Assembly: GCF_030704535.1 (NCBI RefSeq)
Contig: NC_081810.1
Span: forward strand, 6,520,501 to 6,584,500
Direction of reading: 5' to 3'
Length of the DNA: 64,000 nucleotides
Source of the DNA: Vitis vinifera
Taxonomy: Eukaryota; Streptophyta; Magnoliopsida; Vitales; Vitaceae
Under the pieces are notes generated by a model that had not been told where the DNA came from, ran no database searches, and saw only the letters and a program-made list of their open reading frames with translations. The translations under genes were made by a program, and so were the position numbers. Numbering within the stretch: the first letter of the stretch is position 1; each line of letters opens with the position of its first letter. Below, piece by piece: positions 1-64,000 of the stretch.

Positions 1-842
1 AGAAAAACCTGTCCATGAATCTACTATTGTTGCCTGTAGTATTAAGAAGAAGAAGAAGCATGCTAAGATTCCAAGGATTACAGCATTCCCTTTTCTTTCT
101 GGGCTTTCTTTCTATAATTATCACTAACAAAGGGATATGATGATTTATTAACAAATTCAATTATTGAGTGATCTATAGAGCTGCATAGACTTTGTTCTGT
201 TTCTTTGAATAAAAGCTTATGTGGTATATCACTAAATTTGTGCATTAATTTCATTATCGATTAAAAAAAAACAAAAATTTTCATCACTGCCTATGATTCA
301 TCCAATATCAGATGCCAAAAGATATCTCTAATACCATGCCTTTTCTTCCAAATAAGAGAACTTCAATGCTCTTTTACCAACAGCCATGACTGATTCTGGT
401 TTCAAGCTAGAGTGTAAATTCGAATCCCGGGTATGATAAAGTCAAGACAGAGATACCTTATAGAATACATAAGAACCTGAGAGAGAGGTGCATGTTGATG
501 GTGTCATGGAGCACATCATTGATTGTTACCTAGCCATTTATTCATTTTAGTAGTTAACTGAATGATGATGAATTGGTTGACTAAAGGATTATAATATGGG
601 ACAGTTACTGACTTTAGGATGGTTAAATTCAAGCAAGTTTGAATGGTATTTTTTGATTTTATATCTTTTCCCCATTAAAGAAGAAAGATGTGTTCATCTA
701 CCTCTAGATTAGATTAATACAGAATTGGGTATCAAGAAGCCTCTGTGGAATTTCCTTCTTCTGACCAAAAAAAAGTGTGAATGTCCTATAAAATGAGCCA
801 AATCCATAGACAAGATGCATATTTCCAAGTGGTAGAACTGTA
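1..842. other. intergenic, no gene seen
   Basis: I see no coding exon, RNA gene or clear repeat here. The stretch is AT-rich. The last part is probably the promoter and 5' leader of the GST-like locus: a TATA-like run (cctataaaatgag) lies near 784-796, about 50 bases before its start codon. Confidence 0.5.
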
Positions 843-1587
843 ATGGCACAAGAAGTGAAACTCTTTGGCATGTGGGCAGGTCTCTTTTCTCGAAGAATAA
901 AACTAGCTCTGAAACTGAAGGGGGTTCAATTTGAATTCATAGAGGAAGACCTGCAAAATAAAATTCCTTTGCTCCTCAAGTATAACCCCATCCATAAGAA
1001 GGTTCCAGTCCTTCTACACAATTGGAAGGCCTATTGCAGAGTCACTTGTTATTCTTGAATACATAGATGAGACTTGGACAGATAACCCTATCTTACCTCG
1101 AGATCCTTGCGACAGAGCCATGGTGCGGTTCTGGGCTAAGTTCATCGATGAGAAGGTACATGATGAGTACAGTTCATTTTCGCTTTCATATTCATTAAGC
1201 TAAAATCAAACTTGCCTTCCCAATTTTATGCAGCCGTTATGGGTGGCATGGGATGCTTTTAGCAGCAAAGAGGAGGATCGGGACAAGGCTATTGAAGAAG
1301 CTTGAAGCAGCTGAAAGCACTAGAAAACGAGCTCAAGGAGAAGGAATTCTTCGGAGGGGGACACTGTTGGATATCTGGACATTGCTGCAATCATGGTGGC
1401 TTCTTGGTTTGTGGTTATGCAAGAAGTAACGAAGGTAGAATTGCTCACTGAAGAGAATTTCCCTATCCTATGTCAATGGGTTGGGAAGTTTGTTGATTGT
1501 CCCGTAGTCAAGGAATGCTTGCCTCCTAGAGAGAAAATGGAGGAGTTCACTAAAGTCTACCTCAAAGACTTCATTGCTTCCAAATAA
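843..1587 (+). pseudogene. tau-class glutathione S-transferase, frameshifted
   Basis: Tau GSTs conjugate glutathione to electrophiles in the cytosol. Exon 1 (843-1155) reads [15 protein letters not shown]..., with the thioredoxin-fold N-terminus and the KVPVLLHN glutathione-site region; after a shift it continues [13 protein letters not shown]. The intron is 1156-1233 (GTACAT...GCAG). Exon 2 (1234-1587) carries the helical C-domain, ending in VYLKDFIASK. Three single-base indels break the frame: an extra base near 1021, a missing base near 1303 and an extra base in a G run near 1357. The Ser-Pro usually found at the tau active site (W-A-S-P-F) reads Gly-Leu here. Overall length and intron position fit a normal two-exon tau GST of about 220 residues. 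It is either a young pseudogene or a gene with sequence errors. The Ser-Pro loss favours a pseudogene. Confidence 0.85.
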
Positions 1588-1959
1588 ATGGTTCAAATAT
1601 GAATTAACTAGATTTTGAGCCTAAACTCTTTATGTCCTATGATCTTGTATTTTGATTTTATATCTAGTGATTAGTCTCTCTCTATATTTAGCTTTCAATA
1701 AGGAGTTTGTGACATCATAAAACTACAAAATCTGTTTATTGATATTGGTACAAGGGACTTGAAGATTTGCAGAAACTTATGCAATCAATACAAAGAACAA
1801 AGGGCAAATGAATTAATACTTGGAACACACAGTAAGCAATACTAAAAAGAACACTAGTACATACCACCACTGTCTTTGAAGATGATCTCAACAGAGGATT
1901 TCTGGGGAGAATCCATGAACCCACCTCGGTTTGTGTAAGATCAGATTCAGGAAATGAAA

Positions 1960-2763
1960 TCAGAAGCCATGGCTGCTCGGATCCTTAACGATGGTCACAG
2001 GGCAAGTTGCATGGACCATCACATAGTTGGTCACACTCCCCAGAAATGTCCTGTTTTGAATCAACCAATACATTAAAAACTATACTGTAAATGATTTAAA
2101 TGCTCAATGTTAATTTCTCCCTTCTTCTTCCTCCTTTTCACCTAAGTTTTCAAGCAAAAGAGGAAGAGAGAAATATACCTTTGGATGGTGCCAAGGCCTC
2201 TGCTCCCCATGACCAAGGAATCAAGCTTCAACTCTGCAACTGCATCACAAAGCTTGTCTCTTGCATCACCCCAGTAAATCTTTGCTATTATCTTCGCCTG
2301 TATTGATTTCTGAGTCAATACTCACAGATGACAAACACATATAAACAACAAATTAAACAGAGAGGAAGAGACCTTTTTCTGGCTAGAAGCAGTGGCAAGC
2401 ATACCCAAGAACTCAGGATCAAGGTTGATCTCATACTTCTGGGCCACATCCAGATCACGAAACTCCTCTAATGGAATCAAAGCTACAACCCCAGATGATC
2501 ATCAACAAGGAAATCAAAGAAGATGGAAGTGAAAAAAAAAAATCATGCATGATGAGCGACTCTGATGAGAATGAAAAGCTTTACATACGTGAACCAGTGG
2601 CCGACCAGAGCAGGTTGCGAGACTCGTCTCCTTGGGAAGGCTTGACGTGGATGAAGAAGAGTGTGTCCCCCTTGTCAAGTAGATTATCTATGGCCCATTT
2701 CAGAGCTATGTTGCTGCCTTGAGAGAAGTCCACTGCCACCCCTATCTTCCTATCTTTTGCCAT
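1960..2763 (-). CDS. universal stress protein A-like, four exons
   Basis: Single-domain plant USP of 164 residues, a cytosolic nucleotide-binding stress protein. Exons on the minus strand: 2763-2589, 2482-2373, 2297-2179 and 2050-1960; all junctions are GT-AG and the frame is kept throughout. The N-terminus [18 protein letters not shown] is the first beta strand and loop, and [13 protein letters not shown] is helix 1. PLIPLEEF spans the exon 1/2 junction. The ATP-binding signature G-2x-G-9x-G-S is complete at about residues 126-140 ([11 protein letters not shown] then TFLGSV), so this copy should bind ATP, unlike UspA-type members that lack it. The protein ends VKDPSSHGF. The molecular partner of most plant USPs is unknown. 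It is transcribed away from the next gene, sharing a spacer of about 1.2 kb. Confidence 0.93.
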
Positions 2764-3984
2764 ACTCTTTTCCTCTCTTCAGCTAAATGAAGTATAGAGA
2801 AAGAGACTAAACTTCAGTTTCTGATAATGGATTCTGATCGGTTTTTAAGGTAAAACGCAGAAGTCAATGGCTATTTTGCTTTGCTTTGCTGTGTCACATG
2901 TCACATTGATGAACCGTGATCCTCATCAACACGCATTAAAAGGAAGTGCAACAACGCTTACTCTTCTCTGCTCTCTTTCTTTTTCTTCGCATTTGGATTG
3001 GTAGTTGAGTGTTACAGTTTATTGTGGGTGATCTCTTCAAACTGCTTTTCTAAAATAGATCAAAGAAATCTTTTCACATGATTTAGTTGAGAATGAAAGT
3101 ATTTTGAAAACTAGTTGAAAGATGTAAAAATGAAGAATGAAGACTGGGAGGTGGACCATGAGGCATGTGGTGGAATGGGGCTCACAGGGCCTAACCCAAC
3201 CACCAGTCTTCTCAACTACTCACCCAAAAGCAAGTTGGAGAATCTGTGGGCGTTTACTATGAAATCACCCCAACTCTCCATTTATCTGCCTTAATTTATT
3301 CCGAGTCTTTATGAAAATAAAACATTATTAGGAGTTCAAAAATCCCTACATAACACAAGCCATTCTCCTTTTCATTCACAAGCCCCTCCCTCTAAGCCTC
3401 AAATACTAAAGATGTGGTCAAGTGATCCTGAAACCCAAGTGGCAAATGCAATTTTGAGTAAAACTGTCCTGACCCAGATGCAGATGACTCCAAGCCAAAT
3501 TTAGTCTTCTTCAAACATGTTGACCAGCAGCTCAGCAAAGGCTTGTCCCACAACCACAAAATGGTAATGAGTCATCAGGAACCCTAGTGAGAACCCTGAA
3601 CTAATAAATAATAACACTTTGACTATAACTATTTGTAGTTATATGAGGACTGGAATAACTTTATAGCTATGCAAATGGCTTTGTTGATTATAAAAATGGA
3701 GTTCATGCAAGTCTCATATAGCTGGACAAACGTCAACTCCAAGTCCACCCACAAAAAACCTCAGCACTGTACACTCCCCCACAAACTTCAGATTGTGTTT
3801 TCACACTGTTCCCAACTTTTTCTGACCACCTTCTTTTCTTTCTTAAAGCAATGTGTTCCCTTGTTTGACATTCGCCCTCTAGAGAGAAAAGAGTATCTGA
3901 CTCAGTAATTATCGTATCTTCTCCACCCAGCAACAGCAGCCTCAGTATTGTATTATCAAAACAACCCACCTAAGTTCTGTGGCT
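2764..3984. promoter_or_regulatory. shared spacer between divergent genes
   Basis: About 1.2 kb separates the start codons of the USP gene (minus) and the unknown-function gene (plus), so both promoters must lie here. I see no coding exon and no repeat. CT-rich runs near 2958-2990 and 3820-3910 may belong to the 5' leaders. No specific regulatory motif stands out. Confidence 0.5.
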
Positions 3985-5675
3985 ATGGCTGTTGACTTGC
4001 ATGGAAGGGAGTCTTTGCTTCCATCTCAGTTTTTCACTGAAGATGATTTTATCTCTGAGAAGAAGCATATCAACAAGGGGGGCAGTTCCGGGGCTTGCTT
4101 TGCCTGGGATGTTCCTAACAGGGTTGCTTCATGTGGGTCTAGTTTGATCGAGATGGAGAGCGACGAGGATGATTGCATTGCTAAGTTGACTCGCCGATTG
4201 GCTCAGTCTCAGTACCTTCTTGAAGAAGATGACCCAGACGTTGGCTCCGAGAACCCTAAGGTGGTGTCGTCTGATTCTATATGTGCTCTTCTTGATTCAT
4301 GTGAAGTTCTGATTTTTGTTGTGTTTGCAGTTATGGGGTTTCACCGGTTGGCCTCAGTCGACTCTCTGGTCTCCCTTGGGCCCGAATCTTGGAACCCAAA
4401 GAGAAACACCGGTGTCTCCGGCAACGGCCATAAGCGGAAAAGGGGGCACTTGGGATTTGTTTTACGACGCTGCCGGAATCAACGACGATGGACCCAGATA
4501 TCACCATTCTCCAAAACTTCCGGCCACATCCCTAAAGTCCAGTTTAATCAATCCCGTGAAGAACCCCAACGCTGGATTCTACAGTAACCAAGATCTCTCT
4601 GATGATCACCTCCGAGCTTTTCAAGTAAGAACCCATGTGAAGAACCCTAAAGTTGTCTACAGATTTCCAGTCTTCCGTTTTAATCTTTGGTTTGGTATGT
4701 TTCTGTAGTTTTATCAGCTGAAGCAGCAACAGCTTATGAAGCAAAACAGAGACTCGGTTCTGTGGGAAAGAAGAGGATGGGCAACTCAGAGACAGCAGAG
4801 CAAGGAGAGGGCTTGTAGTGGGTTTGGGAACACGCCAACATGGGCTGCTCTGCCACAGCAACCGACCCACAAAGCAGCGGGTTCAGGTCTGAGGGCCATT
4901 TTCCTTCGTGGGTCTGATTCCAGAAGTGGGTCTTGTGGCACCGGTGTTTTCTTGCCTCGTGGAACCGGCAACCCTTCAGATTCACGCAAGAAACAGGGTA
5001 CCATTTTCGCCCATTTGGGTCGTTTGAGCCTTTTCTTAACCTGCTTATTGTCTTCTCTCTCTGTCTGATCTGTTACTATTCATTTAAAAAATGCACCTCC
5101 ACTGCATTAAATATCCACAACTTGCTTTGAATTTTGATTCTTTTCATGGCATGGTTTGATTTCAAAGATTCTGATTAATCTTCTGGTTTCTATTTTTTTT
5201 ATTTCTTGGATATAACCTGACAATGTGAACTGGAATCGTTCTTTTGGGACCACTTGCCGGGTCTTTTCACAGATTTTCTTCTTGCATCTTTGCCGTTTGC
5301 TTTCCCATGTTCTCATTTTTCCTTTTTCTAATGGGCACTAGGGAGTTGTTCTAATTGCTGTGTCCTGTGGTTTAATCAGAATGCTCCACTGCCCTTATAC
5401 CAGCCAGAGTAGCCCAGGCCCTGAAACTCAACTTTGATGAAATGGGTGTTGTATCACCATCCCTGGGTGGCCGTTTGTCTCTGCAACATGGTACCATACA
5501 AACTTCCCTTTGATAATTGATCTTTTTTTTTCCAATAAACATCTTGTTGATAATCACTGTAGATGCGGCACCAGGGCGAAGGAACAGCCTGTATCCACCG
5601 CAGAAGCAGCACTGGCCGGCGCCTCCTGCAATGAAGCACCAAGAGATGAATGTTCCTCGGGGATGGACTCACTGA
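3985..5675 (+). CDS. conserved plant protein of unknown function, five exons
   Basis: I recognise this as a plant-specific family but cannot name a function. Exons are 3985-4260, 4331-4624, 4709-4997, 5380-5490 and 5563-5675, giving 360 residues with all phases consistent. The start is the ATG at 3985; an upstream GTG in frame is not needed. Visible segments in order: an acidic N-terminus (SLIEMESDEDD), LTRRLAQSQYLLEEDD, a Trp/Pro-rich block (LWGFTGWPQSTLWSPLG), LFYDAAG, a Gln/Lys-rich helix (FYQLKQQQLMKQ), a Gly/Ser-rich stretch ending CGTGVFLPRG, then CSTALIPARVAQALKLNFDEM and a proline-rich tail. There is no signal peptide or membrane helix, so a nuclear or cytosolic protein is plausible. 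The first donor site is GTGGTG, a weak consensus, and the first intron is only 70 bases; failure to splice it would shift the frame. Confidence 0.85.
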
Positions 5676-8600
5676 CACTTGATGAGGCCCCTCTAATCTT
5701 ATGATGAAATGCTCAAGTCACATAGAAAAAAGGAAAAGGAAAAAAATGATAGACAATGATCAAAAGCAAAATATTGCTGAGATTTTTCTTCTTTGGTTTT
5801 TCAGGATTTCAGGGGTGAGAATTTGGAAAAAGGAAAGGAATAAAAGTTGTCTGAGAGGGAAAAATAGAGAGTCTATAAGGGTTATCATTAGGAATGATGA
5901 TGATTTAGGTACGATTAGTGGTTGGTGGGGGGCGGGGATTGGCCTTTTGGAAAAGCGCTTGTAATAATGTTAGAGATGTTAACAAAAGAGAGTTGCCCTG
6001 CTTACATCTCTTTGTTTCCTCTCTTCTACCAGTACCATTTTAGCTTTCAATAATTTCCCCTTATTTTTTGTATGGTCAAGAAAATGTTTGTTGTGAAACT
6101 AAAAATTGTTCCTTGAAATTTTCCCCTTTGTTTATGCAGCAGTATGTATTGCCCTTGGAATATAATCATCAAAATGTGACGTGAAATATCACAGTATGGT
6201 GCATACTTCTTTTATAAGATGAGCATATTTGTATGATAGAGGATATAGAAATTGCAAGGAAGTTAGATGGCGAGAATAGCGGTGGAATCAGCCGTTTCGG
6301 GGGTGAGGAGTGAGGACTGTGGGATTAGGTGCGGGCCGAGTCCGTGACTTGTTGGGTTGGCATCAAACCCAGCTGCAATTTTCCTTGGCTTTTTCTTTGG
6401 TCCTCGTCTCCCTTTTCTTACTCCAGGGACCACGCTGTGGAGAGTGGACTTTGAGAGACGCGGACTCAGATTCTTTTCCCACGATAGTAGAATACATCTC
6501 CTCCCACTCGCTCAATGCATAGTCTTTCTTCCCTTTTGTTTTTGTGTGTGTGGTTTTGATTTTCTCATTCCTTTTTCTAAATCTAAGTCAGTCAAGGATT
6601 AGGATTATATACAGTAGAATGACAATGACGAGGCTCTTCAAATTTTGTCTAGGTCAACCTGAGCTCTAGATTGGATGGCTTGGGCCTACTCATATTGCAA
6701 TCCTGATGAAAATTTCAAAAAAAAAAACCCAAGATATAGTAAAATCATTTCAAATGAAACTTTTTTTTTTTAATTAAAACTATATTTGTTAAAAATTAAT
6801 ATTAAGTTAAATTATGTTTAAGCTTTAAGTCATTAAATTGATTTATCAAAATTAATTTTATTTTAATTTATAATATTAAGTTATTATATTAGACATAATT
6901 GATATATTTAATAATTTAAATTAAATTATTAAATTAATAAATTGATTTATCAAACACTTTTAAGTGTAAGCGATAGTGGTTCGAATAATGAATTTTCACT
7001 AACATTGTAAAATCCATTATATCAAGAAGAGAAAATGTTACAAGGGTGTCTATATAACATATCGGTAAAATTATAATTTGAATGGGTTGAGCAAATCCAA
7101 TTTGACCTTTGGATAGGTTGTAATCATTTTTAATATTTAATTAATGTTTGAGTTAAGTCTTTTTAATTCGAATTTTTTTTTTAAATATTATAGATAAATT
7201 TTAAATTATACTATTTGATTAATTTAATTAATAAGAATCTAACTCGATTAATCTAAATTTAATTGAAACTAAAAAATGACTAATCCAAATTCAATTCACT
7301 TAAATTTTTGCCTTAATATCCATTTGCCCTTTGCGAAATTCGAAAGGCAAAAAATGTGGAACCCAAAGGGAATTGAGCGGTGACTTAGAAAAGAGAAAAA
7401 AGGGGTCCCACGTTTCTGAGTTCTTCGAAAGCCAGCAAAGTGCATGCATGACTTCGTTTGATGAAGATGGGATGAGTGTCCTCCACCATGCCTTCTTGTA
7501 ATGGTCAAGACAAATATCAACACGAAGGGTCCAAGTTCTGGATGTGCCTTCTGGGTGAAGGCAAAACTATCAGGCACATGTCCCCTATCATTCTCATTTT
7601 CTACTCCTCTTACTGAATTTTTGGTCCAAGAAAATGAGGGAAATGGTCAGATGATGACTGTGTTTTGGGTAGTTGGGTCTGGGCCTTTCTTAGAAACTCA
7701 ACTCACATGTGGGATCAAGACCATCAATTCACTGTTTTAGGCTTGTTGGGAACTTTTGAGTCCTAAATTCAAAAGAAGCATAATGTGGAAATAGAGGAAA
7801 TAAAAATATTTATTTTTTTTTTGAAAAGCTAGATTTTATGTTTGAAAGTTATATTTTTAAAATTATCCTTATTGTCTTGAAAATTATCCAAAAATAAAAA
7901 AATAAAAAATGGTTTTTTATGGTTGATTTCATAGTAAAAAATATAAAAAAAATTAAAATATAATTAAAGTTTATCAAAAAATCATATATTTTTAAATTAT
8001 TTAATTTTTATATAATAAAGGGAAATAAATAAAATAGTTTCCAAAAAACATATAGAAATAATTTTTTGAGTTTAAATTTATTTTTTATTTTCCTTTATTT
8101 TTTATTTTCTTATATTTTTCCTCTTTTTTTTCCACATTTTCCGGGATCAAACATTTCATAAGTATTTTTTTTATAAAAAATAAAAATAAATAAATAATAC
8201 TTTTTTAAATAATTGTATGGAAAGAGTTTAATATCTCATTGAGTAAATTATTTTTATATTTAATAAAAATTTATAATATTTGTATTATCATTTAGAATTC
8301 CTTGGACTCAACTTGCACCTAAATTCAACAAAAGAAAATTATTCCCCATGACAACTCTATTGATTTGGCTTTTAATATGACTTGAACTCATCAGAGAAGA
8401 CTTTGAAAATGGCCTTAGTCTTTGCTCCTTAAATCTATGAAGCTGCCTGCCAATCTAGAAAATGGTAATGGACTTTTATGTTCCTAAATCATGAAACTGA
8501 AGGGATGATGGGCGTGTGAAATGGGCACTATGGATGGGTGTTAGAATCTTATTGTTTAATACTACTAGAAACTAGAAAATCACAAGTAAGTTAAAATTAA

Positions 8601-10140
8601 AATACAAAAAAAAAAATATCTTTATTGATTGACATATATCTTAGAATAGATCTTCGACCTTTTGAGATGATTTTCTAATGTAAGGTCAATTTGGCTCGGA
8701 AGAGAACATTCTTCGTTTATCCCTTGGTAGAGAGGGGATTCGCTTCCCATTGTAGGCAAAAAAAGTCTTATTCAACCTGATCTACTATCAACATTGCTTA
8801 TATTAAGTTTTAAAACTTGTTGATAATGATAGTCTATTTTTAAAGTATAACAAACTACTCTAATGGAGTATTTCAATTACGAACAAAAACACAACTATTT
8901 AAAAATATTTCTAAAAATTCAATTGACTTTGAATTTGGTTTTTCCATTTTCTTATCCACTTCCTTCGATCAAGGAATGATTGGGCTTCAATTTGGAATAT
9001 ATATTTGTATATTCACAAAGAAGTTGGAAAAAGAAATAGTCTCTTTCATATCATGGATCCTTGTATCTAATATGATTAAACTAAAACTACTTTTTTAATT
9101 GTGGGTTCATGTAATTGATGGTTGTTACATACTACTTACATCATGGGTGGACTTATAAATGAAATGTAATAAAAATGTAAGATGGGTAATAAAAAATATT
9201 ATATAAAAATAATTTATTGACTTAAATTCTATTAAATTGTAATACTTGATTTTTTGTCCGGGATCATGCCAACTGAGATCAAGCTCCTCGATAAGTTCAT
9301 GGAATCGAGTTACCCCATTAATTTGCAAGGTTGAAGGGGTAATGCCGCTAGATATATATATATATATTTAATGTGTTGATCGATGAATTTGTCTTTATTA
9401 TATATTTAAATTTTTTATATTTAGTTGTGATCATAATTGAGAGAATTTTTTAAGAGTTTCATCATTGGTTCCTATTTATTAGTGGATTATTCAATGTTGG
9501 TGTACTCTATAAACGTATGGATGGCATTGATTGTCAAACCACTTTAAAAATATATTTTTTTATTTTTTATTTTTGATTGTGTATGTGATTTGATTAACAA
9601 AATCAAATATTCTTTTGAATCTATTTTTTATTCTCGTATTTTCCTTGGTTTTTTGCTAAACCAAATATAACATTAAAACAAACAAAAATATACTATATGA
9701 TTTAAAAAGAGCTTAAATTATAAAAATAATAATTATGTTTAGTCACAACTCAACTACCAAATTCTTCTAGTGGTTTAAGTTTTTTATTTTTTATTATATA
9801 ATGAAGAGACGTGGAAGAAACTTCCACCATAAATTAAAAGAGATTTTATGAAAGCATTTATTTGTTTGGAATTTTTTTTTCATTGTAAAATAAAAAAAAT
9901 GTTTAGATAATATATTGAAAATCAAATATTATCTTAGAAATATCATATGATTTATTATAATTTTTATATTAATAATTAAGTTATTTTAGTAAAATAATAA
10001 TAAATCTATATTAAAATAATTTATTACACCATTTTAAAATTTTAAAAAATAGAAAATAATAATTAAAAAGAAAAGGAAAAAACGTTAATCTAAGAAAATA
10101 AAAATTATCAAATAAAATATGAGAAACAAAGATTGAATAT
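5676..10140. other. long AT-rich intergenic stretch with decayed MITEs
   Basis: No exon is supported. The 3' UTR of the preceding gene probably runs to about 6060. At about 6790-6962 and 7740-8165 lie AT-rich, partly self-complementary blocks resembling the MITE families at 45174 and 29741 (ends reading TTTATCAAACACTT and GGGATCAAACATTT). The segment 7321-7740 is less AT-rich, but its open frames show no recognisable domain. A short TA run is at 9350-9370. Confidence 0.5.
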
Positions 10141-10165
10141 TCTCCAATACAGTTACTCCATGAAT

Positions 10166-10469
10166 GGAATTCTCCTCGATCAGAGGTCTTATGATACGAC
10201 GCCGTTTCACTGCCCCCGAAACACACCGCCAAGGACATCAGAGCCAGCATCACCACATACGCCAGGCCCATGCGGAGAACGTGGACCAGCCCTGGGGTAA
10301 CGTGGGTCGACGACCTAGGTTTGATCAGCCGGCTATGGGAGAGTCACTCCACGATGAAGGCCATCACGAAGACGAAGACCAAGCCTACGGCGTACATGCC
10401 GGTGCGAGCTCCGGGCCAGCCGGAGAAGAGTATCCCGGTGTCCTTCCCTCAGAATATGGATCTTGTCAT
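10166..10469 (-). pseudogene. COPT copper-transporter pseudogene
   Basis: On the minus strand this reads as a COPT/Ctr protein: ILFSGWPGARTGMYAVGL, then LSHSRLIKP, then GLAYVVMLALMS, close to the intact copies downstream in the window. Two tryptophan codons have become TGA (in the FWGK motif before the first helix and in the VEWLSH motif). Most of the third membrane helix, including the GxxxG motif and the FGSRV segment, is missing: the reading jumps from LALMS to a remnant of the C-tail (GSETASY). It therefore cannot make a channel. Its orientation matches the four other COPT copies, so it is the distal, dead member of the tandem cluster. Confidence 0.88.
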
Positions 10470-10650
10470 GTTACGATTGGACATTATTCATAGGCCGTTT
10501 GACAATTTTTTTTTTTTTTAATTTCTATGTTACTATACATTGAGGATAAGAATAATTTTTTAGTTAAATAAAAAATTGCTTCAAAGATTTCCTTACTTTT
10601 GTAAAACATAAAGGCTATGTTTCATCCCCAAAAGTACTAATGAAAACAAT

Positions 10651-10927
10651 ATTATGTTTGGTTCTTGAAAATTCAAGAGAAAAAAACATATAGATGAAAA
10701 ATAAAAATTAGATTTAAAGTTAAATAAATAATTTTTATATCATATTTTAAACTCATTTCACTTATTTAATTTTTCTATATACAAATTAAATAATTTTAAA
10801 ATATATAATTTTTTTTATTACTTTTAATTATATTTAAATTTCTTTACTATTTTTCATAATAAAATCATGAAAAAACTATTTTCTTTAATTTTTTTTTTCT
10901 TAGTACTTTTTAGGAACCAAACATAAT
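10651..10927. mobile_element. AT-rich MITE with TATGTTTGGTTC-type ends
   Basis: The left end ATTATGTTTGGTTC is repeated in inverted orientation at the right end (GAACCAAACATAAT), a 14-base terminal inverted repeat around about 277 bases of AT-rich, non-coding DNA. A related element with similar ends is at 29741-30058. The target-site duplication is unclear, so the superfamily is open. The element sits just downstream of the codons marking the N-terminus of the COPT pseudogene. Confidence 0.65.
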
Positions 10928-11441
10928 CTTAAGAAAAATATAAAAGAAAACCAAATATAATTAAAATTAATTAGAAATTTATGCATCTTCAAATTATTTA
11001 ATATTTATATAAAAGAGTTAAAATAAGTGAAATTAATATGAATATGTGTTTACCCATTTAAATAGAGTTGACATCCTCTTTAAATGTTATTTCATATTTA
11101 GTAAAGAAATAAAAGTATAATATAAAAATTATTGTTTAAAATTATAAAATAGCTTTCGGAGTAATTATGATATCATATTGTAGTTTGGGCTTTCTAAAAG
11201 TAGAAGATTAAAATTAAATTAAAAGTAGGAACTAAAATTAAGATATAACAAAAAAAAAAAAAACAACATGGATAGAAAACCATTTGATCACAAGACTAAC
11301 TACACTTGTCACTTTTTATGTTTAAAATTGAACAAAAACTTTTTGTAGTCAACAAAAAATTTTCCCCAAGTTAGAAGCAAATGTCAACCGAGTTCCTCGC
11401 TAGCATTCCACCTATTATCAATAAAACGAATCGATCCTAAT

Positions 11442-11878
11442 TAGGGGTCTCTAACGGGCGGGCTGGGCCGTAAATAGGAGGTCTGTGGCCCAACTCGGGC
11501 CGGGCCTATGGGCCCGTTGACTGGTCAACGGGCCGGGCCATGCTAAAATGCTAGGCCCGTGGGCTAGCGGGCTGGGCAGGCCGGGCCGGGCCGACGGGCT
11601 TTTTTAAATAAGCCAAAATGGCTTTCAAAAAAGGGAAGAGAGAGGGGGGGATTCGAACCCCTCCCCTCATGTTTAAATTTCAAGGTTCTAACCAACTGAG
11701 CTACATTCCTTTTATGCTTATTAATTGAATATTTTTTTAATACTTTTTATTTTTGTAGTTTTTTTTTAAAAAGGGCGGGCCTAAGGGCTGGGCCTAAATT
11801 TAGGCCCGCGGCCCGGCCCGCCCATAAACGGGCTTGAGCCAGGCCTAAAGCGGGCCGCGGGCTTTTTGGAGACCCTTA
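11442..11878. mobile_element. non-autonomous hAT-type element, GC-rich, with tRNA-like core
   Basis: Ends are TAGGGGTCTC on the left and GAGACCCTTA on the right, near-perfect inverted repeats. Both sides are flanked by the 8-bp duplication ATCCTAAT (11434-11441 and 11879-11886). An 8-bp duplication with short TIRs is diagnostic of hAT transposition. The 437-bp body has no transposase. Its arms are dense in GGGCCGGGC-like motifs, making it far more GC-rich than its surroundings, and are partly complementary to each other, so a strong foldback is expected. The middle carries a tRNA-like segment listed separately. Confidence 0.88.
11640..11712 (-). other. tRNA-like sequence inside the hAT element
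   Basis: On the minus strand an A-box match TAGCTCAGTTGG (11703-11692) is followed about 33 bases later by a perfect B-box GGTTCGAATCC (11659-11649). The T-arm GGGGTTCGAATCCCC folds well and the D-stem GCTC/GAAC has one mismatch. The acceptor ends do not pair convincingly and I cannot assign an anticodon, so this is a degenerate tRNA or a tRNA-derived internal promoter rather than a working tRNA gene. Confidence 0.7.
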
Positions 11879-11886
11879 ATCCTAAT

Positions 11887-13137
11887 GATTAAAGTAGACA
11901 AGCCAATTGGAAATGTTGTTTTCCAACTACAAAAGAAAAAGAAGGCTTTGGAACAATGCATTGATGAGTTAAAATTGGTAAATGGGATGAAAAGGAAGAG
12001 TTTTCAATAATCAATAGTTCACAAAAAGTTAAAAGAGGCTAATAGGTAATTCCTTCATAGAAAATGTGTTAAAGGCAAAAGTTTGAAGTAGATTTGTCTT
12101 CTGTAAATTTCAAGTGTATAGTTGATAGATATCTTATCAATCATCATATGGTTTCTTATAAATATTGATATGGATACAAGGGAATGATACACTGTTGTAC
12201 AAAACCTACCTTCCCATCCAAGTTACAAGACCAACATCAATGTTCACAACGACAAATTCAATCTCAACATTCTCCAAATTAAACATAACATTTATTACAT
12301 GAAGAAAAGACATACTTAATGTTTAACATCAAGCAAACAAATAAAGAACACATCCTTGGTTATTTGATTAGGAGGTCCAAACATCCTCTTAGTGTAAGCA
12401 GAAAGCCACGATAATATGATAGTCATAATCAATCACATTCAAAAGAAGTCTCCCCAAGTGAAAGTATAATAAATAATGAATGAAAATGTCATATGTTTGA
12501 GACCCAATTGCCTAACAAGGCATCATATACAATGTAAACATATAGTAAGCGGATTGCATAGAACACTCATCCCTTGACTGTGAATTCAAACATAGTACCC
12601 TTTTAATTGACTCTCGTATTGATTAGTTCTTAAAATTGGTTTCCATCAAGATCTCTCAATCATAATGCTCCTTGAAATCAACTCTTTGGTTATATAAGGA
12701 GTAAGGAGTATTCAAGTTTGATCTCTGAAATTTCTACTAGGATTACCCACAAGTCCCCTTCTTTTTAACCTACAAGGAGCATAGCTTTTTCAAATAATAA
12801 TAATAATAATAGTTAGCCTGTGAGAGTGCCTAGTTTTTTCAAATAAGAATAATAATAATTAGGAACCCAACTTTTCCAAATAATAATATTTATCCTATAA
12901 AACGGGGGAAGGCTAACATTTCCAAAAGTATATAAATTGTAAGGGTCCTAAGTAGTGAAAATAAGTTTCGACCCGCACAAAAGGCTAACGATCAGGGCAT
13001 GTAAACCAAGATGTACAATATAAGCCTAGGATTTCATTATTTCCTTTCTTACACAAATGCAATCGAAATGGGTTATAAAGTTCCTCGTACAATATTACAC
13101 AACCATTTGTAATTGAACACCAACCCAATTGAACTGA
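11887..13137. other. intergenic, 3' side of COPT copy 1
   Basis: No exon seen. From about 12990 the sequence matches the region 3' of COPT copy 2 (from about 16795), so this part is the conserved 3' UTR and flank of the duplicated gene. Short AAT/TAA microsatellite runs are at 12798-12812 and 12846-12860. Confidence 0.55.
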
Positions 13138-13620
13138 TCAGCAACTCATTGGAGAAAGATAAAAGGCCTTCTCCGACGGCCGCAACGTTTCACTCCCCCT
13201 GAAAAGCCTACTCCCAAAAACCAAAAACCCCACTGCGTGTCCGGCCACCGCCACCAGAAACATTCCGCCATTGAAGGACATCAAAGCCAGCATCACCATA
13301 TACTCCAGACCCATCCGAATAGCGTGCAGCAGCGTCTGAACCACCCCTGCGGCTACATGGGTCGACCCAGGCTTGATCAGCTGGAAATGGGAAAGCCACT
13401 CCACGATGATGGCCATAACGAAGACGACGATCAAGGCTAACGCGTACATGCCGCTGCGTGTTCCGGGCCAGCCAGAGAAGAGAATCTCGGCTTTCTTCCC
13501 CCAGTAGAATGTCATGTGCATCATCATCTCCATGTGGTGCATGGGTGGCATCCCGGTGGAGTTCGCTGGCGGTGGCGACATGTGCATGTGACCGTGATCG
13601 TGATCGTGATCGTGATCCAT
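13138..13620 (-). CDS. COPT: COPT-type copper transporter, copy 1
   Basis: Intronless Ctr/COPT protein of 160 residues that imports Cu(I) as a trimer at the plasma membrane or releases it from vacuoles. The N-terminus is His/Met-rich (MDHDHDHDHGHMHMS, then MHHMEMMMHMTFYWG), a copper-capture region. Three membrane helices follow: about 57-80 (MYALALIVVFVMAIIVEW), 100-118 with the essential MxxxM copper filter (MLALM), and 122-142 with the GxxxG packing motif (GHAVG). The C-terminus ends PMSC, a cysteine used in copper hand-off. The start is the ATG at 13620 because the His/Met region begins there. Three GTAC cores lie within 115 bases upstream. The nearest relative is copy 2 at 16954. Confidence 0.95.
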   Translation of the reverse strand: MDHDHDHDHGHMHMSPPPANSTGMPPMHHMEMMMHMTFYWGKKAEILFSGWPGTRSGMYALALIVVFVMAIIVEWLSHFQLIKPGSTHVAAGVVQTLLHAIRMGLEYMVMLALMSFNGGMFLVAVAGHAVGFLVFGSRLFRGSETLRPSEKAFYLSPMSC

Positions 13621-13684
13621 TTCCTTGACGTGTTTTGGTTCTGGGAAGAGGCTGATGGGGCTGATATACATAGACGACAATTTG

Positions 13685-13735
13685 ATAGTACATGAGACGG
13701 CATTGTACTGGTAATGGAATAGTGTGTAGTACAAT
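13685..13735 (-). promoter_or_regulatory. cluster of GTAC cores upstream of COPT copy 1
   Basis: GTAC occurs at 13688-13691, 13705-13708 and 13729-13732, about 70 to 115 bases upstream of the start codon. GTAC is the core of copper-response elements bound by SPL7-type SBP factors. The matching region of copy 2 has lost the first core (GTAC to TTAC) and lacks the others. Binding is an inference. Confidence 0.45.
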
Positions 13736-13739
13736 ATAC

Positions 13740-15104
13740 ATTCCATATATGGGAAAATACATGGTTAATCAAGAAGCTTATTAGGAAAATGTTTTCTTTC
13801 TTCTTTTTTTTCTATCAGTATGAGACTTTTATTTTTTTTCTCTTTTTAGATAGAAAATATAAATGTTGTTTCTAATTTTTATAAATGCTAAATATTTTTG
13901 GTATTCAAATTTGTTTTGGCTTTTAAAAATAAAAGATAAAAACATATTTAATAATTATATAAGTGAAGAAAAATATTTTTGATGATTTTAGTCATTTTAC
14001 AATGAATGCTAGAAAATTTTCAATATTTTGAGATGCCACACTAAGAAAAATTAGATTATTATATGAGTGTTAATTTCTCATTTTAAAAATATGTTGAGAG
14101 AATCCCATTTAATTAAAAATAAATAATTTTTTATGACTCTCTACAACAATGTTGAAAATGATGAAGGTATTAAAAGTTGGTACTTGAATTTATAGAAATA
14201 TGAAAAATATGGGATGAAAAATGTGAAAAAGAAAAGAAAACAAAATTTGGGTGGAATGAAAATATTAGAAAAGATTTTAAGGTTATGTTTAGTTAGTAGG
14301 ATAGAATATATATATGTAGGACCTCAGGCGTTACCAACTCTCCTAAAAGCAATTGCTTGTAGGAAATGCGTATATCCTAATCTTACAGTACATTCATCCA
14401 AGCGCCCATGGTGAACACAAGGGGAGTTGATGGACGCAGTCAACCCTTCGATCTGCCAACAATATGTATATTAGGAAATGTACATATATGATTTTTAATA
14501 AGATATGATATTATTGAATATTATATTCAATGGATCTTTTATATTTAATTTGTAAATTAATAAAAATGAGATATAATATATATTATTTTTCAATGTTTAA
14601 AAATAAAAATTATATTATATTTCAATATTTTTTATTTTTTACATTTAATAATAGTCATGATTAAAATATTTAAATTTTATAAATAAAAATTTATTATATT
14701 ATGTTATTCAATATATAAAAATATTTTTTATATATTGAATAATAAATATATTAATATTATTTAATAATATATTTTATAATTTTTTTTAGTTTTCCTTTTT
14801 TAACCAAAAATATATATATATTTTGCAAGATAAGTAATATAAAAAAATAAAAATAAAATTGATAAAAAATAAAAAATAAAGTTATGATATATGGGATATG
14901 ATAATATCGAGTTATCTTATTCCATGTTTGATTGAATATAAGATATGATAAATTGTGAGATGAACTTATCTGTTTTTATCATTAACCAAACATGAGATAT
15001 GATATGTTATCTCATCTCTTATTTATTCTTGCGTTACATCCAACTCTAAACAATAAAACAAATAATAGTCAAATTATTATTAGTCAATACATATATTTGT
15101 CTAA
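13740..15104. other. AT-rich intergenic DNA
   Basis: No exon supported. The stretch is dominated by AT-rich sequence with several ATATGATA-type repeats (14490-15010), probably a decayed MITE. A short less AT-rich island at about 14320-14460 has no recognisable product. Confidence 0.45.
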
Positions 15105-15660
15105 CTTGAAATGAAAAATTAAATCATTCAAAAATTTTAAATAAGATTTATATAAATTACTTAATTTAAAAGTTTGTTTTAAAAGTCTCTTCACAAAATT
15201 ATTTTTGGTCAAACGAGTTGATACAAGGATTAATGAAAATCAAGGTACTAGAATGAAGAAGATGGGTAAAATAAGTTTGTGCAAAATGGTTGGCAAGGGA
15301 CTTAATGGAAAGTCCAATCCAGAAGAGATTTTGGTGGAATATTATTAATTGACAAAGTCTTTAAAGTCACCATCTTTGTAGTTAATTTCCAAGTCTTGAA
15401 GAAGAAAGCAGGCTAAGGCTTGTCTATTTCTGTGATCTATCTTGTAAGGCATGAGTCATGCTGTTTGGGAGAAGTCACTTCAAAAATTTTGGCTTATATC
15501 ATGAATGGTGACTTGATCATCTTAATTTTCAACACCAAAGGTCTACTACCTGGAAATTTGGCTTTACAAGAGAGCCAAATACATTCATAACTATCAATTC
15601 CATGTACAAATACATACATAACACTCAAAGAGCAAGAATCAACCTGTCAACCCAATTAAA
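15105..15660. repeat. duplicated COPT flank, copy A
   Basis: This block is homologous to 17757-18350 (copy C) almost along its length and to 15777-16040 (copy B) over its first part. Shared landmarks include TTTGTGCAAAATGGTTGGCA and AAAGTCACCATCTTTGTAG. It has no coding potential. The block travels with the COPT gene and marks the duplicated unit. Confidence 0.8.
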
Positions 15661-15776
15661 TAAATAATCTAAAACAAGCTTAGCGAAAATTTAAATAGCT
15701 GGCTCTAGCAAGCTTGGAAAGAAACCAAAAAAAAAATTAAAAAAAAAAAAAAAATCATATATTAGCAAAAGGCACG

Positions 15777-16040
15777 AAACAATGAAAATTATTTTCTCCA
15801 AAATGCACTCCCCATGGAAGTGACCTTTTTGGGTTGTAAATTCATTTATATTTTATACATAATACATGTTTAGATAATTCTTCCAAAATTCTAAATAAGA
15901 TTTATATAAATTACATTATTTTAAAATTCTCTTCACAAAATCATTTTTGATGAAAAGGGCTATCAAAATACTAGAATCCAAGAAGATGGGTTAAATTAGT
16001 TTGTGCGAAATGGCTGGCAAGGGAACAAAGTGAGAAACAT
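15777..16040. repeat. duplicated COPT flank, copy B (partial)
   Basis: Homologous to 17757-18003, including AAAATGCACTCCCCAT and the GAAGATGGGTTAAATTAGTT segment. Similarity stops shortly after GGCTGGCAAGGGA. It is a truncated third copy of the flanking block, lying between COPT copies 1 and 2. Confidence 0.75.
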
Positions 16041-16307
16041 TTATATACAGAGCAACTTCATATAACCCTTCGTATGAATAGATGATGAACAGAAAGAAAA
16101 AAAAAAGGAGGAAAAAGAGAAAAGATTCTCATGCTAGCTTTTCTTAACTCCTATAATTTGGCATCATACATGGGAAGCATAGGAAGCATAACAATGTGCG
16201 GTGAACTAGAAATTGTTGACCAACCAGGAAAGGAAGAAGGTGAGTTGAGCCCTTTTACCAGATACAACACCAACTTGAGAATCGACTACCTTAATTCAGG
16301 CAACGAG

Positions 16308-16766
16308 GAGCTTTGACCCAAAATAGTGTGTTTTAAAAAAAAGTTCCAAAAAATAAAGTTGCTTTGAAAATAATGTCCGATCTAATATGTCTGTGCCACA
16401 TAAGCTGTAAAGTCATAAAACCGTAGTTGGTGACTACGGTTTTATTTTTTTAAAGTGGTTAGAAACCGTAATTACCAATCACGGTTTTAACTTTAAGTTT
16501 AAAGCCGTAGTTGGTGACTATGACTTTGACTTTTTTTTTAAATGGTCAAAGCCGTAGTCACCAACTACGGCTTTAAACTTAAAGTTAAAATCGTGATTGG
16601 TAACTACAGTTTCTAACCACTTTAAAAAAATAAAACCGTAATCACTAATTACGATTTTATGACATGACAGTTTATATAGCACAAACGCATTTGATCGGAC
16701 ATTATTTTTAAAATAATTTTATATTTTGAAATTTTTTTTTTAAACGTACTATTTTGGGTCAAAGCT
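16308..16766. mobile_element. palindromic Mutator-type MITE with nested hairpins
   Basis: Terminal inverted repeats AGCTTTGACCCAAAATAGT (left, from 16309) and its exact complement (right, ending 16766) are flanked by the 10-bp direct repeat AGGCAACGAG (16298-16307 and 16767-16776). A 9-10 bp target duplication points to the Mutator superfamily. The 459-bp body is almost entirely self-complementary around a centre near 16540, and each arm holds smaller palindromes of the type CCGTAGTTGGTGACTACGG. It has no coding capacity. It lies about 190 bases beyond the 3' end of COPT copy 2, inside the duplicated block. Confidence 0.9.
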
Positions 16767-16953
16767 AGGCAACGAGAATCATAAGTCATCATATGACAAG
16801 ACAAGAACATACAGTATAAGCCCTAGAATTTCATTATTTCCGTCCTTACACAGACGCAGTAGAAATAGGTTAATTATAAAGTTCCACGTACGTACAATAG
16901 TACACTGCCATTTGTAATTGAATTCCAACCCAATTCAACTGATCAGCGACTCA

Positions 16954-17409
16954 TTAAGGAAGATCAGAGGTCTTCTCCAACGACACCATTTCACTCCCCC
17001 TGCAAACCCTACTCCCGAAAACCAAAAACCCCACTGCGTGTCCGGCCACCGCCACCAGAAACACTCCGCCATTGAAGGACATCAGAGCCAGCATCACCAT
17101 ATACGCCAGACCAATCCGAATAGTGTGCAGCAGCGTCTGAACCAGCCCTGCGGCTGCATGGGTCGACCCAGGCTTGATCAGCCGGCAATAGGAAAGCCAC
17201 TCCACGATGATGCCCATAACGAAGACGACGATCAAGGCTAAGGCGTACATGCCGCTGCGAGCTCCGGGCCAGCCAGAGAAGAGAATCTCGGCTTCCTTGC
17301 CCCAGTAGAATGTCATGTGCATCATCATCTCCATGTGGTGCATGGGTGACATCCCGGTGGAGTTCGCCGGCGGTGGCGACATGTGCATATGATCGTGATC
17401 TTGATCCAT
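16954..17409 (-). CDS. COPT: COPT-type copper transporter, copy 2
   Basis: Intronless Ctr/COPT protein of 151 residues, very similar to copy 1. It has the His/Met-rich N-terminus (MDQDHDHMHMS, MHHMEMMMHMTFYWG), three helices, the MxxxM filter (MLALM) and GxxxG (GHAVG). The N-terminal His-Asp run is shorter than in copy 1. The C-terminus stops at SLEKTSDLP: compared with copy 1, a one-base deletion just before the end creates TAA, so the final Cys-containing tail (PMSC in copy 1) is lost. The pore should be intact, but cytosolic copper hand-off through that cysteine would be missing. It arose by tandem duplication with copy 1, as the shared 3' flanks show. Confidence 0.94.
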   Translation of the reverse strand: MDQDHDHMHMSPPPANSTGMSPMHHMEMMMHMTFYWGKEAEILFSGWPGARSGMYALALIVVFVMGIIVEWLSYCRLIKPGSTHAAAGLVQTLLHTIRIGLAYMVMLALMSFNGGVFLVAVAGHAVGFLVFGSRVCRGSEMVSLEKTSDLP

Positions 17410-17756
17410 TCCCGTGACGTGTTTCGGTTTTGGGAAGAGGCTGATGGGGTTGATATATATAGACGATAATTTGATATTACATGAGACGGTTTATTAAGAA
17501 AATGCATTAACTTTTTTTTTTCTCTTTCTAATACAAAATATAAATTATTAACAAACCTTGTCACTTTGTAAAAATAATATTAATATCATCAGTAACATGT
17601 TTGTTGTAAAGACTAAAATGATGACGGGTAATGTGAGAGCTGTATAGGTGAGGTCTAATAAAATGTACTTGTCAGCTTGTCTTGTATATGTAATAGCCCA
17701 CCTTTGACTAGTTGGAGGATAATCTTAAAAACATACTAAAATTATTATTTTAGTAT

Positions 17757-18350
17757 ATAAAGTGAAAATTATTTTCTTTAAAATGCACTTCCCATTAAAG
17801 TGACTTTTTTGAATTCTAAATTTATCCATATTCTATACCTACTACATGCTTACATAATTCTTCCAAAATTCTAAGATTTATATAAATTACATTATCTTAA
17901 AATAATCTTCACAAAATCATTTTTGGTCAAAAGGGCTATCAAAATACTAGAATCCGAGAAGATGGGTTAAAATTAGTTTGTGCAAAATGGTTGGCAAGGG
18001 ATTTAATGGAAAGTCCAATCCAAAAGGGACAATGGTGGAATATTATTAATTGACGAAGTCTTTAAAGTCACCATCTTTGTAGTTAATTTCCAAGTGTTGG
18101 AGAAGAATGCATGCTAAGGCTTGTCTATTTCTGTGATCTCTCTCTTGTAAGGCATGAGCCATGCTGTTTGGGAGAAGTCACTCCAAAAATTTTGGCTTAT
18201 ATCATGAATGGTGACTTGACCATCTTAATTTTCAATACCAAATGTCTACTACTTGGAAATTTGGCTTTACAAGAGAGCCAAATACACTTATATAACACCC
18301 AAAGGGCAAGAATCAACCTTTAAATAAATAATCTAAAAAAAATTTTATTC
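17757..18350. repeat. duplicated COPT flank, copy C
   Basis: The longest version of the block also seen at 15105-15660 and 15777-16040. It lies upstream of COPT copy 2 just as copy A lies upstream of COPT copy 1, so gene and flank were duplicated together. No coding capacity. Confidence 0.8.
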
Positions 18351-18903
18351 AACTATATATCTAACGACTTTTAGATAGTGCCGTCTGATGCCTTTTTTCT
18401 TTTAAGTGATTGTTTCCTTTTGATTTTTGCCGGCCCTTGTGAACTCTGATCTTGTTTCGTTTGCCTTCTTTTCAAGCAATATTGGTTCATCTACAAATGA
18501 AAAGAAATGGAGATGGGCTACAATGGCGGAGAAAACAGTGATTTGAGGCCCTGTACGCAGAAACGGAAACAGTGGGTCAACCATACCCGCTTTCCTATAC
18601 CCCACGTCCTCCAACCACAAGCTTTTATCTTCTTACTTTCTCTCACAGCCACACAAACACACACCAATCAAAAGTGCAAAAAACAATAATAATAAAATAA
18701 AACAAAAGAACGCCCTTTCAAGTGTATATGAACCTGGGAAGGATCGAAAACGATGTCATCCAATGGTGGATTTTCAGATAATTTTCTTTTAGAGAACAGG
18801 AAAGCTCAGACATATTATCAAACAATATTTACATACAGACTATTACAATCAGAAATTAAGTCTTCAGAAAAAAGAAGAATACTTTATAACACAAACTGCA
18901 AAA
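18351..18903. other. intergenic, 3' side of COPT copy 3
   Basis: No supported exon. The last 150 bases are probably the 3' UTR of COPT copy 3. The rest shows no recognisable element. Confidence 0.45.
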
Positions 18904-19398
18904 TCAGCAACTCATAGAAGGAAGATCAGGGGCTGAATTTCGCTGAGGAGCCGGAGACTTGTTCCTGAAAACCCTACTCCCAAACAAGAAAAACCCCAAA
19001 CAATGCCCAGCAACAGCCACAATGAAGATCCCAGCGTTGAAAGACATGAGTGCAAGCATCACCATGTAGGCAAGCCCCACCCTGACCCCATGAATAATGG
19101 TCTCGGCAGCGCCACCAAGAAGGCTGTTTGTAGAGGATTTGATGAGTTGGGAATGAGAGAGCATTTCAACAAGCACAGAGACGACGAAGACGAAGACCAG
19201 GGACAAGACGTACATGCCGGTGCGAGTGCCGGGCCAGCCGGAGAAGAGGATCTCGGCGTTCTTCCCCCAGAAGAAGGTGGGGTGCATCACCACGCGGTGC
19301 AGCTTGTGGTGGTGGATGTTCATGGGCGGCGGCGGTGGTGGTCCTGGCGGTGCTGCGATTTCACCACCCACGCCTGGCATTTCATCACTGCTGTTCAT
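18904..19398 (-). CDS. COPT: COPT-type copper transporter, copy 3
   Basis: Intronless Ctr/COPT protein of 164 residues. The N-terminus differs from copies 1 and 2: it has a proline run (PPGPPPPPPMN) and fewer Met/His (IHHHKLHRVVMHPTFFWG). The membrane core is canonical: GWPGTRTGMYVLSLVFVFVV, MVMLALMSFN with the MxxxM filter, and GHCLG as the GxxxG motif. The tail ends PDLPSMSC, keeping the terminal cysteine. I chose the ATG at 19398. An in-frame ATG at 19479 would add a highly basic 27-residue leader (KREKKK...) that no COPT is known to have. A GTAC-rich tandem array lies 0.8 to 1.7 kb upstream. Confidence 0.92.
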   Translation of the reverse strand: MNSSDEMPGVGGEIAAPPGPPPPPPMNIHHHKLHRVVMHPTFFWGKNAEILFSGWPGTRTGMYVLSLVFVFVVSVLVEMLSHSQLIKSSTNSLLGGAAETIIHGVRVGLAYMVMLALMSFNAGIFIVAVAGHCLGFFLFGSRVFRNKSPAPQRNSAPDLPSMSC

Positions 19399-20225
19399 GG
19401 GACTTCCTCTGAACACTCTCTTCTCTTTCTCTCTCTGTTTCTCTCCCCTCTCCTGTGTTTTCTTTTTCTCTCTCTTCACTGTTTCGATGGAAGTGATCCT
19501 ACGTTGAAGTAAAGGTGTGAGTCAGGCTCCACATTCAAAACTGGGAGAATGGTGATTTACAACCATTGGGCCTGAAAATTCGCCAAGTTCCTTCTATCAT
19601 TCATGATATCAAATAGTAATGGACAAAAATACTCATTCACGAGGTGTTTGTGAGGTGTTTGTGAGACCCATCAATTTACTCTTGATCACATGCCAACTCC
19701 AACAAATTCTGCCTGGAATCCGTTTTTTGATTTTTCATTATTTTTTGAACTCTTTTATAAATAATTTAAAATCAACATTATTTTTTATTTTAAAATTATA
19801 AATAAAAAAATTACATTACTAATTCAAAAACTATTTTGAAAAATACCTTTTTAACAAATTTATTGATTTAAATGAATAAAAATTGTCTTTTACATTTTAA
19901 AAGTAAATAATTTAATGATTAAAACACTATTTAAAATAAACATATTTATTATTTTCTTTTATACTAAAAAGCATTTTAAAGTTTTATTATTATTATTATT
20001 CTAAAATTAAATTTTTAAATTTTCTTTTAATTTTTTTCCTTTTTTATTTTAATAACATTCTGAACATAATTTCTAATGATAAGTTATATGAAATGTTGCA
20101 AATTTATCTACTAAGGAATTTTTTTTTTAATGATTTGAACTAATTGAAAATTTATCAAAATAAGAAAAAACAAAAGAGAGAAAGAGGATAAATGGAGAGT
20201 TTTTATTTTAAATATCCAATTAAGA
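19399..20225. other. COPT copy 3 upstream region and AT-rich DNA
   Basis: CT-rich 5' leader at about 19405-19485, then AT-rich sequence without exons. Nothing else recognisable. Confidence 0.45.
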
Positions 20226-21065
20226 TAAGGTGTACAAAATATTTATATTAATTTTAAATATCCAATTAAGATAAGGTATACAAAGTATTTACATTAAGTG
20301 TACAAAGTAAATGTACTAACTATACAAAGGTGTACAAGGCTACCTTCCTCGAAAGAATTCAATTAATTTTTAAAAACTCGCTCACTCATTTTCTTTTGCC
20401 AATAATTGGGAGCATTCCACAGAGACACATTCATCCGAAACATTTTTTTTTTTACATCGTACATATTCATTCGATTACCTATCCCACTAATAATGAATAG
20501 GAACATCAATTGGGTTTAAATTTTCCCCTTTTCCTTGAGTCATGACAATAAAAACATGGTTAACTCACTCATATGCATATATTGCATTCTAAGTCCATGA
20601 AATTTGTACAGGTGTACAAGATATTTACACTAAGTGTACAAGGTAAAGTACTAACTATACAAGGATATACAAAGTTACCTTTCTTGAAGGAATGCAACTG
20701 ATTTTCAAAAACTCATTCGCTCATTTCCATTTGCCGAGAATGGATGACATTTCACAGACAAATTTCTTGATAACACACTCATCTTATGCATTTTTTTTAT
20801 GTCGTACATATTCATTCGATTACCTACCCCACTAATAATAATAAGAACATAAATTGGGTTCAATTTTTCCCATTTTCCTTTAGCCATGACAATGAGAATA
20901 TGGTTAACTCACCCATATTCACACATTGCATTTTAGGTCTATGAAATTTGTGTAAGTATATAAGGTATTTACACTAAGCGTACAAAGTAAATGTATTAAC
21001 TAAATAAGAGTGTATAAGGCTACATTCCTTGATGGATTTCAACCAATTTTCAAAAACTCACTCGA
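20226..21065. repeat. about 343-bp tandem array, roughly 2.4 copies
   Basis: Landmarks recur with a period of about 343 bases: TATTTACA(T/C)TAAG at about 20286, 20621 and 20966; CATATTCATTCGATTACCTA at about 20463 and 20806; GGTTAACTCAC at about 20559 and 20902. Units are diverged by substitutions and small indels and have no coding capacity. TGTACAA-type words are frequent; by eye I count about eleven GTAC cores. The array lies upstream of COPT copy 3 and downstream of COPT copy 4. Confidence 0.8.
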
Positions 21066-21328
21066 CTCTAATTTCTAAATTTCATCATCAAAAATTTGTA
21101 ACTTCATATTTTGTTTTTTGTAACCCATATAATTTAAATTTTTCGAAAACTCTCCATCTCTCTTCAATGTTTTCCTATTGAACTGTACATATACTTTTTT
21201 TCCAACATATTTTTTCAATATTTTCTTATATCTTTAGAATTAAGTCTATATTTATGAATGTTAATATTATTGAAAAAAGAAAAAACCATAGTCTTGGACT
21301 TAAGTGTAGATGCAATACTCAAAATTTG

Positions 21329-21329
<1 letters not shown>

Positions 21330-21405
<76 letters not shown>
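21330..21405. repeat. (TA)n microsatellite
   Basis: An uninterrupted TA dinucleotide run of roughly 37 repeats. It is likely polymorphic and prone to assembly length errors. Confidence 0.95.
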
Positions 21406-21407
<2 letters not shown>

Positions 21408-22990
21408 GATTCTAAAATTAACTTCTACTCTATACGTATTTTTATTAATTCATCATGAGTACTAATACAAGATTACATAGTGTAGTTGCACTCTTATTGT
21501 GAATTTGATCTGATCATGTGCTAAAAGGAAAAAAAAAAAAAAACAAAACAAAAGTTTGAATGAACAAATAAAATTATGCGGCAACTACCTAGCTGCATAC
21601 CCACATTATCAAAGACATTCTAGAAAATTCTTTCCCACAATGCTGGGAATTAGAATGCCCAAGTTTTAAGATGAAAATCAAAGTCCCACAACTCTTATTG
21701 TAGTTCTTCTTCACTTGTAGATCCATGGACAAACTTGTTAAGTTTATCACACATATCCATTTTGTTCCAATACTAAAAGTAGAATCCCCAACCAACCCAA
21801 AAAGGAGAGCCCAAAAATAGTTCACATTCCCATCCAAACAAGCCAATTTTCTTGAGAAAATGTGAGTGAAAAAAGGCAAAAAACAAAACCAAATACAAAA
21901 TTAATCAAGACGATGTATAAATACCTGAGCAAGAAGCACATGGAAAACCGAATTCCCAACAACCAAAAAACTTGCACTAGTGAAGGTCTCAATGTCGACG
22001 AAGAGGAAAATGGCAATAGTGAGAAACACGGGGATGTTGACTACCACAATGACAAGAATAGGACTTTGAGCTCCTTTAGGAATATTCATGTACCTACAAC
22101 AACATTGATGACAATGATGACCACAGGGATCCAGAGTAGATGATGACAGCTAGGGTTTCGAATCATTTGGGGTTTTGGTGTATTCAATTCTTTAGAAAAA
22201 GAAAACTAATAGGAGAAATATTTTAATTATCAAACTTAGAATCCATTTTGCAAATTATATTTTCGATATAATTATATATTTTTTTTTGGAGATCAGTTAA
22301 GGGTATTTTCGGATTTATAGAATGTCAATATCCTTTATCTCATCTCAATTTGCAAGACTTTACTAGACTTTGGGCCCAATTACACGGGTTAGGACTTAGG
22401 GTCAACTTCCGAACCCATAGGGACATAAAGCACATTTCTCCAAAAAAAAAAAAAAAAAATTCTGGTGTTCCTGTACGGCAGGTGCAGATACATTTGTTTA
22501 CACTGGCCAGGTGTCATAAAGGAAGGGTATTTCTGTTATTTTTCAAGAAATGCAGGGGGGGTTTTGGTCGGCAAATTTGACCCAACTGACCAAGACTAGA
22601 TCCCTGCCTGTCCAAGAATTTTGGCTCCACGCCCGAACTATGCGTTTGGTTCCCGAGAATAAGAAAAGAAATAGAAAGGTGAATAAAAAATCATTAAAAA
22701 AAAGTAGGAATCAAAATCCTATTAAAAAAAAAAAAGATATAATTTGCTATTAAAAGAAAAAGGGTTATTTCTATAAATAAAATAATTAAGTTTTATTAAA
22801 TTCATGAACCCAAATTGGATCAAATAGAGTATTGTCCGTTGGGAGACTAGGAAAAGGAAAAAGGATTTTGTTTTTATTTTTTCAAACAATATAAACATAG
22901 CATTGTTGGATTTTAATTGGATGCCATAAAAGCATCAAAATCAAAAGAAATGAAAACAAGGTTGTACAACAGAGACAAATTAAGGAGTGG
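21406..22990. other. intergenic, no supported gene
   Basis: Several open frames at 21590-22140 read as hydrophobic on the minus strand, but no family is recognised and they have neither clear splice sites nor a start context. A further AT-rich stretch at 22640-22760 resembles half of the TATGTTTGGTTC MITE family. The last 70 bases are probably the COPT copy 4 3' UTR. Confidence 0.4.
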
Positions 22991-23512
22991 TCAGCAATTC
23001 AAAGGAGGAAGATCAGAGGCTTTCTCATAAGGCAACATCTCTGATGAATCCCTGAAAACCCTACTCCCAAAAAGCAAGAACCCAGTGGTATATCCAGCAA
23101 TGGCCACGAGGAACACCCCAACGTTGAAGGACATGACAGCAAGCATCACCAGATAGGCCAGACCAACCCTTAGCCCATACATAGCTGTTTGGAGAAGGCC
23201 AGCCACAAGCTTATTGGTGGTGGACTTGATGAATCTGGTGTGTGAGAGCCACTCCACAAGCATTGAAAGCCCAAACACCAGAGCCAAGGCCACCGCATAC
23301 ATCCCAGAGCTTTGCCCTGGCCAGCCTGAGAAGAAGATCTCTGTGCTCATTCCCCAGAAAAATGTCATGTGGGTCATCATTGTTTTGTCCATTTTCATAT
23401 CACCCATGGCTGTTCTGTTCATCACATCACCCATGGATGTGCTGTTCATCATATCACCCATGGCTGTACTGTTCATCATATCACCCATGGCTGTGCTGTT
23501 CATTGGCACCAT
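22991..23512 (-). CDS. COPT: COPT-type copper transporter, copy 4, with Met-repeat N-terminus
   Basis: Intronless Ctr/COPT protein of 173 residues, the most diverged copy of the cluster. The N-terminus is built from four tandem 9-residue units of the form MNSTAMGDM (residues about 4-39), which supply paired methionines for Cu(I) capture, then MKMDKTMMTHMTFFWG. The helices are MYAVALALVFGLSMLVEW, the MxxxM filter (MLAVM) and GxxxG (GYTTG). The tail ends SDLPPLNC, keeping the terminal cysteine. Six GTAC cores lie within 300 bases upstream of the start, suggesting copper-deficiency induction through an SPL7-type factor. Confidence 0.95.
   Translation of the reverse strand: MVPMNSTAMGDMMNSTAMGDMMNSTSMGDVMNRTAMGDMKMDKTMMTHMTFFWGMSTEIFFSGWPGQSSGMYAVALALVFGLSMLVEWLSHTRFIKSTTNKLVAGLLQTAMYGLRVGLAYLVMLAVMSFNVGVFLVAIAGYTTGFLLFGSRVFRDSSEMLPYEKASDLPPLNC
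23400..23505 (-). repeat. 27-bp in-frame tandem repeat in COPT copy 4
   Basis: Four consecutive units encode MNSTAMGDM, MNSTAMGDM, MNSTSMGDV and MNRTAMGDM. The period is 27 bases and near-identity at the DNA level implies recent slippage or unequal exchange. Allelic copy-number variation would change the number of methionines without breaking the frame. Confidence 0.9.
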
Positions 23513-23594
23513 GGTCTCTCTCTCTCTCTCTGTGTAGGAAAATTAGGAGAAATGGAGAATTATGTAGAAAAGGAGAAGGCTCCTTTGTGGGTGA

Positions 23595-23796
23595 TAGTAC
23601 ATGAAAGACTCCATTTTTGTACTACCACTTGCTGTGATGTTCTACTAATCTTCACAGGAAGGACAATGATATGAGTTTGGATTCTGGAAGGATGAGGCGT
23701 TCAAAATAAGGTTTGGAGTACAATATTTTCCTCATTTTGACTATGATGATATGGGAATAGAAGTACCCAGATGTTTGCATGTAGTACAATTGTACA
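23595..23796 (-). promoter_or_regulatory. GTAC-rich upstream region of COPT copy 4
   Basis: GTAC cores at 23597, 23619, 23718, 23763, 23784 and 23792, all within 300 bases upstream of the start codon. In DNA of this composition about one would be expected. Copper-response elements of plant copper-deficiency genes have this core. Function is inferred, not shown. Confidence 0.5.
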
Positions 23797-23825
23797 AGCA
23801 CACAGCCATCACCCTTTGAGGGGAA

Positions 23826-24805
23826 TTTTCTAAATAGTACGATAATTTTAAAAAGTTATGCTTAAATTATTGTAGCTGAAGAAGTTATTACAAATATATG
23901 GTAGTTTTTGCCACCTAGGAAAGAGAAGAGAGGGTGAACGGATAAATTTTTTTAAAACCAAAATCATCTTTTCAAATTTCAAAAGGCGAAATCGTCTTTT
24001 CAAAAGACAATTTTAAAAAAATTTCAAAAGGGAACTCGTCTTTTGAAGAGACCAATTCCATGAAAAAAAATATATATATTTTTTTAAAAAAATTCCCCAT
24101 TTAAAAAAAAAATTCCTTAACGGAACTCATCTCTTCAAGAGACGAGTTCTATGAAAAAAAAATATATATTTTTTATAAAAAAAATTCTCAAATTAAAAAA
24201 AAAAAATAACAATTCCTCAAGGGAACTCGTCTCTTCAAGAGACGAGTTCCATGAAAATATATATATATATATTAAAAAATTCCCAAATTATAAAATAAAA
24301 TAAAATAAAACAATTCCTCAAGGTAACTCGTCTCTTTTTTTTAAAAAAAGTTTCTCAAATTATTAAAAAAAAAAAATTCCTCAAGGGAAAAAAAAGAAAA
24401 TTCCTCAAGGAACTCGTCTCTTCAAGAGACGAGTTCCCATGGAAAAAAATATATATATTTTTAAAAAAAAAGTTCCTAAATTAAAAAAAAAAAAAAAATA
24501 TTCTGAAGAGACAAGTTCCACGAAAAAAAAAATAATGGAAACCTTTCTCCAAATAAAATGGGAAACCGTCTTGAAAGCTGTATCCTACACGTTGGTGGAA
24601 CACACTAGGCGGGCAGGGATTGGTCGAAGAATGGGAAAATTTCCGAACAGCACATCTTTGCTAAGACTCTGAACAATCATTATTCTACGGCCAGAAATGA
24701 GTGCCAGCACTGCGCGGACGTGGAATTAAAAAAAAAAATTTACTGTCTCCAAACCCACCAATCATTGGAGACTTTGCAAAAGCCAAACAATCGAACATCT
24801 CTATA

Positions 24806-24858
<53 letters not shown>

Positions 24859-25727
24859 TCTCTCTAGACGCTTCACTTTTCAGAGCCAAACACCAATTAA
24901 TTTTCTTTATGATTCTCAGCTTCTCTCGCTCCGATTTTCAGTTTGTTTTATTTGTGGAAGTGGTGTTGGATCCCAATTATATAAAATATTCCCAAAAAAT
25001 TCCCTTGGGGAATTATTATTATTATTATTTTTAATAATTTAGGAATTTTTAAAAAATATATATATTTTTTTTCATATGAACTCGTCTCTTCAAGAGACGA
25101 GTTCCATAGAGGTATTGTTTTTTTTATATTTGGAAATTTTTTTAAAAAAATATATTTTTTTTTTCATGGGAACTCGTCTCCTCAGGAAACGAGTTCCCTT
25201 AAGGAATTGTTTTTTTTTTTTCTTTTTTTAATAATTTGAAAATTTTTAAAAAAATATATATATATATTTTTTTTCAGGGAACTCGTTTATTGAAGAGACG
25301 AGTTCCTTAAAGAATTTTTTTTCCATTTCCCTTGAGGAATTGTTATTTTTTTTTTTTTAATTTGAAAATTTTTTTAAAAAATATATATATATTTTTATTT
25401 TCAAGGAACTCGTCTCGTTCCTTTGAGTAAATGGATAATTTTTTTAAAAAAATATATAGTTTTTTTTTCATGGAAGTCGTCTCTTGAAGAGACGACTTCT
25501 CTTTTGAAATTTTTTTAAAATCGTCTTTTGAACAGACGATTTCGCCTTTTGAAATTTGAAAATATGATTTTGATTTAAAAAAAAAATTATCCGTTCATCC
25601 TCTTTCCTCTCTCCTCTCTCCTATCTTTTCTTTTCTAGTTGATAAAAACTATCATATATTTATAATAATTTCTTTTACTACAATAATTTAAACATAATTT
25701 TTTTAAATTATCATGCTATTGAGAAAA
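23826..25727. mobile_element. 1.9-kb foldback element made of repeated small palindromes
   Basis: Left (from TTTTCTAAATAGTACGATAA) and right ends are long imperfect inverted repeats: about 200 bases at each end pair, including TTAAATTATTGTAG, GAACGGATAA and TTTCAAAAGGCGAAATCGTC. Inside each arm the palindrome GGAACTCGTCTCTTCAAGAGACGAGTTCC (29 bases; half-site GGAACTCGTCTC) recurs with variants at about 24027, 24122, 24227, 24411, 25077, 25167, 25277 and 25463, separated by A/T runs. The centre (about 24535-25010) is not repetitive. No transposase and no clear target duplication were found, so the superfamily is open. Confidence 0.85.
24807..24856. repeat. (TA)n microsatellite in the foldback element
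   Basis: TA dinucleotide run of about 25 repeats within the unique centre of the foldback element, directly before a CTCTCTCT run. Confidence 0.93.
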
Positions 25728-25730
25728 GTA

Positions 25731-25966
25731 GAATGAGGTGGATAGACATAGGCAGAAGCTTGTAGAATTCACCGAACAGATGCCATTAAATTAATATAAA
25801 CGTCACTTTATGTCCTTTAATAATGTCAATCATGGAAAAGTATTTATGACACTGCACGCCAGAGCTTTGTAGAAGCTCCCATGCCCTGTGGAATGAGGTG
25901 GATAGACATAGCCAGAAGCTTGTAGAATTCACCGAACAGATGCCATTAAATTAATATAAACGTCAC
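25731..25966 (+). repeat. 76-bp direct repeat in the sHSP promoter
   Basis: 25731-25806 and 25891-25966 match at 75 of 76 positions by eye, starting GAATGAGGTGGATAGACATA and ending AATATAAACGTCAC. Each copy contains a run of alternating GAA/TTC-like pentamers (AGAAG CTTGT AGAAT TCACC GAAC), a heat-shock-element arrangement. The first copy abuts the right end of the foldback element. Confidence 0.9.
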
Positions 25967-25970
25967 CCAA

Positions 25971-26028
25971 AGAAACTTCAGGATGAATCCACCCTTAATC
26001 CATTACCCCCATCTCATCTTCTATAAAT
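25971..26028 (+). promoter_or_regulatory. heat-shock element and TATA box of the sHSP gene
   Basis: AGAAACTTCA at 25971-25980 is a perfect nGAAnnTTCn element. TATAAAT at 26022-26028 is the likely TATA box, 84 bases before the start codon. With the GAA pentamer runs at about 25752-25776 and 25912-25936 this is a typical heat-inducible sHSP promoter bound by Hsf trimers. Confidence 0.75.
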
Positions 26029-26111
26029 TGGTTACCATCCCACACTCACTGCATCATCAATCGAAGAACTATCAGTAGTAGTGATCTTTGAGCTTGCTCT
26101 TTAATACCATT

Positions 26112-26546
26112 ATGGCTTTGATTCCTCGTTTCTTTGGAAACCCAAGTGTTTCTGACCCATTTCCTCGTGAAATGTGGGACCCGCTCTTCGGCTCCGGTGA
26201 GGCATCATCCTTGGCCAATTTGCAGATTGATTGGAAGGAGACGCCTGAGGCTCATGTCTTCAAGGCAGACCTTCCTGGGCTGAAGAAAGAGGAGGTGAAA
26301 GTGGAGGTTGAAGAAGGGAGAGTGCTGAAGATAAGTGGGGAGAGAAGCATGGAGAAGGAGGACAAGAATGATAAGTGGCACCGCGTAGAGCGGAGCCATG
26401 GCAAGTTCCTGAGGAGTTTCAGGTTGCCGGAAAATGCTAAGGTGGATGCTGTGAAGGCTGCAATGGAGAATGGTGTTCTTACTGTTACTGTTCCTAAGAA
26501 GGAAGTGAAAAAACATGAGGTCAAGTCCATTGAGATCAGCGGTTGA
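26112..26546 (+). CDS. class I small heat-shock protein (17 kDa type)
   Basis: Intronless cytosolic class I sHSP of 144 residues, an ATP-independent holdase that keeps unfolding proteins soluble in large oligomers. The N-arm starts [10 protein letters not shown] and ends with the class I DPF/WDPLF motifs. The alpha-crystallin domain covers about residues 36-130, with consensus II ([20 protein letters not shown]), LKISGER, then consensus I ([20 protein letters not shown] followed by VTVPK). The C-tail ends KSIEISG with the IxI motif that docks onto neighbouring subunits. The ATG at 26112 is the natural start; an upstream in-frame TTG is not used. The promoter has heat-shock elements. Confidence 0.97.
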
Positions 26547-26885
26547 GAAATTGAGACCATCATATCATATATCAGCGTGTTTTCTTGATGTTGAGTGCTT
26601 TGTTTTCATTTTCTTTTAATGGGCCTTCTGGCTTTTTCTTTCCTTTTATGTAAGGATGATGAGTCTTTGTCTGTCCTATCTATGAAGAATGAAGAATGAG
26701 TACATTTCTACTCGTTTCCATTTGCAAATTCAATGAACTTCCACATATCATATCACTCTTCAGTCTGCTCCAATCAAAGGGGCTTGCCACTAATTTAATC
26801 TAACCCATCATTTTAGGCGTATATAGATAATAGAGATCTGTATTGAGAGAGAGGATCTCAAGACCCAACACTTCCACGTGGAGAG

Positions 26886-26923
26886 ATGCCAAGGAGGGTG
26901 GTGCTAGTTCCTTGTCCATTCTG
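26886..26923 (+). pseudogene. orphan 5' fragment of a UGT gene
   Basis: The sequence reads [12 protein letters not shown] and then breaks, matching the first 12 codons of the complete UGT that starts at 27688. About 25 bases upstream also match (CTTCCACG.. then GAGAGATGCC), so a short 5' leader was copied with it. No further UGT sequence follows. It is a duplicated and truncated gene start. Confidence 0.8.
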
Positions 26924-27687
26924 TAGTTGATAGAGCCTTGGCCTGTATGCGGGCAGAAGGTCATATCCCCCTACAAAATCAGTTTCTGCAAGAGTATGTT
27001 TAATTTAGCAATTAGCACATAATTTTTGTTTAAAAACTTCTGTTTGTATTGTGAATTATTAACTTTTCATTCGACCGGTTTGATGATTAGTGTCATAAGA
27101 AATCTAGATCGTCACGGAGTATACTAACACTCCAGAATTCAATAGAAGGGCATTTTTCTTAGTGCAACAAGAGTTTTACATCCTAACACAATTGCTGGAA
27201 TTATCAATAAGAAAAAGGAAATGGGCTTCCATACCAGAAGCAGTCTCCGTAAAAGTATACCTTCAATGATAGTAATGCTTAGAGAAAGGACAGGACAGGT
27301 CAGTCATCTATGAATAGTTGCGTCAAGTACGTATGTTCGGATTCCCTCCAAAGAAAAAAACAAAAAGTTTATGATCGGTCTTTCTATCTATAAAGTATTA
27401 AAAAAATTCAACTGTATCTATTTGTCCATATACTATAGGGCTGTGATACCACTTACCAGCCTTTGAAGGGCTTGTTACTATATACTCTGTAGTAATAATA
27501 TATACAATGGCTTCATTGACTGGCATTGTTCTTCTGTATGTCTTCTTCAGCCCTAGCCTCTCCCCAGATCTCTCTTACTTCAGCCTCTAAGGTTCACAAC
27601 TTTGTCCCAGTGGGATTAAGAGTTCTGCAGCTGATTTTTCTTTAGAAAGTGAAAGAATCTCACCTCTCAACTCTTCCACGAAGAGAG

Positions 27688-29473
27688 ATGCCGAGGAGAG
27701 TGGTACTTGTTCCATGTCCATTCCAAGGCCACATAAATCCCATGCTTCAGCTGGGAGCAATACTCCATTCAAGGGGCTTTTCCATCACAGTTGCTCACAC
27801 CCAATACAACTCTCCTGATCCCTCCAACCACCCTGATTTCAGCTTCCTCCCCATTCCGGACGGCTTATCTGATGGCCAAAACTTTGCCAGTCTATTAAAT
27901 CTTGTACTGGCTGCTAATGTCAACTGTGAATCTCCTCTCCGGGAATGCCTGGCAGAAAAACAAGAACAGCATGGCGACATCGCTTGTATAATCCATGATA
28001 TCACCATGTACTTCGCTGAGGCTGTGGCTAACCATTTGAAAGTTCCAAGCATCAACCTCGTCACTAGCAATGTTTCCACTACCATAGCTCACAATGCCTT
28101 TCCTAGCCTCCTGGAAAAAGGTCACATTCCCCTGCAAGGTTAGTACTGCAGAAAGGCTTTTTTGCTTGGTTAAGCTTCAAATCAGCAGTTAGGATCATCT
28201 TCTTGCCAAAAAAAATTTGGGGTTTTTCTGCAAGTTCCCTAATCTTATCACATCAATAAGAATCAAGCTGATAGTTTCATCAATCCAGTTTAATTTTTGG
28301 TGCATATGATAAACAAAGTTGGTCTTGATATTGTATGGTACTAATTCAGGAAAGGTTTAGAACAAACACGAGGATTTTGTGGATTTGAGACTGTGGGGCC
28401 CCAAGAATCAAACCTACACAAAGGAACCAGTGTCTGTTCCCTTGATTTCAAAAATCCCCTGTTTTGTATGCTCTGTAAAGATTGATTATTCAGCATTGAA
28501 TTCACTTTAAGAGATCACACACTTCACCATAGCCTTCCCTGCTCTTTGAACCATGGAATTATGGATACTGAATGGTATTATACTATGGATTGCAGGCTCT
28601 ACCCTACATGATCCAGTGCCTGAGCTTCATCCCCTCAGATTCAAGGATCTTCCCATCTCCCGTTTGGGAGACTTGGAAGCTTTCTTCCAGATACTAGTTA
28701 ATATGTACAAAAAGAAATTTTCTTCACCCATCATTTGGAACACCATGGACTGCCTTGAACAATCCTCATTAACACAGCGACAACAACAGCTCCAGGTCCC
28801 ATTCTTCCCAATAGGCCCTCTCCATAAACTTGCTCCACCCTCCTCAAGTAGCTTGCTCGAAGAGGATAGTAGCTGCATCACATGGCTTGATAAGCATTCT
28901 CCTAAGTCAGTCATCTATGTTAGCTGGGGGAGCTTGGCATGCATGGATGCCAAGGACCTAGCTGAGGTTGCTTGGGGCCTGGCCAACAGCAACCAGCCTT
29001 TCTTGTGGGTGGTTCGACCCGGCTCGGTCCGCGGCTCACAGTGGATAGAGCAGCTGCCGGAGACCTTCATGGACACAGTTGGAGAAAGATGCCACATTGT
29101 GAAATGGGCACCCCAGAAGGAAGTGTTGGGGCACCGAGCAGTTGGAGGGTTTTGGAGCCATTGTGGCTGGAACTCAACACTGGAAAGCATCTCCGAAGGG
29201 GTTCCAATGATCTGCAGGCCTTATTCAGGGGACCAAAGGGTGAACACAAGGTATATAAGCCATGTTTGGAAGGTGGGATTGGAGTTGGAGAGTGATGAGT
29301 TAGAGAGGGTGGAGATAGAAAGAGCTGTGAGAAGGCTGATGGTAGATGGAGAAGGGGAGGAGATGAGGCAGAGGGCAATGGAACTGAAGGAGAAGGTTGA
29401 TATTTGTACAAGTGAAGGTGGTTCTTCCAACAGAGCCTTGAAGGAGCTGGTGGAGTATATCTCTTCATTCTAG
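27688..29473 (+). CDS. UDP-glycosyltransferase, UGT76-like
   Basis: Family 1 UGT of 442 residues that transfers a sugar from a UDP-sugar to a small hydrophobic acceptor in the cytosol. Exon 1 is 27688-28138 and exon 2 is 28596-29473; the donor is GTTAGT and the phase is consistent. The N-domain has the catalytic His15 in QGHINPML and the partner Asp104 in CIIHD. The C-domain holds the PSPG box at about 321-364: [30 protein letters not shown], ending DQ. The terminal Gln favours UDP-glucose. Similarity in start ([11 protein letters not shown]) and intron position suggests the UGT76 group. The acceptor cannot be read from sequence. It stands alone except for the orphan 5' fragment 0.8 kb upstream. 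Confidence 0.94.
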
Positions 29474-29740
29474 TCAGAGTTGTGTACAACCAAACTCAAA
29501 GAACAGGCTGAAAAACATAGCATGTGTTTTTGTTTTTATCAGTGGTGATGGGGATTTGCTTTTGCTCTCTGCCATCAATTTTCATCACTAAGCATAGGCT
29601 GATCCTGTGGAAATCAAATTCCAAATTTTAATGCATCTCATAATTAAAAAAAAATTGGCATAATTTATAACGAGTTTCAATTAATGCAACTTAGAGTTGG
29701 TTCGAGAGTATATACGTAACATTTCTTACAAACATTAGGG

Positions 29741-30058
29741 TTATGTTTGGTTCGGAAAGTGCCTGAAAAAGAAAAAAAAAATGTTGTAAAAAAATACTTT
29801 TTTCATATTTAGTTTTATAGTGAAAAATGCAAAACAAAGTCAAATACAATTAAAATTATTTAAAAAAAATTGTAGATTTTTAAATTATTTATTTTTATAA
29901 AGAATAAATAAATAAGTAAAAAAAAATTAAGTAATGTATAAAAATAATTTATTTTCTTTAAATTTACTTTTTATTTTTTTTATTTTTCTTTACTTTTACT
30001 TTTTTTCTTTATTTTCTTTCCCTATATTTTCCTTCAAATTTTTCGAGAACTAAACATA
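29741..30058. mobile_element. AT-rich MITE, TATGTTTGGTTC family
   Basis: The left end TTATGTTTGGTTCGGAAA pairs with the right end TTTCGAGAACTAAACATA. The interior is AT-rich with a characteristic TTAAATTATTTATTTTTATA stretch also seen at 10651-10927 and in decayed form at 7740-8165. No coding capacity, and the target duplication is not evident. Confidence 0.6.
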
Positions 30059-30317
30059 CTCCGGTGTTTAGCAAATTTTTAAAAATCACTTTTAAAAATT
30101 AGGAGAATTACAAGTAACAATCACTTTGTATCATGTTTATGTTATATACTATATTATCATAAACACTATCAAAACACATATTTTAGTTTGTAAAATAAAC
30201 TTTATGCGAAAATAATTATTTTAGAAAATCAATCTACATGCATAAAACATAATAGATGCATGCACTAGAAAGATGAGAAAACAATAATTTTATTTTTGCA
30301 TTGATTAATTATGTCGA

Positions 30318-30575
30318 CAACACTTCAAATGTGAGTTTAAATAACCTTATGAATTTTTTTTCGAGATGTTCAATTCATTAATCTCATATACTAGATGAGT
30401 CGATCTTGTAGTATATATTATTGTAAGCAAAACAATAAAAAACATAAGATGGAGAGTGTCACTTGGGACTTTAACTTTATAACACTTCAAATGTGAGTTT
30501 AAATCACCTTATGAATTTTTTTTTCGACATCTTCAATTCATTAATCTCATATACTAGATGAGTCGATTGTGTAGT
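30318..30575. repeat. tandem duplication of about 160 bp, split by an insertion
   Basis: Unit 1 (about 30318-30480) runs from AACACTTCAAATGTGAGTTT to GACTTTAACTTTAT. Unit 2 begins at 30481 with the same words, reaches GTGTAGT at 30575, and resumes at 33543 with ATATATTATTGTAAGC, ending near 33612. The long LTR element occupies the gap in unit 2. Confidence 0.85.
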
Positions 30576-31385
30576 TGTAGACCCCAAAATTTGTCTTAAT
30601 TTTATTTTTATATTAATTTTGAACCCAGTTTTAAATTCCAATTATATATATTTTTTGGCTCACTCACCGTTTAATAATTTTTATTATTTTGTATATCATT
30701 TTATTTTATTTTATTACTAATACTTTTATTTTATTATTATTATTACTATTATTTTATTATTATTATTATTATTATATCTATTTTATTTTTATTTTTTATT
30801 TTTTTTCTTTTCTCTCTCATCTCTCCTCTCTCTTTCCTACTCCCCAACCACCCCACCCTCTTCTTCTCTCTCTTCCCATTCTTCCCACACAGCCGGCCCC
30901 CCCTCATTTTCCTTTACCCCCATTTTTATGTTTCTCCCCATTTTGCCCCCCATCTTTTTCCCTCAATTCCCAAGATTTTCCCCCCCATTTTTTCCGCCTC
31001 TCTTCTCGCTCCTTTTTCCTCTTTTCCATCCTTTCTCTGCCGCCCCCCTCCGTTCTTCTACTCTCTTTTCTCCACCGAAGACACACATGGCCCATGGATT
31101 TTATTTTTTTTTTTTTTCTCTCCATTTTTTTCCTTCTCTCTCCCCACACTCCACTTCCCTTCCCGGCCGGCCACACACCCCCGCTCTCATCTTCCCTCTT
31201 CTCTCTCTTCTCATTTCTCCCTTTGGATTTTGTTTTTTTTTTCTTTTCTTTTCCATTTTTTTTAGGTGGCCGAGCCACCCATTTCCTCTTCTCCTTCCCT
31301 CATTTTTTTTTCTCCATTTTTTCTCTCGCTCGGTGGCATGACGCGGGTCGGCAACCCCCTTCCCATTTTTTCATTATTATTATTA

Positions 31386-31420
<35 letters not shown>

Positions 31421-33537
31421 ATTGTTATTGTTATTGTTATTATTGTTATTTTATTTTATTTTAGTAGTAATTGTAGTTTGTGAAATTTGGATTATTAAAT
31501 TAATATGAAATCTGGGGTTAATTTGTTGTTGATAGATTAATACAATTAATTTGAAATTTGTTGATTTGGGTTTGTGGGCATATTGTATTTAGTGATTAAT
31601 TTAAGAATATTTAGATTATATCAATTACATATTGTTTATTTGGACTTGGGCCTATTGTTAAATTGTTATTTGTTTGGGTTTATCAAATTGGACTTGAAAT
31701 ATTATTTCTCTTGACTATGTATTTTTTTTATGTGGGCTTATTAATTGGTATGAATTTTGGGGCCCATAATGTGGATGAGATTTGTTGGATTATTTAAATA
31801 TTTGATATGGGTTTGGCTAATTTGAATTGTTTAATTCGAACATGGGACAATTGTGGTGTATATTAAATTAGGCTTAGATTATGAAATATTAAATTTAGGT
31901 CTAGTAGAATTTATTTTAATTTATCTCATTTTAGGTTTGGTTGACTGTGTTTGTATTTTTGGTTATTAATTTGAATGTTCTAAGTTAAAAACTATAGTAA
32001 TTTGGGCTCATTTTAATTGACGAAATTTATGAGACTAAATTGAAATTGGAATTTGGGTTTGAATATTTATTTGAGATTTTATACATTTTTGGATATTTAC
32101 ATCTGTGTCATTCTTGTTTTTGCATAGACCAATTCTATAATCTTGTTTGTTGAGTACGAATTGATGACACGTGGAACTTATTATAAGTTTATTTGGGTAC
32201 ATATTTTATTTCTTATTTTTTATTTGGTTTTATTTTTATTAGTTTGTATAAATATTCGTTCGCATGTATTTATTGAGTGTGTACAGAATTGAACATCGAA
32301 CAAACTAGAAATTTTGTTTAAATGAGAAGAAGAAGTCAGTAAATGTGTTTTAATAAAACAACAATTTTAAAATATTATTTTTAATAAAAGAAAGTTTTTA
32401 TTTTATTTTTTATTTATAGAAATTAAAAAAAATGCATTTAGAAAAATCCAAAAGAAATGTTTTTAATGGAATTTGAAAATTTGTTTTTAAATAATATTTG
32501 TCCAAAAATTTCTTTGTTTAACAAAAATTTTCCGAATATTGTTTTGTAAATAAAGTTGTCCCAAAAATTAATTTTTAATAAAATCGTCCAAAAAATATTT
32601 TTTTTAAAAAAAAATTCTTTTACTTAATTAAAATTGGATTAAAAGTCATTTTTAGAAATAGATAATTTATTTATTTATTTATTTTTATTTTTATTTTTAT
32701 TTTTTCCTTTTAATTAAAATTTCTTTTGCAAATAAAGTTATGTCATTTTAAATAATTTGTAAAAATCACTTTTTTTAAATGAAAATGAATCTAAATACTT
32801 TTGTGAATAAAATTGTAAAATTTCATTATTTTCTAGTAAAAGCAAAGTGAAAAATAATTTTTGTATCCAAATTAAAATTTTGTAATGAATTCTCTTGATA
32901 CAATAAGTGTAAATAGTTTTTTTTTTTAAATTGAATACAATTAAAATTAAGAAAATAAATTGTTTCTTTTTATAAGTAAATAAATGGAAATCGTTAATTC
33001 AAAATTATTTTTAATAAAATCCTTTGAAATTTCTTTAAAACTTTTTTTAATATCTTTTATTTATTTAATTCAATAAATGATTTTGCATAATTCTCTTATT
33101 ATTTATTTTATGCATTTTTGTAATTAGATTTCATCATTGTTTTTGTGCATATTAATTCTCACCACCATGACTTATATATTGATTATTTCCCTTGGTATCC
33201 ATAATTAATTAATTAATTGCCATAATTTCCTCAATTCATTTAGTAGAGGTCGTACGTATACGGGCTTAGAGGGGTGTTACGGCTCACCACCGTACCTTCC
33301 CAATAAGTAACCTGACCTCCGGACCTAGACTTGGTTTTTCACAGACCCGTTTTTGTCTTTTAGGAGTCACACTTAGGGTTTTCTTTCTTATTTGATTTTT
33401 CCCTTAAAAAAAAATAAAACAAAAATAAGTGGCGACTCCAAGTCTTTTTTTTCTAAAAATCAAATTTTTATCGAATAAAATAAAAAGCGAGTTTCGTCAT
33501 CGAGTGGGAACATATTGAGCAAAATGCGGGGCCCACA
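30576..33537. mobile_element. solo LTR, probably Ty3/gypsy Tat/Ogre-type
   Basis: Begins TGTAGACCCC and ends GGGGCCCACA, the TG...CA ends of an LTR. It is flanked by the perfect 5-bp target duplication GTAGT (30571-30575 and 33538-33542). At 2,962 bp it is a large LTR. No second LTR, primer-binding site or internal genes are present, so it looks like a solo LTR left by recombination between the two LTRs of a full element. The TGTAGACCCC start, a pyrimidine-rich region and the 3' segment with GTGGCGACTCC fit Tat/Ogre-type LTRs from memory; the lineage is less certain than the solo-LTR call. The intact target duplication suggests moderate age. Confidence 0.85.
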
Positions 33538-34170
33538 GTAGTATATATTATTGTAAGCAAAACAATAAAAAACATAAGATGGAGAGTGTCACTTAAGACT
33601 TTAACTTTATAAAAGAGATTTATAACTCTTTATTCCAAATAGAGACTACACAGAATATGTATAAATTAATGGATTACAATGGGATTACTAACTTGAATAC
33701 ATTCACGTAATTGCATGGTTACATTTTTTCCATCTTTTTCCATTATTCATAAACTTTATGAAAATTTCTTAACTTCTCATTTATGATTTTAATCTTTTAT
33801 ACACAAGACTTTTGATGTCTTATCAATTCACCTATCTATAAATCGATGTACTCGTAAATAAAATATATATCAATTTAATCTATTACACAAATATAATTAT
33901 GAATGGCCAAACATTATAGGATATAAAATATACTAACAAAGACTTCAAATAAGTGTACTTTACCCAAAGTCACTCCCAAAAGGTCTCTAAAAATATTCTT
34001 ATATATTCGTTTGACAAGTGATTTTTTTTAAAAATTATTTTGACAAAGCACTAAAAAAGAGTGTAAATCCAAACATTCAATGATTGTCTTTGATAATGTT
34101 TTTAATGGAACATCCACAAATAAAAGGTTCTAACCAAAATCACTTTGAAATTTGCTCACTCTTTTATTAT

Positions 34171-34460
34171 ACCAACAAAAGCTTTAATACAAACATGTTA
34201 ATTCAATAACACAAAAATAAAGAAATCAAAATAAAAGTACATGAGGTCTAAACGTGGTTCGATCAATCATGCTTACATCCACAGATGATAGAGAATCTTG
34301 ACGAAACTATATACAACCAACAAAAGCTTTAATACAGACATGTTAATTCAATAACACAAAAATAAAGAAATCAAAATAAAAGTACATAAGGTCTAAACGT
34401 GGTTCGATCAATCATGCTTACATCCACGGATGATAGAGGATCTTGACGAAACTATATACA
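34171..34460. repeat. 145-bp tandem duplication
   Basis: 34171-34315 and 34316-34460 are almost identical, differing at only a few positions by eye. Both run from ACCAACAAAAGCTTTAATAC to AACTATATACA. They contain AAACGTGGTTCGATCAATCA and CTTACATCCAC, wording I associate with some plant repeat families. No coding capacity. Confidence 0.88.
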
Positions 34461-37400
34461 ACCATTGGATTCGCGAAATATGAAATAGTTTTCGAAACAT
34501 CTTTATATTCACATCCTAAATCACGAATCCTCTCACTCCATTGGGTATCTCTCGTTTTTCCTTACATCTCTACTTTTTTCTCTCATAACATAAAATATTT
34601 ATAGAAATATTTCTAACAACTTTCTTTATTCTATAAAAAATATATATAACATTATAATGATATATCAACTTAATAAGTATTGTATATACAATATTCTTAA
34701 AATTAAAAAAAAATTACTAATTAGGAATTTGGGAGACTTCCGAACATCTCTCTTCTACAATTTTTATACTAATTATAACACCTAGTCAAATATTTCAATT
34801 TGTGTTTCTTACTTTTGAAACTTCCAAGGCCATCCCAAATATCAAGATTCAAGAGATGGAACGGAGATGGGCTGCACTTGAAGGCCCAAAAAACATTCAA
34901 GTAGATCGGGAGGCCCAACAAAAAATTCATATAGGCCAAGTGGGCCGGCCTGTGACCTTCCAAGAATGTCACACTCAGCTACAGAAGTGAAGGTGGGTCC
35001 AAGTGGGTCCCAGGCCCATGTGGGCCCATCTAAGCTTTAAGAATTAACCTTAAAGAACAGTATAACTTTTCGATTGAAAGATTGGGCAGCCTCCATCATG
35101 CCGAACATATGGCCCAGTGTCGGTGACTATCGTCAATGGCCCATCAAACTTTTAGCAGATCCATAATATGGATTCAATGTTTCTTTTTTCTTTTTTTATT
35201 ATTCTTTTTTTTTTTCCTTTTTAAAAGCATATTTACTATGTTTTATATATAAAATAATAATATTTACTTTTTGATGTGCTTTATTGAATTACTTTTTTGC
35301 CACGTGTCATGTAATTTTCTATGAAATGAAAGGTACCCTTTCACTTAATTTTATAAAAATAGAATAATTTTTTTAATAAAATAACAGAAAATTAGTCTCC
35401 ATATCCCTTATTATTAAAATTCCCAAGTTTTATTTTGATTTTATCTTAAATTTGACTTAATTCAACAATTAATTTTTGAAATTTATTTATTTTTAAAATA
35501 TAAAACCTTATTTATTTCCATTATCAAGCATACTCCAAATTTATTATCCTTCAAAATAATTGTATGGATAAATGATAATTAATTATGGGTTTTGACAAAT
35601 TGCTAACCAAAAATGAATTTCAAAAAATGAGAAAAAAAAAGGCAATAAATCATGCCTAATTTTTAGAAAATGAGTGAATGTGACACATAAATAATATTGA
35701 AAGTGAATGTTGACAATAGAATGGATGTGATCTTAGGAAGCAAAAATTTAGATAGAAATGAGGTGGGTAGTCCACATCACATTAAATTTTTAGAAGATAA
35801 TTATGCAACATGATAAAGAAAATGGTTACATGATAAAGAAAATGGTTACATGATCCTGATTAGTATCCTTAAATCCATCTTGTTGACTCATAGACATATG
35901 TTAAAGACTAAAAATTATATGGTAAATATTGTATTAAAGTTTAATATAAATCATCGGATTTTAATATATAATTAAATTCATCGACAATATGATTATATAT
36001 TTTTATCATATTTTATTATTATTAATCATATTATTAAAATAATTAAAAAATAATTTTGATTACATATTTTATTTTACATATATATAATGAACATTTGAAT
36101 TTTGGGTAAAAAATGGTCTACTTGAACATTTGAATATTTAATTTTAAATCCCTTTTAAAACTTATATTCAACGTGATATCTTTCCAATCAAGTGAGTGTT
36201 ACATCATCTTTTTACAAAAATAAGCTTTAATTGGTAATTAAGATTTCAATTCAAAAACAAAACTATAAGTACAATTGATAATTTAGGTTTCAGGTTAAAA
36301 AATGAAATCCTAATTGGTAATTAAGGTTTTATTTTTTAGTTAAAACCTTAGCTTAAAATTTTGATAAAAATATATTTTTTAATGATATGATTTTTACATG
36401 GTAATAAAAAAGTTATTTTGAGGATAAGTTTGACGAAATAGTTAAATTTATTTTTTTTGTTTTTACCCAAAACTTTCAACACATTTGGTATGATATCAAA
36501 AAAAGTGAGATTGATTGCCAAAAGAAAGATCCTATTAAATGAATTTGTTGAAATTAATTATGAAAAGCAAGTCTCCAACCAAATAATAGCAAATTTTATA
36601 ATTTTCTTCCATCCATAATTCCATGATGATTTAATATTTACCTAAATGGTAGCCACCTCAATAGCTACAAAAGTTAAATGATGTCCAATCAATGATTCAA
36701 TTATGTGCCCCCCACATGTATCCTATGATTCATATGTAATTGCACCATTCATGATTACCACTAGTAAAAAAGGTCAAAAAAAATTTAAATTAATTTTTTT
36801 TTGAAATAGAAAAGTGATTTTGTGTAATTATTGAGATTAAGAAGTAGGTTGGTCACACCTCCAATGTAGGTGGCACTATTGGAGGAGAAAAATGTAAATT
36901 TAGAAATTGGGGTGGTAATTTACATTCTTGCCCCTCTCTTTTTGGACAAGATTATTGGCTTTAGTTGAATTTGTTTGCAACATAGTTGATAGTACTATCA
37001 AAACTCTTTTTGGGGAAATTGAAAAGGGCAAAAGTGGTCTTAGTGGCTCAAAAGGTTGGAATTATCTTTTTTATTTTTTATATTGTGGGTCATGTTGTCA
37101 AGAAGTAAGCTTGAAAGGAGCGTCCTTCTCACTTGTTAATTTCACAAAAAAGCATATGACGAAATTTTAAATTGGTAGAGATAAAGTGTATTTAGAATTT
37201 ATTTGATAATATTTTTGTCGAGCATGTTTTTAGTAAAAGTATTTTTTTAAAGTGTTTTCGGGATAATTGCCTTCTAAGTGTTTTTTTATTAAATAATATA
37301 AGTGATTTTTTAATATTTTTAAAAACAGTATAAATGATTTTTTAATATTTTAAAAATATATATTAAGAGTATATTTGAATTTAGAAAACATTTCGAATTT

Positions 37401-38640
37401 TTTTAATACTTGAATAATAAATATTTTCAAATATAAAAATTAGTGAAAATGTTTCTTAAAATCACTATCATTGATAATGATTTTAAGAAACATCTTGAAC
37501 TTACAAAAATATTTTTATAAATTTATATATATTAAAATTTAATAAGCACTTTTAAAATTTTGAAAAATCAATTATAATATTAAAAAATCATTTATAATGT
37601 TTTTTTAAGAAACAATTAAAATATGTTTGACAGTAATTCTAAAAAATATTTTTATAATTTTTAATACTTGAAAATTTTTATTTTTTAATTATTAAAAAGA
37701 CTAAAAATACTTATTAAAATCACTATTAAATATATTTTTTAAAAAAAATTAATATTTCTAATATTTTAAAATTTTTATCTTTCAAGTATTAAATATGTTA
37801 TAAATACTTTCTAAAATTAATGTCAAATACATTTTAACTTTTTTTTATCATTTAAATATTAAAAATATTATAAATATTTTTTAAAATAACTTTCAAACAC
37901 ACGTTTAATAAATAATCATTCTAAAAACTTTATAAACAAACATACGAACATTCCCTTGTACAATCTAATTTATTTTTTTTATATTTAACCTTAGAACGAT
38001 TGTCCTAAAGTAATCACAGAACTTTCATACAATCCGAGTAGTTTCAAAGGCTTTGAAGGAGAGCAACCTACGTAACTTTATTCAAAATTCCTATTGTAAA
38101 TGTCTTTGTCCACCTCTCCTTTACCTTTCTCATCTTTCCCTTGTGTTGGGCGTGGGTTTTCGGATGACCGAGATTTTTCTTCAAAAAACACTTTTCATAT
38201 TATAAAATGTTTTTTAAAAACATTATCAAACCAACTCTGCAGAGAAGATGTTTGATAAAATCTCAAACCGTAAATGAGAGACTTATAAAAATTAATTCCC
38301 ATGCTTTATAAAAAATTATTTTAAAAAATAAAAAATGTATATATAAAAGCATGTGATAAGCCAAATAATTACAGCTCGCCATCGCGTCGAGATGCACGTA
38401 ATATTTTTAGCCCCCTCTCCTGCTCTTTTACTGGTATCCAAAGTAATCAGCATGTCAGCATTCGTCAGTGGTCAGAGAAACAAGAATCGATCAAAGGAAA
38501 AAAAAAAGAACCAAGAAGATGGAAAATGAGAGGGAAAAAAAATCTGTAAATAGGAGCGAGAAAAAGCAACAAAGGAAAAGACGAAGACAGCCCTAACCTC
38601 ACCTTAATTTGCTCAACCATATCGCACGGTCCAATGAGAT
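34461..38640. other. 4-kb AT-rich intergenic stretch
   Basis: No gene supported. An inverted repeat pairs ATTTTGGGTAAAAA (36099) with TTTTTACCCAAAAC (about 36460), enclosing TTAATTGGTAATTAAGRTTT-type repeats that recall the Mutator-type MITE at 16308. From 37200 to 37960 the sequence is a mosaic of AATATTTTTAAA and its complement, a decayed foldback. A short less AT-rich patch at 34850-35060 rich in GGCCCA words has no reading frame of note. Confidence 0.5.
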
Positions 38641-38644
38641 CCAA

Positions 38645-38658
38645 CCACGTGGGCCCAC
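38645..38658 (+). promoter_or_regulatory. G-box fused to GGGCCCAC motif
   Basis: CCACGTGGGCCCAC joins a G-box (CACGTG, bZIP/bHLH site) to a TGGGCC/GGCCCA site-II-like motif (TCP-type site). It lies about 180 bases before the likely leader of the DUF3527 gene (CT-rich run at 38890-38935). A role is inferred from position. Confidence 0.4.
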
Positions 38659-38829
38659 CATTTAACAGTAAAATAAATTAGTAAATAATTATATAATGCT
38701 ACCACAAGGTCCTTACTGTGGGTCCCAAAATCATAGCCATCCGATGTAACCCCGAACTGATGATGCGCTTTCATTTTTAGCCGTTTGATTGAAAACGATT
38801 GCCTCATTTCCTCTCGCTTCAGTCCCTCT

Positions 38830-41147
38830 CTAGATTTCTGACAATACAGAAGAAGGCAGTGCAGAGCAGGGCAGAGCAGTGGAGCTGAGCTAAATTTCTC
38901 TTTCTTTCTCTCTCTAAATTTCTCTTTCTAGCTTTCTGCATTTGGCTTTGGAGTTTGGAGAGCAGGAAAGAAAGGTTTCTGATTACGAGACCGTCTGTTT
39001 CTCTTCAGGGTCTCTGCCCTTTTCTTCTCTTTTTTTTTTTATCCCTCTTGATCTCGTTTTGAGCCTCCGTTTTATGGGTTCCCGTCGCTGATAAATGGGT
39101 CACCAGCGCGCTTTTTCTTCGTTTGGGAGGTGGAGGGGTTGCTGTTAATGGTGTTTTTTCGTCTTCTGCATTTCCTCTGTTACGTCTGGTACGTGCTGTT
39201 TTCTTCCTCCTACTGAAAATTTTGTCGGAAAATTTTGGTGAAGATGCGGGAGTATGTTTCTCGTCTGTGATTTGTATGGTATTCGATTTTTTATTTTTAA
39301 AATTTTGTGGTTTTGAATTGTTATGGTTCTTTCTGGGTCTGGGTTGAATAGTTTACTGGAATTGAGTCAAACTTGAGACTGTTTGGGTGAAAAAGAAAAG
39401 GGCAAAGAAAAGAAAGGGTTGGTGAAAGACGCTTTTATTTTTTTGGGTTCACTTTATTTTCTTTGCTTTTATTTATTTTTTTCGTCTTTTCCAGGCACCC
39501 AAACGGGGCCTTACTGTTCAAATTTTGAATATGATTGACCTCTGTTTTTTTGAGGAGCTGTGATCTTGTCTTTTGCATGAGTTGTAACACATAACAAAAG
39601 TTGCAGTTTTGGATCGAGACATGGCATTTGTACCTTATCTTCATAGCTCCCTCAATTGGGCTTCCCTGGACCACTCAGCTTTCCTTGTTTTCAGTTCATG
39701 TCTTCGGCTTCATCCTACTCTATATATTGCCAATTGTCTCCTTGCAGCTTCCGATTTACCCTAGACTGAAGTTATTGATTGTCGGCATACTGCATCAAAA
39801 TTTTGCTTGGTTCTCAGTTTGGTTGAGGTGTGTGGATTGTTGTAGGCCACGTACTGTGATGAAATTGAAGAAAAATAGGGTCAAATTGTCAGTGACCACT
39901 ACACTAGTATGATTGCTTTTTTGCTTTTGGTATGTTGACCATGAATCCACAAAAGAATTTCCATCCAAGAGATTCTGAATATGATTATATTTTTTTTTTC
40001 TAAACCAAAAAACTAAGAGGGTTCTGAGAATTAAGTGGAATGGAAATGATTAGGGAGTGATTTGGGATTAGTCTAACTTCTTGTTATGGAGAAGGACAGA
40101 AAGTAGATGACGAAAAAATTTACAGTATTGTTCTCTTAGTGGATGTAGCCCACTATTTGGAAGCTCTGGAGAAAACTCGGTTGATCTGAGATGAGAAATT
40201 CGATATCATGGGCAAAATCTTTGCGTAAAGCAACATCTACCCTTAATATTCATTTCTAAAAAATTTGGTAACCTTTATCTCCCCCGCTTCCACATACGGT
40301 GTGCCAAAGCAATTGTACCACAAATCCCTGAAATTAGACTCAAGAGCTTGAGTTGTTTGAAGGTTCTCTAAATTAGTCAGGCTCATACATACAGAGGAAT
40401 GACAGTTTTTCTCACTTCCTCAAAAGTTTAACTACTCATTCGGTTAGGATGTTGGCGTGATAGTTAAAACCTATTTGTCTACTTTCCTTGTTGGATGAAT
40501 TATGGCTTCTACAAGCTATATAGTAACTGAATATAGATATTCCACTTAACAACGATTCGAAATCAAGAAATGTCATAAAAAGTTTTGAGTCGTGTTTAAG
40601 CAACATTGAAGTAACTTGCAGGGTGGATGAGAGAAGGGATGGAGACAGGTCTTTCTTGCTTATAAGAAAGGTATAGCTTGTTGTTCAAGGGGCTTTAAGC
40701 AGCTTCATTGCTTTGGTTGCTTAGCTTCATTAGATGTATGATCAAAAGAGAGAAAGGGGTCCCATCGGTCTGGGAACTTACAAAGTCACTAATAAAGATT
40801 GTACTAAGTTTTCACTTATAAAAGAAGATTATACTAAGTTTACTTGTTTGCATCTAGTATCTTATTCTTTCCTTTACAATAGCATGTCCTCTCATACCTT
40901 GTTTGAAATGCTTTTAAATTGATAGATTATTAATTTTGGCCATGGTACAATTTTCAATTTTGCCTTTTGTCTTTCAGAAGGGTCTGTATCTTTGCGAATC
41001 ATAGCAGAATTTTGCAGCTGAAAAGAATGCTTAGGAGCTTTGTTGTTGCAAGGTTTTTCAGGAATGGGACACAGGTGAATTGTGAGAACATTTGAATCTG
41101 GTACCTCGCCATCTGAGATAACAGAAACCTCAGGACTTACCCAGTCT
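38830..41147 (+). other. 5' leader region with probable intron(s) of the DUF3527 gene
   Basis: A TTTCTCTTTCTTTCTCTCTC-type leader at 38890-38940 marks the likely transcript start. No coding exon is visible before 41148. A good acceptor (TTTGTCTTTCAG) at 40977 and in-frame stop codons upstream of 41082 suggest that the leader is spliced. Short upstream ATGs, such as the four-codon frame at 41064 (MGHR), precede the main start and could dampen translation. Confidence 0.5.
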
Positions 41148-44009
41148 ATGGAACATCATTTGGAGCTCAAAAGTATTTCAAGGAATCAGCAAATCTTGGG
41201 GAAAGCAGAGAAGATCTTATCACCTCAAGTGAGCCAAAGTAAAAAGGTGGGAGACAGGTTGAAATCAGAGAAATTTAACTTGTCTTATGCCGATCTTCAT
41301 CATGAAATAACAAAGAGTGTGGACAATATCCTGCCTAAATCTTTAGGGAATCACCTAAAGCAACGGGTTGAGGGTAAGGCAACTGAAGACGAAGAGCTTG
41401 TCAAGTACATGTCAAATCTGCCAAGTTATCTGGAGAGGCGAGAAAACTTCCAGGAGAAAGCTTTGAGTTTTGGGGTCCTTGACTGGGGTCGTCTTGAAAA
41501 ATGGCAATATGATCATAAACAGATCCCCAACAAAAGTGGGAGACATTCATCATCCAGTAGCAATAGCTCCTCTCTTTTCTCAACAGATGAATCATCCACC
41601 CATTCTAGCGGAGGTCACAGTTGCTCTCCTACACGTCAAAGGATTCGTCGCCCTACACTGCAATCTCATCTGAAAGCATCTCCTGCAGAAGGCTTTTCTG
41701 AAGGTGTCAAATTCTTTGGAGGAAATGCTGGAAAGTTTCAAGATCTTAATGCCCCCAGTGGTACCCCCTTCAGTGGGCAGCAAAGGTTTATCAAAACAAA
41801 TCAGTCTTCTTGCCAAATCCAATCAGAAATCAAGCTGGAAAAGTGCAAGATAAATAGTTCAAACCCAAAGGCCTCTGCAGAAATGAGGACTTCAACAAAT
41901 TTGGAAAATTGTGAGATGGCTTCCTGCTCAAAGGGAAAGATGAAAATTCAAGATGGTGATTTTGCAGAGAGAAAGGAGGGCTCAAAAGAACCAAATCCTA
42001 TTATTATTTTCAAAGAGTGCCCCAAAAAATACAGAACAGCAGTTGCCCATTCGCCAAGAGATCTCCCCAAGAATGGTCATTCGGGATTATCTCAGCTTCC
42101 TGGTTCATCAGCTGCTCGAGGATCAACAGAAGCACCCCAAAGAAGTTTTTCAGAGAGATCTAACTCTACAAAGGTTCACTCTGCAAAGCTCTATTCTGGC
42201 ATTCCACATTCATGCCCATTGCCCTGTGATGTTGATAGTAGTAAGGCCTCACAGATCAAACAACCAAGCTCCATGGATGTAGGGAGTATCAAGGTTCCTT
42301 TTGATGCATCAGTGTGTCCAACAAATCTGGTCAGAAGCAAAAATCCAGAAGAAAAAAAACCAACCATAGTGCCTACAAATTCAACTGCAAGAGAACCTTC
42401 TGAGGGATCAGATCTGAAGAAAGGCACAGTTGCTGCTGCAAAAGTGAGAAACTCTTCTCCTACTCGTCGGTTTAGCATCAGTATGAGTAGGATAATCAGA
42501 AGTTCTAGCTCCAAAGATGGTATGGCTATACCACCATTGAGCTCTTCACATGTTGATACAAAATCTGGTCCGGATAGAGCTATGGCTGCCTGCATGGATA
42601 GTTATAGTGATGGACAAAATGCTACCAGCAGGGCCAGGTCCAGCCCTCTGAGAAGATTACTCGACCCATTACTGAAGCCAAAGGCAGGAAACAGCCATCA
42701 GTTTCCTGAGCCTTTACAGAAGGATTCAACATCAATTGATAGGAGCTACCTATCATCCAAAGAACAGTTAGATTCTTCTAATTCACGGTCAGGAAAAGTA
42801 AAATTGGATCTGAGCAGTTGTAGGACAATCAATGTCAATGATTCGTATCGGAATAAGAAGCATGGATCATTGCCAATGCAAGCTCTTCTACAAGTTGCAG
42901 TTAAGAATGGTCTTCCTCTGTTTACATTTGCAGTTGACGGTGACAAGGACATTCTTGCTGCCACAATGAGGAAGTCTACCATAGGGAAGGATGACTACAG
43001 CTGGATCTACACATTCTTCACCATTAGTGAAGTCAAGAAAAAGAATAGAAGCTGGATAAATCAAGGACAAAAAGGCAAAGGTCATGGTTACATCCCGAAT
43101 GTTGTTGCCCAGATGAAGGTGTCTGATTCTCAGTTTTCCAGTTTGACAATATGCAATTCTACAAAGCAATTCAGCCTGAGGGAATTTGTTTTGTTTGCTG
43201 TCGACCTAAGACAGGCTGATGAGCAAACATCAAACATCCAGCCAAATGATGAGCTTGCAGCGATGGTTGTCAAGATCCCAAAAGAGAACACTGGAAGTTC
43301 AATTAAAGATGAGCAGCAGAGCAGCTATTTCAATGATTTATCAGCGAGTGTTTCCAATGGTAATTCTCCCGAGGTGAAGTGTCAACCTGTTTGGGAGGAA
43401 AATGTGCAGAATCAGCCCTTTGCTGGAAGCCAAGACCATTTTATCACAAAAGTCATTCTTCCAAGCGGTGTTCATAGTCTACCCAATAAAGGAGAACCTT
43501 CCCGGCTGCTTGAGAGATGGAAATCAGGTGGATCATGCGACTGTGGCGGTTGGGATATGGGTTGCAAACTGAGGGTTCTTGTCAACCAGAATCAACACAG
43601 GAAGAAACCAAGCCCACCCACCACAGATAGATTTGAGCTTTTCTCACTGGTACCTAGTTTCTCCATGGACCAAGCAATTTGCCTCTCAATCAATATTTCA
43701 TTTGTTTCTGCTAATTCACTTCTCCCTTCTATCTTTCTGCAGGAAGGAGTTGAAGCAGACGAGCCTATATTCAGCATGTCCTCATTCAAGGATGGCATCT
43801 ATTCAGCTGAATTCAGTTCACCACTCTCACTTCTACAGGCATTCTCCATCTGTATAGCAGTCTTGAACAGCCGGACGCAACCCTCAGAAATGAGCAACCC
43901 TTCTGAAGAAAGAAGCGACGGCATAATAAAGGCTCCTAATCAGGTCCAAGGAGAGGCTGCTGCACGCTATGTCTCATATCCACCCCTTTCTCCAGTGGGG
44001 AGAGTCTAG
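41148..44009 (+). CDS. DUF3527-domain protein
   Basis: Plant-specific protein of 922 residues in my model: exon 41148-43649, a 93-base intron 43650-43742 (GTACCT...CTGCAG) and exon 43743-44009. The N-half is low in hydrophobicity and Ser-rich, with basic SPTR motifs (SPTRRFSISMSRIIRSSSS) and SPLRRLLDPLLKPK, features that recur in this family. The DUF3527 domain covers about residues 560-900: MQALLQVAVKNGLPLFTFAV, then GCKLRVL and FKDGIYSAEFSSPLSLLQAF. The function is unknown. I start at the first in-frame ATG, since a stop lies at 41076; an upstream exon could add residues. The intron is a multiple of three without stops, so unspliced RNA would still read through with 31 extra residues. Confidence 0.88.
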   Translation: MEHHLELKSISRNQQILGKAEKILSPQVSQSKKVGDRLKSEKFNLSYADLHHEITKSVDNILPKSLGNHLKQRVEGKATEDEELVKYMSNLPSYLERRENFQEKALSFGVLDWGRLEKWQYDHKQIPNKSGRHSSSSSNSSSLFSTDESSTHSSGGHSCSPTRQRIRRPTLQSHLKASPAEGFSEGVKFFGGNAGKFQDLNAPSGTPFSGQQRFIKTNQSSCQIQSEIKLEKCKINSSNPKASAEMRTSTNLENCEMASCSKGKMKIQDGDFAERKEGSKEPNPIIIFKECPKKYRTAVAHSPRDLPKNGHSGLSQLPGSSAARGSTEAPQRSFSERSNSTKVHSAKLYSGIPHSCPLPCDVDSSKASQIKQPSSMDVGSIKVPFDASVCPTNLVRSKNPEEKKPTIVPTNSTAREPSEGSDLKKGTVAAAKVRNSSPTRRFSISMSRIIRSSSSKDGMAIPPLSSSHVDTKSGPDRAMAACMDSYSDGQNATSRARSSPLRRLLDPLLKPKAGNSHQFPEPLQKDSTSIDRSYLSSKEQLDSSNSRSGKVKLDLSSCRTINVNDSYRNKKHGSLPMQALLQVAVKNGLPLFTFAVDGDKDILAATMRKSTIGKDDYSWIYTFFTISEVKKKNRSWINQGQKGKGHGYIPNVVAQMKVSDSQFSSLTICNSTKQFSLREFVLFAVDLRQADEQTSNIQPNDELAAMVVKIPKENTGSSIKDEQQSSYFNDLSASVSNGNSPEVKCQPVWEENVQNQPFAGSQDHFITKVILPSGVHSLPNKGEPSRLLERWKSGGSCDCGGWDMGCKLRVLVNQNQHRKKPSPPTTDRFELFSLVPSFSMDQAICLSINISFVSANSLLPSIFLQEGVEADEPIFSMSSFKDGIYSAEFSSPLSLLQAFSICIAVLNSRTQPSEMSNPSEERSDGIIKAPNQVQGEAAARYVSYPPLSPVGRV

Positions 44010-44492
44010 ATTCACATAATGAAGCATCTCATATAATTAAACACAGGCTGTAATTTTATTTTATAAGGCCTGTTATAGTATTAATTGAAAGCTACCCCCA
44101 GACCATAGTAACTTTGAACCCACTTCTTACAGAAGAGGCAATGTCCTCTGTGCTTGGAAGATAGTATTTTCATCAATATAAGCTTGTATTCATGAGTGAA
44201 TGGTACTCTGCAGTCTCAGTAATTCGTGAAGCCTTAGAGCCAAAGGCACTAGGCCAGTTTCTGGTGGTAAATTTCCTAGATTTTGAAGCTATATTTAGAA
44301 CATTATTGGAAAGTGGGACAAACAAGCCAAGAATAAATAGCTGAATTAACAAAAAAGACATTGAATCATATTAAGCCATCATGTTTTCAAATTTTAACTT
44401 TTAGCAGTGAACCAAAGCTGGGAAAAGCATAAAAGATAATAAACCTATTTTGGAAATTGTTCTGGAATTGTTTCTTAAAACAAAAAATAAAA

Positions 44493-44848
44493 TAGGGTCT
44501 GCTTGGGAATATTTTTAAAAATAGTTCTAAAAAAAAACTTTTTTGAGAATACTTTTTAAAAGTAATTTTTTTTTTAATGTTTTAACAAGAGTCTGTTTAT
44601 GTTTTCTATATTTTTAAAATATTTTTTATTTTAAAATATTTTTTAAAAAATAATGTTATCGAGAATATTTCATTTTCAATCATTTTTTGTATATTTTTAT
44701 AATTATTTTTTAAATAATCATAAAAAATAATTAAAATATATTCTCCAAAAACATTTTATTTTCAAAACAAATTATAGGAAAACAGTTTTTTGTCAAAAAA
44801 AATTATCTACGTTTTTAATTCTAAAAACCAATTCCCATATAGGCTCTA
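44493..44848. mobile_element. AT-rich MITE with TAGGGTCTG/TAGAGCCTA ends
   Basis: The left end TAGGGTCTGCTTGGGAAT pairs imperfectly with the right end ATTCCCATATAGGCTCTA. The interior is A/T runs with internal foldback. It lies about 0.5 kb after the DUF3527 stop codon. No coding capacity and no certain target duplication. Confidence 0.5.
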
Positions 44849-45173
44849 GGTTTATAACTTAAAAAATATAATTGATGAATTTTTTATAGAAACAATTTTT
44901 TGAGAATTTATTTTGAAAATAGCTTGATTCTTAGAATAAATTTTAAGTGTTTGAATTGGTTTTTAGACTGTTTTGAGTAATAATTAAAAATACGGGGAAT
45001 ATTTGAAAACTTTTGCATTATATTCAAATAAATTTTTATTTAATTAAGAGTTGTTTTAAATTTTTTTGAAAATTGCTTTTGATAAACAAGAGATAGTATA
45101 TATTTCTTTGTATCTAAGCACTATATTGTCGTATTTAGATTTTTTTTTTTTTTAAAAAAAAAATTATGTTAGG

Positions 45174-45593
45174 GAGTGTTTGGAAAAACTTAATATTTAT
45201 TACTTAATTATTTAAGTTGATTTTAAGTTAAATTATACTTAAATTGTTAACTTAAAATTTCTTACTTTAATTATTAAGATTGATAAAATTAACTTAACAC
45301 GTATTTTAAATTATCGAATTTGATATATTTATCTTCATAAATTATAATTAGGGCAAATGAAATTGAAAAACAATGAAGGTAGTGGACTAGTAAAAGAGAT
45401 CTTGGGAATAATTAAGGTAAATAATGGTAAAAAGATAAAATTAAGATGTAAAATTAAGAATAAATTAATTGATTTTATTTATCACTTAAAATTAGTTTTG
45501 ACTTTAAGTCATATCATTAAATTATTTTATTAAATATATTTAATTTAAGTTATTAAGTCACTTTAAATTATAAAATTGATTTATCAAACACTT
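45174..45593. mobile_element. AT-rich MITE with AGTGTTTG ends
   Basis: The left end GAGTGTTTGGAAAAACTTAA and the right end TTGATTTATCAAACACTT form an inverted repeat. The inner words TTAAGTCATATCATTAAATT and ATTGATTTATCAAACACTT are shared with about 6830-6962, so at least two members of this family are in the window. Confidence 0.55.
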
Positions 45594-46480
45594 GTCTTTC
45601 TTTTTTAACCCAATTCTCATGTCTCTGTATATTTTTTAGCAATCTAAACATAATGATATATATAAGATACGGAAGCAAAACCATATTTGATAACTGAAAA
45701 TTAGAACAATTTTTTAAAATTGTTTTTTTTATGTTTTACAGAAAAAAAATCTATTTAAAAATATGAAATATTTTTTTTTTATCTATTTTTAAAAATAATT
45801 TTTATATTTAATACTTTATTTTTAATAATTCTATTTATATAATTATTTTTAAAATAACTCTAAAAAAAAGTAAAAATAAATAAAAATAATTAAAAGATGT
45901 TAAGCCCAAAATTTTCCGTTGTTCTTCTACCATCGGATTATGCCATGTGGCTTTTTGCATAAAGATTTTGGGCTAAGAACCTGACATTTGAGGCCCATTT
46001 CAAGAAAGACCAAAATCTAAAACAGCCCAAGGTGGGGACTGAACTAGTCAGATCAATCAATCAACGGTCCACATCTCACCGCACATCACACTCCATTTTT
46101 CTTTGAATTTTCGTCCCACTTTCCATCTTCGTCTATACTCTCAGAGTCTAAACCCAGCTGTGACCTTTTCTTCAACAAACTTGAACCAAACGCAGCGTTT
46201 CAGACCAATCAACTACTGAATTAACTGTAAATCTCTGTTTCCAAACTCAAAAACTCGAATTCGAATTCGATCAAAATTCTGTATGATAACAACACTAATC
46301 ATGTTTTGCTTTTCAAATTGTTGATCCGTTAATTTCACTCCCGCATGGAGAGAAGACTCGAATAAACCAACCTCTGTACACGATTCGGAGGCCCCAAAAC
46401 GCAGTGTTTCATGTGGAGACTTGTGCTCTGCACAGAGTTTCTCCACTAATTGACGCCCACCTTCCAATTCTCTTCCTCTA

Positions 46481-49400
46481 ATGGCGTTTTATATTACTCG
46501 TCGGGCTTCAAAGGTCTCTCTCTGATCATATTTATATATGTTTTCTGTGTCCTTGTGATTGTATTATTGATGATTTTGATTGTTTGATTACTTTTCTGTG
46601 AAGGTATGGAGAAGAATTTGCGGAGAGGTGGCGCTAGAAATTCCCCTGCTGGCCCAGAAGTGGAAGCTTCTTCTGGCAGGACTCTTTTTTCAGGTCATCC
46701 CATTGAGCTCTGAGTATATGTTAGTTTTCGAAAGATTGATGTTTTCAGATTGTTTTTGAATGGTTTTTAATCAAATTGTTCTTTTATTGCTTGCAAAAGT
46801 AAAAATTTTGGAATGTCAGTGTTTGATGAAACTCTGGTTTCTCTTCAATGCCCCCAAGATGATGGGTTTGTAAGTTCGGATTGCTGTGTAAAGTACTATT
46901 CATTCATTCAATTTTGATTGTTCATCCAGGAATGGCCTAATTTGTTATTTGACTGAGGGTTGAACTGGGATTTTGTTCTTTCAAGTTTCATCATGGTGTT
47001 TGCAGTGCATTCCCATATTGCTGGCACATTCCTTAATCACTTTTTTTTTTTAGTATTTTGGTGGTTTGATTAAAGAAACAAAAGGGAAGATGATGGCAAC
47101 GAAGATACATTTTGATACTAATTGATACAATATAAATTATTTCCATAAGCCTGGGAATGAAGCTTTTGATTCACTGGGGTGAAGTTGTATGGGTTGTATA
47201 ACATACCTGGGCATCCTGATTCTGCTATTGCAGCAAGTTGAACCATATGTAGACTGCTAGGCTGCTTGTATCTAGGGAGAGGCTCAATGTTTTTCGGGTA
47301 TAGTTGCTCTCATCTAAACACATCCTTGTTATCTATAGTGACTTCAATGTTGTTGGACTAACTCATGGTTCTGCTTGAAGAAGAACTGCAAGATCCTTTA
47401 CAAGTGCTTCTATCATAACCCTTTACAGTTTTGCTGCTCTTGTGAATATAATAGAGTGGCTTCCATCTAATGGCTTTGGGAAGAAATTCCTCTTTTCCCC
47501 TCTCTCCATTATGACTGATAGGTTGAAAATTGCTGTGGAACCCAGTGCATCTATCTTGATTAGTAACACTTTTTTTTTATTACATTGGACTATTCATTAC
47601 AGAATATTTTTTTCTCTTTCATTGATTTGCTGATGTGGTTCTTGTGGGTTCTACACATATGCAGCGGCTTCTCTATTTGCAATATTTGTTATGTTTCTTC
47701 TCCTTTTAATCCTTTTTCTTTTCCTGTTTTCCTTCTTTGTTACTTTTTTAGATCTGGAATCATATGGATGTTGATAGTATGTAGGTTTGTTCTATTTACA
47801 GTACATTCATGGATTGGCTGCTCGAGGGGTACATTATTTACATAGACCTGGACCAGTGCTTCAGGATGCTGGGTTCTTTCTTCTTCCAGTGGGTACCACT
47901 GTCGGGTTTTGCATTGTACCCTGTAATCTACAGTGTAAAATTACACTGGTATCCATTCTCCTAAAATTGTGTCATTTCAGGAACTTGGTCAAGACAAGGC
48001 TTACGTCAGTGAGACTGTATTCACCTTCATCTTTTTTTCCTTTCTCCTGGTAAGGTTTTATAGTCCGTTTCTTATTAATATTCAGTTTAATTTTGTATTG
48101 TCAACTAATATTTTGGTAAGATTGTTTCTTTCAGTTTTTTGGTATAGAAATATGCATTAACACATGGATTCCACCTAGGATTGGTACCATTGCAGACAAT
48201 GATGTAATAGTCATGTTTCAATGTTTAAAAGTGACAACTCATTTATCACATTGATGTATGCAAAGCTTCTTCTATTTATTAGCTTCGGATGCTGGCATCA
48301 AAATAGGCCATGTAATGTTCCAGTCTTCGGTAAACATTTATTGAGGTTAGGAATAACTGAATCATGCTTTCATCATGGCCTATCTTATCTAATTATTGTT
48401 TCTTTACCCTTATTATTGGTGACAATGTCATTGAATTTATCATTACTAGGCTGAGATGCGAATCCAAAGTTTCCCACTGTTGTTTATTCTAATACATTGT
48501 TATCTCCTGTTACAGTGGACATTTCACCCTTTTGTTTTCCAGAGCAAGAAAATCTACACAGTTTTGCTATGGTGCCGGGTTCTGGCTTTTTTAGTTGTAA
48601 GTACAGATGATAGTATAGCATCTTTATTGTTCTTTAGGGTGCTTATAAATGTACTATTTCCATCCTCTGAATTTTTTTTCCCTTAGATATGCCAGATCTC
48701 CATCTCCCTTGCAAAGAAAAATTATGAAGGCTGCTTGGCATGCATAAATAAGTTTTTTTTAATGCTTCTAGTAGGGGAAAAAATTATTGAATATTTCATT
48801 GAAAAATTGGGATGTGGATTCTCTATTTCTCTTGTGCTTATAGTTCAAACTAGCTGTTCCATCAGCTACCAACGAGTTATGCTGTCATCAGTTTTTTTTC
48901 TTCTATATTTTAAGGAGAGCACCAAATTTTTGGCACACAATTTTATGAATGGATCTTTTGAAGCTTCCAGACTTCTTTTGAGATTTTATAAATGTTTGTG
49001 CATGCCATAAAGTTTCCTTGCAGTCCCCAAAATACCCTATCAACTTATCCAATACTTTGAATTTAGTTTCAAAACCTGAAGTAAATACTAAACATGTAAA
49101 GGCCTTCAAGTTACTTCTTACTCTCCATATCCATTAAATTACCAGTGTGCAAGCCTTATGTGCAAGAAGCAATGAAGCAGGACTTTTAAGAAATATTCCT
49201 GTCACAACACAAGAGAATCACCTTGTATAATTTCTCCAATGCACTGCTTCAAGACAACCTTCATTAAAACTGATTTTTAAAGAATATTGTGCATCTAAAA
49301 TATGAAGTTTATCTTGTGAGATACTAAAGTGGATTCCATATGATACATTTGTTCAATGTTTATGAATACGACTAAAAGTTGGTTCTCTTTTCTCGATATT

Positions 49401-51549
49401 CACTTCAGTCCAGCAGGCAAGCGCTTATGTCTGGAACCATTAAACAGGCCAATGCACAATTGCTAATTGCTGCAAAAGAGATTTACCCACTTCTCTTTTT
49501 CTGAGACGTAGAGAGTCACCTGCATGTGTACATCCTTTGTTGAACTATATTTGGTGACCTTCTATTAGTTGTATTTTGGGAATTTTCATAAGCAAAGTCG
49601 TTCAATTGATTATGCAAGAAGGTGGGAACACAGTAAAGGGACCCACTCTCCCACAACGAGAATATTTTTCTGCTAAAGTTAACCTCTTAGATGATACCTG
49701 TCTGTGTGTTGCATATTTGACAAAACTAAGCTGTCCATAAATCTATATCAATCAACTGTCTAAAAATACCTGTCAGGAAATGTTTCCAGCACAGTGGACA
49801 AAGATTAAATGATTCATCTGTAAAGCTCCCACCCTGCTGAAGGAAAATGTTCTTTTTCAAGATTTCTATTAGGATCCTTTCACTCACATCTAGAGCAGGA
49901 AAATGGATTCTATCAGTCATAACATTATTGACTTGCTTAACATTTCTTTCACTTCTGCATCAGTCAATGTATATATGTACATAGTGCTGAAAGAATAGTT
50001 GAAGTAAAAGTTTGGTTGTGTTGTCATGCTCTATCAATATGAAAATTCCTTCTAAGTACACTGTATTTTTCTTAGGCTTCTCAAATTCTCCGGATCATCA
50101 CATTCTATTCAACTCAGCTTCCTGGCTCAAACTATCATTGTCGGGAGGTAAAAATGATAGAACAGCTAATGCTGCTTTTATCATGGAAAATTTTAATTCA
50201 TTATGTTTAACTCATTGTGATCAAAGCAATTGTTTACAATCAGGTACAACTGTCTCTTTCAGGGCTCAAAACTTGCCAGGCTGCCTCTCCCTGACAATGC
50301 ACTTGAAGTTCTCTTAATTAACTGTAAATTTTGATTTTGTGATTTTTTTAGTATTTCTATTTAATTACACAATTTACACCATGATGCTCATTTGATTGTA
50401 TCAATGTACAGTTCCCCGAGGTGTTATATATGGCTGTGGTGACTTGATATTTTCATCTCACATGATCTTTACCTTAGTATTTGTTCTCACATATCAAAAA
50501 TATGGTACCAAGAGGTAATTCATTTTTTATTTTTTTCTTGTACTAGGTGCATTTACATCTCTTTATAACAATTTTTATGTTATGTTATTTTCCTAATTGC
50601 AAATGCTAATGTATACTGAAACAAAACAGCTTTTATCATCAGGCATATAGAAAACTCAGTGGCTAGTGGTTAAGTGGATGTGTAGTATTCTATTGATTCT
50701 GTTGGCACTTTTGTGGCTTATTCTCACAGGTGTATTAAGCAATTTTCTTGGTTAATTGCTGTGATTCAGAGCCTCTTGATTATAGCTTCTCGCAAGCATT
50801 ACACAGTTGATGTTGTTGTTGCATGGTAAAAGGAGGATACTGTTCTGCTCTTTAAATAATAGTTTGAGGAACACTGTTCTGCTCTTTGTTATCATTGTTT
50901 TGTTTGATTCTATGCAGGTACACTGTAAGTTTGGTGGTATTCTTTGTTGACAATAAATTGCCTGGTCAGCACTATAATTTTATTTTCCTCATTTTAGCAT
51001 TATTTACTCAAGGTTTCTCTCTTAGAGTCTATTTGAAATCAACTTTTTTAATGATTTTTATATGTTGAAACAAGGTTCTATCATTCATCGTGGCAGCATC
51101 TCTTTATCTTACCTCTAAAATGCAAAAATAGTTTTCTTTTTGGATAAGATTCTTCACCTTGTATGAATGTGCCTTGTCGGAGTTAAGAGTTGTATTTATG
51201 TGGAGTTGAAATGATTTGTTTAGAGCTAAACACAATTCCAAAAAAAAAAAAACAAAATTTTCAAGCAACAGAGGATGAGAATGCAGTTGCTTCACAAAGG
51301 ACAGGATCATTCTCGTGTTTTTTCCCTTTTCATTCTTGAGAAACGAGATGCCCATGTTATACATTCATGTAAACTGTAGCATTGACTCTTTGTATTGCCA
51401 ATTTTTTTGCAGAACTACCCGACCGATCCCCTGGAACTATATCTCTGCCACTGCTACCATTGAGTGCCAAAGATGAGGATGGCAAGAACAAAGAAGAGCA
51501 CAAGAAGTTCCCTAATGGGAATTCCATATACACTGTAGATTTAGTATAG
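46481..51549 (+). CDS. IPCS: inositolphosphorylceramide synthase (sphingomyelin-synthase-like)
   Basis: Golgi membrane enzyme that moves phosphoinositol from phosphatidylinositol to ceramide, releasing diacylglycerol; plant homologues include ERH1, which restrains ceramide-driven cell death. Eleven exons: 46481-46513, 46604-46693, 47802-47888, 47981-48049, 48516-48596, 50076-50147, 50263-50323, 50412-50514, 50730-50825, 50918-50964 and 51413-51549. All junctions are GT-AG, and the product is 291 residues. Multiple membrane helices are visible. [18 protein letters not shown] and [14 protein letters not shown] are plant IPCS signatures. The catalytic triad is complete: His181 in FSSHMIFTL, and His222 and Asp226 in [12 protein letters not shown]. 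The cytosolic tail is charged ([13 protein letters not shown]). Introns 2 and 5 exceed 1 kb and show no gene. Confidence 0.95.
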
Positions 51550-54500
51550 AAAACCAAAGTTACTTCAAATCACCTATTACTCCTGTGTAAAGCTATATCC
51601 TTAGGGATTCAAACTTCACAAATGTTGCCTCCAGTGATGGATGACCCCATTGATACAGGGGTGAATTTTACCGAAACAGCAGCAGCAGCTGAAGATGGCC
51701 ATGCTGCTGTTACTTGGTTTGGGATATGTACCACAATTCTTACCTAGACTGATGCTACCACAACCTTTTCTCAAGACCAAGAAACCCCATCTGTATAATT
51801 CTTAAAAAATGAAATGAACCATCCTGGTTTCTCAAATGCAGCTTCTTGCTTTCCCATCCCTTTGTTTTCAGTTGTTAATTTCATAGAATCTCACCGTCAT
51901 GTTGTTAGTAAATTACTTGAACTTTGTTGCAAAAAATTGATAAGCTGAGTAAGCTGTTCTGTTCAAGTGATGATTATGAGTGAGCTGTTCTCGTCTAATG
52001 ATGATCATGAATTATTGTGTGGCAGCAAAAGTGTGCTGGGGACCATGCCACTTTGATGGGGTCACAGTCACAGACTCAAAAGAGAAGCAGTTTTCTGAGG
52101 TACGATGTATCATCTACAATAATATCATATAAATTATTTACATATGCTAGTTGGGATTTATTATTCATGCTTATCTGATAGTCTCTATACATTCACCTGA
52201 ATTTTCATGAACTAAATGTATGAGAAACTTATGGAGTAGAAAAAGAGAGATTAGGCCAACAAGTACAAGGGTTGTTGTCATAGGAGAAGCCCTCTTTTAA
52301 AAAATCTCTGTAATATCAGTGATACGAGGTGGGCATGTGAGGCTTGTCAAAGACAATGGGGCTGGCATGAGGCAATGGTGACAATTAAATAATGCTTCTT
52401 GTCTTGTGCCCTACAACAAGGGCCACCACTCCCATCTTTTATTATGCTTTTCTCTATGCAAATCCTCTTTATAGGATGTGAAAGAACATCGGAGACAAAA
52501 CTCAGTTCCATCACATGACTCCTCTCAGTTTTACTCCTCATCAAAGGGTTAAGGGACTGTTCTCTTTCCTTTTTGCTCTTATCTCATGTTGCATGTCCTC
52601 TCCCCCTGCCCTACTAATATCATACATATATCACATATGTGGAAAGGAAAAAAGAAGTGATCATTATACCAGTGGGATGCACTTCATTTAAAATCTGGCT
52701 CAGCTGCATATCTTGCTATAAAAAACAAATACATGTACCCCATCTTCTTTTGTGACTGAAACATCGGTTTTCCTGCCTGCAATAAATGAAAAAGCATTAC
52801 ACCCACTGATTCAGTATCATATGAACTTTATTTTGACCATGACTGCTTCTAATTCTTACTAAAATGGAGTTTTATATACATTTTTAGCTATTGGGATGAA
52901 CTGATTAAGGAGAGATGTTGCAATCATGCAAAGTTGCTTCTGTTTTGACAGAAACCTGTAGGTTTCCCATTCACATTTCTCTCTAGCTTCCCCTTTTGAG
53001 CCATTTTTTTTAGTCTTTGATTTAATCTTCTCGCCTCTTTTGGTCTACTGGTAGATCAAACCGTAGTGATTTATTTACCCTCGGAAATTTCCTTATTGGT
53101 ACATGGTATAGAGGAGGGAGACAGGAAATCAGCAAATATCTGAAATCCTGTGGTGACATTCCATAATGGGTGGTATTGGTTGGCCATGTGGGCTTCCCCA
53201 GGGGATGGAGACCAGTTGTGTTTGTGGGGGGTCTCTTGCATGCGTTAGATGATGGCAATGCGAGGCCCATCTTCACTCATTTTCCTTCTTTCTTTTCAAG
53301 CTACATGTTGAGCTGGAAAAGTTTATCTACAACAGCCTCGGCTCACACTCACTGCCTTTTCCATCATTTCAGCCACATCTTCTTCCTTACTATTATTTTC
53401 TTATTTTATTTTAAGGTCCCGCTCGAGTCCCCAATGGATACATACTATCGATACATAACCAATGAGATGGAATATTTCGATCTCATTGCTTTGTACCGAA
53501 TCCGGTTCTATTGTTTTATCCGATATTTTAGTGGGGATATTTAAAATTCAGTAGGGATATTTAATATTTAAATAATAAAAAATTTCAAGTATTAAAAAAT
53601 TTTAAAATATTTTTTAGAATTACAATGAAACGACTCTAAGAGCTAATTTTATAATGATTCTAAGAAATATTTACAATTTTTTTAACATTTAAATTTTTTT
53701 ATCATTCGAGTGTTAAAAAATTTAAAAATATTTTTTAAAATTAGTACAAAATACATAGTTAGACCCGATGAATTGAGATTTTGAGCAGCATAGATATTTG
53801 AGTTGTAAGACAAAAAAATATGTGATGTCTGCAAACATCTGAAACAGAAAATAGCATAAACCATTGAAAAATTCAGGCCAGAGCTTTTGTGAAAAAGTAG
53901 AAACTTTTCGGTTTATATCCTAACCAACCCTAAAGTATAAAACCTTTTCTCCCTATGTGCCACAAAATCATTAAGATACACTCATTCTTAAAATTAATTA
54001 CTTGAATATTATATTATTTTAAAAATAAAATAATAAATAAATTAATGATAATGATAATAAAGTCCCAAGTGGAAGCCTATTTTCAGGAGGATATGATGAC
54101 AATGACTGCACATTATTTAATTCAATACTTTACCAAAACTATGGTCCAAGGTGGTCTCATTCACGCCGTTGATTCATTTGACTTTGACCCACATGAATGC
54201 AACGTGATTCGGCGATTAATCGTTTCTCTCAATCCCCGATCAGTTCAAAGACGTGGCGAAAATAATCATGAACACTATGAACGACCTACTGTCCCACGCG
54301 CTATCAGGCGCGTGCTAAACCTTCCTCCAATAATGGAGCAATTTCATTTTTTTTTTTCTTTTTCCTTTAAGAAAGAAGTAGTTATTTCATATCTTTTAAG
54401 CAATTGAAAAAATAAAAGTGATTTAAAAAACTAAATAAATTCTTAAAATGAAAACAAAAAATTTGGTGACAGACTTTTAGGCCTGCTTATAACTGTTTTC

Positions 54501-55130
54501 GAAAAAAAAAATTTAAAATCTGAAATATTTTTAATATTTTTTAAAATAAAATTTATATTTTATGTTTTTATTTTTAATCATTTTAGTTTATATAATTATT
54601 TTTTAAAATGGTAGCTAGAGAACATTACTAATAAAGGCGTAGCACCCAAAGCTATTGTAAATTTAAGAGCCAGTTTGGACAATTCCGAGAAGGGCTTATG
54701 CAGGGTTGTAGTGAGGTGTACGCGGTGGAATGGAGCGTGGGAGTGCAGTGGAGTGCCTATCTGGAACAGAAAAGAAACTAGAAAAACAGAATAAAACAGG
54801 GGAGGGAAAAGCAGAAACGAGGGAATGATGAGGTGGAGAGAGAGAAAAAGAGAGATTCAGAAAAGTGGAGGAAAGCTGAAAACGGAAATGTAGAGAGAGA
54901 AACAGGAAGAGGGACAGAAAGAGAGAGAAACCTTGGATCCAAAAAGTTTTCTCTCTCTTTTTCTCGTTAAACAAACAAAGCCATTCTTCCTTTGATTTTT
55001 CCTTCTCTTTTTCCCTCATTTTCTCATTGTTTTCACTGTCTTCAAACAAGGCCTATACTTCTAGTCCAGAGAGAGATTTGATCCGTTGTGTTTCTCTCTC
55101 TCTCTGTCTCTAGAATTTTCGATTCCGACA
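51550..55130. other. intergenic, BSK promoter at the right end
   Basis: The IPCS 3' UTR probably reaches about 51850. No exon is supported elsewhere. 53570-53760 is an AATATTTTTTAGAA-type AT-rich repeat like that at 37200-37960. At 54295-54314 two CGCG cores face each other (CACGCG...GGCGCGTG). From 54830 to 54960 the plus strand is strongly purine-rich (GAGAGAGA runs), close to the start of the BSK gene. Confidence 0.5.
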
Positions 55131-63469
<8,339 letters not shown>

Positions 63470-64000
63470 AAGTGTATAGGTTTTTTTTCCCTAATTTTTT
63501 TTTTTTTTTTTTTTGGGCTCCTTACTTTTTCTTTTAAACACTCCTTGTATCTATGTCCTTATGTTTCTATTTGGCATTAAAAGTTTGTGCAGCACCAGAG
63601 GCGTGATTGTAACATGTATTTGTTGGTTTTGGGTTCATGTTTTGACCCTCATCCTTTGATCTAGGAGCTCCCACTGCACTTTGCCTTGTGTTTGTCACTT
63701 TGCCTTGTTTCTCGTCTCCTGCTGATATCCACACACCGTGTGATGATGAAGAGATTTTGGGCTCAATATTGAATAACAGAGTGTCCTTTAAGAGATGGAT
63801 TTTACCAGCCTTTGTACAATGGTTTTATTGCTTCCAAATGATTAAATCAGGATTCAGTATACGTAATTATATAATCATGCATTTACGGTTTTCTGCCAGG
63901 GATCATGATCGAAGGTTGAAGATAAAAGTTGCCCAAAGCCACCCATGTGCTTCAACTACGGGGTCAGGGTGTTGGATCCATGGGGTTCCACACCACATCC
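63470..64000. other. 3' UTR of the BSK gene and flank
   Basis: T-rich stretch after the stop codon, then probable 3' UTR to about 63850. No further gene is visible before the window ends. Confidence 0.5.

Follow-up and report, generated by a model that had tools for sequence, protein, structure and literature searches.

The stretch of grapevine DNA analysed here (the window, 64 kb within a 495.6-Mb assembly of 21 contigs) contains several open frames that by eye resemble plant genes. Four consecutive minus-strand frames at 13138-23512 resemble CTR/COPT copper transporters, and at 26088-29473 one frame resembles a small heat-shock protein and two resemble UDP-glycosyltransferases, again as judged by eye. 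At 11442-11878 lies a 437-bp hAT element, flanked by a perfect 8-bp duplication (TSD, ATCCTAAT, at 11434-11441 and 11879-11886). Its left terminal inverted repeat (TIR), TAGGGGTCTCTAA (11442-11454, plus strand), and its right one, TTGGAGACCCTTA as read on the plus strand (11866-11878, minus strand), match as inverted repeats at 11 of 13 positions; of the exact hAT hallmarks claimed in a first-pass annotation of this DNA, the duplication is perfect and the TIR is not exact. In sibling copies, the left TIR is mostly TA[AG]GGGTCTCCAA. The mobile unit has TIRs and an 8-bp TSD, rather than the tail end without TIRs that characterizes a SINE.

Inspection of the sequence and of its inverted repeats confirmed the GC-rich arms described earlier. 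The left subterminal arm (11455-11600) has repeated GGGCC motifs and a counterpart in all eight of the long copies described below, and it may have a role in transposase binding; the right subterminal arm occupies 11774-11865. Within the left arm, a perfect 11-bp inverted repeat, GGCCCGTTGAC-TG-GTCAACGGGCC (11511-11534), is a candidate transposase site or hairpin, and it is nearly identical in a sister-family element (L013:937-1336).

A degenerate tRNA-like core is located on the minus strand at 11636-11711. The A box, TAGCTCAGTTGG (11703-11692), and a perfect B box, GGTTCGAATCC (11659-11649), which is part of an extended T-arm-like hairpin, are indeed present at tRNA spacing and on the minus strand, a point that the annotation left unstated. 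A CAA triplet lies upstream (11725-11727, minus strand), and a run of six T residues downstream of the B box (11627-11632, minus strand) is a possible Pol III terminator. Next to these, a small palindrome, AAGCCAAAATGGCTT (11610-11624), is the best conserved among the stretches that were compared around the core. The earlier proposal also depended on a box match better than in shuffled sequence, and this was found: the joint A/B-box pattern, which was loosened from the element's own sequence after that sequence had been viewed, has a single occurrence in the window and is absent from all 100 dinucleotide shuffles.

The element belongs to a family with at least 40 genomic places (of 384 first-look candidates, 40 were scored), and all 40 cover the core, although this count is biased since the query of the genome search contained the core, so that copies without it would be under-found. 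From 42 fetched loci, which include two pairs representing the same place each, 39 copies were carved, 31 of 360-541 bp and eight longer; L041 was dropped for having no TSD. Perfect 8-bp TSDs flank 34 of these copies, four have a TSD with one mismatch and one (L009) has none. The target-site preference of hAT elements is nTnnnnAn. Here, T at position 2 and A at position 7 each reach 59% with both strands pooled, and among 39 sites (38 main-family elements plus the sister element) both positions agree in 12 and either one in 34.

With strict patterns, the A box was recovered in 33 of the 39 copies, the exact B box in 28 and both at tRNA spacing in 23, and the joint pattern is present in 23 of the 42 fetched loci. 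No relaxed B box was found on either strand in 6 of the 38 listed main-family elements. The stretch directly beyond the core is present in every one of the 39 copies. Read on the minus strand, the order of the motifs is a TATA-like TATATATA run, CAA, the A box, a degenerate anticodon region, the B box hairpin, a pyrimidine-rich stretch and a T run. The TATA-like run occurs in 30 of 39 copies; it is absent from class A (defined below), including the window copy, where it was cut away by internal deletion. The upstream triplet is CAA in 25 copies and CAT in the other 14, and an upstream CAWTTAWTAARYAHAAAA stretch is found in 37 of 39. In all 38 elements with a B-box match (up to two changes), the 80 nt downstream of the B box contain TTTT, a count to which no chance rate is attached, and for about half of these elements the nearest TTTT belongs to the neighbouring palindrome, about 30 nt on. 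As far as the sequence goes, the TATA-like run, CAA and T run would suit plant Pol III.

The likeness to a tRNA becomes weaker when the core is scored as a whole. ARAGORN calls no tRNA in the window, and the Rfam matches there up to E 10 include none. At the window core, Rfam reports a same-clan tmRNA model at 12.6 bits and omits two weaker same-clan matches; a weak tRNA match may thus be hidden. The Rfam tRNA model matches the core in three of 27 records (L027, L015 and L013) at 24.8-28.0 bits, with the best score in L027 and a gathering score of 29; the remaining 24 show a same-clan tmRNA model at the core (nine, where weak tRNA matches may again be masked) or neither (15), and two pairs among the 27 records represent the same place. 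ARAGORN recognizes a tRNA at the core in four of 42 loci, representing three places (L020, L027 and L026/L032), whereas 38 loci are without a call; in all four calls the anticodon is TTA, a stop-reading form. When introns were allowed, ARAGORN returned five "tRNAs" of mixed kinds in 28 elements, and at a lowered threshold 122; these results were given no weight. It also called a tRNA-Thr (tgt) at L009:1128-1199, outside the hAT copy. An Rfam match to PrrB_RsmZ at 11554-11672 (24 bits, gathering score 44) was taken as a composition match. A long inverted repeat at L027:3299-3411, which is perhaps another palindromic MITE, matches mir-2543 on both strands at 45 bits against a threshold of 70.

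Folding gave a similar picture. A stem closing three hairpins was obtained in eight of 39 minimum-energy folds, and 31 were not cloverleaf-like; among four stretches compared with shuffles, the best z was -2.05 (L032) and the others ranged from -0.35 to -1.31. Base-pair covariation in the D stem and extended T stem was no better than in shuffles for 38 of 40 cores (L021 and L042, with deletions in the hairpin, were left out), and a control slid by two columns scored above the real alignment (0.153 vs 0.147). In view of the sub-threshold Rfam scores and a covariation equal to that of shuffles, a working tRNA was rejected. Taken together, the motifs and the Rfam, ARAGORN, folding and covariation results indicate a core that is most likely tRNA-derived but is no working tRNA. 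Of the "tRNA-like core with intact A and B boxes" reported earlier, the likeness and the A and B boxes stand, but the region is degenerate and no intact tRNA; on the present evidence "tRNA-like" is the right label, while "tRNA" goes beyond it. Within the family, variation at non-CpG/CHG sites is 0.059 in the A box, 0.014 in the B box and 0.061 in the arm, and CpG decay is 0.105 in the B box vs 0.103 in the arm. Copy-level constraint on the A box was not found in the comparison of 39 copies, where it varies like the arm.

The family includes copies with transposase sequence. Two of these were spotted first, since L023 and L026 run past the core into coding sequence, and six similar places were added. 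These eight places, which match the left part of the window element only, comprise seven hAT elements with lengths of 3020-3148 bp and a shorter one of 1572 bp, with a perfect TSD in six cases and a single mismatch in two. By eye, their plus-strand frames have transposase sequence in common; all are interrupted or partly deleted, with 645 codons still open in L036. The Pfam analysis, which was limited to L036, detected Dimer_Tnp_hAT (1.3e-26), hAT-like_RNase-H (6.6e-12) and zf-BED (4.2e-4), the BED finger being barely above the cut-off (20.7 vs 20.6 bits), and a PDB search with the same copy matched Hermes transposase (7.1e-11). In all eight long elements the core lies within positions 187-292, oriented away from the transposase. 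In L036 it is followed, as seen by eye, by the TATA-like CCTATAAATACA, which is possibly used by the transposase gene. Thus, the suggestion that a MITE captured a tRNA does not hold: the core is already in the left subterminal region of each of the eight transposase-bearing copies.

Comparison with L036 gives the origin of the window copy, which aligns with this long element over 4-281 and 2921-3023, the two segments overlapping by a short AATT where they join (11727-11728 in the window). About 40 bp of its right arm are without an in-place match in L036; against L033, this arm (108 bp) matches over its full length at 83%. With its shared ends and deleted interior, the window copy is by its sequence an internal-deletion derivative of a 3.0-3.15-kb hAT element. 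The left breakpoints of eight MITEs, which are BLAST ends and thus approximate, fall at 281-284 (L001, L002 and L009), 299 (L040), 322-329 (L012 and L013) and 338-344 (L017 and L022). By text motifs, the 31 MITEs were divided into class A (nine, including the window copy), class B (20, with L040 placed there by motif despite its differing breakpoint) and class C (two). In a tree of the left parts, with an unsettled bootstrap and stars on only 5 of its 36 branches, the classes and the long copies interleave, and the well-supported branches force at least three label changes for class B and likewise for the long copies. It is likely, from these sequence comparisons, that several deletions made the MITEs. 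The long copies L031, L037 and L038 differ behind the core by a few added or changed bases (CCCTTGGC in L031) that lead into the AAAGCCATTTTGGCTT palindrome, an arrangement that is perhaps an older form.

A view of the core in another family is offered by a 400-bp sister-family hAT MITE on the minus strand at L013:937-1336, 164 bp from a main-family copy. It has TSD GGTCAGGA, perfect 13-bp ends and a GC-rich arm, and was found through arms, ends and TSD instead of through the core; a blastn search with the window core at E 1e-3 does not list it. Among the elements in the 239 kb examined, it alone was chosen independently of the core, and a core is present in it (one of one). This core has the same place and orientation and is strongly diverged, with TATATATATATAACTAATGCAA, an A-box-like CAGCTTAATTGG and an exact B box. 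Relative to the MITE majority, the A box is identical at 9 of 12 positions, the B box at 11 of 11, the spacers and anticodon region at 29 of 63 and the TATA-to-CAA stretch at 21 of 22, with one more difference in this stretch if the 39-copy majority is used. The contrast between boxes (20/23) and spacers (29/63) gives a Fisher p of 5e-4, and with TATA-to-CAA counted with the rest (20/23 vs 50/85) p is 0.009. This footprint between families is suggestive only, since positions are treated as independent and a single sister element is available; furthermore, the left arm is itself identical at 107 of 145 positions, so that the boxes are set apart from it only slightly. With the core in the transposase parents and a diverged form of it in the sister element, the acquisition probably predates both families, i.e. 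the tRNA-like unit probably entered their common ancestor.

Chance emergence of A- and B-like boxes within the sequence of the element itself, without any descent from a tRNA, agrees with the absence of a tRNA call by ARAGORN or Rfam in the window and with the 38 loci in which ARAGORN ignores the core. Nevertheless, it is very unlikely in view of the four loci (three places) where the core is called, the 28.0 bits of the tRNA model in L027, the retention of the boxes in the sister element and the result with the 100 shuffles, even though the pattern used there had been relaxed on the basis of this very sequence. A tRNA gene captured by a MITE would account for the A and B boxes, but the core is carried by eight of eight long parents; this origin was rejected, is taken as refuted and is even less probable than chance.

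Two readings remain for the core, a passive passenger or a kept Pol III/TFIIIC unit. A tRNA or SINE fragment that inserted once in an ancestral hAT element and has since been hitchhiking, with no Pol III activity or effect, has in our opinion about an even chance of being the right description. It is in agreement with an A-box variation and a B-box CpG decay equal to those of the arm, with pair covariation no better than in shuffles, with the predominance of folds that are not cloverleaf-like (31/39), with the loss of even a relaxed B box in six of the 38 listed main-family elements and of CAA in 14 of 39 copies, and with the well-kept left arm of the sister element. Against it stand the better agreement between families of the boxes than of the core spacers, and the 21 of 22 identical positions from TATA to CAA. 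This same footprint of boxes and upstream motif argues for a unit under selection, which would help the element by an accessible end, by insulation of the transposase promoter or by a short RNA. The TTTT that follows the B box in each of the 38 elements with a B-box match points in the same direction, as does the presence of the core in all 31 carved MITEs, with several different breakpoints, in a sample biased by the core-containing query. The footprint depends, however, on one sister element in which the left arm is conserved nearly as well, and we regard selection on the core as possible but rather doubtful.

The reading that we prefer, with a probability of about 0.7, is that the window element is an internal-deletion hAT derivative whose lineage ancestrally acquired a tRNA-related unit, since decayed and inherited by MITEs as a weak Pol III/TFIIIC site. 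The original observation of a hAT element with a tRNA-like core is confirmed, and the interpretation given to it in the first-pass annotation is partly supported. According to the proposed scheme, a tRNA-related unit, either a tRNA gene or the head of a SINE, would have entered the left subterminal region of a hAT ancestor, pointing away from the transposase gene. Its cloverleaf would then have decayed, while many copies retained the A and B boxes along with the motifs upstream and downstream of them. Deletion of transposase parts would have produced the MITEs, which keep the core because the deletions begin beyond it; they would be moved by the parent's transposase, which would act on their ends and on the GC-rich arms. 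On the minus strand, the core would provide a weak Pol III/TFIIIC site, from which a short RNA of about 80-100 nt could arise. The anatomy, the parentage of the window copy and the diverged core of one sister element are shown by the sequences; protein binding, transcription and any benefit are what we infer. More tentative than any of this, and if anything a little less probable than selection on the core as such, is the idea that the lineage maintains, at its left end and pointing away from a Pol II transposase gene, a selected Pol III/TFIIIC unit, and that the MITEs would inherit a portable Pol III promoter.

Several known systems resemble parts of this arrangement. SINEs derived from tRNA have a degenerate tRNA head with A and B boxes, in which the cloverleaf is often lost; the core described here is alike, and the element as a whole has TIRs, an 8-bp TSD and a parent with transposase sequence. 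SINEs are the main class of mobile DNA in which Pol III promoters are known. Ordinary hAT MITEs are also internal-deletion derivatives, but those studied here carry a tRNA-like region that they inherited from their parent elements. Plant nuclear tRNA genes reportedly possess TATA, CAA and poly-T motifs, an observation said to come from Yukawa in 2000. As far as a published account of such genes with these three motifs goes, the order of motifs around the A and B boxes is the same as in the core (PMC12308677), whereas in the core the acceptor and anticodon parts are degenerate. The Hatvine families of grapevine, in the parts of their published description considered here, share with the present family an 8-bp TSD, short TIRs, a hAT transposase and many deleted copies (PMC2528002). 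By that description, Hatvine-9 is 2.9 kb long with a TIR of 8 and a TSD of 8, compared with a 13-bp TIR in the family reported here, and the word "tRNA" occurs zero times in the main text (PMC2528002). In the open PMC literature, judged from titles and the starts of abstracts, no description of a tRNA-like core in a hAT element was found.

Even if the core is passive, its presence in this family explains tRNA-like matches as transposon-borne instead of as tRNA genes. If the core is a promoter, these elements would represent a cut-and-paste transposon with two transcription systems, and a family with a Pol III promoter already in the transposase parent, and with one in a sister family, would make it possible to test whether TFIIIC sites help a DNA transposon. 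If this is true, the MITEs would scatter TFIIIC sites through the grapevine genome.
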